Positions 1 to 64,000 of a DNA stretch of 64,000 nucleotides are shown here, piece by piece. The notes beneath the pieces are model-generated. The model saw only the letters and a list, made by a program, of their open reading frames with translations. It searched no databases and was not told the origin of the DNA. The position numbers and the translations under genes were made by a program. Every line of letters begins with the position of its first letter. The first letter of the stretch is position 1. The stretch is from Gimesia fumaroli (lineage in GTDB: Bacteria; Planctomycetota; Planctomycetia; Planctomycetales; Planctomycetaceae), in contig NZ_CP037452.1 of assembly GCF_007754425.1 (NCBI RefSeq), positions 744,001 through 808,000 on the forward strand, in the 5' to 3' direction.

Positions 1-141
1 GGATTTCAGTCGTGCAATCTCTGTTTCAATGACATTGACGCTGACGAATTGACGCGGAATGCGAAAGTCTTCCGTCCCCAAAATGAGCGCGGGGCCGAAA
101 TTTACTCCCGGAGAAACTGCAATTCCACGTTTAACAAGCAT
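1..141 (-). CDS. ptsI: PTS enzyme I (PEP-protein phosphotransferase), N-terminal fragment
   Basis: Enzyme I takes phosphate from phosphoenolpyruvate and passes it to HPr in the cytoplasm. Only the first 47 codons lie in the window; the gene runs off the left edge. The peptide begins MLVKRGIAVSPGVNFGPA, the usual enzyme I opening (G-I-x-x-S-P-G). An in-frame TGA lies directly before the ATG, which fixes the upstream limit. It lies 75 bases downstream of the HPr gene on the same strand, the usual ptsH-ptsI order. No sugar permease is visible nearby. The phosphohistidine domain is outside the window, so the call rests on the N-terminus and context. Confidence 0.8.
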   Translation of the reverse strand, partial: MLVKRGIAVSPGVNFGPALILGTEDFRIPRQFVSVNVIETEIARLKS

Positions 142-216
142 TCAATTAGGGCCTACTATGGCGCTTTCAACAGATAGGCAACTGGCGGGAAGCCACTCAG
201 TCGGTGTGTACGGGGG

Positions 217-519
217 TTATTCAGGTGGATCAGACGTTTCTTCGAATTTTTTATACCCTGATTCAAAAAACTGAACGATTTCTTCCATGAGTTTGCTAGC
301 ATCTTCTCCACTGGCTTCTAATACCAGTTCGATATCGGTCTTCGCCTCCAAGGCCAGCAAATCAAAGGCTTCTTTGGCACTGCCGGACACGTCTCCATTC
401 GAAATCGTCATTTCACAGTTATAAGTGCGTGCGATTCTGACGATTTCCGAGATCGGACGAAGGTGGAGCCCCTCTTTCATTTTGACAGTGACGATCTGAC
501 GACATACAGATTCTTGCAT
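217..519 (-). CDS. ptsH: HPr phosphocarrier protein
   Basis: HPr (100 aa) accepts phosphate from enzyme I on a histidine and hands it to EIIA proteins. The active-site motif GLHLRP has His at residue 19, where GLHARP is more common. A serine at residue 47 (GSAKEAF) aligns with the regulatory Ser46 of Firmicute HPr, but the flanking sequence differs and HPr kinase control is not shown. The protein ends in a short acidic tail (EETSDPPE) that extends past the usual 85-90 residue length. No clear Shine-Dalgarno precedes the ATG. It sits between the IIA gene and ptsI on the same strand. Confidence 0.88.
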   Translation of the reverse strand: MQESVCRQIVTVKMKEGLHLRPISEIVRIARTYNCEMTISNGDVSGSAKEAFDLLALEAKTDIELVLEASGEDASKLMEEIVQFFESGYKKFEETSDPPE

Positions 520-745
520 GGCACTAATTGATAACTACTCAAACAACCTGAAAAACAAACCATGTCTCATTCAGGAATGGTGGCGTTTTCAGTGAGATTT
601 CGTAATTACCCCTTTCCTCATTGTCCGACCAGAAATGAGCCAGAGTCGAGCATATCTTCTGAAACTCAAAATGAATGGTCGGCATTGGCGGCAAGTATGA
701 ACTGAATTCGAACAGGTTCTCCCTGACCTTTATATCTCCAGGTAC

Positions 746-1219
746 TTAGTCCAGCTGATTGCTGTCAGCTTCGTTAAGTAGTTCAACAATATCTTCGATG
801 TTTTTGGATTGTCGCAGGAAATTGCAGAATTTTTGATTCCGCAAATGACGTGAAATGTTTTCCAACCCGCGTAAGTGATCTCCTGGACGATCCAGAGGTG
901 AAATTAGCAAAAACAAAATATAAACATCCTCACCGTCGAGACTGGCGAAGTCGACACCTTCCGAGGAAAGGGCAACTGCAGCGGTCAGGTTTTCGACTGA
1001 AGAATGTTTGGTGTGAGGGACGGCCACACCATTTCCGATACCGGTAGAACCCAGCTCTTCTCGCTTGAGAATCGCTGAGACGATACCTTCCTCATCTTCA
1101 GCAGAGATGCTGCCTGCATTTTTCAGGCTCGCGACCATCGTGCGGATTGCTTCTTCTTTGGTTGTTACATTCAATTCCGGAATGATCGCATCCGAAACCA
1201 CGAAGTCTGTTAACTTCAT
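746..1219 (-). CDS. ptsN: PTS EIIA component, fructose/nitrogen-regulatory (PtsN) type
   Basis: A 157-residue EIIA of the fructose/PtsN family, which accepts phosphate from HPr. The active-site motif GNGVAVPH puts the phospho-histidine at residue 69. I start it at MKLTDFVV because AGGAAAG lies just upstream; the frame stays open for 27 more codons, but that extension looks unlike the family. With the HPF gene upstream and HPr/enzyme I downstream it resembles the nitrogen-PTS arrangement rather than a sugar operon. No IIB or IIC domain is present, so a regulatory role is more likely than transport; that part is inference. Confidence 0.85.
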
Positions 1220-1408
1220 GTATTCTTTCCTTCTAACTACTTCTGCAAAAAAATCAGTGTCTGCGGTCAAAGCGCAAGACGTTGTTGTAAATTGTGACAA
1301 CTTGAAACACTAAGAATGTGGGACTTTGTTCCAAGCTGATCACACATCATTATCTTCTAAAACAGTACTCTGTGATCACTCAGCTAAGAGTAGCCGAGGA
1401 TCTGGAAA

Positions 1409-1765
1409 TTATTCAGATTCCGTTTCTGCTTCCGCAATGTTGTTTTCCGCGATTTCATTCAAAGGGAGATCACGGCGGTGGTCCTGAATCTTTTCCTTAT
1501 ATCTTTTAATTTGTTGTTCCATTTTACTTAGTGCGGAATGAAAGTTTGGTTTCACTTCATCTCCTTCCGCATGGGCAACAAAATTATGTTTGTGTTCTGC
1601 ATCAACGAGAATTTCGACCCGATTCTGGTTTTCACCCTGGTCGATCGTTACCTGGATTGCAGTTACCCTCTCAAAGTACGTCAGTAACTTTTCAGACTTT
1701 TCAGTAATATAATCGCGGAGACCATCTGAAACGCTACCATGACGACAAGTAATCGCAACTTGCAC
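1409..1765 (-). CDS. hpf: Ribosome hibernation promoting factor, short HPF/RaiA family
   Basis: A 118-residue ribosome-associated protein (S30AE/RaiA family) that binds the 30S decoding region and inactivates or dimerises ribosomes in slow growth. The N-terminal pattern MQVAITCRHGSVSDGL, the ITEKSEKLLTYFERV helix and the VEILVDAEHKHNFVAHAEG strand fit the family. The long-HPF C-terminal dimerisation domain is missing. The start codon is GTG, supported by AGGAG eight bases upstream. In proteobacteria hpf lies beside ptsN and ptsH, as here, although rpoN is not seen. The glutamate-rich tail (AEAETESE) has no assigned role. Confidence 0.88.
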   Translation of the reverse strand: MQVAITCRHGSVSDGLRDYITEKSEKLLTYFERVTAIQVTIDQGENQNRVEILVDAEHKHNFVAHAEGDEVKPNFHSALSKMEQQIKRYKEKIQDHRRDLPLNEIAENNIAEAETESE

Positions 1766-2325
1766 GGACTATTCTCCTATTAAAAATACTACCCACGCTG
1801 TGTATACGTATGTGAGCTTATCTGGGTTCAGCAATAGACGATGCTAACAGATTCTATCTCGACAGGTCCAGCAATACCAGTCACTAATTCTCAAGCTTCA
1901 GGTTCAAAGATCAGGACCTTTTCCTCTTCTACTGAAAGGGATATGATTCTAAACAGGCAGAAAGAGGAGTCGTATGTGCATGAGGCGGGCGTTGCGAGCA
2001 GAGTTTCACCCGTGCCTTTTTTGTGTCACATCGGCAATATTACCCGAAATCTGCCTGATTTTAATGGATTATTCCATCTTTGTGATAGAAACTAACATGA
2101 GGTCATTGATTCTACTGTAGGAGGCATTGGACTTCAGAGATTGTGGAAAGTCAGTTCTGTTCTAATAAAAGAGAAAATCTCGCTGTTTTCTCTGGTTGAT
2201 CTTGTTTTAGGTCTGTCAAAATCATTGTAAGCTGTTGCTTTCCCAGTCAGGGTTTGGCCTTGTACTGTGAGTTCTACACGGATCCGTGTGTATTCCAGGT
2301 TGAGTTGAGAGGATAAAGGGTAGCA
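1766..2325. other. Gene-poor intergenic region between divergent hpf and FmdB-like genes
   Basis: About 560 bases separate two divergent genes, so promoters for both should lie here. I could not identify convincing sigma-70 boxes. The only plausible coding signal is a 48-codon frame with a good Shine-Dalgarno at 1974-2120, listed separately. Other open frames lack family features or ribosome sites. No repeat, terminator or RNA gene was recognised. Confidence 0.5.
1974..2120 (+). CDS. Possible small protein, 48 aa, unrecognised
   Basis: An ATG preceded by AGAGGAG at a four-base spacing opens a 48-codon frame starting MCMRRALRAEF and ending at TAG. The N-terminus is basic and the rest hydrophobic (SAILPEICLILMDYSIFVI), so it could be a one-pass membrane peptide. 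It has four cysteines. It matches no family I know. The evidence is only the ribosome site, the open frame and the lack of a competing gene, so it may be chance. Confidence 0.22.
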   Translation: MCMRRALRAEFHPCLFCVTSAILPEICLILMDYSIFVIETNMRSLILL

Positions 2326-2622
2326 ATGCCTACTTATGTTTACGAAGTAATTAAACAAGACGGAACGCCGGGGGAACGGTTTGAGGTCATTCAAAGAATG
2401 AGTGATCCTGTTTTGACGACGCATCCGGAGACGGGTGAGCCGGTGCGTAAAGTAATTACAGCTGCTCATTTTTCCGGAAAATGGTCGGATGCGGAAGCGA
2501 AACGCACATTAAATGATGATAAGCGTTTGGGAGAACTTGGTTTTACGAAATATGTGAAATCATCAAAAGGAACGTATGAAAAACGAGCCGGCGATGGTCC
2601 GGACCTGATCTCCGCAGATTAG
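2326..2622 (+). CDS. FmdB-like small protein without zinc-ribbon cysteines
   Basis: A 98-residue protein whose opening follows the FmdB/CxxC_CxxC_SSSS pattern: MPTYVYE, then RFEVIQRMSDPVLT, then EPVRKVITA. In FmdB proteins four cysteines in two CxxC pairs hold a zinc ion. Here the expected positions read IKQDG and HPETG, and the protein has no cysteine at all, so it cannot form the zinc ribbon. AAGGG lies just upstream of the ATG. The C-terminus (GFTKYVKSSKGTYEKRAGDGPD) is charged. The role is unknown; FmdB itself is only loosely described as regulatory. It is followed after 100 bases by a secreted protein on the same strand. Confidence 0.7.
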   Translation: MPTYVYEVIKQDGTPGERFEVIQRMSDPVLTTHPETGEPVRKVITAAHFSGKWSDAEAKRTLNDDKRLGELGFTKYVKSSKGTYEKRAGDGPDLISAD

Positions 2623-2722
2623 CTCTGCGACACATGTTCCATCTGAGGAAGGGATTGGTTTGACCGAAATGCCTGAGTGCGGATATTTGAAAGTTCTGTT
2701 TGTTGAGAGAGAGATCTTTGCC

Positions 2723-3532
2723 ATGAATTTACAGTGCGCGTATTTTGTTCTGATCATTCTGCTGATTTGCGGGTTGCCTTTACAAAGCAGAGCAGAAGAG
2801 CAGGCGGCAGCCACTCCGAAAAAAACAGAATACCACAATGTTCAATGCGAGGGAGCCTATCCGCATCATCTGCAGGGAATCTGCATTGATGGCCAGGGAC
2901 ACATTTTCTGGAGTTTTACAACAGAGCTGGTCAAAACAAATGCGTCTGGCAAGGTTCTGGTTAAGATCCCAGTGGGAAACCATCATGGTGATCTCTGTTA
3001 TCAGGGTGGGAAAGTTTTTGTGGCCGTCAATTTCGGCGATTTCAATAACCCCCAAGGCAAAGCAGATTCCTGGGTTTACGTGTATGATGCCGAAAAATTA
3101 CTGCTGATTGCCAAGCATCAGACTCCCGAAGTGATTTATGGTGCAGGTGGAATTGCCGTTCATGATGACAAGTTCATTGTGGTTGGAGGCTTACCCAAAG
3201 GCATCGAAGAGAATTATCTGTACGAATACGATTCGGGCTTCAAGTTCGTCAAAAAACATGTTCTGAAAAGCGGATATACCTTACTGGGTATTCAAACCGC
3301 GGCATTCGCTGATCATCAATGGTGGTTCGGCTGTTATGGAACCAAACTGCTAAAGGCAGACACCAGTTTTAAATTTCTTGCGAAATTTGATCTCGAATGC
3401 AGTCTCGGGATTGATCGCATCAATGACAAACTGTTGTTGATTGCCCGTGGTGGCAGAGAAGGTAAACTACACACGGGGCGTGTGCAGTTGGCAGAGCCCA
3501 GTGAAAAACAGGGTTTTGTTATCAGCAAATAG
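2723..3532 (+). CDS. Exported protein, possibly beta-propeller-like, function unknown
   Basis: A 269-residue protein with a clear signal peptide: MNLQCAYFVLIILLICGLPLQ, then a likely cleavage near SRAEEQ. I use the ATG at 2723 because the longer frame would put 21 non-hydrophobic residues before the signal. The mature part has repeated short strands such as HHLQGICIDGQGHIFWSFTTELVKT and IPVGNHHGDLCYQGGKVFVAVN, reminiscent of an NHL/YVTN-like propeller, though with too few clear repeats to be sure. Catalytic residues are not recognisable. It ends 50 bases from the convergent Wza-like gene with no obvious hairpin between. Confidence 0.7.
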   Translation: MNLQCAYFVLIILLICGLPLQSRAEEQAAATPKKTEYHNVQCEGAYPHHLQGICIDGQGHIFWSFTTELVKTNASGKVLVKIPVGNHHGDLCYQGGKVFVAVNFGDFNNPQGKADSWVYVYDAEKLLLIAKHQTPEVIYGAGGIAVHDDKFIVVGGLPKGIEENYLYEYDSGFKFVKKHVLKSGYTLLGIQTAAFADHQWWFGCYGTKLLKADTSFKFLAKFDLECSLGIDRINDKLLLIARGGREGKLHTGRVQLAEPSEKQGFVISK

Positions 3533-3581
3533 TCGTCGGCAGTTTTAATTCAGCCGCACGGAATGGAATCAGCTTAACTGG

Positions 3582-5060
3582 TCAGCGTCCTCCTCCGCCT
3601 CCCTGCAGATTGGATGCCGCCAGCCCAAACAATGCCCCTTCCAGCAGGTGACGTTCCACAAATGCCGCGATCGCTTCTGATTTGGTGTATTGCAAAATCA
3701 CATAGTCACCGGGCTGAATCAGCACGCGTTGACTGGGATGGCGCACCGCTTCATATAAATCGACTTTGATTGGCAGTTGAGTGCCGTTAGGAAGCTGACG
3801 CAGAATGATGGCGTTACTCGCACTGATGGTCACATCCTGATTCAGTGCAGAAGGGCCGCCGTTTGATTTGGAATTACTGCCGTTCTGCGATGCCTGAGCG
3901 ATGGAGATCGCTCCCAAAATATCCAAATCGTAATCGCGAGGCAGTGTGTATTGTCCGCCACCCAGCAGACCGCCGGTATAGAAGATCTCTGTATCGCGCG
4001 ATTCAATGAATACCACGTCTCCATCGTGGAGAATGATATCGTCCTGTGTCAGATGCACCTGTTCGCCGGGACTTAGGCGAATGGGGATTTTGATAATTCC
4101 TGATCGCTGCATGGTGGAATCATTGATCACTGTCGGCGCCATCAAGTCACCCGAGTAGAAGCCACCATCAGAAGAATACAATGGCTGACCCACCTGGAAT
4201 GCGGTATCACTCGGTAGCGGAGATGCTTGTGGAATCGGCGTATACGTATCAGAGACCTGTTGAATCTGTTGATGGTGACCAGCGTTTTGGGGATTAGCAG
4301 AACCTGTCTGGATGGGTTGCGGGCAGATCGAATGATTCATTTGATGGGCGGCGCCGCGAATGATGTAGATCGAGTTTTCTGCATCCAGTCCAGGTAAGCC
4401 ACCGGTTTCGGCCAGTGCGTGCAGAACGTCGTTATTGTAAGCGGGTAAGTTAATCACGCGCCCTGTGCCGCGTTTGGAACGTCCTACGTTTAAGTTACCA
4501 ACGGTGGTACCAACAATGTCATTGGCATTTTCCTGGCGAATGACGAGTACCCGGTAAGACCGCGGTTTCTGCAGACTGATCAGAATACGGTCACGCCCTT
4601 CGCGCAGGATCTCTTTTTCTGAAGTATATTTGCGGCGGATTGTTTCTTCGAGCTGGGTCAGCGTCAGTCCGCGGGCGAAGACGGTTCCGATTAGCGGGAG
4701 TGAAATCGTACCGTCTTCACGAATAGGGATCGGGTAACCCAGCGAAGGTGCAACTTCCTGTGACTGCGGAAAATGAACCGGGGGCACATCTTTGAACTGG
4801 CCGAGAACGCCTTCGATATAAACTCCCAGCACGTCTCCGGAATCAAGCAGATAATGTTTCGGTGCCGGCTGTCGTAACAGAGAGAGATCAATCGTTTCCT
4901 TGCCGGAACGCATTTCTCCCTTGTATTCCGTAGGCAGATATTGCGCAGGGATTCCCTTGATGGGGTGAATGGCAGCGCAACCGTTAAAGAGTAGAGGCAG
5001 CAACAGTGCGCAGAGTAGATGCCACTTGAACGCGGGCATTGTTTTAAGGTGTTTCAGCAT
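3582..5060 (-). CDS. Polysaccharide export outer-membrane lipoprotein, Wza/SLBB type
   Basis: A Wza-family protein, which forms the outer-membrane channel for capsule or exopolysaccharide. From the ATG at 5060 (492 aa) the signal MLKHLKTMPAFKWHLLCALL runs to LLFNGC with Cys28 as the likely lipidated residue. GAGAGG lies ten bases upstream. The open frame extends 21 codons to 5123, an alternative start. The polysaccharide-export motif (YLLDSGDVLGVYIEGVLG, then YPIPIREDGTISLPLIGTVFARGLTLTQLEETI) is followed by SLBB-like segments (ETGGLPGLDAENSIYIIRG; DVVFIESRDTEIFYTGGLLGGGQYTLP). A Gln/Pro-rich insert near residues 240-290 splits the second half. No flippase, polymerase or glycosyltransferase is nearby. 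Confidence 0.85.
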   Translation of the reverse strand: MLKHLKTMPAFKWHLLCALLLPLLFNGCAAIHPIKGIPAQYLPTEYKGEMRSGKETIDLSLLRQPAPKHYLLDSGDVLGVYIEGVLGQFKDVPPVHFPQSQEVAPSLGYPIPIREDGTISLPLIGTVFARGLTLTQLEETIRRKYTSEKEILREGRDRILISLQKPRSYRVLVIRQENANDIVGTTVGNLNVGRSKRGTGRVINLPAYNNDVLHALAETGGLPGLDAENSIYIIRGAAHQMNHSICPQPIQTGSANPQNAGHHQQIQQVSDTYTPIPQASPLPSDTAFQVGQPLYSSDGGFYSGDLMAPTVINDSTMQRSGIIKIPIRLSPGEQVHLTQDDIILHDGDVVFIESRDTEIFYTGGLLGGGQYTLPRDYDLDILGAISIAQASQNGSNSKSNGGPSALNQDVTISASNAIILRQLPNGTQLPIKVDLYEAVRHPSQRVLIQPGDYVILQYTKSEAIAAFVERHLLEGALFGLAASNLQGGGGGR

Positions 5061-5182
5061 CCTGCTCGAACCTCTCAATTCGATGACTGCGTTGTTGAAT
5101 TGTTGCGACATCCTGTCGTTCATTTCCTTTGTTTGAGTTTCGGTTCAGAAAACACTGCTGTTCCGTTGCAGTGGGTTCTGAA

Positions 5183-6319
5183 TTAATACCTGTTCAAGCC
5201 AGGTTGCCTCTCCGAAAAAAGAGGCAAACGTTTTCTGTTTGTCTGATTTCGTTGCTGATATTGGTTTGACGGTGCTTGACGACTGGGTAACGGTGTATGA
5301 AATGGCCTATAAGGATACGATTGTAGTTTGTAGGGACTCGGTGGCGGATCATCGTTGATGTAAGCCGGCTGCGATGGTTTGCCGATTTCCGGCTGGTGGC
5401 GTTTTAATGTTGGGGCTGGAATCGTTTTCTGCACATGCAGTGGTGGTTTCGGAGCCACAACGGGAGGCTGGCTTCGAGGCTGTCTGGGTGGCAATGCCGG
5501 TTGAGCCTGTGGTGGTTGCTTCTGGGGAATTGTCTGCTTTCGTTTGGGCTGGCTGTGTTGTGGAACCGCGGGTGCGGGCGGTGCCGGTAAAGACAGCGGA
5601 TGCTGCGGTAGCGTTACCTTCTGCGGTTGTGGAGTCTGGCTCTGATGGGAAGAACTCAAAGACGCCGAAGGTGCAGCCTGGGGAGTGGGTTCCGTCAGAT
5701 GATTTCCCTGTCGGTATGTTGCATTTTCATCCCATTCTCCTGGAGCACTTTGATTCCAGTCCATCAGCGAATAGGGCGTGGCAATGTTGTTATAGTCGTA
5801 GCGCCCATCAGCCAGCGCGTGCTCGGCTCCCAGCTTATATCCCGTAAACCATTCCTGAACTTCCAGATAACCTTGCGGCGTCCGGTAATGGGCGGCCCAA
5901 TATTCTTCCGGGGGAACAGGCGGGACTTCGCCCGAGTCGCCGAGTGCAATATCGATGTAGGCTTGCTGATATCCTTTGCGAAATGCTTTCGATGGCTTGT
6001 CTTTACAATTGCAGGCCATTGTCTTCAAGGAACGTTTGGCACACTTCCTGGCCGCGTGTTTGACCACATACTTATCCAGGTCTGTCTGGTATCCTTCCAG
6101 CGATCGATAAGGGTGTGGAGAACATTTATCATGATGAAACAGAAAGCTTTTCTTGACGCGGCAGGAGACAGTCGAACACGTCTCATCATAATCGTCGTCT
6201 GTGTGAGCGCAACCTGGAAGTCCTGCCAGAAGCACAACCACAAAAGTGCAGAACAGTAGCCGCGTTTCTGAGATGAACTCAAGAAAATGAGGACCGTTAT
6301 TGTCTATTTTGCAAACCAC
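5183..6319 (-). CDS. Lipoprotein with proline/glutamine-rich C-terminus, unrecognised
   Basis: A 378-residue protein with a lipoprotein signal: hydrophobic LLFCTFVVVLLAGLPGC with Cys37 in a good lipobox. The N-terminal part (about 40-210) is Cys-rich and holds SKAFRKGYQQAYIDIALGDSG and a GYLEVQEWFTGYKLGAEHALADG segment, a pattern I associate with planctomycete exported proteins of unknown role. Residues 215-378 are low complexity, rich in Pro, Gln, Ser and Lys, and probably unstructured. The start is GTG with no strong ribosome site, so the true start may differ. It lies upstream of the Wza-like gene on the same strand and may act with it at the envelope; this is inference. Confidence 0.7.
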   Translation of the reverse strand: MVCKIDNNGPHFLEFISETRLLFCTFVVVLLAGLPGCAHTDDDYDETCSTVSCRVKKSFLFHHDKCSPHPYRSLEGYQTDLDKYVVKHAARKCAKRSLKTMACNCKDKPSKAFRKGYQQAYIDIALGDSGEVPPVPPEEYWAAHYRTPQGYLEVQEWFTGYKLGAEHALADGRYDYNNIATPYSLMDWNQSAPGEWDENATYRQGNHLTEPTPQAAPSASLSSSHQSQTPQPQKVTLPQHPLSLPAPPAPAVPQHSQPKRKQTIPQKQPPQAQPALPPRQPRSQPPVVAPKPPLHVQKTIPAPTLKRHQPEIGKPSQPAYINDDPPPSPYKLQSYPYRPFHTPLPSRQAPSNQYQQRNQTNRKRLPLFSERQPGLNRY

Positions 6320-6565
6320 TAGTAAGCCACCATGCGCAGGTTGAGTGTTTATCGATACGCTTGATATATCGGATTGGTGTGATTGGGGCGTGTATGGTTT
6401 TTCGTGTCTTGCGGGTTATAAGGGGGCGTAAGACAGATACAATCGTTGGATATTCAAATATCGGATTAGTCGCCGTGCTCCGCAGGATTTCGCCAGACTG
6501 CCTGTTTTGTCGTGCAAGAGGACATGAAGGGGGGGAAGTAGACCGGCAGAAATTGCCGCTCAGGA

Positions 6566-8707
6566 TTACTCTGCAGCAAAGTAATCTTTTAAGAGTCGGT
6601 AGACGCGATTGGCGCGTTGCTGGAACAACTGCGGTTTTTTAACCCATCCCAGCGGTGAAATTCGGATCTTCACGTCGACGCGTGGTGTTGAACTACGGCT
6701 GTTTGAGTTCGTTTTTTTGGCCGCACATCCGAATTCAACTTCTACTTCGACTGGTTTTCGATCATCGATTTTACCCCAGAAGGGGAGTAGACCAGATTTG
6801 CCGAGTTGCATCACCGCCCGGTTTGTGTTGACTTCTGTCAACTTCGCACCATTGTCATTTACAAAACCGCCCAGTTTGTAAACGATAATGTCAGAGGAGA
6901 TGAGTGCCTGGAATGTATTTTCGAAGACCATTTCATCAACTGTCGTTTCCACCGAATCGTTGATCGGATTGATGCCGGACAATAACTGGTGGTTTGTTAA
7001 TGAGCAAACTTTGTTGCGGCCTGTTTCTTTCGCGTGGTACAAGGCCGAATCTGCGCGGCGGAACAGGCTTTCGACGGAGTCACCTTCTTCTACCTGGGCT
7101 ACTCCGAATGAGGCAGAGAGACCGGTTTTTCCCAGTTTCTCAAGCTTCAAATTATTGATGGCCAGCCGCAGGCGTTCTGCTTTTTTTACCGCATGTTCCA
7201 GATCGGTTTCCGGGCATAGGATCACAAATTCTTCCCCGCCGTAGCGTCCAACCAGTTCTCCCGAATAGGTTTCATGCTGGAATAATCGCGCCATTTCGAT
7301 CAGAACATCATCGCCCACCGAATGACCGTATGAATCGTTAATATTTTTAAAGTGATCGGCGTCGATAAACATCAGACTCAACGGTGCCGGGTTGGTTTCT
7401 TTGTTAACTCTGCTGAGCATGATCGCCAGCTGTGTTTCCAATTCGCCTCGATTGGCAACGGACGTCAGGGCATCCATACTGGCTGCCTGTTTGAGGTCGT
7501 TGAATTCCTGAGGTCGTTTTAAGCCGCGGGACAGGTCGCGATAGATTTCTGCGATGCCGATCAGGTGTCCGTTTTCGCCGAACATGGGAACCGACTGAAC
7601 TTCAATATTAATCAGGCGGCCGCCAGGACGCTCCAGCATGAATTCGGTGGTCATCGGCTTTCCATTAGCGATGACTCGATTCATCGAGCATTCTGCCCTG
7701 GTCAGGCTGGTGCCTTCCTTGTTAGTGAGCGGAAGACTGTTGGCGGTCCAGGCTTCACCCAGGATATCGATGGCTCGGATGTCGGCCAGTTTTTCCAGAC
7801 CCGGACTGAAGAGTAAAAACTGAAAGTCGGCATTGACTATATAAAAACCGTCGTACAGGCTCTCAATCTGAAACAGATATGAGAATATATTATTGATCAG
7901 GTTGGCTTCCTGTGCTTCCTGCTCGCTGAATGGTTTGGGTTGATAGAGCCGGTTGACTTCGAGGAGTGCATCATGAAACGCGTCTTGTTCATTCTGTTCC
8001 CAGCGTGAAAGGGCACAGACAATGTTTCCGTCAAATTGAGTACCAGCGGCTTCCATCAGGATTGCCATGATTTCATCATGTTTTTTGCCGGCTCGATAGA
8101 CCTGATCGGTCGCCAGAGAATCATAGGCATCGGCAATCGCCAGTATACGAGCCCCCTGATGTACGTCGCTGCCAATATATTGGAAACCGTTGGTAGCACC
8201 GCTGAAGTGGTAGCGGGTTTGTGAGAGGATCGTCAACACTTCATGGTCGGTCTGGCAGGCTTGCAGAACATCAATGCCGATGTTGTGATAATGCGACATC
8301 AATTCAATTTCATCTGATGTCAGCTTGCCAGGTTTAAGCATGATATGATCGGGAACGCCGATTTTCCCAATGTCGTGCAGCAGCGCGGCGATTTCCAGTC
8401 GTTTAAGATGAATTCCCTCCCAGCCTAAATTGGTCGCGATCCCTTTTGCCAGGAATGCAACGCGGCGGGAGTGACATAATGTAGAAGCATCGCGAGCCTG
8501 AAGAGCGGTGAGCAATTTTCGCAGGTGTTTGCGCGAGATGACCTGGTCGACAAAATCCGTTTCTCCCGATTCCAGCGAAAATTCTTCGTGTTCATTCGAG
8601 AGGGCGATGAGTTCCTTCAGGATTTGTGAAGAGCCCATGTTATAGCTGCCATGCACAGACTGCTGCTGTGGCATGGAATTACTATTTGCTATGAGAGGAC
8701 TGTTCAT
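6566..8707 (-). CDS. HD-domain / PAS / GGDEF signalling protein with extra C-terminal domain
   Basis: A 713-residue cytoplasmic signalling protein, probably in cyclic-di-GMP metabolism. Residues 60-215 form an HD-GYP-type domain with HDIGKIGVPD at 111-120 and DAYDSLATDQVYR near 193-205. The hallmark second motif is lost: where HHE...GYP is expected it reads RYHFSGATNGF, so phosphodiesterase activity is doubtful. Residues 275-395 form a PAS domain. Residues 410-570 form a diguanylate cyclase domain with GGEEF at 490-494, intact for catalysis, but no RxxD inhibitory site just upstream. Residues 585-713 form an added beta-rich domain I do not recognise. It stands alone, with 468 gene-free bases upstream. 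Confidence 0.88.
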   Translation of the reverse strand: MNSPLIANSNSMPQQQSVHGSYNMGSSQILKELIALSNEHEEFSLESGETDFVDQVISRKHLRKLLTALQARDASTLCHSRRVAFLAKGIATNLGWEGIHLKRLEIAALLHDIGKIGVPDHIMLKPGKLTSDEIELMSHYHNIGIDVLQACQTDHEVLTILSQTRYHFSGATNGFQYIGSDVHQGARILAIADAYDSLATDQVYRAGKKHDEIMAILMEAAGTQFDGNIVCALSRWEQNEQDAFHDALLEVNRLYQPKPFSEQEAQEANLINNIFSYLFQIESLYDGFYIVNADFQFLLFSPGLEKLADIRAIDILGEAWTANSLPLTNKEGTSLTRAECSMNRVIANGKPMTTEFMLERPGGRLINIEVQSVPMFGENGHLIGIAEIYRDLSRGLKRPQEFNDLKQAASMDALTSVANRGELETQLAIMLSRVNKETNPAPLSLMFIDADHFKNINDSYGHSVGDDVLIEMARLFQHETYSGELVGRYGGEEFVILCPETDLEHAVKKAERLRLAINNLKLEKLGKTGLSASFGVAQVEEGDSVESLFRRADSALYHAKETGRNKVCSLTNHQLLSGINPINDSVETTVDEMVFENTFQALISSDIIVYKLGGFVNDNGAKLTEVNTNRAVMQLGKSGLLPFWGKIDDRKPVEVEVEFGCAAKKTNSNSRSSTPRVDVKIRISPLGWVKKPQLFQQRANRVYRLLKDYFAAE

Positions 8708-9175
8708 CTTGCGACCTTAACGCGGGCACGAAAATCGAATGGAACTCTGACACAGTTTGTCACGTACGATACGGTTTTCTTTTTCGCGCCACAAAAAATC
8801 TGATTTATCGCAATGTCTTTGTCCGAAGACGAATTTGTTTTCATTCGAGCACGCGTCATTTTCACTGGGGAGTGATTCGGTTCTCGTCTCAAAACAAAGA
8901 CATAGTTACTGGGAGCATATTTAAGACACTGATGTCTGCTTGGCGTTGTTAATACAACCCAATGAATACATCAATGTGGATAGACTATATTTACACTAGG
9001 TCGGGAATGAAGGTTGTCAAATCGCAACATGAAATGGGACAGCAGGAACGACGGGCTCAAATCCTGATAATCCGAGTGACAGGTTCATGGTGAAATCAGC
9101 GGTCAGCGCGTCTGGTGTGATTGTATGGACTGTGTGGATTCTTTGAAGCAGATTCAGTCATGTCGACGAGCAGTC
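8708..9175. other. Intergenic region upstream of the HD/GGDEF gene
   Basis: 468 bases between the start of the HD/PAS/GGDEF gene and the end of the iclR gene, both on the minus strand. The first half is AT-rich and should hold the promoter of the signalling gene. A 62-codon open frame on the minus strand at 8704-8892 runs into the downstream start with no ribosome site or family match, and I do not call it. No terminator hairpin for iclR was found. Confidence 0.5.
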
Positions 9176-9961
9176 TTATCGATTAAATACCGCAGTGGCA
9201 GCATTCGCCCGGGATTGAACGATTTGTCCTAACGATTCGTATTCATCCTGGGGGACGCGTTCTGCCGGGCCTGTGATCGTAAAGGCGGCGATGGCGATGC
9301 CGTTCCGATCACGAATCGGCGCGGCGATGCAGCGAATGCCGGTGAGCCCTTCTTCATGATCAATGGCGTAGCCGCGTTGGTGAATCAGATCCAGTTCATT
9401 GAGAAATGCACGTTTTGAAGTAATCGTTTGCGGAGTGAACCGTTTAAAACGAATTCGATTCACCAGGTCCTCGCGTTCATTTTCCGGTAAAAAAGCAGCG
9501 ATGGCTTTTCCGGGAGCACAACTGTAGCAAGGCGCACGCGCACCGATCTCCGCAGAGTACTTGAAAGCGTGTCGCGCCAGCAACTGTTCAAGGATTACAA
9601 TCTCGGTATCAATCAGACAACAGAGTTGTGTGGTCTCGCCGGTCATGTCACGCAGTTCCCGCATCGGGCCGATCGCACATTCTGATAACGGGCGATCCTG
9701 AACGCTGGGAGGAATTAACTGTAAAAACCGATTCGTGAGATAAAACTTTTTCGTCGTCAGATCACGCGAAACATAGCCCATCTCCTCCAGTGCTTTTCCG
9801 ATGCGTAATAAAGACGCCTGCGGAATGGAAAGTTGTTCGCTGAGTTCACTGAGGGTGCAGCCATGCGAATGTTTTGCCAGGTATTCGAGCAAGGCAATGC
9901 CTCGCTGTAAACTGGGAGAGGCGGCTGCATCGGTTTTGAGATTTGTTCGCGGGACGCTCAT
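9176..9961 (-). CDS. IclR-family transcriptional regulator
   Basis: A DNA-binding repressor or activator of the IclR family. From ATG 9961 it has 261 residues: an N-terminal winged helix (SPSLQRGIALLEYLAKHSHGCTLSELSEQLSIPQASLLRIGKALEEMGYV) and a C-terminal ligand domain (ARAPCYSCAPGKAIAAFLPE; HQRGYAIDHEEGLTGIRCIAAPIRDRNGIAIAAFTI). Family ligands are usually small acids or sugars; the one here is unknown. The frame stays open to 10018, but upstream starts would fall in or beyond two palindromes at 9972-10002 that look like its operator, so I prefer the inner start. It is divergent from the cytochrome/DUF1501 operon and probably controls it and itself; inference from the layout. Confidence 0.88.
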   Translation of the reverse strand: MSVPRTNLKTDAAASPSLQRGIALLEYLAKHSHGCTLSELSEQLSIPQASLLRIGKALEEMGYVSRDLTTKKFYLTNRFLQLIPPSVQDRPLSECAIGPMRELRDMTGETTQLCCLIDTEIVILEQLLARHAFKYSAEIGARAPCYSCAPGKAIAAFLPENEREDLVNRIRFKRFTPQTITSKRAFLNELDLIHQRGYAIDHEEGLTGIRCIAAPIRDRNGIAIAAFTITGPAERVPQDEYESLGQIVQSRANAATAVFNR

Positions 9962-9971
9962 TGTTATTGAC

Positions 9972-10002
9972 TTCATATATGAAATAGGTTTCAATAGTGA
10001 AA
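9972..10002. promoter_or_regulatory. Two tandem palindromes, candidate IclR operator
   Basis: Two inverted repeats of one design lie 18 bp apart, centre to centre. TTCA-TATA-TGAA is at 9972-9983 and TTTCA-ATAG-TGAAA at 9989-10002. Both arms are exact. They lie between iclR (start 9961) and the divergent cytochrome gene (start 10110). The spacing is close to two helical turns, which suits two dimers on one DNA face. That the regulator next door binds here is inference. Confidence 0.6.
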
Positions 10003-10109
10003 TATGGTATGAGACCAAGGCATGTGTGTCAACCTCATCCGTATGAAATTACAATCAACGATAGACCAGTTCTCCTTTCGAATCGAACGGCAGCAGAAAG
10101 AAACGTGCC

Positions 10110-13100
10110 ATGCGCGCAGGCGAAAAACTTTGGTTGATTTTGACGATATTTCTCTGTCTGACTTCTGCCGTGGCCAGTCCGGCAGAAGAACGCTTTCAAA
10201 ATAAAGCGACGGAGCAAGCCGACTTTGACCGCGTGATGGCTCCTTTAATCGCAGCGCGTTGTCTGGACTGTCATGCGGGACTGGACCCGAAAGCCGGTTT
10301 TGATTTCTCTCGTCGCGCGTCAGCCTTTCAGGGAGGAGAAAGTGGTCCCGCGCTGCAAGCGGGCAAACCGGATGAAAGTTTGATTTGGCAGTATATCGAG
10401 TCCGATGAGATGCCTCCCGAACATCCCCTCTCTGCAGATGAGAAGCGATTGTTCAAACAATGGATCCAGGCCGGCGCGCCGTGGGGCACCGATCCCATTG
10501 ATCCCTTCAGCAAGACAACGAAAAAGCGGGGCGGCTATGACTGGTGGTCACTGCAGCCGTTACACCAGGTTGCTGTTCCCCAGGTGCCAGACAAACAATG
10601 GGGCCGCAATCCCATTGATGCATTTGTCCTGGCGCGGTTGCAGGAGCATCAACTGCGACCGCAGTCCCGCGCCGATCGCAGAACATTAATTCGTCGTCTC
10701 TACTACACAGTCATCGGGTTGCCCCCCGAACCGGAAGAAGTTGAAGCGTTTGTGAATGATTCTGCACCGGATGCCTATGAGAAACTGGTGGATCGTCTGC
10801 TGGCGTCACCACATTACGGTGAACACTGGGCCCGGCATTGGTTGGACGTGGTTCGCTTCGGAGAGAGTAACGGTTTCGAACGGGATCAGCCGCGCTTGAA
10901 TGCCTGGCATTACCGGAACTGGGTGATTCAAGCCTTCAATGAAGATCTACCCTATGATCAGTTTGTGCGTTTGCAGTTGGCCGGCGATATGCTGAAACCT
11001 GATGATCCCAGTGCGGTCATCGCCACTGGCTTCCTCGTCGCCGGCGCACATAATACCGTGATTCCCGTCGTTAAGGAGATGCGGGAAACAATGCGTCAGG
11101 ATGAGCTGGAAGACAAAATTGGTGTGGTCGGCCAGACGTTTCTTGGTTTGACGGTAAATTGTGCCCGTTGCCACGATCACAAATTTGATCCGATTAGTCA
11201 GCAGGAATATTATCAGATTGCCGCTGCACTGGCGGGCGTCAAACATGGCGAACGCGATCTTCCCGATCCCTTGTACAAACAGACTCAGCAAGAGTTGGCA
11301 GAACGTAGCAAGAAACTTCAGAAAGTTCAGGCGACTCTCTTTGATTTAGACGCACGGGCCCGCCGGCGTGTAATGGCCAGTCGCACAACGCAAGACAAAA
11401 GCGATGTGTCCGTGTCAGTCTCCTCACCGGTTGCCGTCTGGGATTTTCAGAATAGCACTCTGGATCAGGTGGGGGGCTTAAAAGGAACGTTACACGGTTC
11501 TGCAAAACAGACCAAAGAGGGACTAGTGGTGGACGGCAATAAATCGTTTCTGAAAACCGGACCACTGAAAGTGGATCTGAAAGAGAAGACGCTTGAAGCC
11601 TGGGTGAAACTTGCAGACCTCGATCAACGCGGCGGTGGCGTGATGAGTGTGCAGACGACGGACGGAGTTCTGTTCGATGCGATTGTCTTTGGCGAGCAGC
11701 AACCGGGGCACTGGCTGGCGGGAAGTAATAATTTCAGCAGGACCAAATCATTTCAGGGCATCGCAGAACAAGAGGCTGCAGAAAAAGAAGTACAGATTGC
11801 GATTGTCTATTACGCCGATGGTACAATCGCCGCCTATCATAATGGCGCACCGTATGGAATCACTTACCAGTCGCCCCAGTTACAACCATTCTCAGCCGGG
11901 AAAACCGAAGTTTTATTTGGATTGCGACATGGATCACCTGCTGGAAATCGACTCTTAAAAGGTGTCATCAGCAGAGCCCGCCTGTACGATCGGGCTTTGA
12001 CGCCGGAAGAAATTCAAGCGTCCGCGAAATGGGGAGGCGCTTATTTTTCGGAAGCAGAACTGATGGCGGTGTTGACGAAACCCGAACAGATTCAGCGAGA
12101 AGCCCTGCTCAAAGAACGGAAGGAAATACAGGCAGAAATCACGCGTCTGCAGGCGATCCAGCCGACGAAAGTCTATGCGGCGTTATCACAAAACCCGGGT
12201 GTGTCGCATGTATTGCGACGAGGGAATGTGAATGCCCCGGCGGGTGTCGTCAAGCCGGGCGGGCTCAATGCAATCAAAGGGGTGAATGGCGATCTGGGGT
12301 TAGCGTCCGACAGCCCGGATCGCGACCGACGCATGAAATTTGCACGCTGGGTGACCGATTCCCAAAATCCATTGTTTGCCCGCGTGATTGTGAATCGGGT
12401 CTGGCACTATCATTTCGGGCAGGGGCTGGTGAACACACCCAATGATTTCGGCTTTAACGGCGGACGTTGCACCCATCCGGAACTACTCGACTGGCTGGCG
12501 GCCCAACTGATCCGCGAGAACTGGAGCCTGAAATCATTGCATCGTCTGATTCTGTTGTCGGCGACCTTTCAACAATCTTCCGAACCACAGCCCGAGGCAT
12601 TGAGAGTCGATGCCGACAATCGATGGCTGTGGCGGAAAAGCCCGCAGCGAATCGAAGCCGAGTCGATTCGTGATTCAATCCTGAAAGTAGCCGGCGAACT
12701 CAATCCCAAAGTCGGCGGCCAGGGATACCAGGATGTGAAATCCTATTTCTTCAAAGGGACGCAATTTTATGAACCGCTGGATCCGGTCGGCAAAGAATTT
12801 AATCGTCGTTCGATCTATCGGTTTTCTGCCCGAGGCGGGCGACATCCTTTGCTGGAAACGTTTGATTGTCCCGACCCTTCGACGACGACGCCAGACCGGG
12901 CCTCCACCACGACGCCGCTCCAGGCACTGTCGTTAATGAATGCCTCGTTCGTGCTGCGGATGGCAGATCAACTGGCACAGCGTGTAGAGCGACGGGCGGG
13001 ATCGGAACAGGAGCAACAGGTTGACGAACTGTTTTTGTTAGCGTTCCAACGGCGTCCCCGGCCACAAGAGGTAAAGCTGGCAAGCGATTTTCTGGAGCAG

Positions 13101-13163
13101 CACGGACTGGCTGCATTGTGTCGCGTGATTCTGAATAGTAATGAATTTTTATATGTGAATTGA
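10110..13163 (+). CDS. Planctomycete cytochrome c / DUF1549 / LamG / DUF1553 protein
   Basis: A 1017-residue exported protein of a large planctomycete-type family. A signal peptide (EKLWLILTIFLCLTSAVASPA) is followed by a PSCyt1-like haem domain with CLDCH at 51-55. Next come DUF1549 (IDAFVLARLQEHQLRPQSRADRRTLIRRLYYTVIGLPP; HYGEHWARHWLDVVRFGESNGFERD), a LamG/concanavalin-like carbohydrate-binding insert near 440-620 and DUF1553 near 735-980 (FARVIVNRVWHYHFGQGLVNTPNDFG). A second CARCH motif (near residue 351) could bind another haem. Such proteins are thought to serve polysaccharide degradation, but no activity is proven. It is followed four bases later by the DUF1501 gene, its usual partner. 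Confidence 0.9.
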   Translation: MRAGEKLWLILTIFLCLTSAVASPAEERFQNKATEQADFDRVMAPLIAARCLDCHAGLDPKAGFDFSRRASAFQGGESGPALQAGKPDESLIWQYIESDEMPPEHPLSADEKRLFKQWIQAGAPWGTDPIDPFSKTTKKRGGYDWWSLQPLHQVAVPQVPDKQWGRNPIDAFVLARLQEHQLRPQSRADRRTLIRRLYYTVIGLPPEPEEVEAFVNDSAPDAYEKLVDRLLASPHYGEHWARHWLDVVRFGESNGFERDQPRLNAWHYRNWVIQAFNEDLPYDQFVRLQLAGDMLKPDDPSAVIATGFLVAGAHNTVIPVVKEMRETMRQDELEDKIGVVGQTFLGLTVNCARCHDHKFDPISQQEYYQIAAALAGVKHGERDLPDPLYKQTQQELAERSKKLQKVQATLFDLDARARRRVMASRTTQDKSDVSVSVSSPVAVWDFQNSTLDQVGGLKGTLHGSAKQTKEGLVVDGNKSFLKTGPLKVDLKEKTLEAWVKLADLDQRGGGVMSVQTTDGVLFDAIVFGEQQPGHWLAGSNNFSRTKSFQGIAEQEAAEKEVQIAIVYYADGTIAAYHNGAPYGITYQSPQLQPFSAGKTEVLFGLRHGSPAGNRLLKGVISRARLYDRALTPEEIQASAKWGGAYFSEAELMAVLTKPEQIQREALLKERKEIQAEITRLQAIQPTKVYAALSQNPGVSHVLRRGNVNAPAGVVKPGGLNAIKGVNGDLGLASDSPDRDRRMKFARWVTDSQNPLFARVIVNRVWHYHFGQGLVNTPNDFGFNGGRCTHPELLDWLAAQLIRENWSLKSLHRLILLSATFQQSSEPQPEALRVDADNRWLWRKSPQRIEAESIRDSILKVAGELNPKVGGQGYQDVKSYFFKGTQFYEPLDPVGKEFNRRSIYRFSARGGRHPLLETFDCPDPSTTTPDRASTTTPLQALSLMNASFVLRMADQLAQRVERRAGSEQEQQVDELFLLAFQRRPRPQEVKLASDFLEQHGLAALCRVILNSNEFLYVN

Positions 13164-13167
13164 AGCC

Positions 13168-14649
13168 ATGATGACCTATCCCTTTAATCAAAATTCGAAA
13201 GCCGGTTTTACCTGTGATGCAGACAGTATGTCGCGCCGTGATTTCTTCTCCTGGGCAAAAACCGGCCTGGCGGGAACGGCGCTGATGGATTTGCTGCTGA
13301 AGCAGAAACCACTCAGTGCAGAGGCTCCGGGGAAAACCCTACCAACGGGAACTCATTTTCCCCCGCGCGTCAAACGGGTGATTCATGTCTGTCTGATCGG
13401 GGGATTGAGTCACCTGGATTCGTTTGACTATAAGCCGGCGCTTAAAAAACTGCATGGCAAGGTTATGCCGACTGAGAAGAAGCCAGAAACGTTTTTCGGT
13501 CAGGTTGGATTATTGCGCAAGAACGATTTTGAATTCAAACAACGGGGCAGAAGTGGGCTCTGGATTTCAGACCTGTTCCCTCATATCGCGTCACAAGCAG
13601 ATGAGCTGACGTTGATTCGTTCCATGAAAGCCGACTCTGCCAATCATACGCCTGCGACATTTCAGGAGAATACGGGTTTTCGATTGAACGGGTTTCCGGT
13701 ACTGGGAGCCTGGCTCTCGTATGGCTTAGGGTGTGAAACCGATGAACTGCCGTCATTTGTGGTATTGCCGGATGTCCGCGGTTATCCGGCGGCGGGAACG
13801 ATTAACTGGTCGAACGGATTTCTGCCGGCGTTGCATCAGGGAGTTCCCTTCCAGACCGAAGGACCGGCGATACGTGATCTGTTTCCCGGTCGCAAGATTT
13901 CGAATGCCACCGAAGTCGCCAGTCGCCAGTTATTAAATCAATTCAACCAGAGTCACCTCGAACGGACAGGAGCCAACAGCGATCTGGTCGCCCGGATTCG
14001 CAGTCACGAACTGGCAGCGAAAATGCAGTTGGCCGTTCCCAAAGTGACGGATCTGTCGGGAGAGACGGCTGCCACGAAAGCTCTGTACGGCTTCGATTCT
14101 GAAGAGACGGCTCCCTTTGGCCGCAATTGTCTGTTGGCACGGCGGTTACTGGAACAGGGGGTGCGGTTTGTGCAGTTGTTTTCGGGTGGCTCGTTTGGAT
14201 CGCCGCGGATTAACTGGGACGGCCATGAAGACGTCAAACGGAATCACCTTCGCGAAGCGACCCGCATTGATCAGCCCGTTGCCGGTTTGCTGAAAGATCT
14301 GAGACAGCGGGGCATGCTGGACGACACTCTGGTTCTGTTTTCGACGGAATTCGGACGGACCCCGTTTACTCAATCTGCCTCGAACACCGTGGGGACGGGG
14401 CGTGATCATAATATGAACGGTTTTTCCGTCTGGATGGCAGGAGGCGGTCTGAAACACGGCATCAGTTACGGTGGCACTGATGAGTTTGGCTGGAAATCAG
14501 TGGAACAGACGGTCGCCTGGCACGATTATCATGCAACGGTGCTGCATTTACTGGGCATTGATCACACACGTTTGACGTATTATCACAATGGCATCGAACG
14601 CCGTCTGACGAATGTGCACGGTGAAGTGATTCACGATCTTCTTGTTTGA
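13168..14649 (+). CDS. DUF1501 (sulfatase-like) protein with twin-arginine signal
   Basis: A 493-residue DUF1501 protein, distantly related to alkaline phosphatase and sulfatase folds. SRRDFFSWAKTGLAGTALMDLL near residues 22-43 is a twin-arginine signal, so it is probably exported folded. Family motifs include VIHVCLIGGLSHLDSFDYKP, LTLIRSMKADSANHTPATFQENTGF, FVQLFSGGSFGSPRINWDGHEDVKRNH and FSTEFGRTPF. The histidines and aspartates may bind metal, but the substrate is not known. It lies four bases after the cytochrome/DUF1553 gene, the standard pair in these bacteria, and the two probably form one operon opposite iclR. Confidence 0.9.
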   Translation: MMTYPFNQNSKAGFTCDADSMSRRDFFSWAKTGLAGTALMDLLLKQKPLSAEAPGKTLPTGTHFPPRVKRVIHVCLIGGLSHLDSFDYKPALKKLHGKVMPTEKKPETFFGQVGLLRKNDFEFKQRGRSGLWISDLFPHIASQADELTLIRSMKADSANHTPATFQENTGFRLNGFPVLGAWLSYGLGCETDELPSFVVLPDVRGYPAAGTINWSNGFLPALHQGVPFQTEGPAIRDLFPGRKISNATEVASRQLLNQFNQSHLERTGANSDLVARIRSHELAAKMQLAVPKVTDLSGETAATKALYGFDSEETAPFGRNCLLARRLLEQGVRFVQLFSGGSFGSPRINWDGHEDVKRNHLREATRIDQPVAGLLKDLRQRGMLDDTLVLFSTEFGRTPFTQSASNTVGTGRDHNMNGFSVWMAGGGLKHGISYGGTDEFGWKSVEQTVAWHDYHATVLHLLGIDHTRLTYYHNGIERRLTNVHGEVIHDLLV

Positions 14650-14821
14650 AATTCATCAGTACCTGTTGATTCACAACCTGAGTACTGGATTTTTTCAAGA
14701 ACGCAATTTGTGCGTATAGACGAATCGGCTAGAATAGCTATAGTGTGTGCATAATCGAAATCGAGGAGGGCGCTGACTTCTGTCTGATTGGCATTAACGT
14801 CCGGTCTATAAAACTAGTGTG

Positions 14822-16168
14822 ATGAATACTTTACAGAACCCAGGAAACAAAACAGATCCCAAACGGGTCCTGATTATCGGTGGTGGTTTTGCTGGCTTGA
14901 ACGCGGCACTGGAACTGGGCGGCGTTCGAGGAGTCGAAGTCACCCTCGTTGATCGTCATAACTACCATCTGTTTCAGCCTCTCTTATATCAGGTCGCGAT
15001 GGCCGGACTCAGTCCCGCTGACATTGCCACACCGATCCGTAGCCTGCTTTCAACTTATCGAAACACCAGCGTCCTGTTAGGGGAAGCGGAATCGATTGAT
15101 CTGGCCGACCAAAAAGTCAAATTCGATTTCGGCGAGTTGCCCTTTGATTATCTGGTGCTGGCCTGTGGTGCGACGCACAGTTACTTCGGTCACAATGAGT
15201 GGGAGCAATACGCACCCGGGTTGAAAAACATTTCTCAGGCGACGGAAATTCGCAAGCGCGTTTTATCTGCATTTGAACACGCCGAACGAATTACCGATCC
15301 TGAGGAACAAAAGAAATATCTGACATATGTGATTGTGGGTGGCGGTCCGACGGGCGTCGAGCTGGCAGGTGCGATTGGAGAGATGAGCCGGTTTACCTTG
15401 TCCAAGGACTTTCGTCGGATCAATCCCAGTCATACACGCGTGATTCTCGTCGAAGCCGGTCCGCGGATTTTGCCGATGTTTTCCGAACAACAGTCCAACC
15501 GGGCGGCCCGTGATTTAGAGAATCTGGGCGTCCAGATCTGGACTTCTTCAATGGTGACGAACATCAACGATGAAGGAGTCGAATTGGGAGATGAGCGGAT
15601 TCGCGCCGCGACCGTGCTCTGGGCTGCGGGTGTTGAAGCGTCTCCACTGGGAAAATCAGGAGGCATGGATATTGATAATCGTGGTCGCGTTGTTGTGGAA
15701 CCGGATTTAAGCCTGCGGGGTTCTGAAAATGTGTTCGTTGCCGGCGATCAGGCGAGCTTTACACATCAGACGGGTACCCCATTACCGGGAACAGCGCCGG
15801 TGGCGTTGCAGCAGGGAAAGTTTATCGGCAAAACGATTCGCGAGGAATTGAAAGGCAAGCCGCGCAGTAAGTTTCATTTTCGTGACAAAGGGCAGATGGC
15901 TACCATTGGCCGTAGCCGAGGGATTGTGGAAATCGGGCGGTTCAAATTATCCGGGTTCCTGGCCTGGGTGGTCTGGCTGGTCGTGCACATCTTCTATCTG
16001 ACCGGGTTTAAAAACCGGGTACTGGTTGTCATGCAGTGGGGCTGGTCCTATCTCAGTTTTCGGCGCGGGGCACGGTTGATTGTCGGCCGGGAATGGGACC
16101 CGCAAACAGAACCCAAGCCTGAACCAGAGCCTGAAGAACAGGAAGTTCCCGTTTCCTCCGAGCATTAA
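14822..16168 (+). CDS. ndh: Type II NADH:quinone oxidoreductase (NDH-2)
   Basis: A 448-residue flavoprotein that oxidises NADH and reduces quinone without pumping protons. The FAD-binding motif VLIIGGGFAGLNAALEL is near residue 17 and the NADH-binding motif YVIVGGGPTGVELAGAIGEM near 168. LFQPLLYQVAMAGLSPADIATPIR and FVAGDQA are typical family sequences. A C-terminal amphipathic or hydrophobic stretch (FLAWVVWLVVHIFYLTGF) would tie it to the inner membrane. The tail ends in a Glu/Pro run. A GTG three bases earlier is an alternative start. It stands alone. The quinone would be menaquinone if the mqn genes in this window are active. Confidence 0.92.
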   Translation: MNTLQNPGNKTDPKRVLIIGGGFAGLNAALELGGVRGVEVTLVDRHNYHLFQPLLYQVAMAGLSPADIATPIRSLLSTYRNTSVLLGEAESIDLADQKVKFDFGELPFDYLVLACGATHSYFGHNEWEQYAPGLKNISQATEIRKRVLSAFEHAERITDPEEQKKYLTYVIVGGGPTGVELAGAIGEMSRFTLSKDFRRINPSHTRVILVEAGPRILPMFSEQQSNRAARDLENLGVQIWTSSMVTNINDEGVELGDERIRAATVLWAAGVEASPLGKSGGMDIDNRGRVVVEPDLSLRGSENVFVAGDQASFTHQTGTPLPGTAPVALQQGKFIGKTIREELKGKPRSKFHFRDKGQMATIGRSRGIVEIGRFKLSGFLAWVVWLVVHIFYLTGFKNRVLVVMQWGWSYLSFRRGARLIVGREWDPQTEPKPEPEPEEQEVPVSSEH

Positions 16169-16198
16169 ACGCGAAAAATGTCGAAAGTCGGGATGGCT

Positions 16199-16750
16199 TC
16201 AACGTGCAATGAAATGATCGACTTGACGAATTTGATTTACAGCAACACTCTCGATACAGGCTTGAATCGCTCGCTCGGACTGCTTTCCCCAACTTCGCCA
16301 GTCGCCAAATTTCAGATCGAAGATACGGTTCCAGGAGTCTTCCATTATTTTGCGAGTGAATTTTCCTGACTCAAGCAATTCATCGTGATTATCAGACTCT
16401 CTTCTGTTTTCGGCAAGAAAGTTCTGATTTAAAACTGCGTGCCACAATTCAAATTGTGATAACAGGACATGCGCTTCATTAACTTCTAACTCAACTCGCA
16501 CGCCTGGTGTGCCTTGGGGAAGATGCCCGCTCCAGCGTAAGTCAGGTCGCTGATGTCTTTCAAAATATTTGTACCAGGCAAATGTAGGGCATCGTTCCGG
16601 GTTGGTACCAATCCGATCAGCCATTTGTTGTGCCATCCATTTGTAGTGCGGTCGAAAATCATGCTTCACTCGCGAGTAAGAGGCAAATTTTTTCTTCTTT
16701 GACCTCAGATCCTGTAACCAGCCTTCTGTTTGAATCGTCCATAATTGCAT
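16199..16750 (-). CDS. DUF3841-domain protein
   Basis: A 183-residue cytoplasmic protein of the DUF3841 family, recognised from MQLWTIQTEGWLQDLRSK at the start, then HYKWMAQQMADRIG, CPTFAWYKYF and VRVELEVNEAHVLLSQFELWHAVLN. No function is known. I start at the ATG at 16750, with AAGG about eight bases upstream, one codon inside a TTG alternative. It begins 29 bases after the stop of the second metal permease on the same strand and could be read from the importer transcript; nothing in the protein suggests a metal role. Confidence 0.78.
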   Translation of the reverse strand: MQLWTIQTEGWLQDLRSKKKKFASYSRVKHDFRPHYKWMAQQMADRIGTNPERCPTFAWYKYFERHQRPDLRWSGHLPQGTPGVRVELEVNEAHVLLSQFELWHAVLNQNFLAENRRESDNHDELLESGKFTRKIMEDSWNRIFDLKFGDWRSWGKQSERAIQACIESVAVNQIRQVDHFIAR

Positions 16751-16779
16751 CAACAGAACCTTTTCAGAAATTCGAAAGA

Positions 16780-18108
16780 TTAATGAACTTTGTCTTCGGG
16801 GGGAATCGGGCGGCCGTGCGGGTCCTGGTCAGTGTCGAGGGTGTCTTCGTTCAGCTTTTCACGCAGTTGACGGTCGGTGAAGTGTTCGAGTTTTTCAGCC
16901 TGCTTATGGATGTTTTCGGCTGTCATGCCCGCATGTTCGACGAGGTAGTGTTCCCAGAGGCGATGCGAGCGGACGAGTTGACGGGCCATGTCGCGGCCGG
17001 TTTCCGTTAATTCATAAGTGCCGTTGGTGTCCTTGATCTGTCCCTGTTTTGAGAGGTAGCGCAGGGTGAGCTGCGTCGGAACAGGGCGCGAGAACAGAAT
17101 GTCGCGCAGATCGTTGACATCTGGTTTTTGCTGGGGATCGCGTTCTTCGATGCGGTACATGAGTGCGATGATATCTTCGGCGAGGATTTTCCAGGCGAGA
17201 ATCTGGCGACGGACAAAGATGATCATGATCCCGTGCCGGGGACCAAACAGAGCCGCGAAAACGAACAGCATGCCAGAGGCGACGGCCATCATGCCAGCGG
17301 TCGACGTGCTATGATATCCAAACCAGCGGGGGACGGTGATGGCACTGATGTGCCCGGTGACGGCAGCGAAAATCGCCAGGACGACGCTGAGGACAATCAT
17401 ACTACCCAGCCGATCCGTCAGCATATAGGCGGCAGCCGGAGGTACGACAAACATGGCGACCACCAGAATATTTCCGACAGTTTCAAAACTCGCAACGGCG
17501 GTGATGGCCACCAGGGTCATTAGGGTATAGTGGATGATTGTAGCATTAAAGCCGGTCGTGGTGGCAAGTGCCGGGTCGAACGAACTGAGTTTGAGTTCTT
17601 TGAGAAAGCAGACGACGAACAGCAGATTAATTAATAGAACCACCGAGAGCACCGCAACGACGCGCGGAATTTCCCAACCCGCAATCAGGATCGTATCGAG
17701 GGGGGTGAGTTCAATTGCCCCGTAGAGAACGCAGCCTGGATCGAGGTCAACATGGTCGGCGGCTTGCACGATCATCACCAGTCCCAGAGCGAACAGTGAC
17801 GTAAACACGACTCCCATTGAGGCGCCTTCATCGACTTTGCCGAAGCCTCGAATCCACTCGGTAAACAGGGCGGTCAGGATTCCGGCAATTACGGCACCAA
17901 CAAACATGGGCAGACTGCTGCGACTGTCGCTGATCATAAAGGCGGCTGCCAGGCCGGGGAGAATCGCGTGTGTGATCGCATCTCCGAGCATACTCATTTT
18001 TCTTAAAACCAGAAAATTGCCCAGTAGAGCCGTTGAGGCAGCGCACAGAATTCCCGCAACAATAATCCAGCCATCCAGAAACCAGTTCCAGTTTTCCAGT
18101 CCCCCCAT
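16780..18108 (-). CDS. Metal ABC permease fused to a DtxR/MntR-like C-terminal domain
   Basis: A 442-residue fusion. Residues 10-300 are an ABC-3 (ZnuB/MntB/TroC) permease with about eight membrane segments and the family start LVLRKMSMLGDAITHAILPGLA. Residues 305-440 resemble DtxR/MntR: a winged-helix part (EDIIALMYRIEE; LTLRYLSKQGQIKDTNGTYELTETG) and a dimerisation/metal helix (SHRLWEHYLVEHAG; HKQAEKLEHF). By alignment with Bacillus MntR, D312, H382, E405, E408 and H409 match metal ligands D8, H77, E99, E102 and H103; E11 is replaced by Ala. So metal sensing is possible, and DNA binding from the membrane is conceivable. Its ATG overlaps the stop of the other permease. Confidence 0.88.
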   Translation of the reverse strand: MGGLENWNWFLDGWIIVAGILCAASTALLGNFLVLRKMSMLGDAITHAILPGLAAAFMISDSRSSLPMFVGAVIAGILTALFTEWIRGFGKVDEGASMGVVFTSLFALGLVMIVQAADHVDLDPGCVLYGAIELTPLDTILIAGWEIPRVVAVLSVVLLINLLFVVCFLKELKLSSFDPALATTTGFNATIIHYTLMTLVAITAVASFETVGNILVVAMFVVPPAAAYMLTDRLGSMIVLSVVLAIFAAVTGHISAITVPRWFGYHSTSTAGMMAVASGMLFVFAALFGPRHGIMIIFVRRQILAWKILAEDIIALMYRIEERDPQQKPDVNDLRDILFSRPVPTQLTLRYLSKQGQIKDTNGTYELTETGRDMARQLVRSHRLWEHYLVEHAGMTAENIHKQAEKLEHFTDRQLREKLNEDTLDTDQDPHGRPIPPEDKVH

Positions 18109-19619
18109 CAGGTTGCCCTCCGTGTACCTGAATGGTGACTGTTGGCTTGTTCCTGCTGGATCTCGATTTCATGCGGGCTTTGCAGGACTCCTGCGGTCGA
18201 CTGACGAACGAGCAGCGTTTCCAGTTCGGCAATGACTTCCGGTTCTAAAACGTGTTCGATGGCATCGGCATCCTGATCGACCTTGCTGGCTGCGACGTCA
18301 GCGTATGTGATCAGGTAGAGTTCCCACAAACGATGTTCGTGAACAATGCGTGCCGCTTCCAGAAGACCGGCTTTGGTCAATCGGATTTGATCTGCCTCCA
18401 GGGAGACGACTAACTGGTCCCGTTGCGCCCGATTCGCGATTTTTTTCAGCTTGGCTGGTGACCAGCTTCGCATTTTCAATAACGTGGACATGGGGACGAA
18501 CGTGGATTCTACAGTCTGTTTTTCGTTGATTCGCCCCTGCGATTCCAGAGTTTCATAAATGCCGCGCAGCAGGTGTTGTCGATTGACTTTTGTGTTCAGC
18601 TCATGCCGTCGCAGTTTGCGAATCAGGATGCCGCGGGGAATACCGAAGACCATGCTGAAGAGAAACATGGCGGTCGCGACGAGTACAATCATCGCTCCTG
18701 AAGGAAGGTTCGGGAAGATGGCACTCATGGCTGAGCCGATCATTCCACTGAGGGCTCCTAATATGACGGCGACGACCGTCATGTTGACGATCTTTTCTGT
18801 CCAGAAGCGGGCAGCTGCGGGGGGGATGACGAGCAGGGATATCATCAAAATCAGTCCAACGGCCTGCAGGCCGATGATCGTGACGACGACGACCAGGCCC
18901 ATTAAGAGCATGTCCAGCAGTACCACCGGAAAGCCGCGCGCATGGGCGAAGCCTTCATCAAAACAGAGCAGCGTCAGTTCCTTATACAACAGAATGGAAA
19001 TCAGCATGCAGGTTAGGCCCGCGGAGCCGATGAGCCAGGCGTCGCTGGCGACCATAGAAGCGGTCTTTCCATAAATAAACGATTCGAGGCCGGCGGCGTG
19101 GCCGGTCTGCATCTGTTGGACGATGCCCAGGAGAGCAATCCCGGCGCCAAAGAAAACGCTGAGCACAATTCCTAATGCAGCGTCTTCTTTTAAGCGAGTC
19201 AGGTTGCGAATCAAGAGAATGCCCCCGATTCCAAGCAAGCCGCTGACGGCGGCACCTGTTAAGAGAATCGGCAGCGATTTCCCGTTCAAGCCCAAAGAGG
19301 TGGCGATGATAAAGGCGATGGCGATGCCGGGCAGGGTGGCATGGCTGAGGGCGTCTCCCATCAGAGCCCGCTTGCGTAATAATGCAAAGCTGCCGATCAT
19401 GCCGGCGGACATGCCGAGCAGTGTGGTGCCGAGGATGACGATGCGGGTGTTGTAATCCTGCAGCAGGAACACACGCTTCCAGTCTTCCCATTGTGGAACC
19501 GCAATACTTCGATCGGTGATCGATTTTTGAGTCTGGATTTCGTTCGAGTTAGTGGCCGCGAGAACAAAACAGTTTGGCCAGAGACTGAGAAAGAGAAACA
19601 CCAGCGCGAACGCCCTCAT
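18108..19619 (-). CDS. Metal ABC permease with DtxR-like C-terminal domain
   Basis: A 503-residue ABC-3 permease. A signal-like N-terminal segment (MRAFALVFLFLSLWPNCFVLA) and a linker come before the transport region at about 58-335 (SFALLRKRALMGDALSHATLPGIA; GLQAVGLILMISLLVIPPAAARFW). Residues 345-475 form a weaker DtxR-like domain: RLTKAGLLEAARIVHEHRL and DADAIEHVLEPEVIAELE. H429, E455 and H456 align with MntR H77, E102 and H103, and D452 stands in for E99. The gene overlaps the ATPase gene by four bases and the second permease by one, so the three are translationally coupled. Two unlike permeases suggest a heterodimeric channel. Confidence 0.86.
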   Translation of the reverse strand: MRAFALVFLFLSLWPNCFVLAATNSNEIQTQKSITDRSIAVPQWEDWKRVFLLQDYNTRIVILGTTLLGMSAGMIGSFALLRKRALMGDALSHATLPGIAIAFIIATSLGLNGKSLPILLTGAAVSGLLGIGGILLIRNLTRLKEDAALGIVLSVFFGAGIALLGIVQQMQTGHAAGLESFIYGKTASMVASDAWLIGSAGLTCMLISILLYKELTLLCFDEGFAHARGFPVVLLDMLLMGLVVVVTIIGLQAVGLILMISLLVIPPAAARFWTEKIVNMTVVAVILGALSGMIGSAMSAIFPNLPSGAMIVLVATAMFLFSMVFGIPRGILIRKLRRHELNTKVNRQHLLRGIYETLESQGRINEKQTVESTFVPMSTLLKMRSWSPAKLKKIANRAQRDQLVVSLEADQIRLTKAGLLEAARIVHEHRLWELYLITYADVAASKVDQDADAIEHVLEPEVIAELETLLVRQSTAGVLQSPHEIEIQQEQANSHHSGTRRAT

Positions 19620-20431
19620 AGCGACTGCTCCCGGCGTCGCATGGTTTCGGTGGCTTCTTCGAGCAGTGTCAGCCGACCGCCATAGGTTTTTTGAAGATTC
19701 TCCGGTGTGAAGACGTCTGCCGTCAGTCCATGATCGATGACCCGCATGTTGAGCAGAATTACATAATCGAAATATTCCGGCACCGTCTGCAGGTCGTGGT
19801 GAATGACGAGTGCCGTTTTTCCGGCTTGTTTCATTTCCTGTAAAATCTGCACGATGGCTTTTTCAGTGGCGGCATCGACGGCGGCGAACGGTTCGTCCAT
19901 CAGATACAGGTCGGCATTCTGAACCAGGGCGCGGGCCAGGAAGGTGCGCTGCTGTTGGCCGCCGGAAAGCTGGCTGATCTGCCGATGGGCATAGTCGGCG
20001 ATTCCCACGCGTTCGAGTGCTTCCATGGCGCGGGTGCGATGTTTTTTGCGGACGGGAAGACACCAGCCAATTTCTTTGTATAGACCCATCGTCACGACAT
20101 CAAGGGCATTCACGGGGAAGTCCCAGTCGACGCTTTCGCGTTGAGGCACGTAGCCGACCCGGTGCCGGTTCTTCTGATAGGGTTTGCCGAAAATCTGGAC
20201 GCGTCCCGACGCCTTGGGAATGAGGCCCATGATGGCTTTGATTAATGTACTTTTGCCGGCCCCGTTCGGTCCAACGATGCCGACGAGTTTTCCCGGAGGA
20301 ATGTCGAAGCTCACGTCCCAGATCACAGGTTTACGGTGATAGGCCACCGTTAAGTCATACACCGAGAGGGGAGTTGTTGTGGGGGACAATTCAGACGGTG
20401 ACTCAGCGGCGACGCTTTCTCTTGTATTCAT
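19616..20431 (-). CDS. Metal ABC transporter ATP-binding protein
   Basis: A 271-residue ATPase that drives the metal importer. Walker A is GPNGAGKS at 54-61, the signature LSGGQQQRTFLARAL is near residue 157, and Walker B is LYLMDEPFAAVD. VGYVPQRESVDWDFPVNALDVVTMGLY near residues 92-118 is the Q-loop region typical of Mn/Zn/Fe (MntB/ZnuC/TroB) ATPases. It overlaps the first permease by four bases and lies 105 bases downstream of the binding-protein gene. Confidence 0.93.
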   Translation of the reverse strand: MNTRESVAAESPSELSPTTTPLSVYDLTVAYHRKPVIWDVSFDIPPGKLVGIVGPNGAGKSTLIKAIMGLIPKASGRVQIFGKPYQKNRHRVGYVPQRESVDWDFPVNALDVVTMGLYKEIGWCLPVRKKHRTRAMEALERVGIADYAHRQISQLSGGQQQRTFLARALVQNADLYLMDEPFAAVDAATEKAIVQILQEMKQAGKTALVIHHDLQTVPEYFDYVILLNMRVIDHGLTADVFTPENLQKTYGGRLTLLEEATETMRRREQSL

Positions 20432-20536
20432 AAGTCCGGTTTTACTTCATCAAATGATTGAGCGAAATAAGTTCCTCGCAAGTATAGCAGCTTCGATTGA
20501 ATTGCGCAGTTTGCTAATGTGTGTTGTCTGTTTTGA

Positions 20537-21532
20537 TTAGTGAATCAGCTTGCCTTGCATCCCTTTTTCCGGCGCTGTTCCTCCCAGGGCACGTGCGACG
20601 GTGGTGAAGTTGTGATCCAGCATGCCGGTATAGGTGCCCTCGTATGTGCCTGATTCGCCCATCGCATCGGAAAACAGTTCGCCACCGATGATGATGTCGT
20701 GGCCTTGTGCTTTGGCACCGTCAATCAGGGCGGTGATGTTCTTTTTGGAGACACTGCTTTCGACAAACACCGCTTTGATATTTTTCTTGACCAGCATGTC
20801 CACGAGTTGATTAATGCGTTTCAAGCCCGCTTCGGATTCGGTTGAGATTCCCTGAACGCCTTGAACATCCAGGCCGTAAGCACGACCGAAATAATTGAAA
20901 GCATCGTGAGAAGTGATCAGGGTGCGGCTCGCTTCCGGAATGGACTGCATGGTTTTCAAACCGTACTGGTGCAGCTGCTCTAACTCGTTTTTGTATTCTG
21001 CAGCATTCTTCTGATAAACGTCGGCATGTTTGGGATCGACCTTACACAGGGCATCTTTCACGGCATCCACACATTGAGACCAGGCAGATACGTCCATCCA
21101 GACGTGCGGGTCATAGTGCCCGTTGAAGTCTTCCGGTTCGAGCAGGGTTTTTTCATCGATTAATTCCGTCACGGCAAACACCGGTTTATTGCGCGAGACT
21201 TTGATCAGCGTGTCCGTCATCTTGCCTTCCAGCATCAGTCCGGAATAAAAGACAATATCAGCATTCATAATGGTCTGCACATCGTCGCGGCTGGCTTTGT
21301 GCATGTGGGGATCGACGCCCGACCCCATAATCTGCGTAACGGTCACATATTCGCGGCCTACATTTTTGACGAGGTCCGCCACCATGCCGACGGTTGCCGC
21401 GACCGGAATCGGGTATTTGAGCTCGATTTCCGATTGCTTCTGGTCAGTGGTATTGTCAGTGGTAGAACCATCTTTTTGCTGGCAGCCGACAAGAAAACTC
21501 AATAGCAGGGTGAAAGCAAGCAGCTTTCTCAT
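20537..21532 (-). CDS. Metal-binding lipoprotein of an ABC importer, Mn/Fe type
   Basis: A 331-residue cluster A-I solute-binding protein. I start at MRKLLAF because GGGAGA lies upstream and this gives a clean lipoprotein signal ending LVGC (Cys17); the frame is open 16 codons further. Likely ligands are H76 (GVDPHMH), H143 (HYDPHVWMD), E232 (ISTESEAG) and D289 (ELFSDAMG), the His-His-Glu-Asp set of PsaA/TroA/MntA. The long His-rich loop of ZnuA is missing, so manganese or ferrous iron is more likely than zinc. It is the first gene of the operon, just downstream of a 12-bp inverted repeat. Confidence 0.9.
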   Translation of the reverse strand: MRKLLAFTLLLSFLVGCQQKDGSTTDNTTDQKQSEIELKYPIPVAATVGMVADLVKNVGREYVTVTQIMGSGVDPHMHKASRDDVQTIMNADIVFYSGLMLEGKMTDTLIKVSRNKPVFAVTELIDEKTLLEPEDFNGHYDPHVWMDVSAWSQCVDAVKDALCKVDPKHADVYQKNAAEYKNELEQLHQYGLKTMQSIPEASRTLITSHDAFNYFGRAYGLDVQGVQGISTESEAGLKRINQLVDMLVKKNIKAVFVESSVSKKNITALIDGAKAQGHDIIIGGELFSDAMGESGTYEGTYTGMLDHNFTTVARALGGTAPEKGMQGKLIH

Positions 21533-21566
21533 TCTTTGTCTCCCATCAGGGGCAATTGATAAATAT

Positions 21567-21592
21567 CTAAATGTAGCCAAGGCTACATTTAG
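21567..21592 (-). promoter_or_regulatory. 12-bp inverted repeat, candidate metal-repressor operator
   Basis: Arms CTAAATGTAGCC (21567-21578) and GGCTACATTTAG (21581-21592) are exact reverse complements separated by AA. It ends 35 bases upstream of the binding-protein ATG, where an operator over the promoter is expected. Size and symmetry suit a DtxR/MntR dimer pair, though the sequence is not the classic MntR or DtxR box. As RNA it could also fold into a hairpin. A free-standing repressor is not in the window; the only DtxR-like domains are those fused to the permeases. Confidence 0.65.
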
Positions 21593-21642
21593 CTTTATTT
21601 TAACAGAGTCTGACCTGCTGTCAACTCCAGTGACCTGTGAGA

Positions 21643-24414
21643 TCAGGGTTTCAGGTAGTGGTCGAAGAATTCGATGACGGCAGGCCTGAGGTCCTGTTGT
21701 TTCGGTTGCAGGTGAAAGCTGTGAGGAGCGCCCTTGATGATCAATAATTCAGTGGGGATATTTCCCTGTTTGAGCGAGGCGGCCAGGAGTTCGGACTGTT
21801 CAACGGGAACGAGCGCGTCTTTCGTCCCATGTAGAATGAGGAACGGGGGATCATCTTTCGAGATGTGGTTCACCGCGGATGCCTGACGACTGAGTTCTTT
21901 TTCTGCCTCTGTGAAGGAAGAGAGCATTTCGCGTGACTTCGCCAGTGCGATCAGATCATGCGCGCCGTACATGGGGACGACAGCCTGAATGCGTGAGGAA
22001 AAGTCGGCGTATGGTGCATCGGGTTCAAGTTGGGGATCATCGCCGGTCACAGCCAGCATGGCGACCAGATGACCGCCGGCAGAACCGCCGATGGCGCCGA
22101 TGTATTCGGCGTCGACTTGATATTGGTCAGCGTGTTTTCTCAAATAGCGGACAGCAGTTTTGCAGTCCTGTAGATGGCCGGGCCAGACCTGCTTGAGATT
22201 GTCTGTGAACCTGGCTTGTTTCTTTGCCAGTTGGTAGTTGATGCTGGCACAGACGTAACCCGCTTTTGCGAGATTCGTGCCGATGTTGATTTCACGACGG
22301 GCGCCCTTGTCTCCGCCATGCCAACCGCCGCCATGTATGATGACGATCGCAGGGTAAGGACCTTTCTGATAAGTGGGGTCCGGCAGATAGAGGTCCAGTT
22401 TTTCTTTGCGATCCTCACCCAGGTAGCTGACGTCTTTTTTAACGGTGATATGAGAGAGTTCCTGTTTCACGCGTTCGCTGGGTTCGATGAACGTCACTTT
22501 GTCCAGTCCTGCCAGTGCCACGAGATCTTTGATGTCGAATTCCTTGAGCAGTCCGAAGCAGAACAGTTCGGGGGCCTGGCTGACCGCTTTGTCTTGTTCG
22601 AGGATCTCTTTGAGTGAACCGAAGGAGTTCTGCAGACTGATGCCGTTGATCGTCTCAGGTTCGATTGCTGCTGCAACGAGGGTGAAGAGACTACTGCGGG
22701 GACCTGTCGCCTGAATTTGAACAGTCGATTGTCCCTGATCTTGCTTTAACCATTGTGCGATGCCGGTGAGCTGATCGGCTTGGATGCCAAGCGGTCGTTC
22801 TCCGACGGCAGCAACCAGCAGCCCGTAGAGAAAATCGCGCTGGCTGATTTTGGATTCGCCGAAATAAAACGGATCGACGGCGAGTACATTTTCTCCCTTT
22901 GAGAGAAGTGTTTCCACGGTTGCCGCAAGACTCTGGCGGCCGGCGTCGGCAACGACGATGGTCGTCGATTTCGCAGGCTTGCGTGAAAACTGGACGGCGG
23001 GAACGGTCCAGTCTTTGTCGACGTTCAGTTTCCAGAACGTGACAGTGGTGTTGTCCTGTGTTTTCTGGCTGACTTCGGTTCCGGTGACTTTTGCTGGTGC
23101 GGAATGTACGATTTTTTTGAGCGACTCCCGTCGTTTTTCTGGAGAGGTGTTTTTTGCCGGGCGTGGCAGGTTCTGACTGAGTTTCAGTGCCAGGCTGTGA
23201 AAGTCGGCGTTGTTGGCAGGCAGTTCCACTTCGAGTTCTTTGGCAGTGTAGAGTTCGTCTTCACAGGCGATTTCTTTGACTGGCAGCGGTTTGCCCGGAT
23301 CGGAAAAATGAGCCGAGAGCATGCGATAGAGGGCTTCGCGGTTGTCTTTGAGAAAGTTATGGGTACCAGGGTCATCATTGATGTGTTTCTGCAGGTTGTT
23401 TTCTTTGTCGTATAATTTGAAGATCGGAAAAGCTGCCTTGAGTAGCGGTGGCTGGGCGTAGCCCGATTCGAAGCAGCAGTTGTCTTTGGAATTGTTGGTC
23501 AGCAATGTCGGACGGGGGGCCCGCATTGCGGTAAGGTGAGTGTAGTCTGCGTAGAGGGCGAGGTCGTTGGGTGTCTGTTCGGAATCCCCCAGGTCTTTTG
23601 TATGATAAATGCGTGTCTGAAAACTGGAATAACCGGCGACGGGATTAGAGAGTGTGACGCGTTCGTCCAGCGAACTGATGAAGATGGTTTGCCAGCCTCC
23701 GCCGGATAGACCGGCGACGGCGACTCGGTCTGGGTCTGCGTTCGGATGTGAGAGCAGGACATCGAGTCCCTTTTTCATCGCGAGATAAAACGGCGCCAGT
23801 CCACTCGTGCCACACAGGTCGAGCTGATTCATTTTGTAGTGCGTGAACCCGGGAGTATTCAACTGCCCCATGCCCAGCCATTCGACATTGAGCGCGAGCA
23901 TACCCCGTTGGGCCTGGTTGATGCAGCGGATCTGTTTGTAGTCCGCTGCTTTGCCGTCTTTGCGGTCATGGCCGTTAACATTCATCACCACGGGGACTTT
24001 GCCCGTCAGTTCTTTTGGAAGATAGAGCAGGGCAGGCACCCATAATCCGGGCAGCGCTTCAAATCGCAGTTTTTGGATATTGTATCCGGGGCTGCCTTTA
24101 ATCGTTTCGAGCCAGACGACATTCAGTTTGGTGTCGCGCCATTTGGCGGCTTCGCCTCGGTACACAACTTTATTTAAAACGTTTTTGCGAGTGCGTTCGG
24201 CAGTTTTTTCCCATTCGGCGACACTGCTGACTTCGGGCATGCCAGGAACTTTGGGGGCGATGAAAGCCTGGACTTCTTTCCAGGGCTGATCTTTTTCCAG
24301 GATCGGTTCTGCCAGCCAGGTTTTCAGGTTGGGTTCGGCTGCAGTTGCTGTTGAAAGGGACAGGGCAAGCAGGCAGCAGAGGACGAGGGAACGATTCAAC
24401 AGTTGGCTGGGCAT
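21643..24414 (-). CDS. Exported multi-domain alpha/beta hydrolase (esterase-like)
   Basis: A 923-residue secreted protein (signal MPSQLLNRSLVLCCLLALSL, then STATAA). Residues about 70-380 form an acetylxylan-esterase-like hydrolase with nucleophile S237 in GLSGGGW and a likely His in GTHNF. Residues about 400-650 look like a second hydrolase lobe with no G-x-S-x-G elbow (TGPRSS instead). Residues 672-923 form a BD-FAE/carboxylesterase domain with the oxyanion motif HGGGWHGGD at 694, S778 (GGSAGG), D866 and H898. It probably removes ester groups from plant or algal polysaccharides; the substrate is inferred. It converges on nothing and may be its own unit. Confidence 0.85.
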   Translation of the reverse strand: MPSQLLNRSLVLCCLLALSLSTATAAEPNLKTWLAEPILEKDQPWKEVQAFIAPKVPGMPEVSSVAEWEKTAERTRKNVLNKVVYRGEAAKWRDTKLNVVWLETIKGSPGYNIQKLRFEALPGLWVPALLYLPKELTGKVPVVMNVNGHDRKDGKAADYKQIRCINQAQRGMLALNVEWLGMGQLNTPGFTHYKMNQLDLCGTSGLAPFYLAMKKGLDVLLSHPNADPDRVAVAGLSGGGWQTIFISSLDERVTLSNPVAGYSSFQTRIYHTKDLGDSEQTPNDLALYADYTHLTAMRAPRPTLLTNNSKDNCCFESGYAQPPLLKAAFPIFKLYDKENNLQKHINDDPGTHNFLKDNREALYRMLSAHFSDPGKPLPVKEIACEDELYTAKELEVELPANNADFHSLALKLSQNLPRPAKNTSPEKRRESLKKIVHSAPAKVTGTEVSQKTQDNTTVTFWKLNVDKDWTVPAVQFSRKPAKSTTIVVADAGRQSLAATVETLLSKGENVLAVDPFYFGESKISQRDFLYGLLVAAVGERPLGIQADQLTGIAQWLKQDQGQSTVQIQATGPRSSLFTLVAAAIEPETINGISLQNSFGSLKEILEQDKAVSQAPELFCFGLLKEFDIKDLVALAGLDKVTFIEPSERVKQELSHITVKKDVSYLGEDRKEKLDLYLPDPTYQKGPYPAIVIIHGGGWHGGDKGARREINIGTNLAKAGYVCASINYQLAKKQARFTDNLKQVWPGHLQDCKTAVRYLRKHADQYQVDAEYIGAIGGSAGGHLVAMLAVTGDDPQLEPDAPYADFSSRIQAVVPMYGAHDLIALAKSREMLSSFTEAEKELSRQASAVNHISKDDPPFLILHGTKDALVPVEQSELLAASLKQGNIPTELLIIKGAPHSFHLQPKQQDLRPAVIEFFDHYLKP

Positions 24415-24566
24415 GGATGGAACTCCCGTTGTTTTCAGGTAGGATCTGGAAAGCAGGTTCTTTTTATTCTGAGAGGAAATAGCGGGGAAAACAAGCTTGT
24501 TAAGAAAATTAAGGAAGCGCGCAGCAAATTGCAGCGCGCCCGCGATAATCGTTTTGGCGTTCTTGA

Positions 24567-25391
24567 TCAGGATTGTTTGCCGAGTTCGATTGAACGATTG
24601 GTGGCGGCGGAAACGGCGTTGATCAGACTGTTGCGGAGTCCGCCGGCTTCTAAAGCGTGAATGCCGGCAATGGTGGTGCCGCCGGGGCTGGTGACGGCGT
24701 CTTTAAGGGCACCGGGATGTTCGCCGGTTTCGAGTACCATTTCGGCAGCTCCTTTGACGGTCTGTGCTGCCAGTTGGGTGGCGATGTGTCGGGGAAGTCC
24801 CATACGGACGCCACCATCGCTGAGAGCTTCGATAATTTGATAGATGTAAGCGGGGCCGCTGCCTGATAAGCCGGTGACGGCGTCGAGTTGGGCCTCGGGA
24901 ACTTCCACTGCAGTGCCGACGGTTGACAGGAGTGACTCGACCAGACTGGCGTCTGTTTCCGAAGCCTGACCGCCGCGAGCGAAAGCGGAGGCGCCCTGTT
25001 TGACCAGGCAGGGGGTATTGGGCATCACGCGAATCAGTCGTTTTGTCTTACCCAGTTTTTCGACAAACAGGGAGAGGGGACAGCCCGCTGCGATAGAGAC
25101 CAGCAGTTGCTGGTCGGTAAGCGTTTCCTTGATTTCCTCAAGTACTTCAGCGACATGCTGTGGTTTTACTGAGAGAACTATGATTTCGGATTGTTCGACA
25201 ACGGTCAGATTCGATTCAACTGCCTGAGCGCCTGTTTCCCGGGTGAATGAGTCTCTGGCTGCTTCGTAGGTATCACTGGCGGAAACATGGTCTGCTGAGG
25301 TAAAGCCGGACGAGATCAGACCGGCGGCGAGTGCGGTTGCCATCCGACCAGCGCCGATGAAGCCGACGTTCCTGTTTTTGCTGTCTGACAT
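24567..25391 (-). CDS. proC: Pyrroline-5-carboxylate reductase
   Basis: ProC (274 aa) reduces pyrroline-5-carboxylate to proline with NAD(P)H in the cytoplasm. The N-terminal Rossmann motif VGFIGAGRMATALAAGLI is at 9-26. VSIAAGCPLSLFVEKLG, RVMPNTPCLVKQGASAFA, DAVTGLSGSGPAYIYQIIEALSDGGVRMGLPR and LKDAVTSPGGTTIAGIHALE are the conserved family blocks. Length is normal. It is on the same strand as the esterase gene but 152 bases upstream of it, with no sign of functional linkage. Confidence 0.95.
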   Translation of the reverse strand: MSDSKNRNVGFIGAGRMATALAAGLISSGFTSADHVSASDTYEAARDSFTRETGAQAVESNLTVVEQSEIIVLSVKPQHVAEVLEEIKETLTDQQLLVSIAAGCPLSLFVEKLGKTKRLIRVMPNTPCLVKQGASAFARGGQASETDASLVESLLSTVGTAVEVPEAQLDAVTGLSGSGPAYIYQIIEALSDGGVRMGLPRHIATQLAAQTVKGAAEMVLETGEHPGALKDAVTSPGGTTIAGIHALEAGGLRNSLINAVSAATNRSIELGKQS

Positions 25392-25619
25392 ACTGATTCT
25401 GCTTTCTGAAGCCTGTAGATGGTTTTTCAGTCTGAATTATACCCCCAAATTTGGTCCGTCCTTGAATTTTCGGGTAGATAGTCCCTGATAGCGGGGGCAC
25501 AAACTGCTAGAATATCATAGTGTGGGTCATATTAATTAATGAATTGTAACACCAACCGTCAGAATGTGCATCAGAGTGTGTTCAGACGCTGGTTCACCAT
25601 AATATAAGCTGATTGCGAG

Positions 25620-26501
25620 ATGAAGATTGCTGGCTATAATAAGTCGGATACTGCAACTGGAAATGAAAGCCAAACGATAATGTCTGACTTGATTCCGCCT
25701 CCCATCCGGGTGGGGGCGGTCTCCTATCTTAACTCGAAGCCTTTAATTGAAGATCTAGAAGATCTGGCTGAGAATGCTGAACTGATGTTGGATTATCCCA
25801 GCCTGCTGGCCGATGATCTGGCAACAGGGCGGATTGATGTCGGCTTGGTTCCTTCCATAGAGGTGATTCGGAATCCGGATTATGAAGTGATTTCGAATGC
25901 CTGTGTGGCCACGCAGGGTCCTGTATTGAGTGTGAAGATGTATAGCCGGGTTCCCCTGGGGCATATCAAACGGCTGGCGCTTGATATGGGATCGCGGACG
26001 AGTGCGACGCTGGTGCGGATCATGCTGGCCGAGCAGTATGGTGTGTTTCCGGAAGTGGAGCCACTGCCGATTGAGCAGACAATCGAAGGGACGCAAGCCG
26101 ATGCGATTTTATTGATCGGTGATCGTGCAATTCATACTCCGGAAACCGAGTTTGTCGCGACCTGGGATCTGGGTGAAGAATGGTTGCGCTGGACGGGCCT
26201 GCCTTTTGTCTTTGCGATGTGGGCTGTACGGCGGGACCAGGAGACGGGCACATTAGAGACGGCTTTATGTCGCGCCCGTGATAAGGGTGTGATGCTGCTG
26301 GACGAGATCGCACGGCGGGAAGCACCCAAGCTGGGCATCGATGTGGCAGTCGCCGAGAGTTACCTGAAGAATAATCTGAGTTTTTATCTGGGACCTGCTG
26401 AATGTTGCGGGTTACGTCTGTTTCAAGAATTAGCCATTAAAACGGGACTGGCTCCCGAGGGGGTTCCTCTTGTCTTCCGAAATTGCATCTCTGCTGGATA
26501 A
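25620..26501 (+). CDS. mqnA: Chorismate dehydratase (menaquinone, futalosine pathway)
   Basis: MqnA converts chorismate to 3-[(1-carboxyvinyl)oxy]benzoate, the first step of the futalosine route to menaquinone. The 293-residue frame shows the family blocks IRVGAVSYLNSKPLIEDL, DDLATGRIDVGLVPSIEVIR, ALDMGSRTSATLVRIML, DAILLIGDRAI and LPFVFAMWAVRR. The ATG at 25680 (MSDLIPPP) would give a protein of more usual length and is a good alternative start; neither has a strong ribosome site. The 3' end overlaps mqnC by 32 bases. Confidence 0.9.
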   Translation: MKIAGYNKSDTATGNESQTIMSDLIPPPIRVGAVSYLNSKPLIEDLEDLAENAELMLDYPSLLADDLATGRIDVGLVPSIEVIRNPDYEVISNACVATQGPVLSVKMYSRVPLGHIKRLALDMGSRTSATLVRIMLAEQYGVFPEVEPLPIEQTIEGTQADAILLIGDRAIHTPETEFVATWDLGEEWLRWTGLPFVFAMWAVRRDQETGTLETALCRARDKGVMLLDEIARREAPKLGIDVAVAESYLKNNLSFYLGPAECCGLRLFQELAIKTGLAPEGVPLVFRNCISAG

Positions 26502-27600
26502 AGCGGTCGCCGGCGAGCGTCTGAATCGAGAAGAGGGACTCAAATTAATGGAGTCTCACGATCTGGTGGCTTTAGGCAAAGCGGCCAACGAAGTCACGAA
26601 ACGTCTGCATCCGGAGCCTTATCGGACCTATAACATCGACCGGAATATTAACTATTCCAATTCATGTACCGCAGTCTGTGATTTTTGTGCCTTCTATCGG
26701 AACCCCAAAGACCCCGATGTTTATGTGCTTAAGCCCGAGCAGTTGTATCAGAAGATTGAAGAGACCATCGAACTGGGCGGCGATCAGATTCTGCTGCAGG
26801 GAGGCCTGCACCCGACGCTGAAGCTGGAGTGGTATGAAGACCTGCTCCGCGATCTGCGCGAACGCTATCCGACGGTCAACGTGCACGGCTTCAGCCCACC
26901 AGAGCTGCATCACTTCACCAAAGTCAACAAGCTGCCGTTACGGGAAGTTCTGCAACGACTCAAAGCAGCTGGTCTGGGAAGTCTGCCGGGGGGCGGGGGT
27001 GAGATCCTCGTGGATCGTGTTCGTAAAGAGATCACGCGCGGCAAAGCATTGACTGAAGAGTGGCTGGAGGTCAATCGTGTCTGGCATGAGCTGGGCGGGA
27101 TTTCGAGTGCCACGATGATGTTTGGTCACATCGAAACACTGGCTGAACGGATTGAGCATTTGGATCGTTTGCGCGATCTTCAGGATGAGACGGGCGGTTT
27201 TTCTGCGTTCATTTGCTGGACACTGCAGCCGGATCATACGGACATGGATTATGTGCCTCCTGCGGGGGCGTTTGAGTATTTGAAAACACAGGCGGTGAGC
27301 CGGCTGTATCTGGATAACTTCAAAAATATCCAGTCTTCCTGGGTGACGCAGGGTGAAAAAACGGGCCAGATGGCGCTGTTTTTTGGTGCGAATGACATGG
27401 GGAGCCTGATGATTGAGGAAAACGTCGTTTCCCAGGCGGGAACCACGCATCATCTGACGGTTGACACAATTCGGCGTTGTATTTCCGAATCGGGATATAT
27501 TCCGCGGCAGCGGAATGTCTTTTATGAATATATCGATGATCCTGATTCTAATGGTCCTGCCAAGGGATCAGGTCGCGTTCCTCTGCCGGTACTCAACTGA
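26470..27600 (+). CDS. mqnC: Cyclic dehypoxanthinyl futalosine synthase (radical SAM)
   Basis: MqnC is a radical-SAM enzyme that cyclises dehypoxanthinyl futalosine in menaquinone synthesis. The iron-sulfur ligands are C66, C70 and C73 (SCTAVCDFCAFYR). SLPGGGGEILVDRVR, SSATMMFGHIET and QDETGGFSAFICWTLQP match MqnC more closely than MqnE. The start is TTG inside the end of mqnA, preceded by GAGGGGG, a strong ribosome site, so the two genes are probably translationally coupled. mqnE, mqnB and mqnD are not in the window. Length (376 aa) is normal. Confidence 0.9.
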   Translation: MSSEIASLLDKAVAGERLNREEGLKLMESHDLVALGKAANEVTKRLHPEPYRTYNIDRNINYSNSCTAVCDFCAFYRNPKDPDVYVLKPEQLYQKIEETIELGGDQILLQGGLHPTLKLEWYEDLLRDLRERYPTVNVHGFSPPELHHFTKVNKLPLREVLQRLKAAGLGSLPGGGGEILVDRVRKEITRGKALTEEWLEVNRVWHELGGISSATMMFGHIETLAERIEHLDRLRDLQDETGGFSAFICWTLQPDHTDMDYVPPAGAFEYLKTQAVSRLYLDNFKNIQSSWVTQGEKTGQMALFFGANDMGSLMIEENVVSQAGTTHHLTVDTIRRCISESGYIPRQRNVFYEYIDDPDSNGPAKGSGRVPLPVLN

Positions 27601-27756
27601 GAGAAAATCAGCCAGAGTGACGTCTGAAAAGAGCCGATTCGCCGTGATAGGCTATGCTTGCTAGTAATAATAACATATAAGTAAGCCTCTCAATTCAGTG
27701 TAACAGTGTGAAACTGATCCTCTGACGACCGCAGGCATTAGGGATGATGGACGGAT

Positions 27757-28518
27757 ATGATTCACGTCGAGCAACTTAGCAAGAGTTTCGATGATTTGCG
27801 TCGTGGCAGTATTGTTGCGCTCGATTCCGTGAGCTTTGATGTCGAAGCCGGCGAAATCTTTGGATTGCTGGGACCCAACGGTGCCGGCAAAACGACGTGC
27901 CTCCGCATGTTGAGCACGGTCTTGCAGCCAACCGGGGGCGTAGCGACGGTCGCCGGGTACGACGTAATGACCCAGCCACAGGATGTGCGAACCCATATCG
28001 GTTTCATGTCCTGTAATACCGGCATTTATGATCGAATGACTGCCTGGGAGATGGTAGAGTATTTCGGTCGTCTCTATGACATTGAAGAAAACGAACTGCA
28101 GGAGCGGCTGGATCGTATCTTTACGACGCTGCAGATGAATGACATCAGAGACATGCTCGGTTCGAAGATGTCGACCGGGATGAAACAGAAAGTGTCGATT
28201 GCCCGGACCATCATTCATGATCCACCCGTACTGATTTTTGATGAACCGACGTCCGGACTGGATGTTCTGGTGGCGCGTGCGGTTTTAAAAACCATTGAAG
28301 CGCTGCGTGAGGAAGGCAAGTGCATTATCTTTTCCACTCACATCATGCGGGAAGTCGAGAAGTTATGCGACCGCGTGGCCGTCATCTATAAAGGAAAAAT
28401 CCTGGCGATTGGCAGTATCCCGGAACTGGAAGAACAGTATCACGAGTCGGATATGGAAGAATTGTTTTTCAATTTAATTCAAGAGCATGAAGACCAGCTG
28501 GCGATGAAGGCCCCATAA
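27757..28518 (+). CDS. ABC exporter ATP-binding protein, NatA type
   Basis: A 253-residue ATPase of the NatA/DRA family. Walker A is GPNGAGKT at 39-46, the signature [19 protein letters not shown] follows, and Walker B is [12 protein letters not shown]. Such ATPases pair with NatB-like permeases to export Na+, drugs or peptides. It lies five bases upstream of the permease-protease fusion, which is surely its partner. The C-terminal tail ([23 protein letters not shown]) is acidic, as in relatives. Confidence 0.92.
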
Positions 28519-28523
28519 ATCAG

Positions 28524-30935
28524 ATGATACAGTGGAAGAATATTAGACTTATTTTACTGCGTGAGTTGCGTGATCAGATGCGCGATCGGCGTACGCTGTT
28601 CATGGTGGCCATTCTTCCGCTGCTGCTGTACCCGGCTATGGGAATTGGTATGGTACAGATGACGGTGCTGTTTTCCGAACAGCCACGCAATGTGGTCGTG
28701 CTGGGCGCCAACGATCTGCCGAAGCATCCGCAGTTACTGGACGGAGACCGATTTGTTTCTAACTGGTTCACGATGCCGTCCGATGCAGATAAGTTGCGTG
28801 TCATTACCGACAGTAATGCCGAAGGGGATTCTGCAGAGGATAAAAATCGAGAGGAACTGCTGAAGCAGGCCCGCGCACTGGAAGTGGTTCTGAAGAAACA
28901 TCAGGAACTGCTCAGTCAGTGGGATGAGATTGAAGATCAGGAAGATCTGCAGCAGGAAAACCAGTTAGCGCGGGAAATTACAGACACAAATGCCCGGCTG
29001 AGCAAGTTATTTGCGGAGAGCCAGATTCAGGTTCTGATTCTGATTCCCAAGGGGCTGTCCAAAGAGATTGAGCAGGTCAGCGAAAAACTGGCACGGCATG
29101 AGCCGATTGACTTTGACCCGGCGGATTCATTGCGGCCTTTGATTCTGGAAAACAGTGCCGACGAAAAATCAATGATTGCCTACCGCCGTGTGGAAGAGGT
29201 GATGCGGGCCTGGGAGAAAGCAATTCTGCGAGATCGATTGAGCCGGGCGAATCTTCCGGAATCGTTGCCGACTCCGATCAATCCGGATGCCATCGATTTG
29301 GCCCAGGATGAACAACTGGCGGCGAACCTCTGGAGTAAGCTCTTTCCGGCGCTGTTGATCATTATGGCGGCAACAGGCGCCTTTTATCCGGCAATCGACC
29401 TGGGAGCCGGCGAAAAAGAGCGGGGCACGATGGAGACGTTGTTGATCTCTCCCGCGAAACGTACCGAAATTGTATTGGGTAAATTTTTGACGGTTCTGAT
29501 TTTCAGCGTTTCGACGGCGCTATTGAATCTGGCTAGTATGGGATTTACCGGGCGGCATATGGTTAATGTGGCAGGAGCCGGGGCGCTTTCCAAGATTGGC
29601 GATCTCTCCTTCCCCTCCTTTTCCGCGTTGTTCTGGATTGTGTTGCTGTTGATTCCCCTGTCGGCCTTATTCAGTGCTCTCTGCCTGGCGCTGGCGACTT
29701 TTGCCCGCAGTAGTAAAGAGGGACAATATTATCTCACGCCGTTGTTGATGGTGACACTGGGGCTGACCGTGTTCTGTCTTTCACCGGCTGTGGAGATCAA
29801 TGCCTTTTACAGTTTGATGCCCGTGGTGGGTGTGGCGCTGTTATTGAAGGGGATGCTGCTTTCATCCGTGAATGCGGGCATTCTGTATGTGTATGCGATT
29901 CCCGTTCTGGTGACGAGTGTGGGTTACAGCCTGTTGGCACTATGGTGGGCCATAGATCAATTTCAGCGGGAAGATGTGCTGTTCCGAGAAGCGGAACGGT
30001 TTGAAGTGGGCCTGTGGCTCAAGCATCTGATGCGGACCAAAGATGCGCTGCCCAGCTTTGCCGAAGCCGGTTTCTGTTTTGTGATCATCATGTTATTACA
30101 GTTTGGTGTGATGAACACCATGGGCGATGCAATTCGGATGGCCAGCGATGCCGAGCGTCCGTTACGGATGATGCAGTTATTAATGATACAACAACTGGCG
30201 ATTATCGCGACCCCGGCATTAATGATGGGGATTATGCTGACGACCAGTATGCGAAAAACATTCCGACTCTATTTTCCAAGTATCGGATTTTTGGCCGTCG
30301 GATTTATCCTGCCGTTCGCGTTGCATCCGCTGTCACTTGAGCTGGCAGTGAGTCTGGACTGGTTTTTCCCGTCTCTGCCTGAAGGAACCGTGGCAGTTCT
30401 GAAAAGTATGTCCGATCCAAATCAGCCGATCTGGTTGATCCTGCTGGCATTTGCATTTGCGCCGGCTGTGTGTGAAGAACTGGCGTTTCGTGGTTTTATC
30501 TTAAGTGGCTTCGGTCGTCGGGGCCGGGCGTGGCTGGCGATTATTCTGTCGAGTGTGACCTTCGGTGCGATGCATATGATTCCTCAGCAGGTGTTTAACG
30601 CCACATTGCTGGGGCTGGCGCTGGGAATGATTGCCGTTTATAGTCGCAGCCTGTTGCCGGGAGTGATCTTTCACTTCATCTACAACTCGCTTTCCGTGCT
30701 GCGAGAACGGATTCCTGCCAACTGGGTGCCCGAGAGTGGTTTGCAGCATTTTGTCACAATGGGACCGGAAGGTTTGCGGTATTCGTGGCCTTTATTGCTG
30801 ATTTGTGCCATCGTGGGAGTTGCCTTGTTACGTTGGACGGTGCTGCAGTCAAAAACAGGAACCGATGAGGATTTGACGCTGGGAGATTCCCTGAGTTCTT
30901 CCTCATTCGACCGCCGCCTGACAGATACCAAATAA
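28524..30935 (+). CDS. NatB-type ABC permease fused to CPBP (CAAX-type) membrane protease
   Basis: An 803-residue two-part membrane protein. Residues 1-490 form an ABC-2/NatB permease: one N-terminal membrane segment, a large outside loop (about 50-265) with a coiled-coil stretch, then GAGEKERGTMETLLISPAKRTEIVLGK and five or more membrane segments. Residues 510-770 form a CPBP intramembrane metalloprotease with the catalytic set EE651-652, R656, H684 and H717/N721 (CEELAFRG; FGAMHM; FHFIYN). The active-site residues are intact. The fusion suggests the protease trims what the transporter exports, or processes a partner; this is inference. It follows its ATPase gene after five bases. Confidence 0.88.
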   Translation: MIQWKNIRLILLRELRDQMRDRRTLFMVAILPLLLYPAMGIGMVQMTVLFSEQPRNVVVLGANDLPKHPQLLDGDRFVSNWFTMPSDADKLRVITDSNAEGDSAEDKNREELLKQARALEVVLKKHQELLSQWDEIEDQEDLQQENQLAREITDTNARLSKLFAESQIQVLILIPKGLSKEIEQVSEKLARHEPIDFDPADSLRPLILENSADEKSMIAYRRVEEVMRAWEKAILRDRLSRANLPESLPTPINPDAIDLAQDEQLAANLWSKLFPALLIIMAATGAFYPAIDLGAGEKERGTMETLLISPAKRTEIVLGKFLTVLIFSVSTALLNLASMGFTGRHMVNVAGAGALSKIGDLSFPSFSALFWIVLLLIPLSALFSALCLALATFARSSKEGQYYLTPLLMVTLGLTVFCLSPAVEINAFYSLMPVVGVALLLKGMLLSSVNAGILYVYAIPVLVTSVGYSLLALWWAIDQFQREDVLFREAERFEVGLWLKHLMRTKDALPSFAEAGFCFVIIMLLQFGVMNTMGDAIRMASDAERPLRMMQLLMIQQLAIIATPALMMGIMLTTSMRKTFRLYFPSIGFLAVGFILPFALHPLSLELAVSLDWFFPSLPEGTVAVLKSMSDPNQPIWLILLAFAFAPAVCEELAFRGFILSGFGRRGRAWLAIILSSVTFGAMHMIPQQVFNATLLGLALGMIAVYSRSLLPGVIFHFIYNSLSVLRERIPANWVPESGLQHFVTMGPEGLRYSWPLLLICAIVGVALLRWTVLQSKTGTDEDLTLGDSLSSSSFDRRLTDTK

Positions 30936-30944
30936 CCGTCGGTC

Positions 30945-30953
30945 TGGTATAAT
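30945..30953 (+). promoter_or_regulatory. Possible extended -10 promoter
   Basis: TG-G-TATAAT matches the extended -10 element of sigma-70 promoters. It lies 55 bases before the TTG start of the amidohydrolase gene, just after the stop of the permease-protease gene. No good -35 box lies at 17 bases, which extended -10 promoters can do without. A single short match, so moderate weight only. Confidence 0.38.
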
Positions 30954-31007
30954 GCCGCGGTTGTTTATTCTCTTGCACTCTACTTCCGTTTTGATCAAAG
31001 CAGTATT

Positions 31008-32234
31008 TTGAAACGTCAGATTTTAAAAGCACGCTGGGTATTTCCCGTCGATGGACCACCGCTGGAAGAGGCCGTGGTGGAAGTCGAGGACTCTCGGATC
31101 GCAGCCGTGTATGCCGGCAGTCATCCAGAGGCGATTGATCTGGGTAATACTGCACTGATTCCCGGTCTGGTGAATGCGCACACGCATCTCGAATTCAGTC
31201 ATCTTGCACAACCGCTGGGACCGACGGCTCCGTTTACCGACTGGATTCGCTCGATTATGAAGTCGCGCTTTGAATTGACTGTTCCTGTGGAACAAAGCAT
31301 TCAGCAGGGAATGGCAGAAAGTTTAGCGGCGGGCACAACCTGTCTGGGAGAAATCGCGACGAGTGCCGAAAGTGTGCAGCAACTGGAGCAGACCGCGCCG
31401 GCGCCGCGTGCGGTGGTATTTCGGGAATGCCTCGGTTTCTCGGCTGATCGAATTGCCGGTCAGGAACAAATGGCGGCTGATTATTTAGAACAGCAGACAG
31501 CCGGAGAGATGCATGATCGTTTGCGACGGGGCTTGAGCCCGCATGCGCCTTACTCAGTTCATCCCGATTTATATCTGAAACTGATTCAACAGGCCCGCGA
31601 TCAGGGAGCGCCGGCCGCCGTCCATCTGGCTGAGACAGAGGCAGAACTCGATCTGCTGGAACGCAAGCAGGGACCGTTTGTTGATTTATTGACCGATCTG
31701 GGGCTTTGGGATCCAGAGATCCTGAAACAGGGAATGCGGTTGTATGATTATCTGGTGCCGCTGGCTGAGCTTACTTCGGCGCTGGCCGTGCATGGAAATT
31801 ATTTTGGAGCCGAGGAACTGGAGTTTTTGAAGCAGGCCCCACAGATTTCGGTCGTCTATTGTCCGCGGACACACCACTATTTCGGTCATCCGCCTCATCC
31901 GTGGCGGACCCTGATCGGACAAGGTATCAATGTAGCGCTGGGAACGGACAGCCGGGCTTCGAATCCGGATTTGAGTCTCTGGAAGGAACTGCTCTTTTTG
32001 CGGGCTGCTTTTCCTGACGTTTCTACGGGGCTAATTCTGGAATGCGGCACATTAGCGGGAGCACGTGCTTTGGAACTGTCTGAGGAGATCGGCTCGGTGA
32101 CGGTGGGGAAACGGGCCGATTTGGCTTTGGTTCAGTTGCCAGACCGTGCTGAGGAGCTTTCAGGCAGTGATCTTTTGTTAAATTCCCAGTCACATGTTTC
32201 TCGTGTGATGCTGAATGGGTGCTGGATCAATTGA
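31008..32234 (+). CDS. Amidohydrolase, possible aminodeoxyfutalosine deaminase
   Basis: A 408-residue metal-dependent hydrolase of the TrzA/SsnA/ATZ type. The metal ligands are visible: H58 and H60 (NAHTHLEF), H in AAVHLAETEAE with its adjacent Glu, and Asp in ALGTDSRASNPDLS. The start is TTG. In bacteria that use the futalosine pathway through aminofutalosine, a deaminase of this superfamily (MqnX) is needed, and mqnA and mqnC lie only about 3.5 kb upstream on the same strand. That makes MqnX a fair guess, but guanine/cytosine-type deaminases share the same motifs. Confidence 0.78.
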   Translation: MKRQILKARWVFPVDGPPLEEAVVEVEDSRIAAVYAGSHPEAIDLGNTALIPGLVNAHTHLEFSHLAQPLGPTAPFTDWIRSIMKSRFELTVPVEQSIQQGMAESLAAGTTCLGEIATSAESVQQLEQTAPAPRAVVFRECLGFSADRIAGQEQMAADYLEQQTAGEMHDRLRRGLSPHAPYSVHPDLYLKLIQQARDQGAPAAVHLAETEAELDLLERKQGPFVDLLTDLGLWDPEILKQGMRLYDYLVPLAELTSALAVHGNYFGAEELEFLKQAPQISVVYCPRTHHYFGHPPHPWRTLIGQGINVALGTDSRASNPDLSLWKELLFLRAAFPDVSTGLILECGTLAGARALELSEEIGSVTVGKRADLALVQLPDRAEELSGSDLLLNSQSHVSRVMLNGCWIN

Positions 32235-32392
32235 TTTCGCAAGAAATACCGTTACCCTATAGTCTCCAGTTGGCGCAAATTGGTGGTGTCTCGCCAGGTC
32301 TTGCTGACCGGATTTTCTATTGTCGTTCTAGAACTCGATCCTGGAAGGGGGTTCTGAGCAAAAATCTCTCGGGTTGTTGGGAATACATAAAA

Positions 32393-34300
32393 ATGGAAGA
32401 AACAGTGTCAATCGAATTTGGTCAGTCAGTTCCCCAACAGATCGTTTCCTTATCGGATGAAGAATTTCTGCAGGCGATTCAATGGAAATCGAAACCGAGC
32501 GGGGACTTGATGAAGGGCGCCCAGACGGGAGATCTGGCTCGGTTCACGAAAGGCCTGTCCGCGCGACTGAAGGAAACGGCGAAACAGAAGAAGCAGGTCA
32601 AACATGCTGCGGAGATGATGTGGGCTTCGCTGTGGTCGGAAGAGACGGAAGACGAAACATGTCGTACGTCGGATTTGATCAAGCTGATTAAGTCCGTCCA
32701 AGAGTTACCTGGTAAGAATAAAAAAACATCAAATAGCGGAAAGCGAAAAAAGACACCTGAATTGAGTTGGGATGAAGTCAGCCGCCTGCTGCGAGGCTGG
32801 TTGAGTCAGGTGACGACTTCCGAACCTCTGCGTCCGTATGAGTTATTACTGTTAACCGAACTATTGGAAAATGTTGGCGCTCGTTTAGCACCAGAGACAC
32901 TGATCAGCGTGTGGCGACAATGTTTGTTTGCCGCTGCCTCGCTCTGTTTTAATCTGGAAGAGACCGATTTTTCAGAGACACCGGAAGATCAGGTGCTTCT
33001 GGTTTCCGGCGAGTTGCCTTGGCGTCTCAGTTTTCTGTTCTCGGAAATTTCAGGGGCGAAACACTTCCGGCAACTGGGACAGCAAAATCTGCGTGAATGC
33101 TTTTTTGATCGCACCGATAACGATGGCACTCCGCATGCGGATTATCTGCCGCGAATCGATTTCTGGCTGGCAACATTGACGCGTTCTCTCTTTATCGGGC
33201 AGGTTTGGAAAAAGCCGGTCTTGGACAAAGAGGCATTGGAGCGATTTCAAGTTTCGGTTGAGAAATTGGCAGCGGCCTGCGACGTTTCCGGTAAAATTGC
33301 TTTGTGTCCAACGCATTCCGTAGCGCATCTGAACCTGCTGACATTAGCGGCTTATTTTGCAGAAATTCCAGGCAGAAACGCCGAGCGGCTCTATCTGAAG
33401 TCATTGTCCGCTGATAAGAAAAAACGGGAAAGTTTCATGATTCAGGCAGAGGACCAGGCTTCAAGTCAGTCGGACTGGTCTGCACTGGCATTGATGCGAA
33501 ATTACTGGTCGGATGCGGCGAATCTTTTGGCAGTCTCCTGGAATGGTGAGTTACCGGAGTTGAGTCTGTCGGCGATGGGGAAATCCCTGCTTGGAGGGAG
33601 TTGGGACTTCTCTCTCACCGTGGACGGAAAGGAAATCACCGGGGACGGCGAATGGAGTTCGGTCTGCTGGAACTCTGATGAGGATGCAGACTATCTGGAA
33701 CTGCAAATGGATCTGGAGTCGGGCTACACGCTGGAACGCCAGATTCTGCTGCCACGCAATCAGCATTTTGTATTTCTGTCTGATATCGTAACAGGAACCG
33801 AAACTACCAATCTGGAATATCGGTCTGTGATTCCGGTGACGCTGGGAATTGCGGGAGCCTTGGATGACGAAACCCACGAGATGGTGCTCAAAACGAAAGG
33901 GCTATCAGCGCGTGTATTTCCGATTGGTCTGCCACAGGAACGGGATTTCTTTCAACCAGGTAGCCTGACGCTGAATGATCAGAGTCAACTGGTTCTGCAT
34001 CAGCAGGTTTCCGAAGCGAATGGTCTGTACGCACCACTGATTATTGACTGGGAGCCGGGATTAAAACGCAAACCGGCCGACTGGGCGAGCCTGACCGTGA
34101 GTGAGGGGGGAAATATCTCAGCCCGCGATGAAGCTTCCGGTCATCGCTTGCGAATTGGTAAACATCAGTTATTGGTTTATCGCAGCCTGAAAAAAGGAGC
34201 ACAGGCGCGAGCGGTTTTAGGGCATCATACGAATTATGAATCAGTGATCGGTCGGTTTGATACCGATGGCGATCTGATGCCTTTGCTGTATGTGGAGTAG
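32393..34300 (+). CDS. Unrecognised protein, possibly heparinase-like fold
   Basis: A 635-residue protein from the ATG at 32393; the open frame begins earlier at 32219, inside the preceding gene, so I prefer the inner start. There is no signal peptide or membrane segment. The N-terminal 130 residues are Lys-rich with FTKGLSARLKETAKQKKQ. The middle is helical (DTLIS-type helices around LTLAAYFAEIPGRNAERLYLKSL). The C-terminal 200 residues are beta-rich (SWDFSLTVDGKEITGDGEWSS; YTLERQILLPRNQHFVFLSDIV), a layout that recalls heparinase II/III proteins, although the catalytic residues are not evident. I cannot assign a function. Confidence 0.65.
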   Translation: MEETVSIEFGQSVPQQIVSLSDEEFLQAIQWKSKPSGDLMKGAQTGDLARFTKGLSARLKETAKQKKQVKHAAEMMWASLWSEETEDETCRTSDLIKLIKSVQELPGKNKKTSNSGKRKKTPELSWDEVSRLLRGWLSQVTTSEPLRPYELLLLTELLENVGARLAPETLISVWRQCLFAAASLCFNLEETDFSETPEDQVLLVSGELPWRLSFLFSEISGAKHFRQLGQQNLRECFFDRTDNDGTPHADYLPRIDFWLATLTRSLFIGQVWKKPVLDKEALERFQVSVEKLAAACDVSGKIALCPTHSVAHLNLLTLAAYFAEIPGRNAERLYLKSLSADKKKRESFMIQAEDQASSQSDWSALALMRNYWSDAANLLAVSWNGELPELSLSAMGKSLLGGSWDFSLTVDGKEITGDGEWSSVCWNSDEDADYLELQMDLESGYTLERQILLPRNQHFVFLSDIVTGTETTNLEYRSVIPVTLGIAGALDDETHEMVLKTKGLSARVFPIGLPQERDFFQPGSLTLNDQSQLVLHQQVSEANGLYAPLIIDWEPGLKRKPADWASLTVSEGGNISARDEASGHRLRIGKHQLLVYRSLKKGAQARAVLGHHTNYESVIGRFDTDGDLMPLLYVE

Positions 34301-34564
34301 TGGTCCATGAATCCTGAATTGACAGGTGATCAATATCTGGCGAGTACGCCAACGAGCGTGCGGACCATTTTGGGGCGACGTTTCATTCCAGGTCTGATAA
34401 GACTGTAGAATTCACGAAATAGAGTGAATCTTCTCTTTCTGGATTGGCAGGGTACTCAGCGACTTCGAGAATTCTTACAATGGAATTGAATCGGGCAATC
34501 CGAAGCAAGCCACTTGTCGGCAGAGACCAGTCAAACTGAAGCGATCAGAAATAAGAGAAGAATT

Positions 34565-35740
34565 ATGTCTGAAAATGTATTTGCAGCCTTGGAAGAGTTA
34601 CAGCAACAATCGCCGGAAGCCGTACTGGACCGGTTGATTGAAACATTGACTGAGCAGAAAAACTACCATCGTCTGTTTGATGCATTGCTGATGAAAAAGA
34701 AACAGGAACTGGGTGTTGAGTTACTGCAGCCGACCTCGTTTGATCCGGTTCCCGAAGAACAGAAAAAAGAATTCGAGCAGGCATACATCGATGCGGCTCG
34801 CAAAGTGGGTAGCCTGTTTCTTGAGCAAAAGCTCTATTCCGATGCCTGGCTCTACTTCCAGACGATTCAAGAACCGGATCTTGTGGCCGAGGCATTGAAT
34901 AAGATCAATCCGCGGACGATTCCAGAAGATAAAGTGGAAGAGCTGATTCAGGTTTGTGTGTATGAAGGTGCGAACCCGGAAAAAGGGTTTGAGATAATGC
35001 TGCAGGTGAATGGCATTTGTAACACGATTACCGTGTTTGATCAGATGAATGCCCAGCTCAAGCCGGAAAGCCGTCAGAAGGTCGCGCGGTTACTGGTCGA
35101 CCAGCTTTACAGTGATCTGGTGCAGTCACTGCAGTATCAGGTTCAGCAGAAAGTTCCGATGGCACCGCCGACTGAGAATCTGCGGGAGCTGATGGCAGGC
35201 CGAGACTGGATGTTCGAAGGGGGCGCCTATCATATTGACGTTTCGCATTTGAATTCCGTCGTGCGGTTTGCCCGACTGTTGAACGATGACGACCCGAGTC
35301 TTGCCAAAGTCATCGAGCTATGTGAATACGGTTCTCAGTTGGATGAGCAGTTTCAGTATCCAGGAGAAGCGCCGTTCGAAGATTTTTATCCGGCCCACCA
35401 GCATTTCTTTAAAGCGCTGACGGGAGAGGAGAGCGATCGGAATCTGGGAATCGCTTATTTCGAAAAGAAGCTCGAGCAGGAACCGGATGACGAAGACAAG
35501 CAGATGATTGCTTATGTATTGATCGATTTATTAACGCGCGTGGATCAGAACGAGCGGGCCATCGAGCTGGCGGAAACCTATTTGAGTCAGTTTGAAGATC
35601 CAAATACCTTTTCGTTCACGGACTTGTGCCGCAAGACCGATCATCTGGATGTATTGCAGCGCGTTGCACGTGGCAAGGGTGACCTGGTGACCTTTGCGGG
35701 AGCGTTGCTGGACACACAGAATCAAACTCAGGAATCTTAA
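34565..35740 (+). CDS. Unrecognised cytoplasmic protein with TPR-like helices
   Basis: A 391-residue acidic protein from MSENVFAALEEL. No signal peptide or membrane segment. The helical pattern (YIDAARKVGSLFLEQKLYSDAWLYFQTIQ; KQMIAYVLIDLLTRVDQNERAIELAETYLSQF) is TPR-like. GRDWMFEGGAYHIDVSHLNSVVRFARLL in the middle is a conserved-looking segment I cannot name. The frame is open 17 codons upstream. It is followed 27 bases later by a methyltransferase gene on the same strand and may be co-transcribed with it. Confidence 0.65.
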   Translation: MSENVFAALEELQQQSPEAVLDRLIETLTEQKNYHRLFDALLMKKKQELGVELLQPTSFDPVPEEQKKEFEQAYIDAARKVGSLFLEQKLYSDAWLYFQTIQEPDLVAEALNKINPRTIPEDKVEELIQVCVYEGANPEKGFEIMLQVNGICNTITVFDQMNAQLKPESRQKVARLLVDQLYSDLVQSLQYQVQQKVPMAPPTENLRELMAGRDWMFEGGAYHIDVSHLNSVVRFARLLNDDDPSLAKVIELCEYGSQLDEQFQYPGEAPFEDFYPAHQHFFKALTGEESDRNLGIAYFEKKLEQEPDDEDKQMIAYVLIDLLTRVDQNERAIELAETYLSQFEDPNTFSFTDLCRKTDHLDVLQRVARGKGDLVTFAGALLDTQNQTQES

Positions 35741-35767
35741 CGAACGGTCGGAAATCGAGATTTCGCC

Positions 35768-36565
35768 ATGTCCCACCTGCCCATCAACCGTAGTGCCTGG
35801 AATCGGTTGGCAGAGGTTCGCAGCCAGTTTACCAAGGTCGCGACCGATGAAGAGTGCCGAGCTCCCTTGCAAACATTGGATTCCCGCGGCTGGTTACCCT
35901 CATCTGTCGAAGGGAAGCAGGTGCTGTGTCTGGCATCGGGGGGCGGCTGGCAGTCGATTCTGTATGCGTCTGCCGGAGCACAGGTCACCGTTGTTGATTT
36001 GAGCAACAAGATGCTGCAGCTGGATGAACAGGAAGCTCGCCGACGCAGCTTGCAGGTGCGGATTGTAGAAACTTCAATGGATGATCTCTCCGAGTTGCAC
36101 GATGCACAGTTTGATATTGTGCATCAGCCGGTGAGTACCTGTTACGTGCCGGATGTGGAGGCCGTTTATCGTGAAGTGGCGCGGGTCCTCAGGCCGGGGG
36201 GCCTGTATATCAGCCAGCATAAGACGCCGACCAGTTTGCAGATTACCAGCCGCGATCAGCAGAATCAGTATGTACTTGGACTGGAATATTATCAGCAGGG
36301 TGCTTTACCAAAGGCCGATGATCGTTCATATCGGGAAGAGGGAGCGACGGAATACCTGCATCGCTGGGATCAACTGGTGGGCGGTTTGTGTCGTCAGGGA
36401 TTTGTAATTGAAGATTTACGCGAGCCGATGCGTGCGGACCCCAGTGCCCCAGTCGGACATTTTCGACATCGGGGACGCTACGTCGCGCCTTATGTGCGGA
36501 TGAAAGCGCGACGCGTGGGATCTTCCACGAATGAGGAAAGCCCGGCTGCAATCTGGGTTCCTTGA
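35768..36565 (+). CDS. Class I SAM-dependent methyltransferase
   Basis: A 265-residue methyltransferase. The SAM-binding motif I is VLCLASGGGWQSILYASAG near residues 52-70, followed by VTVVDLSNKMLQLD (acidic loop) and FDIVHQPVSTCYVPDVEAVYREVARVLRPGGLYISQH (motifs II-III). The substrate is not evident. It converges on apt with only nine bases between the stops and no terminator visible. Confidence 0.85.
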   Translation: MSHLPINRSAWNRLAEVRSQFTKVATDEECRAPLQTLDSRGWLPSSVEGKQVLCLASGGGWQSILYASAGAQVTVVDLSNKMLQLDEQEARRRSLQVRIVETSMDDLSELHDAQFDIVHQPVSTCYVPDVEAVYREVARVLRPGGLYISQHKTPTSLQITSRDQQNQYVLGLEYYQQGALPKADDRSYREEGATEYLHRWDQLVGGLCRQGFVIEDLREPMRADPSAPVGHFRHRGRYVAPYVRMKARRVGSSTNEESPAAIWVP

Positions 36566-36574
36566 GGCCGCGTT

Positions 36575-37108
36575 TTATTCTGTGTCGTATTGGATCAGTG
36601 AAAAGACGTCGCAACCGTTCATTTTCTCACGCCCTTTCAGGAATGAGAGCTCAATCAGAAACGCACAACTGACGACTTCGGCCTGGGAATGGTTTGCCAG
36701 TTCGATACAGGCGGAAATAGTGCCTCCGGTAGCGAGCAGGTCATCGACAATGAGTACGCGATCATCGGAATGAATCGAGTCGGTGTGCATTTCCAGAGAA
36801 TCGGTGCCGTATTCCAGTTCGTAGTGAAATGCCTTGGTTTCGAACGGAAGTTTTCCCGGTTTTCGAATCGGGATAAAGCGTGCTCGGAGAGCAAGCGCGA
36901 GTGGCGCTGCAAAGATGAAGCCGCGAGCCTCGGCTGCCAGGACTGCCGTGATTTTTTTGTCTTGGTAATAGGCTGTCAGGCGGTTGATGACTTCTTGAAA
37001 GACGGTTGGTTCAGCAAGCAAGGGGGTGATGTCGCGGAAGAGAATTCCCGGTTTAGGGAAGTCAGGGATTTCACGAATATATTTTTTCAGATTGATCGAA
37101 TCATTCAT
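36575..37108 (-). CDS. apt: Adenine phosphoribosyltransferase
   Basis: Apt (177 aa) salvages adenine to AMP with PRPP. The PRPP motif VLIVDDLLATGGT is at 118-130. IREIPDFPKPGILFRDITPLL at the N-terminus and AAEARGFIFAAPLALALRARFIPIRKPGKLP in the middle are typical. Its ATG overlaps the stop of the kinase gene by eight bases, so the two are probably translated from one message. No functional link between kinase and Apt is known to me. Confidence 0.95.
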   Translation of the reverse strand: MNDSINLKKYIREIPDFPKPGILFRDITPLLAEPTVFQEVINRLTAYYQDKKITAVLAAEARGFIFAAPLALALRARFIPIRKPGKLPFETKAFHYELEYGTDSLEMHTDSIHSDDRVLIVDDLLATGGTISACIELANHSQAEVVSCAFLIELSFLKGREKMNGCDVFSLIQYDTE

Positions 37109-38834
37109 TCTCTGGTTCAGCTTTCTGAGTTTCGGTAGTAGATTCCTCTGCCTGAATCAGTTCAGGCAGTTTGGCAAGGTTTTGTTTTGCTTTGTTGATC
37201 TCTTTTTGAGCCACTTCGTTCGGGTCCTGGCCATATAAGACGATGAGCGCTTTCCAGACAGCTTCTGCTTCTTGATATTTCTTTTTTTGGAATAAAGCGT
37301 CTGCATTTGCCATGGACTGCGTCAGCATGACATAACGCTTTGCGGTTCTATTTGCATTGTCTCTTAACTCTTTCAGCATTTGTTCGGCAACAGCTCGCAT
37401 CTCTTTTTGCTCTTTGTCAGCATGCAATGCATCCACTAAAGCAGAGAGGACTATTTCAGCTTGCACAAGATTTCCCGCATCTCGATAATGTTGCGCCAGC
37501 ATAATGAATCGCTGTGGTTCCGTTTGCGTAACAGACCGCAATTTGCGCTTGCCGCTCATGCCGGCTTCGGTGCGAGTAACGTAGACCTGAATTTGCTTTA
37601 ATTTCGGACGTACCTGCGACTCCCATTTATTGGGATCAGATTCCAGCAAAGGGATTAGATATTTATCACGGGCGGTATACCATTCGGGATTTTCAGGCTG
37701 ATTAAGAATCAGTTCCGCTTCATTGTACATCTCCTCCTGTGTTAACTCTCGTTCCTGGAACCAGTAGTATCCTCCCAGCACGAGGAGCAAGAGTATTCCC
37801 AACAGGAAAAACGTATTATCAAAGAGCCGACTCAGTCTGGAGCCTGTACTGTCTGCTTCGAGTTGTGCCCGCATTAAGCCCTGCATCAGGGTCCCGGAGC
37901 CGGCTTCCTGGTCGGACGCGGATTGCACAACGGTGGGAGTCACTGAAACATCGCTTGTTCCTGAGAGGGCGTAGGTATCCTCCGAAGTTGACATCTCGTA
38001 TTTGTTTAAGACTTCCTGCAGGCGGCGGGAGAGCACATAGGCATCGGGAAAGCGTTTTTGAGGATCTTTTTCCAGTAACTGGCAGACGATTTCTTCCAGC
38101 CAGATGGGGAGATCATCGACGTAACGGCTGGGCTTATCGAACTGTCCGTATTTTTGTTTCTGGATGATCGCCAGCATGGTTTTCCCGCTGAAGGGAGGCT
38201 TGCCGGTAAGCATAACGTACATCACAGCGCCCAGAGAATACAGGTCGCTCTGTCGGCTGACGCGTTTTCCTTCCGCCTGTTCGGGCGACATATATTCGGC
38301 GGTGCCGATGATTCCGCCGGTGACCGTCAACTTTTCGGTGGCGAATAGCTGGGCAACTCCAAAGTCGGCCAGCTTAACAGTGCCGTCCTCTTTGAGCATC
38401 AGGTTAGACGGTTTCAAGTCGCGATGAATGATGCCGGCGTCGTGTGCTGCTTTTAGAGCCGAGCAGATCTGGATCGATATTTCGACAACGGTTTTCCAGT
38501 CGATGCGCTTCTCACGACGGAGTCGTTTGGTGAGCGTTTCCCCGTCGACGTATTCCATGACGTAATAGTAGATGTCGTTTTCAACGCCGCTGTCATAGAA
38601 TTCAATCACATAAGGATTGTGCATTTTTTTCAGGGCTTCGATTTCACGGTGGAACCGTTCGACGAAGCCAGGTTCCCGTGCGAGTGCACTGGGGAGAATT
38701 TTGATGGCAACCAGTTGATCGGTGTGAACGTTGGTGGCGAGATAGACGGATCCCATACCGCCGGCGCCAATTTTTTTTCCGATCAGATACTCGCCCAGTC
38801 TGTCTGGGGCAGATTCGTGTTCTTGCTTGTTCAA
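37101..38834 (-). CDS. Transmembrane Ser/Thr protein kinase (PknB-like)
   Basis: A 577-residue Hanks-type kinase. Residues 15-275 hold the catalytic domain: GAGGMGSVYLA, Lys45 (VAIK), HRDLKPSN at 137-144, DFG at 157-159 and SPEQ at 183-186, all intact. A membrane segment is at about 341-359 (FFLLGILLLLVLGGYYWF). The C-terminal 215 residues beyond it are helical, with TPR-like stretches (IMLAQHYRDAGNLVQAEIVLSALVDALHADKEQ). They end in a charged tail. The start is TTG. No PASTA repeats occur. The C-terminal part probably senses or binds partners on the other side of the membrane. Confidence 0.92.
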   Translation of the reverse strand: MNKQEHESAPDRLGEYLIGKKIGAGGMGSVYLATNVHTDQLVAIKILPSALAREPGFVERFHREIEALKKMHNPYVIEFYDSGVENDIYYYVMEYVDGETLTKRLRREKRIDWKTVVEISIQICSALKAAHDAGIIHRDLKPSNLMLKEDGTVKLADFGVAQLFATEKLTVTGGIIGTAEYMSPEQAEGKRVSRQSDLYSLGAVMYVMLTGKPPFSGKTMLAIIQKQKYGQFDKPSRYVDDLPIWLEEIVCQLLEKDPQKRFPDAYVLSRRLQEVLNKYEMSTSEDTYALSGTSDVSVTPTVVQSASDQEAGSGTLMQGLMRAQLEADSTGSRLSRLFDNTFFLLGILLLLVLGGYYWFQERELTQEEMYNEAELILNQPENPEWYTARDKYLIPLLESDPNKWESQVRPKLKQIQVYVTRTEAGMSGKRKLRSVTQTEPQRFIMLAQHYRDAGNLVQAEIVLSALVDALHADKEQKEMRAVAEQMLKELRDNANRTAKRYVMLTQSMANADALFQKKKYQEAEAVWKALIVLYGQDPNEVAQKEINKAKQNLAKLPELIQAEESTTETQKAEPENE

Positions 38835-38967
38835 GGTAGCTACTCGATTTTGAAGTGAATAAACGGTTGCTGAAGTGTGGCGTTATTCCGAGAATAACTG
38901 GTTGCAGATTGTACAGTGTCCGAATGCAGCCGGGCGTCTATAATCGCATCGGTGATTGCGTAAGTAA

Positions 38968-39387
38968 ATGCTGGTATTTTCTATTATGGTTGAATTTATG
39001 TCCGATGCAAGAACGAAGGCGGTTCTGCTGATTGCTCATGGCAGTCGGCGCGATGCCGCAAATCAGGATCTCGTCACGCTGGCAGAAATGCTGCGGGAGC
39101 GAAATCTGTTTCCGATTATCGAGATTGCTTATCTGGAGCTGGCAGAGCCGACGATTCCGGAGGGAGCCGCACGTTGTGTTGCTGCGGGAGCCGACGAAGT
39201 TTTGATGCTGCCATATTTTCTGTCGGCGGGAGTACATGTGCAAAATGATCTGGACGAGTATCGAAGTGAATTCTGTACCACGTATCCCGAAACGCGATTT
39301 CGGCTGTGTGCGCATCTGGGCTTGCATCCGCTGATGCTGGAGATCGTGCTGGATCGGTTGAAACAGACAGAACAGGAATCAAACTGA
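38968..39387 (+). CDS. CbiX/sirohydrochlorin chelatase-like protein, single domain
   Basis: A 139-residue protein of the short CbiX family, which inserts metal (Co or Fe/Ni) into sirohydrochlorin. AVLLIAHGSRRDAANQDL has the first metal-site His, and the second His is probably in LPYFLSAGVHVQNDLDEY. Short forms act as homodimers. ATGs at 38968, 38986 and 38998 are all possible starts; none has a strong ribosome site. No other sirohaem or cobalamin gene is near, so the metal and pathway are open. A strong terminator follows at 39397. Confidence 0.8.
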   Translation: MLVFSIMVEFMSDARTKAVLLIAHGSRRDAANQDLVTLAEMLRERNLFPIIEIAYLELAEPTIPEGAARCVAAGADEVLMLPYFLSAGVHVQNDLDEYRSEFCTTYPETRFRLCAHLGLHPLMLEIVLDRLKQTEQESN

Positions 39388-39396
39388 TTCGCAAAT

Positions 39397-39429
39397 AAAA
39401 AAGGGCACTCCGAAAAGTGCCCTTTTTTT
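39397..39429. terminator. Bidirectional rho-independent terminator
   Basis: A 13-bp stem with arms at 39397-39409 and 39416-39428 (core GGGCACT / AGTGCCC) around a six-base loop. Runs of A upstream and T downstream serve both strands. It sits between the convergent CbiX-like and DUF1573 genes. Confidence 0.88.
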
Positions 39430-39455
39430 CTCGCAATGAAGAACCAGTTGTAAAA

Positions 39456-40469
39456 CTAGTTCGTTTTGGTATCAGAAATTTTACCGAAGGCTTTGAAAGT
39501 GATAGGCTCACCACGTCCGGCAATGGTTACAGTGAACTCTTCAGAGTAATCGCCGGGTTTGTTGGGAGGCATGATCGTCAGCGGTAAAACATGGATTGGT
39601 TGAGTTGTTTTAGGCATCCGGATTTTGAATGCTTCATCATCTGACTCACATTCGATCTTGTTGATTTCGAATGGCTTTTTACCACGCAACACTACGTTGA
39701 CCGTTTTTTCCTGTCCGGGAATCATCATTCCCAGTGAAACGACTTCGGGGGTAATCGTAATATCCGACTCGACCCTTGCTTCAACCAGCAGTGGGACGGT
39801 TGTGAAATTGACGTCGTTTGTTTTCAGCATGATCTGCTCACGAATGGGACCCAGGGGCGTTTTGGGTGACAGATTCAGTACGATATTATAATTCACGCGT
39901 CCGCCGCCACGACCGGTTTCGACGGCTTTCACAGTCAAAGAGGGGTCTTTGGTTTCGATGCCGGTGATGGCCCAGTCGTCACGGCCCGCATAAGCCAGTG
40001 CGACAGTGGTTTCAGCGCCTTTGCCGACTTCGACAGAACCGAAGTTAGCAGCTCCGGGGGTGAAGACAACGTCGGTTCGGATATACGCGGTAATCGGAAT
40101 CCGGATTTCGGCATACTGTGGTGCATCAATGGTTACGATGACGTTCGAATCTTTACGTCGCTGGAAGCGGGCGGTATCCATTTTGACCTGGATATAGCCC
40201 TCTTCGCCAGGTTCCAGAATGCTTTTGGATGGTTCTGCTGCCGAGCAGCCACAGGTGGTGCGGACGTTCGAAATATGAACCTGATTAGGATAGATATTTT
40301 TAATTTTCAGACGGTATTGTGCGTCAGAACCACGGGCAATGACACCAAAGTCAATTTTGTCTTTGTCGAACATCTTCTGGGCCCATTCCTGGGCGAAAGA
40401 AGGAGTGGCGCTCAACACAAACAAAAACAGGCTCAGAATACCAAATCGGAAACTACTCTTTTTTAACAT
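39456..40469 (-). CDS. DUF1573-domain exported protein
   Basis: A 337-residue protein with a signal peptide (FRFGILSLFLFVLSATPSFAQ). A DUF1573 domain follows (FDKDKIDFGVIARGSDAQYRLKIKNIYPNQVHISNVRTTCGCSAAEPSKSILEPGEEGYIQVKMDT) with the typical TTCGCS. Later segments repeat the same immunoglobulin-like strand pattern (FTPGAANFGSVEVGKG; ITPEVVSLGMMIPGQE), giving about three such domains. The family is common in exported proteins of Bacteroidetes and planctomycetes, with unknown role. A possible promoter lies about 245 bases upstream. Confidence 0.85.
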   Translation of the reverse strand: MLKKSSFRFGILSLFLFVLSATPSFAQEWAQKMFDKDKIDFGVIARGSDAQYRLKIKNIYPNQVHISNVRTTCGCSAAEPSKSILEPGEEGYIQVKMDTARFQRRKDSNVIVTIDAPQYAEIRIPITAYIRTDVVFTPGAANFGSVEVGKGAETTVALAYAGRDDWAITGIETKDPSLTVKAVETGRGGGRVNYNIVLNLSPKTPLGPIREQIMLKTNDVNFTTVPLLVEARVESDITITPEVVSLGMMIPGQEKTVNVVLRGKKPFEINKIECESDDEAFKIRMPKTTQPIHVLPLTIMPPNKPGDYSEEFTVTIAGRGEPITFKAFGKISDTKTN

Positions 40470-41471
40470 TATAGAATCTCACTTCTGCAAAAGTATTAAC
40501 TTCGATGTATGAATAAAGTTGAGCTACTGAGATTGTTAAAAGGCAGGCGAGTGGACCGACTTTCAGCACACAACTTTTTCATCATTTTTTGTGCAGAATC
40601 CATTCACTAGAGACGTTTCACACTACTTGTAAAATCGGGCTTACATAAACTCTTGCCGTTGTCTGATATCTCAGAATTGGGAACAGTTCATCAGGCCTAA
40701 ATCAGATCGCCAGCATTATAGTGCGTTTATGCATCCGAGATCAATTTTGATATTCAGAACATAAGCAAATGGCGTATGTGTGACAAATACATCAGTCGGC
40801 ATCGACACTTTGGTGGTGGCAATTTAGTTCGCATACGCTGAATTGTCAATGTTGTCTCTTTCTGGACGGATCTGCTAGTCCTTGCCGGCGCAAGCGGATT
40901 AATCTGACTCGATTTAAGCCCTTTGATGCGGATGTTTGTGATGTCACAACTAGCTTCTGTAACACGATTTGAGTGAACACTGGTTGCATTCCTCTTTTCC
41001 AGTAAAACTGGTGAATCTAGACGTAATCGTTTCACTTGAACAACACAAGATGCTGTATTTTAACAGGTGTTCCTAAACTGGTTGATGTGTTTTTTTTGCC
41101 AGTTCGTAAGGACTCTCACAGCAGTTCAGCTCAATTCTTCAAAAACCGGCTTTCTCTGATTTCCCGTCCGCACGCTCAACGGGGAGTGATACGTTTGAAA
41201 GTAGAGTGTGCTGCATTTGAAGTCACTCTGACAAATACACAATGAGTGGCAGGCCAACATTGCGTTCGTCTGACAACTTGATAAGGGAGACGGGATGTCT
41301 TCTGCTATCAGACTGGTTTGATTCTCCAGGTGTGAATGAACTGGTTCGTTTCATGCAAAAATAAATGCGTTTTGTTTTAAGAGTAGATGAAGATGAGAAA
41401 CGTCACTGTGTGATCAGTGACTCGAGAGAACTTCAGTTCGGTCTCATTTAAACAGGGAGTATTAGGTTAAA
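40470..41471. other. 1-kb gene-free region between divergent genes
   Basis: About 1000 bases lie between the DUF1573 gene (minus) and the Cys-rich gene (plus). Short open frames on both strands have no ribosome site or family pattern. One possible minus-strand promoter is at 40715-40744. Small inverted repeats occur: CTTGC-CGGC-GCAAG near 40895, and GTCACTG-N6-CAGTGAC at 41402-41421 in the likely leader of the Cys-rich gene. A long leader RNA or small RNA is possible but not shown. Confidence 0.45.
40715..40744 (-). promoter_or_regulatory. Possible sigma-70 promoter for the DUF1573 gene
   Basis: On the minus strand TTGATC and TATAAT are separated by 18 bases. The -10 is perfect and the -35 has four of six consensus bases. 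It would give a leader of about 240 bases before the DUF1573 start at 40469, which is long. Pattern match only. Confidence 0.35.
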
Positions 41472-42251
41472 ATGATGAACATAAAAACTGCCAAGGCAGG
41501 TCTGACCGGACTGTTGGTTCTGGGGCTGGTCTGGTTGGCATCGCCGAACCAGGTCGAAGCTGGTCACCACAAATGTGGTAAAGGTCATTGCGGTCGAGGT
41601 GGCTTGTCTCTGTTTCATTCGGGCAAATGTTGCAGCCCCTGGAAGTTGGGACATAAACATAAATGTCGAACCGGTTGCGGGGAAAGTTCCTGTGGCTGTG
41701 GTTCAGGTTCAATTGCAGATCATTATTATCAAGGAGCCGTCTATGGTTTGGGAAACAGTCCGCGCGTTGGTTGCCAGTCGTGCCAGTCGGGAGGTGGTGT
41801 TGCTGGTTTTAATGGGATGCCAGCCGGTGAGGGTGCATCGCCGCCGTTAGCCATGCAGCCTATGCCAATGGCGCCGCCAAGAAGGCCGACGATCCTGCAT
41901 TATCCGGGAACAAGGGGGACGGCGTATATGCGTCCCACCCGCATGATGCCGGCCGATGGTCCTGAAGGCCACCCCCGTGATGCGGGGTTGGATATCTATG
42001 CACCTGGTGCGACAGATATTCGCGTGGTTGCCTTGAATCCCCAACGGGATGAAATGGTTGGCTATCGTGATCCTGCAAACGAAGATATCTGGGAATTTGT
42101 AACGAAGCGTCCTTTGATTCCCGGTATTCAACACGTTTATCAGGTGTATGCGATCTTTCCTGAAACGGGAAGAGTTCCCCAAACCAGACGGGTCCGTTTA
42201 ATCATGGGGCGAATCGTTGAACTCAGTTACAAACCTTACCCGAAACACTGA
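41472..42251 (+). CDS. Secreted Cys/His-rich protein, unrecognised
   Basis: A 259-residue protein with a signal peptide (AGLTGLLVLGLVWLASPNQVEA). Residues 30-105 are full of Cys, His and Gly (HHKCGKGHCGRGG; KCCSPWKLGHKHKC; CGESSCGCGSG; CQSCQS), which could bind metals or form disulfides. A Pro/Met-rich linker follows (PPLAMQPMPMAPPRRP). The C-terminal 100 residues are beta-rich, and the stretch IPGIQHVYQVYAIFPETGRVPQTRRVRLIMGRIVELSY resembles the planctomycete TIGR03000 motif in layout. The function is unknown. The gene has a long upstream region and GGGAG before the ATG pair. Confidence 0.68.
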   Translation: MMNIKTAKAGLTGLLVLGLVWLASPNQVEAGHHKCGKGHCGRGGLSLFHSGKCCSPWKLGHKHKCRTGCGESSCGCGSGSIADHYYQGAVYGLGNSPRVGCQSCQSGGGVAGFNGMPAGEGASPPLAMQPMPMAPPRRPTILHYPGTRGTAYMRPTRMMPADGPEGHPRDAGLDIYAPGATDIRVVALNPQRDEMVGYRDPANEDIWEFVTKRPLIPGIQHVYQVYAIFPETGRVPQTRRVRLIMGRIVELSYKPYPKH

Positions 42252-42518
42252 TCGCACATTGAAATGTTGTGCGGGGAGCCAGGAGAGTCTAGCGCCGATC
42301 TAGAGCGAAGACCTTCCTGAAATAAGCTCTTGTTCAATTTGATTTGTCCTGTTGCACCCACGCCCTGTTTTGAGCGCGGTAGTATTTTGAGTCATCAAGA
42401 CTGGCTGCAGGTTAGCCAGAATGATTCGACTCAGCTATCATGTTCAGAACAAGGCGTGTTTTTTGTGACGACACGGCCGACTCCCTTTATTCCGTCGAGT
42501 GTTGAAGCAGGCTGATTT

Positions 42519-43577
42519 GTGAACGAAGTGGAATATCTGAGAATCATCTCAGGCCAGAGACAGGACTGGCGCGCTCAAACGCTCAAACCCTGTCTGTGGG
42601 TTTGCAGTCTGTTTTACCGCGCTGTGGTTTCGTTTCGAAATCGGATGTTCGACTGGCGGCTGCGCGCGATTGAGCGGCCTCTTGTCCCGGTCATCAGCCT
42701 GGGCAATCTGACAACAGGAGGCACGGGCAAAACCCCGTTCGTGGCATATCTCGCTCGTTGGTTTCAACAACAGCAGATTCAAGTCACGCTGTTGAGCCGC
42801 GGGTATCGTGCTTTACCGGGCGAAGTGAATGACGAAAAATTATTGCTGGATCGGCTGTGTCCTGGCATTCCGCATTATCAAAATCCGAATCGCTGTGCTT
42901 CTTCAAAGCAGGCAGTAAAGGAGGACGCACAGCTTTTGCTTCTGGACGATGGATTTCAGCATCGCAAGCTGGCGCGTGATCTGGATATTGTACTGATTGA
43001 TGCCGTGTGCCCTTGGGGGCATGGCTGGCTCTTACCTCGTGGTTTGATGCGCGAACCAAAGTCGGCGTTACAGCGGGCAGACTTTGTGATCCTGACACGC
43101 GCCGATCAATGTTCGCCGGCGACTCTGGAACGTCTGAAAGTGGAAGTTGCCGAAATGCTCTCTCCTGATCGGATCGCTTGTGCTGTATTTCGACCTCAGG
43201 AACTCGTGAATGTTGCTGGTGATACTGAGTCACTGGCATCTGTTGCCGGGAAAACGGTATGGGGGTTTTGTGCGATCGGTAACCCAGAGGGCTTTCGGCA
43301 GACGTTGGAGAATGCCGGTTTCGTTGTGGCTGGCATGCAAATTTTCCCGGACCATCATCACTATTCGAGTAGCGATCTGGAGGGGATTGGAGTTGAGGCT
43401 GCCAATGCCTCTGCTGATTTAATTCTTACGACGAGCAAAGATCTGGTTAAAATTAGTGAACAAAAACTGTCTGAGTTACCGGTCTGGGCTGTGGAAATTG
43501 GTGCCGAGATCACAGAGGGACGCGAGGCTTTCGAAGGGATTCTACAAAATCTCGTTCAGGAAGTGTCTTCTGACTGA
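42519..43577 (+). CDS. lpxK: Tetraacyldisaccharide 4'-kinase
   Basis: LpxK (352 aa) phosphorylates the lipid A disaccharide at the inner membrane to make lipid IVA, which implies an LPS outer membrane. The P-loop GNLTTGGTGKTPFVAYLARW starts at residue 62, and LLSRGYRAL, LLLDDGFQHRKLARDLDIVLIDA and LLPRGLMREPKSALQRADFVILTRAD are family signatures. An N-terminal hydrophobic helix (LWVCSLFYRAVVSF) fits the membrane anchor. The start is GTG. Other lpx genes are not in the window. Confidence 0.93.
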   Translation: MNEVEYLRIISGQRQDWRAQTLKPCLWVCSLFYRAVVSFRNRMFDWRLRAIERPLVPVISLGNLTTGGTGKTPFVAYLARWFQQQQIQVTLLSRGYRALPGEVNDEKLLLDRLCPGIPHYQNPNRCASSKQAVKEDAQLLLLDDGFQHRKLARDLDIVLIDAVCPWGHGWLLPRGLMREPKSALQRADFVILTRADQCSPATLERLKVEVAEMLSPDRIACAVFRPQELVNVAGDTESLASVAGKTVWGFCAIGNPEGFRQTLENAGFVVAGMQIFPDHHHYSSSDLEGIGVEAANASADLILTTSKDLVKISEQKLSELPVWAVEIGAEITEGREAFEGILQNLVQEVSSD

Positions 43578-43893
43578 GCCTTTGTTCTGGTGTGATTGCA
43601 CTGCAAACTTCGTTTTTGTCACATAAAAACAAATACATATCGGACTTGTGAGGTGCTTTGATCTGGAAAATTGAGGTAATCCTGATTCGGAAATACTTGA
43701 TTTTGGGTCTTTGTTCTGTCATCCTGAGGTCAGGCGAGAGTTCACATAGTGACGTTTTCGCTTGGAGATTGATAATCTCACCTGACTTTATAACCTGCCC
43801 AAAACACGGATCTTCTGCATTGAAGCAGAATTCGTCTCCTTCCCCCATGATGGTCTTTTCAAACGAACTTCAAATATAAGAGGTGTTTTAATC
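43578..43893. other. Intergenic region before the cupredoxin gene
   Basis: 316 bases with no gene. It should hold the promoter of the cupredoxin gene. A small inverted repeat TTCTGC-ATTGAA-GCAGAA is at 43813-43830, about 60 bases before the ATG. A GAGG ribosome site precedes the gene. I see no terminator for lpxK. Confidence 0.4.
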
Positions 43894-44667
43894 ATGCAAA
43901 AAATCAATATGAGCCAGATTTTGATCGCAGCTGTTCTGGTTTCCGGTATGAGTCTTCTCAGCCCGGCCACAGTTTCTGCAGAGGGTTGGGGATCGATTAC
44001 GGGGCGGATTGTTTATGATGGCGATGTACCAAAGCCTGCCGTTGAGCGTAAAAAAGGCGATCCGACCGTCAAAGACACGGCTGTTTGCGCTGCTACAGAT
44101 CACCTGTTTAATGATCTCGTGATTAATGCTGATAATAAGGGGGTTCAAAATGCTTTCTTATACTTGCGTAAAGTCAAAGAAATTCATCCTGATCTGAAAG
44201 AATCGAAAGAAAAGACCGTGGTCTTTGATCAGAAAGGTTGTACTTTCTTTCCACATGCGATGGTCGTTCGCACGGATCAAAATGTACTCGTGAAGTCAAA
44301 TGATCCCGTGGCTCATAACACACATACCTTTCCCTTCCGTAATGAAGCAGTAAATTTCATTCTGGCCCCCAATGATCGCGTAGGAAAAGAAGTTTCCAAT
44401 CCGATCGGTGAAAGACTGCCTTTCAAGGTGACCTGTGACATTCACCCCTTTATGACAGCCTACTGGTTTGTTGTTGATCACCCCTATGCTGTCGTTTCTG
44501 ATAAAGATGGAAAGTTTACGATTAAAAATCTGCCAGAAGGAGAAAACGAATTCCGTGTCTGGCATGAAAAGGGGGGGTACATCGTTCGCTCATTGGATGT
44601 GGATGTGAAAGCGGGGGAAACTGTTGATGTGGGTGAGATCAAAGTCAGTCCTTCCAAATTTAAATAA
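43894..44667 (+). CDS. Exported cupredoxin-like protein with carboxypeptidase-regulatory-like parts
   Basis: A 257-residue protein with a signal peptide (MSQILIAAVLVSGMSLLSPATVSAE). The N-terminal part begins like a CarboxypepD_reg/CNA-B strand (GSITGRIVYDGDVPKPA). Residues 110-195 resemble a cupredoxin: His141 (AHNTHTF) and then Cys181-x2-His184-x2-Met187 (CDIHPFM), the His-Cys-His-Met set of a type 1 copper site with tighter spacing than plastocyanin. The C-terminal part (SDKDGKFTIKNLPEGENEFRVWHEKGGYI) is a second regulatory-like fold. It probably carries electrons or binds copper outside the membrane; this is inference. A terminator follows. Confidence 0.8.
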   Translation: MQKINMSQILIAAVLVSGMSLLSPATVSAEGWGSITGRIVYDGDVPKPAVERKKGDPTVKDTAVCAATDHLFNDLVINADNKGVQNAFLYLRKVKEIHPDLKESKEKTVVFDQKGCTFFPHAMVVRTDQNVLVKSNDPVAHNTHTFPFRNEAVNFILAPNDRVGKEVSNPIGERLPFKVTCDIHPFMTAYWFVVDHPYAVVSDKDGKFTIKNLPEGENEFRVWHEKGGYIVRSLDVDVKAGETVDVGEIKVSPSKFK

Positions 44668-44700
44668 TCAATCTCTATGATCTGAGAGATTTACGATACG

Positions 44701-44729
44701 GGACACGTCCAATGGGGCGTGTCCTTTTT
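44701..44729 (+). terminator. Rho-independent terminator after the cupredoxin gene
   Basis: Stem GGACACG (44701-44707) with CGTGTCC (44718-44724), a ten-base loop, and five T residues. It separates the cupredoxin gene from the propeller gene that starts at 44774. Confidence 0.82.
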
Positions 44730-44773
44730 AATGCCTGGTCACTGTTGTCGAAGATGGTGAGGTCGTCATAACC

Positions 44774-46942
44774 ATGCAAATGCTTCGTGGTTTCATCGCA
44801 CTGCTTGTGTTGGGAGCGACTTGTTTCTCGACAGAGTTCTGTCTGGCGCAGCCGGAACAGCAGGGGACGCCGCCCAAATTTCGCGAAGCAGTTTCGTTAG
44901 ATGTGAACAACACGGTACTCAAAAAAATGGGTTCCGTACGTGATTATCTGGCAGAGCAACAGTGGGAAGATGCGGTCAACATCTTAGTGCAGATTTCCAA
45001 TGAATACGGCGACTCACTGTATCCGGAATCGCCGGGCCGCTATCTGCGAGTGTCTGAATACTGCCAGAATCTGCTGGCTGGCTTTCCGCGTGAAGCAATC
45101 CGCGTTTATCGTGAGAAAACAGATCCCCGTGCCAAACGCTGGTGGGATCAGGCGGTTACAGAATCGACCGTTCAGCCGCTGTTAAATATTGTTGAACAGG
45201 CATTGATGAGCAGTTATGGGGATGACGCCTTATATCGGCTGGGTGAGATTGCCTGGGAACAGGGTGAGTTATCTCAAGCCCGTGCTTACTGGCGGAAACT
45301 GATTCCCCCCGCCGCTATGACGCAGCAGAGTCAGTATGATCCGGGAGTATTTCTCTATCCCGATACCGATTTGCCGGTACCGTCTATCCTGGCGCGGCTG
45401 GTTCTGGTCAGTTTTTTCGAAGGAAATTTCGAACGGGCCGCCTTGGAACGAGACGTGTTCCGCAAGAACTACCCGGAAGCGATCGGTATGCTGGCGGGCC
45501 GGGAAGGAAATCTGGTTACGATTCTGTCTACGATTCTGGAAGATCGTGCTTTGGTATCGTTACCTGCGACGCGGTTGGAAATGCAGACGTTTGCCGGTCA
45601 TCAAACACGGAATTTCAGGGGCGCAAAAAAACTGGACGTGGGTGCGATTGCGTGGTCTTTTCAGGTTCCACTTGGTTGGACTCAGGAGTTTCCCCGTAAA
45701 CCGGCCTTCGAACGCCGGGTTTCTCCCGGGTTCTATCCCGTCGTGGATGGAGAGCATGTCTATTTTAACGACGACGAACGGATTTATGCATTGAACTGGA
45801 AGACTGGTCTGCCTGCATGGTCCGAGGGAGAACAGGCCAGCCCGATTATTTACCCGAGTGTTCCAGGAGGGACACCCCGACTTCCGTTTCGCCCCGTGGT
45901 GGGAGTGCCACGGTTTACAATGACGATTGCCGATGGTCGGCTTTATGCCCGCATGGGGTCTCCGGTGACATCGGTTGCCAAAGACGAGCGTCTGGGATTG
46001 TTTTCAGATCTGGTTTGTCTGGATCTCGATCAGGGGCAGGGAAAACTACTTTGGAAAATTTCTTCAGCGCAGTTGCGTGAACAGAATTTTGTCTGGTCGT
46101 TCGAAGGAGCCCCGGTGATTTCCGGCGACAGGCTGTTTGTGGTTCTGCATCGTGGATTTCCTGAAGTACAGACCAATGTCGCGTGCTTCTCGACCGCGAC
46201 CGGAGAATTGATCTGGAATCAGAAAGTCTGTCTGGCGTTACGGAATATTGAAGAGGGTACAAACTACATTACGCATCTGTTACTGACGCTGGCAGAGGGG
46301 CAACTGTTTCTCTCGACCGATATGGGGGCCATTGCTTCGTTGAGTTCGCGTGACGGAAAGATCAACTGGCTGGTGACCTATCCCGGGGAAGATCGCGTTT
46401 CCAAGCACGCACTTAGTAATCATATGGAAACAGGAATAGTGCCTTGTTTGTATGATCGGGGAATTCTGTTTGCTGCCCCCCAGGATTCGAGTGAACTGAT
46501 GGCCTTTGATGCTGACACGGGATTATTGCTCTGGCGACGCGCATTGCCACAGCAGGTGCGGAACTTGCTGGGGGTGAATCACTCCACGCTAATCGTCAGC
46601 GGCAACCAGTTGTTCGGTATTGATCGGACAACCGGTGCTGTCAGATGGAAGGTTGGCTCTCAAGACCCTGAAGGTTTTGGTTTTGGGCGCGGGGTTCTGG
46701 TGGGAGAATTTGTTTACTGGCCTTTGCGGGAAGAAATTCTGGTCGTCAATACTGAGCGGGGATCGTTAAAACAACGCATCGCGTTGCGGGCCCTGCATGG
46801 AGAAATGGGGGGTAATTTAATCATTGCCGGCCCACGATTACTGGTCGCTCAGCCTCAAAAGGTGACGGCATTCGGGCAATATGGACAGGTGCCGTCGGCA
46901 GGGGACGCAGAGAAAAAAATCTCTGCGTTGTTAACGAAGTAG
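44774..46942 (+). CDS. Exported PQQ-like beta-propeller protein with N-terminal helical repeats
   Basis: A 722-residue protein with a signal peptide (MQMLRGFIALLVLGATCFSTEFCLA). Residues about 50-260 are helical, TPR-like (AVNILVQISNEYGDS; ALYRLGEIAWEQGELSQARAYWRKLI). Residues about 290-715 are PQQ-like propeller repeats: RIYALNWKTGLPAWSEGE, ACFSTATGELIWNQKV, IASLSSRDGKINWLVTY, LMAFDADTGLLLWRRALP, LFGIDRTTGAVRWKVG. No Asp/Glu catalytic set of quinoprotein dehydrogenases is obvious, so it may be a binding or scaffold protein like BamB. A larger relative lies at 48537-53126. Confidence 0.87.
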   Translation: MQMLRGFIALLVLGATCFSTEFCLAQPEQQGTPPKFREAVSLDVNNTVLKKMGSVRDYLAEQQWEDAVNILVQISNEYGDSLYPESPGRYLRVSEYCQNLLAGFPREAIRVYREKTDPRAKRWWDQAVTESTVQPLLNIVEQALMSSYGDDALYRLGEIAWEQGELSQARAYWRKLIPPAAMTQQSQYDPGVFLYPDTDLPVPSILARLVLVSFFEGNFERAALERDVFRKNYPEAIGMLAGREGNLVTILSTILEDRALVSLPATRLEMQTFAGHQTRNFRGAKKLDVGAIAWSFQVPLGWTQEFPRKPAFERRVSPGFYPVVDGEHVYFNDDERIYALNWKTGLPAWSEGEQASPIIYPSVPGGTPRLPFRPVVGVPRFTMTIADGRLYARMGSPVTSVAKDERLGLFSDLVCLDLDQGQGKLLWKISSAQLREQNFVWSFEGAPVISGDRLFVVLHRGFPEVQTNVACFSTATGELIWNQKVCLALRNIEEGTNYITHLLLTLAEGQLFLSTDMGAIASLSSRDGKINWLVTYPGEDRVSKHALSNHMETGIVPCLYDRGILFAAPQDSSELMAFDADTGLLLWRRALPQQVRNLLGVNHSTLIVSGNQLFGIDRTTGAVRWKVGSQDPEGFGFGRGVLVGEFVYWPLREEILVVNTERGSLKQRIALRALHGEMGGNLIIAGPRLLVAQPQKVTAFGQYGQVPSAGDAEKKISALLTK

Positions 46943-47000
46943 TTTTCAAAGTGTTTTTGTTGATAGATCTAACTGTAACTTTAAAAACAAGGTGAAAGAC

Positions 47001-47603
47001 ATGAAGGTTTTGTATCGTAAACTCTCGATTTCCATGTTGAGTCTGGTTTGTCTGTGTGGTTTGTCTGCCAGTGTTTCGGGACAGGTTTCAGGTCCTCCGG
47101 GAAAAGTCGATGTCGGTGATCGTGCACCTGCATTTACTGCTAAGGACGACCAGGGAAAAGGCTGGAAATCAACCGATTATGTCGGCAAAAAAATTCTGGT
47201 CGTCTATTTTTATCCCGCAGATATGACCGGGGGCTGTACCAAGCAGGCTTGCGGATTTCGGGATGATATGAAAAAGCTGCAGGGAAAGAATGTAGAAGTG
47301 ATTGGCGTGAGTGGTGATTCTCCCCGAAGTCACCAGTTGTTCAAGAAAGAGTACGACCTGAATTTCACTCTGCTGGCAGATGAAGATGGCGGCGTGGCGA
47401 AGAAATTTGGTGTGCCTTTGAGAAAAGGGGGATCCATCAAGCGGACCATTGATGGGAAAGAAGAAACTTTGACCCGTGGTGTGACAGCCGCACGCTGGAC
47501 CTTTGTGATTGACAAAAACGGGAAAGTCGTCATGAAAAACACGAAAGTCAAAGCAGCCGATGACAGCAAAGCCATTTTGAAGCTTGTAAACAGCTTGAAA
47601 TAG
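47001..47603 (+). CDS. Exported peroxiredoxin, BCP/AhpC-TSA type
   Basis: A 200-residue peroxiredoxin that reduces hydrogen peroxide and organic peroxides. The start at 47001 is set by AAGGTG upstream, although a GTG three codons earlier is possible. A signal peptide (RKLSISMLSLVCLCGLSASVSGQ) sends it out of the cytoplasm. The active motif YPADMTGGCTKQACGFRDDM has peroxidatic Cys79 and a likely resolving Cys84, the BCP pattern. VIGVSGDSPRSHQLFKKEY and RWTFVIDKNGKVV are family blocks. Its reductant is unknown; the thioredoxin-like lipoprotein next door is one candidate. Confidence 0.9.
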   Translation: MKVLYRKLSISMLSLVCLCGLSASVSGQVSGPPGKVDVGDRAPAFTAKDDQGKGWKSTDYVGKKILVVYFYPADMTGGCTKQACGFRDDMKKLQGKNVEVIGVSGDSPRSHQLFKKEYDLNFTLLADEDGGVAKKFGVPLRKGGSIKRTIDGKEETLTRGVTAARWTFVIDKNGKVVMKNTKVKAADDSKAILKLVNSLK

Positions 47604-47737
47604 CGGCTTTCAGATACTGGACAGGCATGGAACTCACCTGCAAAAATCATGAATCGTACTCGACAGTCAACGTACTGACGGCATACAATTGATGATGCAG
47701 GTGAGCTTTTATTTAAAGTAAATCAAGTCGGAGCAGT

Positions 47738-48436
47738 ATGATGTGTCGTATTCGTATGAGCAAAGTCTGGTCAGGGTTCGTTGTTTGTCCTTTAGGGGCG
47801 GCGATGATGCTGGCAGGCTGTGGTAATACGGAGCAAGCTGCGAATTCGGTGGCGGAAGCGTCGGCGCGTCAGTCGGGTGAAGCGGCTGCGGCTCCCGGCA
47901 ATGAAGCTGGCGAAGGTCAGCCGGACTTGAGTCAGACCGAAGAAGTGTCCATTGAATCGGGCATGGAGATCGGTGCCATTCCGTTACCGTTTGATGTTGA
48001 AGATGTGACTGGCCCGAATCAGGGGAAACACCTCTGTTATCGCTGCCTGTATGGTGAGCGGCCTGTGGTCGGGATTTTTGTTCGTGATCTGGGTCAGAAG
48101 ACCAAATCGCTGATTCAGAAAATCGATCAGGAAGTGGCTTCGCATCAGGATGAGAAACTGGCGGCGTTTGTCGTCGTGTTAACCGATGATCCTGCGTCTG
48201 CGAAGCCGGAGCTGGAACAGGTGGCGCAAGAGACAAAAATCAAGCATGTGCCTTTAACAGTGTTTGAAGGCGCTGTCGGCCCGGCAGGTTATAATGTTGC
48301 AAACGAGGCAGCAGTGAATGTCATGATCTGGGAAGGCGAAGTGAAAGCAAACCGGGCTTACCAGAAAGGACAGCTAAACGATGCCGGCATCCAGGAAGTC
48401 ATTGCAGATACCAGATTGATTGTTCAAGGATCCTGA
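47738..48436 (+). CDS. Thioredoxin-fold-like lipoprotein
   Basis: A 232-residue lipoprotein with lipobox MLAGC (Cys28). An Ala/Glu/Gly-rich linker (about 30-75) precedes a domain with a thioredoxin-like plan: GKHLCYRCLYGERPVVGIFVRD, with a CYRC pair at 100-103, then KLAAFVVVLTDDPASA and KIKHVPLTVFEG (VP in the cis-Pro place). The CxxC lies before the strand that would normally precede it, so a redox role is uncertain. It lies 134 bases after the peroxiredoxin gene and 100 bases before the large propeller gene, on the same strand. Confidence 0.7.
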   Translation: MMCRIRMSKVWSGFVVCPLGAAMMLAGCGNTEQAANSVAEASARQSGEAAAAPGNEAGEGQPDLSQTEEVSIESGMEIGAIPLPFDVEDVTGPNQGKHLCYRCLYGERPVVGIFVRDLGQKTKSLIQKIDQEVASHQDEKLAAFVVVLTDDPASAKPELEQVAQETKIKHVPLTVFEGAVGPAGYNVANEAAVNVMIWEGEVKANRAYQKGQLNDAGIQEVIADTRLIVQGS

Positions 48437-48536
48437 TCCTGACGCGTTCCAACCGGAAAATGGATTTCGATGCACGCTCGAACTCTGTTTTCAATGAAAC
48501 TATTTTTTGCAGGAAGTGGAATTTCTTCATTTGCCT

Positions 48537-51500
48537 ATGTTTTTGAATACTCAGTCAGACAGATTGACCGGACAGCGTACCTGTTGCGTCTGCTTGGTGG
48601 CGATCGTGCTGATTTTACTTACCGTTTCGTCTACTTCCGCCAAAGCACAGGATTTGCGCAATAGAGGGTCTTTGCGGAGTGAGATGCTGGAAGCCGATCG
48701 GCATGCGTTGTTTCCTACCAGTCGTCTGCATTCCAAAAATTATCGGGATGCGTTACAGCTGATTCAGGAGAAAAAGTACTCGCTTGCCATTCCTGAGTTG
48801 CAGGCGATTCTGGAAGCGCCGGAGGACTATGTCTCTCCTGAGCGAGGATTGGAATTTTTCAGCCTGAAACAAATGGTTCAGCAGGTTCTCGCGGATCTGC
48901 CGGAAGGCGGGAAACGTTTTTACTCACTGCAATATGGTCCAGCCGCCGAACAGCTTTTGAATCGGGCTGTGGCGCAGGATGATATCACTCTGTTACAGGA
49001 AGTAGTTCGCCGTTATTTCTTTACCAAAGCGGGGGCTGAGGCCGCTTATACTCTGGGCGCGTATTACTTTGAGCGGGGAGATTTCAGGGCAGCGACGCGG
49101 CAATGGGAGATGCTCAGCGATCAGCATGATCTGGGGAAATCCAAAGAACCCCTGCTGACATTCAAACTGGCGGTTGCCTGGTATTACCTCGGAAACCAGG
49201 GGAAATGTCGTCAGGCATTGAAGAAGCTGGTCCGATTAACTTCCGGAAAAACGCTTGAGTTTCCGAATGGAACGAAAGTGACGCTGAATTTTGCCAATGA
49301 TAATCCGGTGGACTGGTTAGCCGGTTTCTTAGGCATTCCAGACTTGAGAGCTGCGCAGGAGCAAAAGAACTGGACCATGTATCGTGGCAGTCCTTCGCGT
49401 CTGGCATCGGCGCTGTTTGCAGTGCCGTCTGCAAAACCGGTCTGGCAATACTCGACGATCAAAGATCCTGTTTTGAGCGATCAGAAAGAGGTTCCACAGC
49501 TTGATGTGATGTTGCAGAAGTTAGGCGATTATCGTCGCAAGCACATTGAAGGAGTCTTGCCGGCTGCCAGCCCGTTGATTGTTCAGGATCAGGTTATATT
49601 TCGAACACACCGCAATTTGAAAGCGGTTTCCTTAGCGACAGGAAAACTGACCTGGCAAACCACAATGTCGGATGCACTGTATCAGGAGTTATTGAACGAT
49701 CCCCAGAATATGGATGAAGAGTCATTAGGGATGCCTCAGACTCCTTTAGAAAAATATCTGGCTCAACGTGCCTGGCAGGATTATACCGCCGGTCATTTGA
49801 GTTCGGACGGGAAGCTGATCTATAGCGTGGAAAACGTCGGATTCATTGCCGGCTTTTATCACTTCAGTCGGCTGGATCGCGACAATATACTAGTGCCCAA
49901 TTCCTATAACCGTCTGATGGCCTTTGAAGCCGACTCCGGAAAATTTGTCTGGGAGGCAGGGGGCCCGCGGCTGCAAAAGCCGATGAGCTATTCCGGCCAT
50001 TATTTTCTCGGGCCTCCATTGCCGCTGGATGGGAAACTCTATTGCCTGGCGGAAGAAGGGCGGGAGTTTCGTCTGCTCGTATTAGATGCACAAACGGGGG
50101 AAACACTCTGGACGCAGTCGCTGCATCGCAGTGAGTATCCCATCGCCCGTGACTTCACAACGGACCGCCGCCCGATGGATCATATTCGTCGTCGGATGGG
50201 ATTAAGCCCTTCGTTTGCACATGGCGTGCTGGTTTGTGAAACGGGTGAAGGATGTACGGTCGGCATTGATATCGTGAACCGCAGGCTGCTTTGGCGAAAG
50301 GTTGATGTAGGGGGCGAAGAAATCACGTTGTACGCCGCCTTTGCCCGTGATTCCAACAACAACAGTGAAGGCTGGTCTGAATTTACGCCATTGATTGCAG
50401 GTGGGCGTGTACTGGTTTACTCGCGCAAACTGCAGGATCTTCAATGCCTGGATCTGTTCGATGGTCGATTGCTCTGGTCACGACCACGGCGGAAAAACCT
50501 GTTTATTGCGACCGTTCATGAGGGCAAAATTCTGCTGGTGGGCAACGATCGGATTGAAGCGATCAAGTTGAGTGATGGTGCGCCTGCCTGGCCGAAGTCA
50601 CAGCCGATTCCTGCGCCCAGTGGTCGTGGGATCGTAGTCAAAAATACGTATTATCAACCGGTGGATACGGGGGACGTTCTCAGTATTCGTCTGGACGATG
50701 GTCTGATCCTGGCCCGAACCCGTGTTGAGATGGATTCGCTTGTCGGTAATCTTGCTGCCGCCGGGGGGATGCTGGTGACTCAAAACGAGACAGAGGTGGC
50801 TGGTTTCCGATCTGTGGAATCGATTCGGGAGCAGATTCGTCTTGCCGATCAATCAAAACAGCCTGCGGATCTGGCACTGGCGCAACTTCTGCGTGGCGAA
50901 CTGAATCTGTTTGCCGGTGATGTGAATCTGGCGATGCAGAAGATTGACCAGTCGATTCAGATCAAGCCTACCGTTCGTGCCCGACGGCTCTATGCAGATA
51001 TGTTACTGGAAAGTCTGGATCATGATTTTGATCAGAATCAAAACCAGATTGCCAAGATGGAAACATTGCTGGTTGATGATGTTCAGCGCAAGCGGTTTTA
51101 TCAGATTCTGGCACAGCGGTATCAGCAAGAGGGGAATCTGAATGCAGCACTGCAAAACTATCTGCGTCTGTCAGAGTTGAAGGGATTGCTGGATTCAGAA
51201 CCGATCAAAGGGGGCTCGTTTGCGCGAACGGATCGTTGGATTCGTTCGCAACTGGAAATTCTGCTGGCACGTGCCACAGAGCAGGAACATGCTGAGATCG
51301 ATGAGTTCTTTTCGCGATATTACACAGAAAAACTGCTGCGTGCCAAACGGGAGGAACTGGAACGATTTCTTCTGTGTTGTGGAAATCTGCCTGAGGCCGA
51401 GCAGGTTCGAAAAGTTCTGGTTGAACGCTTAGAGCGTGCGATCAATGCCGGTGCTGAAACGGAACCGGCGTTGCTGCGTCGCCAGTTGATGCGGCATCTG

Positions 51501-53126
51501 GCAGATCTCAGAACGTCAAAGCAATCTGTGATGGCAGCGTTTGCGACGGCGAAGCTGGCACAAATTTATCTTGATGCGAATCGTGTTTCACAGGCGACTG
51601 TGTTGATGGACGAACTGGATTCCCGCTGGCCGAATGTGATTTGCCTGGATGGAAAAACGGCGCTCCAGTTAACGGCACAGTGGCGTTCTGAGTCGAGTTT
51701 CCAGGAACAACAGCGTGCAGAAGAAGACTGGCCTGACTATCCGGCCCAGGTTTATCGCGGTGAACAGTCCAAGGGGCAGAATACCGCGCGGCCTGTTGAG
51801 ATCATCGGTCTTTCGAATCCGCTCTTTAGTAATTATCGTCTGGAAGTAGGGCCGGCCAAAGAGTTGCTGTTCGCCTACGATGGACAGGGAAAGCAGCAGT
51901 GGGCCTTTTCTCTGGTCGATGCCGAAATTGATCTACCTGACCAGCCTTATTATTCTGCGCGGGTGTTCGAGCATTATCTGGTTGTCAACTTCGGTTCGCT
52001 GTTTGTGGTACTGGATACGTTAAACCGGGATGTCGAAGATCAGCCGACGATGTTGTGGAAGCAGCGATTGATTGCCGGGCCGCCCAGTCTGCGAGATTAT
52101 ATTTCGATCGAGCGTACGGGAGTGGCTCCGGTATTGCGCGAATATGTCACACGGAATGCCGACCGCGAACTGTTGGGACGCATTGGTACGATCAATCAGG
52201 ATTTTCTTTGCTATCAGCGGGGCACTGAATTGATCGCGGCTGACTTGTTAACCGGCGATGTTTTGTGGAAGCGACAGGGAGTGATTACCAGCAGCAGGCA
52301 TTTTGGCGATGCGGATCGCGTGATTGTGATGAGATCGACCGAGCGTTCGGAAACACGGTATGTTGTCTTGAGTGGTCAGAGTGGAGAAGTGGTCAATGCC
52401 TTCAAGCTGGGGCAAGGCGAGTCTCCCATTTTTGCATTTGAGCGGTATATACTGACTATTACTAAAGAAGCGGATGACGTGCGTCATCTGAAATTGAAAG
52501 ATCTCACAACGGATCAGGAAATCTGGAGCCAGTTTTTAGACAAGTCGTCGACCTACACGCTGGGGCAAAATTATGACCTGGTGATGATTCAACCAGATGG
52601 GACGATTTCTTTTCTGGATTTGCGGACCGGTGAGGAAAAATATGAAGTCAAAGGGAAACCGGCTGACAGTGTGCTCAATTTACTGTTGCTGGAGAACCCA
52701 CGGCAGTACCTGGTTTTTGTGAGCCTGCCTTACGTTGCAAAAAAAGGAGTCAGCTTTCGTCCCATCGGCATGACCTCGTTTCTGTTCAATGGGATGGTGT
52801 ATTCCGTTGAACGAAAAACGGGAGAACTGATGTGGTCGATGCCTCTGACTACACAGGGAATCGATTTTACTCAGTTCCTGGATCTGCCGGTGATCACCTT
52901 CGGGATTCGTCGTATCGAGGGGCGGCCTTCCAGCTATGGCACGCTGGTTGATCTGCAGGCGGTTGACCTGCGAAGCGGAGATGTGGTGCTGAAGGAAACG
53001 ACGCGCAGCAATCGACAACGGATCTGGACAGTCCCTGATGTCGAGCGTAAAAATATTCTGATTGAACCGTTTCAGATCCGGCTCAGCTTTGAAGAATCAC
53101 CGGTGGAAGCCCGGAAACCTGAGTAG
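48537..53126 (+). CDS. Very large exported PQQ-like propeller protein
   Basis: About 1529 residues from the ATG at 48537; the frame is open from TTG 48507, and neither start has an ideal ribosome site. A hydrophobic segment (TCCVCLVAIVLILLTVSSTSAKA) acts as signal or anchor. Residues about 50-250 hold helical repeats (AIPELQAILEAPEDYVSPERG; YTLGAYYFERGDFRAATRQWEML). Two propeller regions follow at about 300-770 (LKAVSLATGKLTWQTTM; LLVLDAQTGETLWTQSL; LQCLDLFDGRLLWSRP) and 1100-1500 (LIAADLLTGDVLWKRQG; TISFLDLRTGEEKYE; VYSVERKTGELMWSMPL), separated by a TPR-like stretch. It is a doubled form of the 44774-46942 protein. No catalytic residues are recognised. Confidence 0.85.
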   Translation: MFLNTQSDRLTGQRTCCVCLVAIVLILLTVSSTSAKAQDLRNRGSLRSEMLEADRHALFPTSRLHSKNYRDALQLIQEKKYSLAIPELQAILEAPEDYVSPERGLEFFSLKQMVQQVLADLPEGGKRFYSLQYGPAAEQLLNRAVAQDDITLLQEVVRRYFFTKAGAEAAYTLGAYYFERGDFRAATRQWEMLSDQHDLGKSKEPLLTFKLAVAWYYLGNQGKCRQALKKLVRLTSGKTLEFPNGTKVTLNFANDNPVDWLAGFLGIPDLRAAQEQKNWTMYRGSPSRLASALFAVPSAKPVWQYSTIKDPVLSDQKEVPQLDVMLQKLGDYRRKHIEGVLPAASPLIVQDQVIFRTHRNLKAVSLATGKLTWQTTMSDALYQELLNDPQNMDEESLGMPQTPLEKYLAQRAWQDYTAGHLSSDGKLIYSVENVGFIAGFYHFSRLDRDNILVPNSYNRLMAFEADSGKFVWEAGGPRLQKPMSYSGHYFLGPPLPLDGKLYCLAEEGREFRLLVLDAQTGETLWTQSLHRSEYPIARDFTTDRRPMDHIRRRMGLSPSFAHGVLVCETGEGCTVGIDIVNRRLLWRKVDVGGEEITLYAAFARDSNNNSEGWSEFTPLIAGGRVLVYSRKLQDLQCLDLFDGRLLWSRPRRKNLFIATVHEGKILLVGNDRIEAIKLSDGAPAWPKSQPIPAPSGRGIVVKNTYYQPVDTGDVLSIRLDDGLILARTRVEMDSLVGNLAAAGGMLVTQNETEVAGFRSVESIREQIRLADQSKQPADLALAQLLRGELNLFAGDVNLAMQKIDQSIQIKPTVRARRLYADMLLESLDHDFDQNQNQIAKMETLLVDDVQRKRFYQILAQRYQQEGNLNAALQNYLRLSELKGLLDSEPIKGGSFARTDRWIRSQLEILLARATEQEHAEIDEFFSRYYTEKLLRAKREELERFLLCCGNLPEAEQVRKVLVERLERAINAGAETEPALLRRQLMRHLADLRTSKQSVMAAFATAKLAQIYLDANRVSQATVLMDELDSRWPNVICLDGKTALQLTAQWRSESSFQEQQRAEEDWPDYPAQVYRGEQSKGQNTARPVEIIGLSNPLFSNYRLEVGPAKELLFAYDGQGKQQWAFSLVDAEIDLPDQPYYSARVFEHYLVVNFGSLFVVLDTLNRDVEDQPTMLWKQRLIAGPPSLRDYISIERTGVAPVLREYVTRNADRELLGRIGTINQDFLCYQRGTELIAADLLTGDVLWKRQGVITSSRHFGDADRVIVMRSTERSETRYVVLSGQSGEVVNAFKLGQGESPIFAFERYILTITKEADDVRHLKLKDLTTDQEIWSQFLDKSSTYTLGQNYDLVMIQPDGTISFLDLRTGEEKYEVKGKPADSVLNLLLLENPRQYLVFVSLPYVAKKGVSFRPIGMTSFLFNGMVYSVERKTGELMWSMPLTTQGIDFTQFLDLPVITFGIRRIEGRPSSYGTLVDLQAVDLRSGDVVLKETTRSNRQRIWTVPDVERKNILIEPFQIRLSFEESPVEARKPE

Positions 53127-53163
53127 CAACGAAGGGCAAAGGTACTCACGGCGTTTGTGAAGC

Positions 53164-54159
53164 TTAATAGCTTTCCCGGTCGTCATCATCGTCATCGTCA
53201 AAATCCAGATCGTCCAGATCATCGTCGCGATCGGGATGCAGCGGGTTGTCTGGTGAGAAAAAGAAATCTCCCAGTCCCATCGGCATCATGTTTCCACCCA
53301 GGCTCTGCTTACGTTTTTCAGACAGTGATTCAAGGTCGAGTGCATCGTCGCCGAGACAGCTTTTGAGTGATTCCAGCCAGACGACATCTTTACTGAGGGG
53401 GTGGTCTTTATCCTGGGCGGCGCGTTTCAATGCCAGACGCAGCACATTGATGCCGTCGCGGGTCGAGAAATCCAGCTTCAAGCTGTGCGACTGTTGCAGG
53501 AAGTCGACGGTTAAATCGAGCATATGTTCGTCGGCAAAAGGGAGATGATAGTGCAGAATCATTTTTTCATCTTCCCGGTTGGGATGCTCGAGCGAAATAC
53601 TGGGTTGCAGACGGCTGAGGATATAATCGGGAATTTCAAACGTGGATTCGTCTTCGTTCATGGTGACAGCGCAACGGAATTCCGGATGTGCGGGAATGGT
53701 GACGCCGGCGACGATCGATTCAATATAGCGGCGATGGTCGAGCAGGGGAGCCAGGCTGGCCCATGATTTTTCATTCATGCGGTTGCCTTCATCGAGCACA
53801 CAAATTCCGCCACGAATCATCGCGGTAACCAGCGGAGATGTGTGGTAGGCAATCTTACCACTCTCGGCGAGCACGGGAGTGACGAGCAAATCTTCCGGCC
53901 GTGTGTCCGCCGTACATTGATAAATATAGAGTTCCTGATCGCGCGTTCGCGCACCTGCGATGGCAAGCGACGTTTTACCGATGCCCGGCGTTCCTACCAG
54001 TCGAGGCGTCAGGGGCATATCTTTTTCGTCAATCACCAGCCAGCAGGCCAGAAGCTGTTTGAGTGCTTCATGTTGTCCGATCCATTCGCCGGATGTCTGG
54101 TCGGCGCGACCCAGGTGCAAGCCGACTCCGTCAATTTCCACTCGATGTGCCATTATCAT
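53164..54159 (-). CDS. MoxR-like AAA ATPase with acidic tail
   Basis: A 331-residue AAA+ ATPase. Walker A is GTPGIGKTS at 56-64 and Walker B is [55 protein letters not shown]-like sequence holds sensor 1 and the arginine region. MoxR ATPases usually lie beside VWA-domain genes and act as chaperones; no VWA gene is here. The C-terminus is an Asp run ([20 protein letters not shown]) which may bind cations or basic partners. ATGs at 54159 and 54153 are both possible. It converges on the large propeller gene. Confidence 0.85.
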
Positions 54160-54606
54160 TGATTTCTATGGTTGGTCAGTTCAATCACGGGTTGAAACTG
54201 CGACAGGCCTTCAGAAAATGTAGTTTTCAGTCAGTTATGATTATAGGCGTCTCAAGTCACTTCTGATAAGTCTGGTCTTCCAACTCTTCGGTCATCAATC
54301 GAAATTTGGTGAAAAAAACGAAGGAGGTGTTTTTTCGGGAATTCATTAAGTTCTTGATCTAAAAGAAGATAATGGTTTAAAAAATCAATCGAACACCTGG
54401 TGGTCAATTAAATCTTTTTGAGAAGTCAAAATAATGTTGGTAGAATACACAGGTTTCCCACATTCGATTTTTTAATAACGTGTTTTGCGTTATTTCATAT
54501 CTGAAGTGAGAGCACACATTCTCAACTGTTTTGAATTCATTTCTTTCGTAGTGTGCTCCATTTACCTTGTGATTCTAAAAACGCCAATTTAGAAGGGGGT
54601 AGTGCG
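54160..54606. other. AT-rich intergenic region before the CBS-domain gene
   Basis: About 447 bases between divergent genes. It is AT-rich and should hold promoters for both. A perfect AAGGAGGT occurs at 54321-54328 but no ATG, GTG or TTG at suitable spacing opens a useful frame. It sits within a short inverted repeat, AAAAAAC-N9-GTTTTTT. No gene or RNA was recognised. Confidence 0.45.
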
Positions 54607-55086
54607 ATGAATAAACCAGTTCTCGCAAAGGACATTATGGTCACGAAGTTAGTTACCTTAACTCCGGACATGGATGTACTGGAAGCAATTGGGATGCTAT
54701 TGAACCATCGTATTTCAGGAGCCCCTGTGATTGACCCGGAGAATCGGGTGTTAGGCGTCTTTTCCGAACGCTGTTGCATGGACGTGCTGATCAAAGCAAG
54801 TTATGAGCAGCTTCCCTCGTCTCAGATCTTTCCCTTTATCGATACCGAGGCACGCTGCATTTCGGAGGAGACCGACCTGCTCACGATCGCCCAGATCTTC
54901 CTGAGCACGGCGACCCGGCGATTGCCAGTGGTACGTGATGGTGCGCAGTTGGTCGGTCAGATCAGCCGTCGCGATCTGCTGCATGCGGAAAATAAGAATC
55001 TACAGTTCCGGACGAACATCCCAACCGAGAAAAACCTGCTTTATTTAAGCGGTTTAATGACGCGGGATGAATCGCCGATTTCCTGA
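54607..55086 (+). CDS. CBS-domain pair protein
   Basis: A 159-residue protein made of two CBS domains. Domain one has VLAKDIMVTKLVTLTPDMDVLEAIGMLLNHRISGAPVIDPENRVLGVFSERCCMDVLI. Domain two has CISEETDLLTIAQIFLSTATRRLPVVRDGAQLVGQISRRDLLHA. CBS pairs bind AMP, ATP or SAM and signal energy state, but the partner protein is unknown. The start is fixed by AAGGGGG upstream of the ATG at 54607; the open frame begins 54 bases earlier. A terminator follows at 55132. Confidence 0.9.
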   Translation: MNKPVLAKDIMVTKLVTLTPDMDVLEAIGMLLNHRISGAPVIDPENRVLGVFSERCCMDVLIKASYEQLPSSQIFPFIDTEARCISEETDLLTIAQIFLSTATRRLPVVRDGAQLVGQISRRDLLHAENKNLQFRTNIPTEKNLLYLSGLMTRDESPIS

Positions 55087-55131
55087 TCTACTATTGAGGA
55101 TGGGATAGAATATTACTGAGAATGCCTGATA

Positions 55132-55164
55132 AAAAACCAGCTGGACCCGTTTCAGCTGGTTTTT
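55132..55164 (+). terminator. Rho-independent terminator after the CBS gene
   Basis: Arms AAAAACCAGCTG (55132-55143) and CAGCTGGTTTTT (55153-55164) pair fully around a nine-base loop and end in a T run. The A run on the other side could let it work on the minus strand too. Confidence 0.87.
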
Positions 55165-55375
55165 CTCGTACCTGACGGTTTGATTTTCGCAGCCGGTCAA
55201 CTAAAATCGGGCCAGTTTCTGCTCCCGTTCGAGGGAGCCACAGGAGTGTGTTGCGCTCAATCGCCGTGTTTTTTTCACAACCGCGAGGGGGGACAGACTC
55301 TGATAAACACCGGTTTGATCAGCATTACTTGAAGATTCTATTCAGATAAAGCCAACTATTCGAAGGACTTGTAAC

Positions 55376-55936
55376 ATGGACCAGGAAGAAATTTTACTCG
55401 ACGCGGAAGAGAGAATGGACAAAGCGGTTCATGTGTTGCAGGGACAGCTGCAGGGCATTCGAACAGGTCGTGCCACTCCGGGACTTGTGGATTCGGTTCG
55501 CGTAGACTATTACGGTTCGCCGACCCCTCTGAAGCAGATGGCCAACGTCAGTGTACCGGAACCGCAGCAGATTTTGATCCGTCCGTTCGATGCCCAGATG
55601 GTGGGTGAGATTGCGAAAGCCATTCAGGCCAGCGATATGGGCCTGGCGCCGAATACGGACGGGCGTGTGGTGCGGTTGAACATTCCCCCACTGTCGACAG
55701 AGCGTCGCCGTCAATTGGTTTCACGCGTGAAAGAACTGGCCGAAGAAGCCCGGATTTCGATCCGCAATATTCGTCGCGATGCGAACAAACACGCCGATCA
55801 GGCTGAAAAAGACAAAGTAATGGGTGAAGACGAGCGCGACAATACCAAGACCGACATCCAGGAGCTAACCAAGAAATTTGAAGGCAAAGTCAACAGCATG
55901 GCTGATGCAAAAGAAAAAGACGTGATGGACGAGTAG
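55376..55936 (+). CDS. frr: Ribosome recycling factor
   Basis: Frr (186 aa) splits post-termination ribosomes with EF-G. Conserved blocks: MDKAVHVLQGQLQGIRTGRATPGLVDSVRVDYYGSPTPLKQMANVSVPEPQQILIRPFD, then GLAPNTDGRVVRLNIPPLSTERRRQLVSRVKELAEEARISIRNIRRDANK. The length is normal. In many bacteria frr follows pyrH and tsf; here it follows a CBS gene and terminator, with about 210 bases of leader, so it seems to have its own promoter. pgk follows 150 bases later. Confidence 0.96.
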   Translation: MDQEEILLDAEERMDKAVHVLQGQLQGIRTGRATPGLVDSVRVDYYGSPTPLKQMANVSVPEPQQILIRPFDAQMVGEIAKAIQASDMGLAPNTDGRVVRLNIPPLSTERRRQLVSRVKELAEEARISIRNIRRDANKHADQAEKDKVMGEDERDNTKTDIQELTKKFEGKVNSMADAKEKDVMDE

Positions 55937-56086
55937 TACAGTCTTGACTTGGTATCAACTCTCACAAAGCGGATTCACAGTTGCATTTGCAAAAACATCC
56001 TCAGGAATACGTTGGATAGGCAACGTATTCATTATAATCACATTCTATTTCAACCTCTGTATAAAAAGAGACTGGTTCAAGTTTCC

Positions 56087-57274
56087 ATGGCAAAGAAGAC
56101 AATTGAAGACGTAGACGTTAAAGACAAAGCCGTATTGATGCGTGTGGATTTCAACGTACCTCTGGATGACAATCTCAATATTACCGATGATCGTCGTGTG
56201 CGGATGGCTCTGCCTTCCATTAAATCGGTCATTGATCGCGGCGGACGCGTTGTTTTAATGAGCCACCTCGGTCGTCCCAAAGGGGATGCCGGCGATGCGA
56301 AGTTCAGCCTGAAGCCGACAGCCGCCTGTCTTGGGGAGTTGTTGGGGCAGGAAGTCGGCTTTGCCACGGACACTGTGGGGCCGGACGCCAAAAAAAAATC
56401 GGCCGACCTTCCAGATGGTCAGGTGCTGATTCTGGAGAACCTGCGATTCAACGAGGGTGAGAAAAAAGGGGACCCTGAATTTGCGAGCAAACTGGCAGCA
56501 TTCGGTGACATTTACTGCAACGACGCATTTGGAACCTGTCACCGAACGGATGCTTCAATGGTGGCGGTGCCGGAAGCCATGAAAAAAAGACCAAAAGTGG
56601 TGGGCTTCCTGGTAGCCAAAGAAATTCAGTATCTGACCGACGTGATTGCCAACCCCGAACGTCCGTTTGTGGCAATTCTGGGCGGTGCGAAAGTCTCCGA
56701 CAAAATCAAAGTCATCGATAACCTGCTGGGGATCTGCGACAAAGTGCTCATTGGCGGGGCGATGGCATACACCTTCTCTCTCGCACAAGGCGGGCAGGTT
56801 GGTGACAGTCTGGTCGAAAAAGACAAAGTCGATCTGGCTAAGGAATTGATTGCTAAAGGGGGCGACAAACTGATGCTGCCCGTTGACACACACTGCGGCG
56901 ACGACTTCAACGCCAACTGTAACAAAGTGGTTGTCAAAGCGGGTGAGATTCCCGATGGTTTTGAAGGCCTGGATATCGGTCCTGAGACCGCTAAAATATA
57001 TGCGGAAGCTGTCAAGTCGGCGAAGACCGTGGTCTGGAACGGACCGATGGGCGTGTTTGAAATGCCTCCCTTTGATGCCGGGACAAAAGCGGTTGCACAG
57101 GCGATTGCCGACAGTGATTCGACGAGCATCATTGGCGGCGGTGACAGTGCGGCTGCGATTCAACAACTGGGCTTTGCCGATCAGGTGTCGCACGTCAGTA
57201 CTGGCGGCGGTGCCAGTCTGGCGATGCTGGAAGGCCAGGAATTCGCGGCAGTCAATCTGCTGGACGAAGCCTGA
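56087..57274 (+). CDS. pgk: Phosphoglycerate kinase
   Basis: Pgk (395 aa) makes ATP and 3-phosphoglycerate from 1,3-bisphosphoglycerate in glycolysis. The start at 56087 ([28 protein letters not shown]) matches the family; the open frame reaches back 46 codons with unrelated sequence. [73 protein letters not shown] and the nucleotide-binding [17 protein letters not shown] and GGGDSAAAI are all present. No gap gene is adjacent. A terminator follows. Confidence 0.97.
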
Positions 57275-57309
57275 TTCCGATTCTTTGAAACAATTGATGA
57301 AGATAACTC

Positions 57310-57344
57310 AAAACACAGCCTGTTTGTTAACGGGCTGTGTTTTT
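57310..57344 (+). terminator. Rho-independent terminator after pgk
   Basis: Stem AAACACAGCC (57311-57320) with GGCTGTGTTT (57333-57342), a 12-base loop and following T residues, 36 bases after the pgk stop. Confidence 0.85.
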
Positions 57345-57473
57345 GTTTTGAGAAGATACTCGAATCACAAGAGTGAACTGTGTAAACTGAGTGATAGAGT
57401 TTCTGTCTAATGATATGGGACGAGCCACCGTTTTTAATATAGCAATATTGTCACATTACCAGCGGCGGGGTCC

Positions 57474-57496
57474 CACTGTCGGCTTGTCCGACAGTG
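57474..57496 (+). repeat. Short palindromic element, copy 1
   Basis: Perfect 9-bp inverted repeat CACTGTCGG / CCGACAGTG around the loop CTTGT. It differs from copies 2 and 3 by one compensated base pair in each arm, so pairing is kept. The loop reads in the opposite direction to the other two copies. Confidence 0.8.
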
Positions 57497-57572
57497 AGAG
57501 ATTTTTAGCGACGTTCCATCAAAACGGTATCTATTATTAGGTGTCTGGAGTATTGATTGCGGAGATCAGATC

Positions 57573-57599
57573 GCCACTGTTGGACGAGCCAACAGTGGC
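57573..57599 (-). repeat. Short palindromic element, copy 2
   Basis: Perfect 11-bp inverted repeat GCCACTGTTGG / CCAACAGTGGC around the loop ACGAG, which reads CTCGT on the minus strand. Confidence 0.85.
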
Positions 57600-57652
57600 A
57601 CACGCCAGTCGAATATAGCTTGTAATTTTGAGTTGTTGAGGGAGCTGAAAAA

Positions 57653-57675
57653 CACTGTTGGGCAAGCCAACAGTG
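57653..57675 (-). repeat. Short palindromic element, copy 3
   Basis: Perfect 9-bp inverted repeat CACTGTTGG / CCAACAGTG around the loop GCAAG, which reads CTTGC on the minus strand. It lies 55 bases before the ATG of the PhyH-type gene. Confidence 0.85.
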
Positions 57676-57729
57676 CCACCCGTTGCTTCCTGAATTCATG
57701 AAAACTCTGTTTGAGAATGGGGAAGTGAG

Positions 57730-58527
57730 ATGAGCGCGGCATTATTCACTACAGAAGAGATAAATCGGTTTCAGCAGGATGGTTTTCTGATTGTAGAAGG
57801 GCTCTTCAGTCAGGAAGAGGTGACTCTGCTGGGGCAGATTGGTCGTGCTGATCTGGCGATGCAGCAGGCAACGTTTAGTCGTGCGGATGGTGAAGGAGGC
57901 GCGGTCAAGCTGAGTGTGGAGAATGAACTGCGTGATGATATCTACGGTGCAATTGCCCGCAGTCATCGTGTAGTCGATCGCATGGAAGCTTTGCTGGGTG
58001 ATGAGGTCTATCATTACCATCACAAGATGATTCAAAAAGAGGCCAAGGTCGGCGGCGCGTGGGCCTGGCATCAGGATTACGGCTACTGGTACAACAACGG
58101 CTGTCTGTTTCCGGATATGGGAAGTTGCATGATCGCCGTGGATCGGGCGACCGAAGAAAACGGTTGTCTGCAGGTGCTCAAAGGGAGCCATCTCATGGGG
58201 CGAATCAATCATGGCCCAGTGGGAGATCAGACAGGAGCCGATCTGGAACGGGTTGAGGCCGCCTGCGAGCGTTTCGAATTGGTTTACTGCACGCTGGAGC
58301 CGGGGTCTGCCGTGATGTTCCATTCGAATCTGTTACATCGCTCTGATCAGAACAAGAGCGATCATCCGCGGTGGGGCTTTATCTGCTGCTACAATACGCG
58401 GCACAACGATCCTTATAAAGAATCGCGGCATCCGCGGTATACCCCGTTGGCGAAATGTGATGATGGGATAGTGTTAACGGTGGGGCGGGCGCAGTGGGAA
58501 CAACTGCAGTCACATCCTTCGGTCTGA
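57730..58527 (+). CDS. Phytanoyl-CoA dioxygenase (PhyH) family protein
   Basis: A 265-residue Fe(II)/2-oxoglutarate-type oxygenase. The likely iron ligands are H114 and D116 (WHQDYGYW) and distal H203 (SNLLHRSD). TTEEINRFQQDGFLIVEGLFSQEEV opens the family and VDRATEENGCLQVLKGSHLMGRI is typical. Family substrates range from phytanoyl-CoA to ectoine and secondary metabolites; none can be chosen here. The downstream queG gene starts 27 bases later on the same strand. Confidence 0.87.
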   Translation: MSAALFTTEEINRFQQDGFLIVEGLFSQEEVTLLGQIGRADLAMQQATFSRADGEGGAVKLSVENELRDDIYGAIARSHRVVDRMEALLGDEVYHYHHKMIQKEAKVGGAWAWHQDYGYWYNNGCLFPDMGSCMIAVDRATEENGCLQVLKGSHLMGRINHGPVGDQTGADLERVEAACERFELVYCTLEPGSAVMFHSNLLHRSDQNKSDHPRWGFICCYNTRHNDPYKESRHPRYTPLAKCDDGIVLTVGRAQWEQLQSHPSV

Positions 58528-58554
58528 ATCAAAACGTCTGCGTTCGAGAACACT

Positions 58555-59724
58555 ATGGCCGAAGCATCAGAACGACCAGACTGTGATCGGAGTCAACAAA
58601 GTGCGCTGATCAAAGAGATGGCGCGTGAGGTCGGCTTCGATCTGGCGGGCATTGCACCGGCGGTGACTCCAGCGGGGTATCATAGTTTTCTGGACTGGCT
58701 GAATCAGGGTTACGCCGGCGAGATGAATTATCTGGAGCGCCGTAAAGAAGCGTATGAGCATCCGCGGTATGTGATGAGTTCGGTGCAGAGCGTATTGATG
58801 TTGACGCTCAATTACCGGACGGAAGAGCCGCCGCCCCTTTCGGGAACCGAGGCGCGGGTTTCCCGCTATGCCTGGGGGACGACCGACTATCATAAGGTGA
58901 TCCGCAAAAAACTGAAACAGCTTGCCCGCCTGATTCATACGCAGTTTCCTGATTGCGAAACCCGCGGGATTGTAGATACGGCGCCGTTGTTGGAACGCGA
59001 CTTCGCACAACTGGCAGGCCTGGGCTGGATCGGAAAAAATACGCTGCTGTTGAATCGGAATGAAGGAAGCTGGTTTTTTCTGGCAGGTCTGTTGTTGAGT
59101 GACGAGCTGGAGTATGACGCGCCGCAAGAGACGTCGCATTGTGGAACCTGCACGCGCTGTCTGGAAGCCTGTCCGACCGATGCATTCGTGGAAGCGGGAA
59201 CACTGGACGCGCGGAAATGCATTTCCTATCTGACGATTGAACTGCGTGATCAGCCGATCCCGGCTGAGTTGCGACCGGGAATGCAGGATTGGATGTTCGG
59301 CTGCGATGTCTGTCAGGATGTCTGCCCCTGGAACCGGAAAGCACCCATCAGTCATGAGCCTGCGTTTCAGCCTGTGGAGACATTTTCCCCCGTGGATGCC
59401 TGCGAATTATTGACGCTGGATGAAGGGGGCTTTCAGAAACGGTTTCAAAGTACGCCGATGTCGCGGGCACGGCGGGCCGGTTTGTTGCGGAATGCGGCGA
59501 TTGTACTGGGGAACCGGGGAGAGGCGGCCGCGGTGCCGGTGTTGCAAACAGTGCTGTCGGATTCGGAACCCTTGATTCGAGGAGCGGCGGCCTGGGCGCT
59601 GGGACAACTGGGAGCATCTGAGGTTGCTGCTGTACTGGAGCAGCAGTTGGTTGTTGAGTTAGAGACGGAGGTGGTGCACGAATTACAGTGTGCCATTACG
59701 GAAATTCGAAACCGGGGTGAATAA
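58555..59724 (+). CDS. queG: Epoxyqueuosine reductase
   Basis: QueG (389 aa) reduces epoxyqueuosine to queuosine in the wobble position of certain tRNAs, using cobalamin and two [4Fe-4S] clusters. The cluster cysteines are in CGTCTRCLEACPTDAF and GCDVCQDVCPWNRKAP. GIVDTAPLLERDFAQLAGLGWIGKNTLLLN is the conserved core. The C-terminal 90 residues form HEAT-like repeats (LLRNAAIVLGNRGEAAAVPVLQTVLSDSEPLIRGAAAWALGQLG), as in long QueG forms that may touch tRNA. No other queuosine gene is near. Confidence 0.95.
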   Translation: MAEASERPDCDRSQQSALIKEMAREVGFDLAGIAPAVTPAGYHSFLDWLNQGYAGEMNYLERRKEAYEHPRYVMSSVQSVLMLTLNYRTEEPPPLSGTEARVSRYAWGTTDYHKVIRKKLKQLARLIHTQFPDCETRGIVDTAPLLERDFAQLAGLGWIGKNTLLLNRNEGSWFFLAGLLLSDELEYDAPQETSHCGTCTRCLEACPTDAFVEAGTLDARKCISYLTIELRDQPIPAELRPGMQDWMFGCDVCQDVCPWNRKAPISHEPAFQPVETFSPVDACELLTLDEGGFQKRFQSTPMSRARRAGLLRNAAIVLGNRGEAAAVPVLQTVLSDSEPLIRGAAAWALGQLGASEVAAVLEQQLVVELETEVVHELQCAITEIRNRGE

Positions 59725-59857
59725 ACTCGAAAATGCAGGTAGAATGACAGGGGATCTCATGGAAAAGTAAAGGGGCTTGTATTACGATCTTCACAGAGAT
59801 CTGTACCAGAAAATACATCAGTGTGCATCGAAATATTTCAGTAAGTGGGAGTCAGAA

Positions 59858-60661
59858 ATGGGTGATCAACTTCTCGTCGGAGTGAATGGGGCCGGTGGTC
59901 GGATGGGACAGCGCGTGGCCGTGCTGGTTTATCAGGATCAGGATTTGAAACTCGGGGCGGCTTTAGAGTCTGACAATTCTCCGGTGCTGGGAAAAGATGC
60001 CGGTGAAGTGGCGGGCATTGGGCCGATTGGGGTTGAGATTCAATCGGAACTGACGGACCGGGTGGATGTGATCATTGATTTCTCGTTACCGGCGGGGCTG
60101 ATGAAAGTGGCCGGGATTTGTGCAGAGCGGCAGATTCCTCTGGTGGCAGCGACGACAGGACTGACTCCGGAACAGCGCAATGAAGTGCTGACCGCTTCGC
60201 AGACGACGCCGCTGATTCTGGCGCCGAATATGAGTCTGGCCGTCAACCTGATGATGAAGCTGGTCCGCGAAGCCGCACATTCCCTCAAAAATTCTCCCGG
60301 CGGCGTGGATGTCGAAGTAATCGAACGCCATCACCGGTTTAAAGAAGATGCACCCAGCGGGACGGCGCTGCATTTTGGTGAGATCATCGCCGATGAAATG
60401 GGACAGACCGAGCACATTCATGGGCGGCACGGTCGTCCGGGGCCGCGGCCTACCTGCGAGATTGGCTATCACGCGCTGCGAACGGGCGATAATGTCGGCG
60501 AGCACACCATTGTGTTCGGCATGATGGGTGAGACGATCGATCTGACTGTCCGCGGGCATACCCGGGACAGTTACGTCTATGGTGCTTTGGCTGCCGCTAA
60601 ATATCTGGCAACACAGGGCGCGGGCCTGTATACGATGGCCGACGTTTTGGGTCTAAATTAG
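59858..60661 (+). CDS. dapB: 4-hydroxy-tetrahydrodipicolinate reductase
   Basis: DapB (267 aa) reduces hydroxy-tetrahydrodipicolinate with NAD(P)H in lysine and diaminopimelate synthesis. I start at ATG 59858, with GGGAG upstream; a TTG-initiated frame 27 codons longer adds unrelated sequence. VGVNGAGGRMGQRVAVLV is the nucleotide motif and EVIERHHRFKEDAPSGTALHFGEII the catalytic block. VDVIIDFSLPAGLMKV and PLILAPNMSLAVNLMMKLV also fit. A hairpin at 60664 follows the stop. Confidence 0.95.
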   Translation: MGDQLLVGVNGAGGRMGQRVAVLVYQDQDLKLGAALESDNSPVLGKDAGEVAGIGPIGVEIQSELTDRVDVIIDFSLPAGLMKVAGICAERQIPLVAATTGLTPEQRNEVLTASQTTPLILAPNMSLAVNLMMKLVREAAHSLKNSPGGVDVEVIERHHRFKEDAPSGTALHFGEIIADEMGQTEHIHGRHGRPGPRPTCEIGYHALRTGDNVGEHTIVFGMMGETIDLTVRGHTRDSYVYGALAAAKYLATQGAGLYTMADVLGLN

Positions 60662-60663
60662 AC

Positions 60664-60683
60664 AACCTGTTTTGACAGGTTTT
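60664..60683 (+). terminator. Short terminator-like hairpin after dapB
   Basis: Stem AACCTG (60664-60669) with CAGGTT (60676-60681), loop TTTTGA, followed by TT then C. The stem is short and the T run weak, so termination may be partial. Confidence 0.55.
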
Positions 60684-60876
60684 CCTGTTTTGCCAAGTCT
60701 GTGAAACAGTCAAGATTGGTATACACGGCAACCGATACAAGAAGAGCGCTTGCTGCCTTACGGTAGCGCGGGTTTCTCTTCAGTTAATGGACGGTGTTTT
60801 GCCGTATGACAAGAATTCAGGGATTGAGCTCGTATTTTACTGTCAATCAGATATTCACCCCTCGAAGGAACGAGAG

Positions 60877-61482
60877 ATGAGTTGGCTTAAGTCTCTATTA
60901 TTCAAACACACTCTGAATTTATTCCGTCTGGTGTTTGCGCCGATTACCCGAAGATGTGCTTTTGCCTTCAAGTGGAATCAGACAACGAAAGCGATTGCCG
61001 GTCTGTCGGCGAGCATTTTTTCGATGATGGCACTGCTTTCGTTTTTCGGATCGTTGGAAGAACCAGCGGCGTTATCTGAACCGGAAACGATTTCCCCGGA
61101 ACTGGGGGCCAGCGATGAGCTTTCCATGGAGTTCGGTCTGGATGCGGCTCTACCGCTTCAGGAGCCTGGCCAGGAACTTGAAGCGCGTCCTGATCAGGTC
61201 AGCTCGATTCGACCAACCTCTGTGATTCGGGCCGTTTCCGTCGAGCAGGCTGTGGGAACCGCCCAGCATGAGGGAAGCGTATATCATGCAGTCGGTCAGC
61301 AGAATGCAGAAAGACGTGTTGTCCAGGTGGCAGGCGAATACCCCGTTTATCTTTCCAGAGAGAAGCAGCCAGTCAGCCAGTTTCAGCCAGTCGAGGAAGA
61401 AGGGGCAGCCTGGCTGACAGGAGAAATCGAAGAGATTGACGACGTGCCAGCGAATGGTGCGTTTCGTCCTTTCAGGAATTAA
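60877..61482 (+). CDS. Single-pass membrane protein, unrecognised
   Basis: A 201-residue protein from the ATG at 60877, preceded by AAGGAACGAGAG. The frame extends 30 codons upstream without family features. A basic start (SWLKSLLFKHTLNLFRLVFAPITRRCAFAFKW) precedes one membrane segment near 43-62 (AIAGLSASIFSMMALLSFFGSL). The rest is acidic and probably unstructured (EEPAALSEPETISPELGASDE). No motif is recognised. It lies 58 bases upstream of an ExeA-type ATPase, which recalls the ExeA/ExeB pair; sequence similarity to ExeB is not evident. Confidence 0.65.
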   Translation: MSWLKSLLFKHTLNLFRLVFAPITRRCAFAFKWNQTTKAIAGLSASIFSMMALLSFFGSLEEPAALSEPETISPELGASDELSMEFGLDAALPLQEPGQELEARPDQVSSIRPTSVIRAVSVEQAVGTAQHEGSVYHAVGQQNAERRVVQVAGEYPVYLSREKQPVSQFQPVEEEGAAWLTGEIEEIDDVPANGAFRPFRN

Positions 61483-61540
61483 AGAACCAACATCTTAGTT
61501 TGGATGTCCTACGCGAAATCATTCCCGGGAATTAGACTTT

Positions 61541-62368
61541 ATGTATCAGAGTTACTGGAATTTGCAGAGTGGTCCTTTCGAAGAAAAAATGGACACCACC
61601 TTTTTTTATGAGAGTCATCCGCATCAGGCGGGATTGCTGAAGCTGCAATATCTCATCGAAAACAGCAAAGGTGCCGGTTTACTCGTTGGTGGTTCGGGAA
61701 TGGGGAAGTCGTTTCTGTGTCATGTACTGAAAAGCCAGCTTGCTGAGTTGCATCAGCCATTCGTGCATCTGGTCTTTCCTCAATTATCGCCGATCGAACT
61801 CATTTCATATCTGGCTGTCGAACTCGGTGCCGAGGAAGCAGGTATTGAGCCAGTAACTCCCGGCAAAGATCGAATTGTACGGGCCTTGCACAGGCAGTTG
61901 CTGTTGCTGTGTGAGCAGGGGCACAAGCCTGTGATCGTGATTGACGAGGCGCATCTGATTGTTGATCAGCGCATTTTCGAAACACTGCATCAGCTGTTGA
62001 ATTTTCAACAGACGTCCGAGATTGATTTCACACTGTTGTTAGTTGGCGATCAGTTGCTGTTAAGTCATCTGCAGCGGTCGGCCCAGTTGGACGACCGGAT
62101 TGCCGTACGTTGCCTGCTGAAACCATTTTCACCTGAAGATACTCGCAACTATGTTGAGCATCGCCTGGAAGTGGCCGGCCGCAATGAGCCGGTGTTTGAT
62201 GACGAAGCCTATGAAACTCTGTTTGAGTTAACGCAGGGTAATCCCCGCAAGATTAACCGTCTGTGTGATCTGGGGTTGTTAGTCGGATATGCTGATGAAC
62301 TGCCTGTGATCACGTCCGATGTGCTGGAAGCCGTTGCTGAAGAACTGGTGACGTCGATTCCTGACTAG
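61541..62368 (+). CDS. ExeA/GspA-like AAA ATPase
   Basis: A 275-residue ATPase related to ExeA/GspA and TniB. The opening MYQSYWNLQSGPFEEKMDTTFFYESHPHQAGLLKLQYLIENSKGAGLLVGGSGMGKS is the family hallmark, with Walker A at 50-57 and Walker B in PVIVIDEAHLIVD. TQGNPRKINRLCDLGLLVGYA is the C-terminal lid. It lacks the peptidoglycan-binding domain of full ExeA. Relatives help place secretion secretins or serve in pili and mobile elements. No secretin is in the window. Confidence 0.88.
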   Translation: MYQSYWNLQSGPFEEKMDTTFFYESHPHQAGLLKLQYLIENSKGAGLLVGGSGMGKSFLCHVLKSQLAELHQPFVHLVFPQLSPIELISYLAVELGAEEAGIEPVTPGKDRIVRALHRQLLLLCEQGHKPVIVIDEAHLIVDQRIFETLHQLLNFQQTSEIDFTLLLVGDQLLLSHLQRSAQLDDRIAVRCLLKPFSPEDTRNYVEHRLEVAGRNEPVFDDEAYETLFELTQGNPRKINRLCDLGLLVGYADELPVITSDVLEAVAEELVTSIPD

Positions 62369-62570
62369 ACTGTGTCCAGTTTTACTGTAGCGTCTCCAAG
62401 GCTATTTGGACCGAGTATATTAGATTGAGGCACGCTATGGTAAAATGTGATGCGATCTAGATTGTTTTTGATCACTCTCTCTTTTCGAATCGGCCAAAGA
62501 TTGTGTTGCCTTTGAAGGTCTGCTGCTGCGCGTTCTCTTAACGGCTGCGCGAATTCGATTCGTCGTGCTG

Positions 62571-62723
62571 ATGAAAAAGTCCCGAACCCTTTTGAGGCGG
62601 GGGTGTCTGTTCTCCCACACACTTTTTAAACAGGGAAAATCCATGTTCCAATTCTTCACCAGACAAAGATCATCAGAGGACTCGTCAAGCAAGGGCGGGG
62701 TGGGATCGTTGTCTGGAGTGTGA
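62571..62723 (+). CDS. Possible small protein, 50 aa (or 26 aa), unrecognised
   Basis: An ATG at 62571 opens a basic 50-codon frame, MKKSRTLLRRGCLFSHTLFK, ending SLSGV. The in-frame ATG at 62643 has AGGGA at good spacing and gives a 26-residue peptide (MFQFFTRQRSSEDSS), a better start. A strong terminator follows 25 bases after the stop, so some transcript ends here. Coding is not certain; the region may instead be a small RNA or the 3' end of the ExeA operon. Confidence 0.28.
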   Translation: MKKSRTLLRRGCLFSHTLFKQGKSMFQFFTRQRSSEDSSSKGGVGSLSGV

Positions 62724-62748
62724 GACACAAATATTCATTCATCAGTTC

Positions 62749-62783
62749 AACCCGCCCGATTCCCCAATCGGGCGGGTTTTTTT
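62749..62783 (+). terminator. Strong rho-independent terminator
   Basis: A 13-bp GC-rich stem, AACCCGCCCGATT (62749-62761) with AATCGGGCGGGTT (62766-62778), a CCCC loop and seven T residues. It ends whatever is read from the ExeA-like region before the EF-Tu paralogue begins. Confidence 0.92.
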
Positions 62784-62939
62784 ATGTACATAACTCATTG
62801 GAAATTAACGTCACCATTTTTTCGTCGCATCAACTGATCTGGAGCTGCACGGGCACAAAAAGGCTGCTGAGGCTGCTCACCTCAGAGGGCTGGCCAGTGG
62901 ATGCGATCTACTCCTCTTTGAGAAAGGAGGCTATGAGCA

Positions 62940-64000
62940 ATGGTTCAGAAAGTTCATGTCAACGTTGGTACGATTGGTCACATTGACCATGGGAAAACGA
63001 CTCTGACGGCTGCCATTTTGGGAGTTCAGTCGGAGATGGGGTTGGCGCAGGTCAAGTCGTATCAGGATATCGCCAAGGGTGGTATCGTGCGCGATAAGAG
63101 CAAGACGGTGACGATTCTCGCTTCGCATGTTAAATACGAAACGGAAGATCGCACCTATGCCCACATCGACTGTCCCGGCCACGCCGATTATATCAAGAAT
63201 ATGATTTCCGGTGCGGCCCAGATGGATGGTGCGGTGCTGCTGGTTTCTGCCGCCGATGGTCCGATGCCTCAGACGCGCGAGCATATTCTGCTGGCACGGC
63301 AGGTGGGTGTGCCTTATCTGGTCGTGTTTCTTAACAAATGTGATCTGGTGGATGATCCCGATCTGATCGAACTGGTGGAAATGGAAATTCGGGACATGCT
63401 GACACAGTACGGCTTTCCCGGAGACGATGTTCCCTTCATTCGTGGATCTGCAAAACAGGCGCATGACCATCCGGCGGATGAGGGAGCGGCACGGTGTATT
63501 CATCAACTTCTGAATGCACTGGATCGTTCTATCCCTGATCCTGTGCGGATGACCGATAAGCCGTTCTTGATGTCGATTGAAAATGTATTTTCGATCTCAG
63601 GGCGTGGCACGGTTGTGACTGGTAAAATCGAACAGGGAGAGATCCGTGCTGGTGAATCGGTAGAGATCCTCGGTCTGAGTGATGAGACGCGTGTTGATAC
63701 GGTGACACAAGTCGAATCGTTCAGTGCGCTGGTTGAGACCGGTCGTGCTGGTGACAATGTCGGCTGCCTGTTGCGCAAGACCGGATACGACGAAGTGTCG
63801 CGAGGCCAGGTGCTGGCGGTTGCGGGTTCGGTGACACCGTACCGGGATTTTGAAGCGGAAGTGTATGTGTTGAAGAAAGAAGAGGGTGGTCGTCATACGC
63901 CGTTCTTTAACGGATATACGCCGCAGTTTTTCTTCCGCACGACCAACGTCACCGGGACCGCAATGGTTCTGGGAGACGTCGATATGGCTTTGCCCGGCGA
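62940..64000 (+). CDS. EF-Tu-like translational GTPase, divergent paralogue (partial)
   Basis: The first 353 codons of an EF-Tu-family GTPase; the gene runs off the right edge. G1 is [10 protein letters not shown]3 [40 protein letters not shown]4 NKCD and G5 GSAK, all intact. Switch I departs from EF-Tu: where EF-Tu has A-R-G-I-T-I it reads KSKTVTI, with the Mg-site Thr kept. Domain 2 ([29 protein letters not shown]) and the start of domain 3 follow. AAAGGAGG nine bases upstream fixes the start. It lacks the usual tuf neighbours (fusA, secE, nusG, ribosomal genes), so I think it a specialised second copy rather than the main tuf gene. Confidence 0.85.

Follow-up and report, generated by a model that had tools for sequence, protein, structure and literature searches.

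Both permeases of a manganese-type ABC importer of Gimesia fumaroli terminate in a DtxR-family metal-binding and dimerisation domain; the fold match is good for one permease and weak for the other. In these tails the metal-binding half is strictly conserved and the DNA-binding half is eroding, a contrast suggesting that the importer monitors its own cargo within the cell rather than switching genes. From this pattern of conservation it seems somewhat probable that the tails are not repressors, but a pair of cytosolic metal sensors that act on the importer by feedback, presumably by gating it.

The analysed window is a stretch of 64,000 nucleotides (assembly GCF_007754425.1, contig NZ_CP037452.1, forward-strand positions 744,001-808,000), and all coordinates below are window positions. 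The importer genes and the tails are as follows.

16780-18108, minus strand: second permease, P0001 (442 aa), ABC-3 membrane domain at residues 15-288, then a DtxR-like tail.
16783-17205, minus strand: DtxR-like tail of P0001, about residues 302-442, with helix 1 containing D312, the HTH and wing at 328-372 and the metal-binding and dimerisation domain at 373-436.
18108-19619, minus strand: first permease, P0002 (503 aa), ABC-3 domain at residues 57-325, then a DtxR-like tail.
18198-18602, minus strand: DtxR-like tail of P0002, about residues 340-474, with H349, the HTH and wing at 368-419 and the metal-binding domain at 420-474.
19616-20431, minus strand: ATPase subunit of the metal ABC importer type, P0003 (PF00005, 116.4 bits).
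20537-21532, minus strand: substrate-binding lipoprotein of the ZnuA family, P0004 (PF01297, 259.6 bits).

The locus is a Mn/Zn/Fe ABC importer, with ABC-3 permeases, an ATPase and a ZnuA-type binding protein in one operon. The families PF00950, PF00005 and PF01297 all score above their cut-offs, and the genes overlap or are 105 bases apart. The permeases are adjacent and unlike (ABC-3 scores of 146.6 bits for P0001 and 201.1 bits for P0002, cut-off 20.1). Against the NCBIfam model of manganese/iron ABC ATPases P0003 scores 222 bits, under the cut-off of 393.

The original prediction was that two unlike ABC-3 permeases carry C-termini built on the DtxR/MntR plan. Pfam, AlphaFold and fold matches agree with it. 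The Fe_dep_repr_C profile (PF02742, cut-off 27 bits) matches both P0001 (residues 368-436, 73.5 bits) and P0002 (residues 415-470, 45.7 bits). The AlphaFold models have mean pLDDT 93.6 and pTM 0.86 for P0001, and 87.2 and 0.82 for P0002. The modelled tail of P0001 superposes on DtxR and IdeR (Z about 19; VIA Z 14.6-19.5 over 117-138 aligned residues among DtxR-family chains), whereas that of P0002 gives a weak fold match to DtxR chains (best E 7.8e-3, rmsd about 5 A).

The predicted metal ligands, D312, H382, E405, E408 and H409 in P0001 and H429, D452, E455 and H456 in P0002, are all present. Further positions, overlooked originally, were found in P0001, E386 and H401, which we take to be the ancillary-site positions of DtxR, and in P0002, where H349 occupies the place of MntR D8. 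The metal domain of P0002 contains H429, E433, D448, D452, E455 and H456, with H and D at places where most manganese sensors have D and E. Nine positions checked in P0001 and seven in P0002, the predicted ligands among them, are invariant in all 17 genomes of the genus, G. fumaroli itself counted.

The tails were then compared with those from 141 loci gathered by similarity to P0001. The scanned fused tails came from 75 of 81 first permeases, 59 of 65 second permeases and 28 of 33 single ones (six of these 33, L049, L054, L055 and L090-L092, are halves of three split pairs); near-duplicates, L090-L092 (first permeases of the three split loci), L111 and L169 were left out. The free regulators (n = 48) were 46 of 57 listed genes and the two from the G. 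fumaroli genome. This set omits 11 genes: two near-duplicates (L059, L061), ORFs that are over-long or double (L073, L085, L086, L120, L149, the second of L075), L113, which is in fact a truncated permease end, and, without good reason, L121 and L153.

Ligand positions are kept in most of these diverse tails. Among the 59 second-permease tails, D312 is found in 52, H382, E386 and H401 in 55 each, E405 in 34, and E408 and H409 in all 59. The ligand sets differ between the permeases: DHEHEEH occurs in 34/59 second-permease and HHEDDEH in 39/75 first-permease tails. One family, for example L057-L061, has lost the ligands too, and some relatives have a tail that resembles a winged helix but lacks the metal domain. 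PF02742 was observed in 71/75 first, 59/59 second and 28/28 single tails (158/162 fused), and in 48/48 free regulators. The mean pairwise identity of the metal domain is 0.43-0.50 in fused tails versus 0.39 in free regulators. Within the genus (17 genomes) its pN/pS is 0.11 and 0.10 in the permeases versus 0.11 and 0.05 in the two free regulators, and it is thus constrained in all four.

One possibility is that the tails act as acceptors on the cytosolic side, receiving the imported ion from the channel and handing it on with no part in gating. Conserved ligands beside the channel exit, and the different sets kept by the two permeases, would fit such a metal hand-off. However, both pN/pS and the alignment show constraint over the whole metal-binding and dimerisation domain, beyond the ligands alone, and elsewhere the DtxR fold serves sensing and dimerisation. 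We consider the hand-off unlikely.

The DNA-binding half presents a different picture. With the free DtxR, MntR, IdeR, ScaR and SloR repressors the tails have the fold and the metal-binding domain in common (D312, H382, E405, E408 and H409 of P0001 are shared). Unlike these repressors, they sit on a membrane channel, have a relaxed HTH and carry a tryptophan in the HRLWE motif (160/162 fused tails versus 6/48 free regulators). The Fe_dep_repress HTH (PF01325), which marks a DtxR-type transcriptional repressor, is absent from P0001 and P0002 at E up to 1, whereas the two free genes of the same genome score 49.8 and 48.5 bits. At E up to 0.01 it was found in 2/75 first, 0/59 second and 3/28 single tails (5/162 fused), versus 48/48 free regulators, a set gathered with whole-regulator profiles and hence biased toward genes having the HTH. 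The mean pairwise identity of the HTH is 0.19-0.23 in fused tails and 0.34 in free regulators. Within the genus the permeases have HTH pN/pS values of 0.29 and 0.47, which are 4 to 12 times those of the free regulators (0.04 and 0.07); synonymous divergence across the genus is high (pS 0.55-0.73). Helix 1 is less constrained in P0002, where it bears H349 (pN/pS 0.21), than in P0001 (0.07). The stretch from helix 1 to G371 has at most 48 residues in 9/59 second, 2/75 first, 0/28 single and 0/48 free proteins (11/162 fused). The HTH has not lost all structure: its model in P0001 is of high confidence, and its mean net charge stays positive.

The window contains no separate DtxR gene, as originally noted, and this holds for PF02742, but the survey of the genome found two such genes, one encoding a DtxR of 230 aa that includes a FeoA domain, the other an MntR of 138 aa. 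The latter belongs to the MntR subfamily (93.8 bits to MntR of 2h09 versus 26-34 bits to DtxR, SloR and similar proteins). A separate MntR scoring above the NCBIfam cut-off is present in 15/17 genomes of the genus. Candidate regulatory sites were found upstream of the importer operon.

21567-21592, minus strand: putative operator, probable MntR box, the 26-bp palindrome CTAAATGTAGCCTTGGCTACATTTAG.
21597-21624, minus strand: sigma-70-like promoter TTGACA-16-TAAAAT (11 of 12 positions), ending 4 bases before the palindrome.

The start of P0004 was set at ATG 21532 rather than TTG 21580 because the palindrome covers the TTG; the ATG version has 331 aa and thereby matches L035 and L036 in length. 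The palindrome core occurs in 17/17 genomes of the genus, in all of them with one copy about 2.1 kb before the first permease. The reversed-pattern control gave no sites in 13/17 genomes and 1-3 sites in the other four. In the G. fumaroli genome alone the palindrome is not enriched (4 sites versus 6 in the reversed control with one mismatch, 3 versus 1 with none). Across the loci, after seven near-duplicates were dropped, TAGCN4GCTA precedes the operon in 10/21 loci with an MntR-type neighbour versus 2/31 with a DtxR-type one (p 0.0015). The promoter pattern was found once in 16500-21700, where 3.2 occurrences are expected by chance; its TTGACA is kept in three congeners. The palindrome also fits the pattern of a terminator, but three features point to an operator: its sameness across the genus, its position just behind the promoter, and paired copies ahead of another gene. 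We infer that the free MntR binds this palindrome.

These data bear on the possibility that one or both tails, cut off or acting from the membrane, bind DNA with metal and repress the operon as YtgR does in Chlamydia. This direct precedent, the full DtxR plan including the HTH in the P0001 model, and the RSW motif of P0002, kept in 17/17 genomes of the genus, speak for it. On the other hand, the HTH has lost its signature in nearly all fused tails, evolves several times faster than in free regulators and is shortened in some, and the operon already has a free MntR and a conserved palindrome available, unlike the situation in Chlamydia, where YtgR is the only identified iron-dependent regulator. 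The first alternative considered, that the tails bind DNA from the membrane, lost ground through the Pfam, identity and pN/pS contrasts. Repression of this kind is quite unlikely here.

A review reports permease-DtxR fusions in 11 phyla. In our set, which is not a random survey since it was found via P0001 similarity and includes near-duplicates (e.g. L042/L103, L067/L169, L149/L150), just one of two permeases carries the domain in 28/141 loci. A strict rule of two domains per transporter was therefore rejected, and an internal domain pair is not always possible in one transporter. Both permeases are unfused in 15 of the 141 loci, and one unfused permease is found in 6. The domain tree places 162 fused and 48 free domains on opposite sides of one branch (support 91), weak evidence for a single origin, as it has 70 columns for 210 rows and the HRLWE residues are shared. 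The permease tree (228 rows, FastTree) implies at least 21 changes of the fused state, and thus gain and loss of the fusion were frequent.

Another possibility is that a tail serves as a decoy, pairing with free DtxR or MntR subunits and tethering them at the membrane according to the transport state. The dimerisation domain is indeed kept without the HTH signature, and a free DtxR-family gene lies in the fetched flank of 52/120 loci with a fusion. However, in many loci no free gene is seen within these short flanks, and the MntR that fits the operator belongs to a subfamily other than that of the tails, so that a decoy is very unlikely. Least likely, though by a small margin, is a structural leftover that does no more than stabilise the permease: unfused relatives exist and the ligands have decayed in the family of L057-L061, but ligand positions are invariant across the genus despite its high pS and kept in most of the 162 diverse tails.

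Of the two roles suggested originally, metal sensing and DNA binding from the membrane, the former is favoured by the ligand conservation, the loss of the HTH signature, the fast evolution of the HTH and the separate MntR with a conserved operator, and the latter is counted against in G. fumaroli. In the sensor model, a manganese-type, possibly Mn/Fe, importer would have a heterodimeric channel with a cytosolic DtxR/MntR-derived domain on each half, which would have retained metal binding and dimerisation and lost DNA binding. The importer genes would be switched by the separate soluble MntR at the conserved operator, and the fused domains would most likely sense metal once it is in the cytosol and form a pair beneath the channel. 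The metal-filled pair may then restrain the transporter, a product-feedback brake comparable to those of MetNI and ModBC, which use unrelated domains. We infer the cytosolic side of the tails, the identity of the metal, the pairing of the two tails and the inhibition; activation by metal would be expected to leave the same sequence picture. The two metal sites have diverged, being D-type in one subunit and H/D-type in the other, and may therefore divide the task, one fixing the threshold and the other the selectivity. It is a serious possibility, held with some reservation, that a transporter has captured a gene repressor and made it an allosteric feedback sensor, with the paired DtxR-derived domains of the two channel subunits shutting a metal ABC importer from inside. 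If so, the Mn/Zn/Fe importer family would have a transinhibition module, and how such importers avoid metal overload would become a directly testable question.

The original prediction held the role of such fusions not to be established, which overlooks YtgCR of Chlamydia trachomatis (CT069/CTL0325, operon ytgABCD). In published descriptions (PMC5599777, PMC7755916, PMC6504234), the DtxR-like tail of this permease is released by cleavage and then represses genes; YtgR, the C-terminal 139 residues of YtgC, acts as an iron-dependent repressor and is the only iron-dependent regulator identified in Chlamydia. P0001 and P0002 have the same architecture, an ABC-3 permease with a C-terminal DtxR-like domain, and ytgABCD likewise contains a metal-binding protein, an ATPase and a second permease beside the fused one. 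By this description, to which the comparison is confined, one permease is fused in Chlamydia and both in G. fumaroli, the cleaved tail represses DNA in the former whereas the HTH is decaying in the latter, and G. fumaroli has free MntR and DtxR genes. Permease fusions have so far been viewed via the Chlamydia case, as repressors awaiting cleavage. Since the HTH is under relaxed selection in two separate proteins with the metal site fixed, many members of the family may be transport regulators.

The manganese and zinc importers PsaBC and ZnuBC are alike in the channel part (7kyp, Z 31.4 over 268 residues), and the sequence matches to 7kyp, 7kyo and 9oko cover this part only; their permease chains have 260-290 residues and, unlike P0001 and P0002, no regulatory tail. 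No regulatory domain besides YtgCR was found described for the Mn/Zn/Fe importer family in a literature search covering few subscription journals. In MetNI and ModBC, according to a review (PMC10710835), each half bears a domain in the cytosol that responds to imported substrate, which is a precedent for the brake and an analogy in working. Their regulatory domains are on the ATPase subunits, have other folds and are not relatives; in G. fumaroli a domain bearing metal ligands is present on both importer halves, on the channel subunits.

The metal-importer operon of Gimesia fumaroli lies on the minus strand of the window and consists of four genes. One encodes a binding lipoprotein of the ZnuA family, one the ATPase, and the other two encode ABC-3 permeases that are unlike each other. 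A DtxR-family domain is found at the C-terminal end of both permeases.

16780-18108, minus strand: second permease (P0001, 442 aa), DtxR-like tail at residues ~303-441
18108-19619, minus strand: first permease (P0002, 503 aa), DtxR-like tail at residues ~340-474
21567-21592: 26 bp palindrome, a candidate MntR box, 4 bases behind a promoter-like TTGACA-16-TAAAAT

The original prediction that both permeases end in DtxR/MntR-like domains is borne out by the Pfam metal-binding and dimerisation model, which gives P0001 73.5 bits and P0002 45.7 bits (cut-off 27 bits). A profile built from the tails of 59 second permeases covers helix 1, the helix-turn-helix (HTH) region and the metal domain of DtxR-family chains, and thus the tails originate from an entire two-domain regulator. 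Structure prediction agrees with this fold well for one of the tails and weakly for the other. The AlphaFold model of P0001 is confident (pLDDT 93.6); its channel part superposes on PsaBC (Z 31.4), and its last ~140 residues on IdeR, DtxR and MntR-type structures (Z 14.6-19.5). The channel of P0002 is also modelled well (pLDDT 87.2 for the whole protein); the match of the P0002 tail to DtxR chains is only weak, with rmsd about 5 A. At its start (19449-19619, minus strand), P0002 has a stretch resembling a signal peptide and a segment modelled with low confidence ahead of the first channel helix, which is odd for a permease.

The main finding is that constraint is relaxed on the DNA-binding half of the fused tails and full on the metal half. 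Even at E up to 1, neither P0001 nor P0002 is matched by the Pfam DtxR HTH model, which clearly matches both free DtxR-family genes of the same genome. Among diverse loci (E up to 0.01), it matches 2/75 first-permease, 0/59 second-permease and 3/28 "single" tails vs 48/48 free regulators, the latter having been collected with whole-regulator profiles and hence biased towards HTH-bearing genes. The metal-domain model matches 71/75, 59/59 and 28/28 of the same tails and 48/48 free regulators. In the HTH, the three groups of fused tails have mean pairwise identities of 0.226, 0.194 and 0.190, vs 0.340 in the free set; for the metal domain the values are 0.433, 0.446 and 0.499 vs 0.391. Within the genus, pN/pS of the HTH is 0.29 in P0001 and 0.47 in P0002 (17 genomes), and 0.04 and 0.07 in free MntR and DtxR (15 genomes each). 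The respective metal-domain values are 0.11, 0.10, 0.11 and 0.05. The HTH stretch is shortened in 11 of the 162 fused tails.

Some observations speak against this main finding. The HTH is still folded in the P0001 model, its average charge is still positive, and P0002 retains the RSW motif. Helix 1 of P0002 is also under looser constraint (pN/pS 0.21).

The residues proposed as metal ligands were all found at the predicted positions. D312, H382, E386, H401, E405, E408, H409, D429 and H431 of P0001 and H349, H429, E433, D448, D452, E455 and H456 of P0002 are invariant in 17/17 genus genomes, G. fumaroli included. In the 59 diverse second-permease tails, the first seven P0001 positions are conserved as D 52, H 55, E 55, H 55, E 34, E 59 and H 59. 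The commonest set in first-permease tails is H, H, E, D, D, E, H (39/75). These positions are taken to correspond to the numbered ligands of DtxR and MntR.

Several loci carry reduced tails. In the second permease of loci L047, L048, L050, L052 and L053 the HTH helices are almost lost, and the HRLWE, AE.LEH-type and DPHG.PIP motifs are kept. A short winged-helix-like tail without the metal-binding domain, with weak Pfam support under the cut-offs, is seen in the second permease of L062, L063, L064, L065, L071 and L073, in both permeases of L158, and likewise in permeases of Deinococcus deserti (L205) and Paracoccus aestuarii (L206). This is the reverse loss compared with HTH decay.

Of 199 genomes searched from the phylum, 129 have a match to P0001 (E up to 0.001), in many cases via the channel or the tail alone. 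In 141 fetched loci, a non-random sample including near-duplicates, both permeases are fused in 59, the first only in 22, the second only in 6, a single fused permease is in view in 33, and 21 are unfused. Named loci with fusions include Planctomycetota, Verrucomicrobiota, Latescibacterota, Omnitrophota and Bacteroidota. FeoA is also matched in 11/28 "single" tails (alignment A4), for example in L079 (454-500), where the match is weak. A free DtxR-family gene lies inside the fetched flank of 52/120 fusion loci.

The core of the palindrome, WTGTAGCN4GCTACAW, is present in 17/17 genus genomes: exactly three sites in 12, one in three incomplete genomes, and five or six in two. The reversed pattern has no site in 13/17 and 1-3 in the remaining four. 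By position, one core site precedes the first permease by 2.08-2.16 kb in 17/17 genomes. Counted in G. fumaroli by itself, the box shows no enrichment at one mismatch (4 sites vs 6 reversed). The free 138-aa MntR of this genome scores 163.9 bits with NCBIfam NF008273 (cut-off 153), and its closest solved relative is 2h09; we take both entries to be E. coli MntR, whose box the palindrome presumably resembles. MntR exceeds the cut-off in 15/17 genus genomes. Of the other two, G207 is 99% complete and has a fragment scoring 74 bits, and in G208, 74% complete, the permease tail is the sole match. The binding-protein gene is in view in 112 loci (counting near-duplicates), 21 of which have TAGCN4GCTA upstream, where mononucleotide shuffles predict 0.55. 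With 7 near-duplicates removed, the motif is associated with MntR-type neighbours (10/21) and not with DtxR-type ones (2/31; p 0.0015).

A tandem palindrome pair (G000:C1:6830225-6830270) precedes a prepilin-like gene of the DUF1559 family (PF07596), after which comes a gene for a small lipoprotein (locus L184, 4099-5196, minus strand). The DUF1559 gene follows in 6/7 fetched loci showing the pair, L198 being the exception. It would be unusual for an MntR regulon of two targets to include a surface protein. In two congeners an extra box pair lies beside an extra DtxR-like gene (G201:C1:7028201-7028858; G205, contigs C2 and C12), these genes scoring 53-55 bits with NF008273, under its cut-off.

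The tails are probably cytosolic manganese (or iron) sensors acting on the importer. They are placed in the cytosol because of the channel homology and the Arg and Lys residues that follow the last membrane helix. High metal would restrain transport, by analogy with MetNI and ModBC as treated in a review (PMC10710835), from whose text both "DtxR" and "YtgC" are absent. Two tails per transporter could form a pseudo-symmetric pair; such a pair is not required everywhere, since 28 loci have a tail on one of the two permeases.

Neither HTH decay nor a fusion on both permeases was found described in literature titles and abstract openings from a collection with few subscription journals. The permease-repressor fusion as such is already known: the C-terminal 139 residues of the Chlamydia permease YtgC (YtgR) are an iron-dependent repressor once cleaved (PMC5599777, PMC7755916, PMC6504234), and permease-repressor fusions have been identified in 11 phyla (review PMC5599777).
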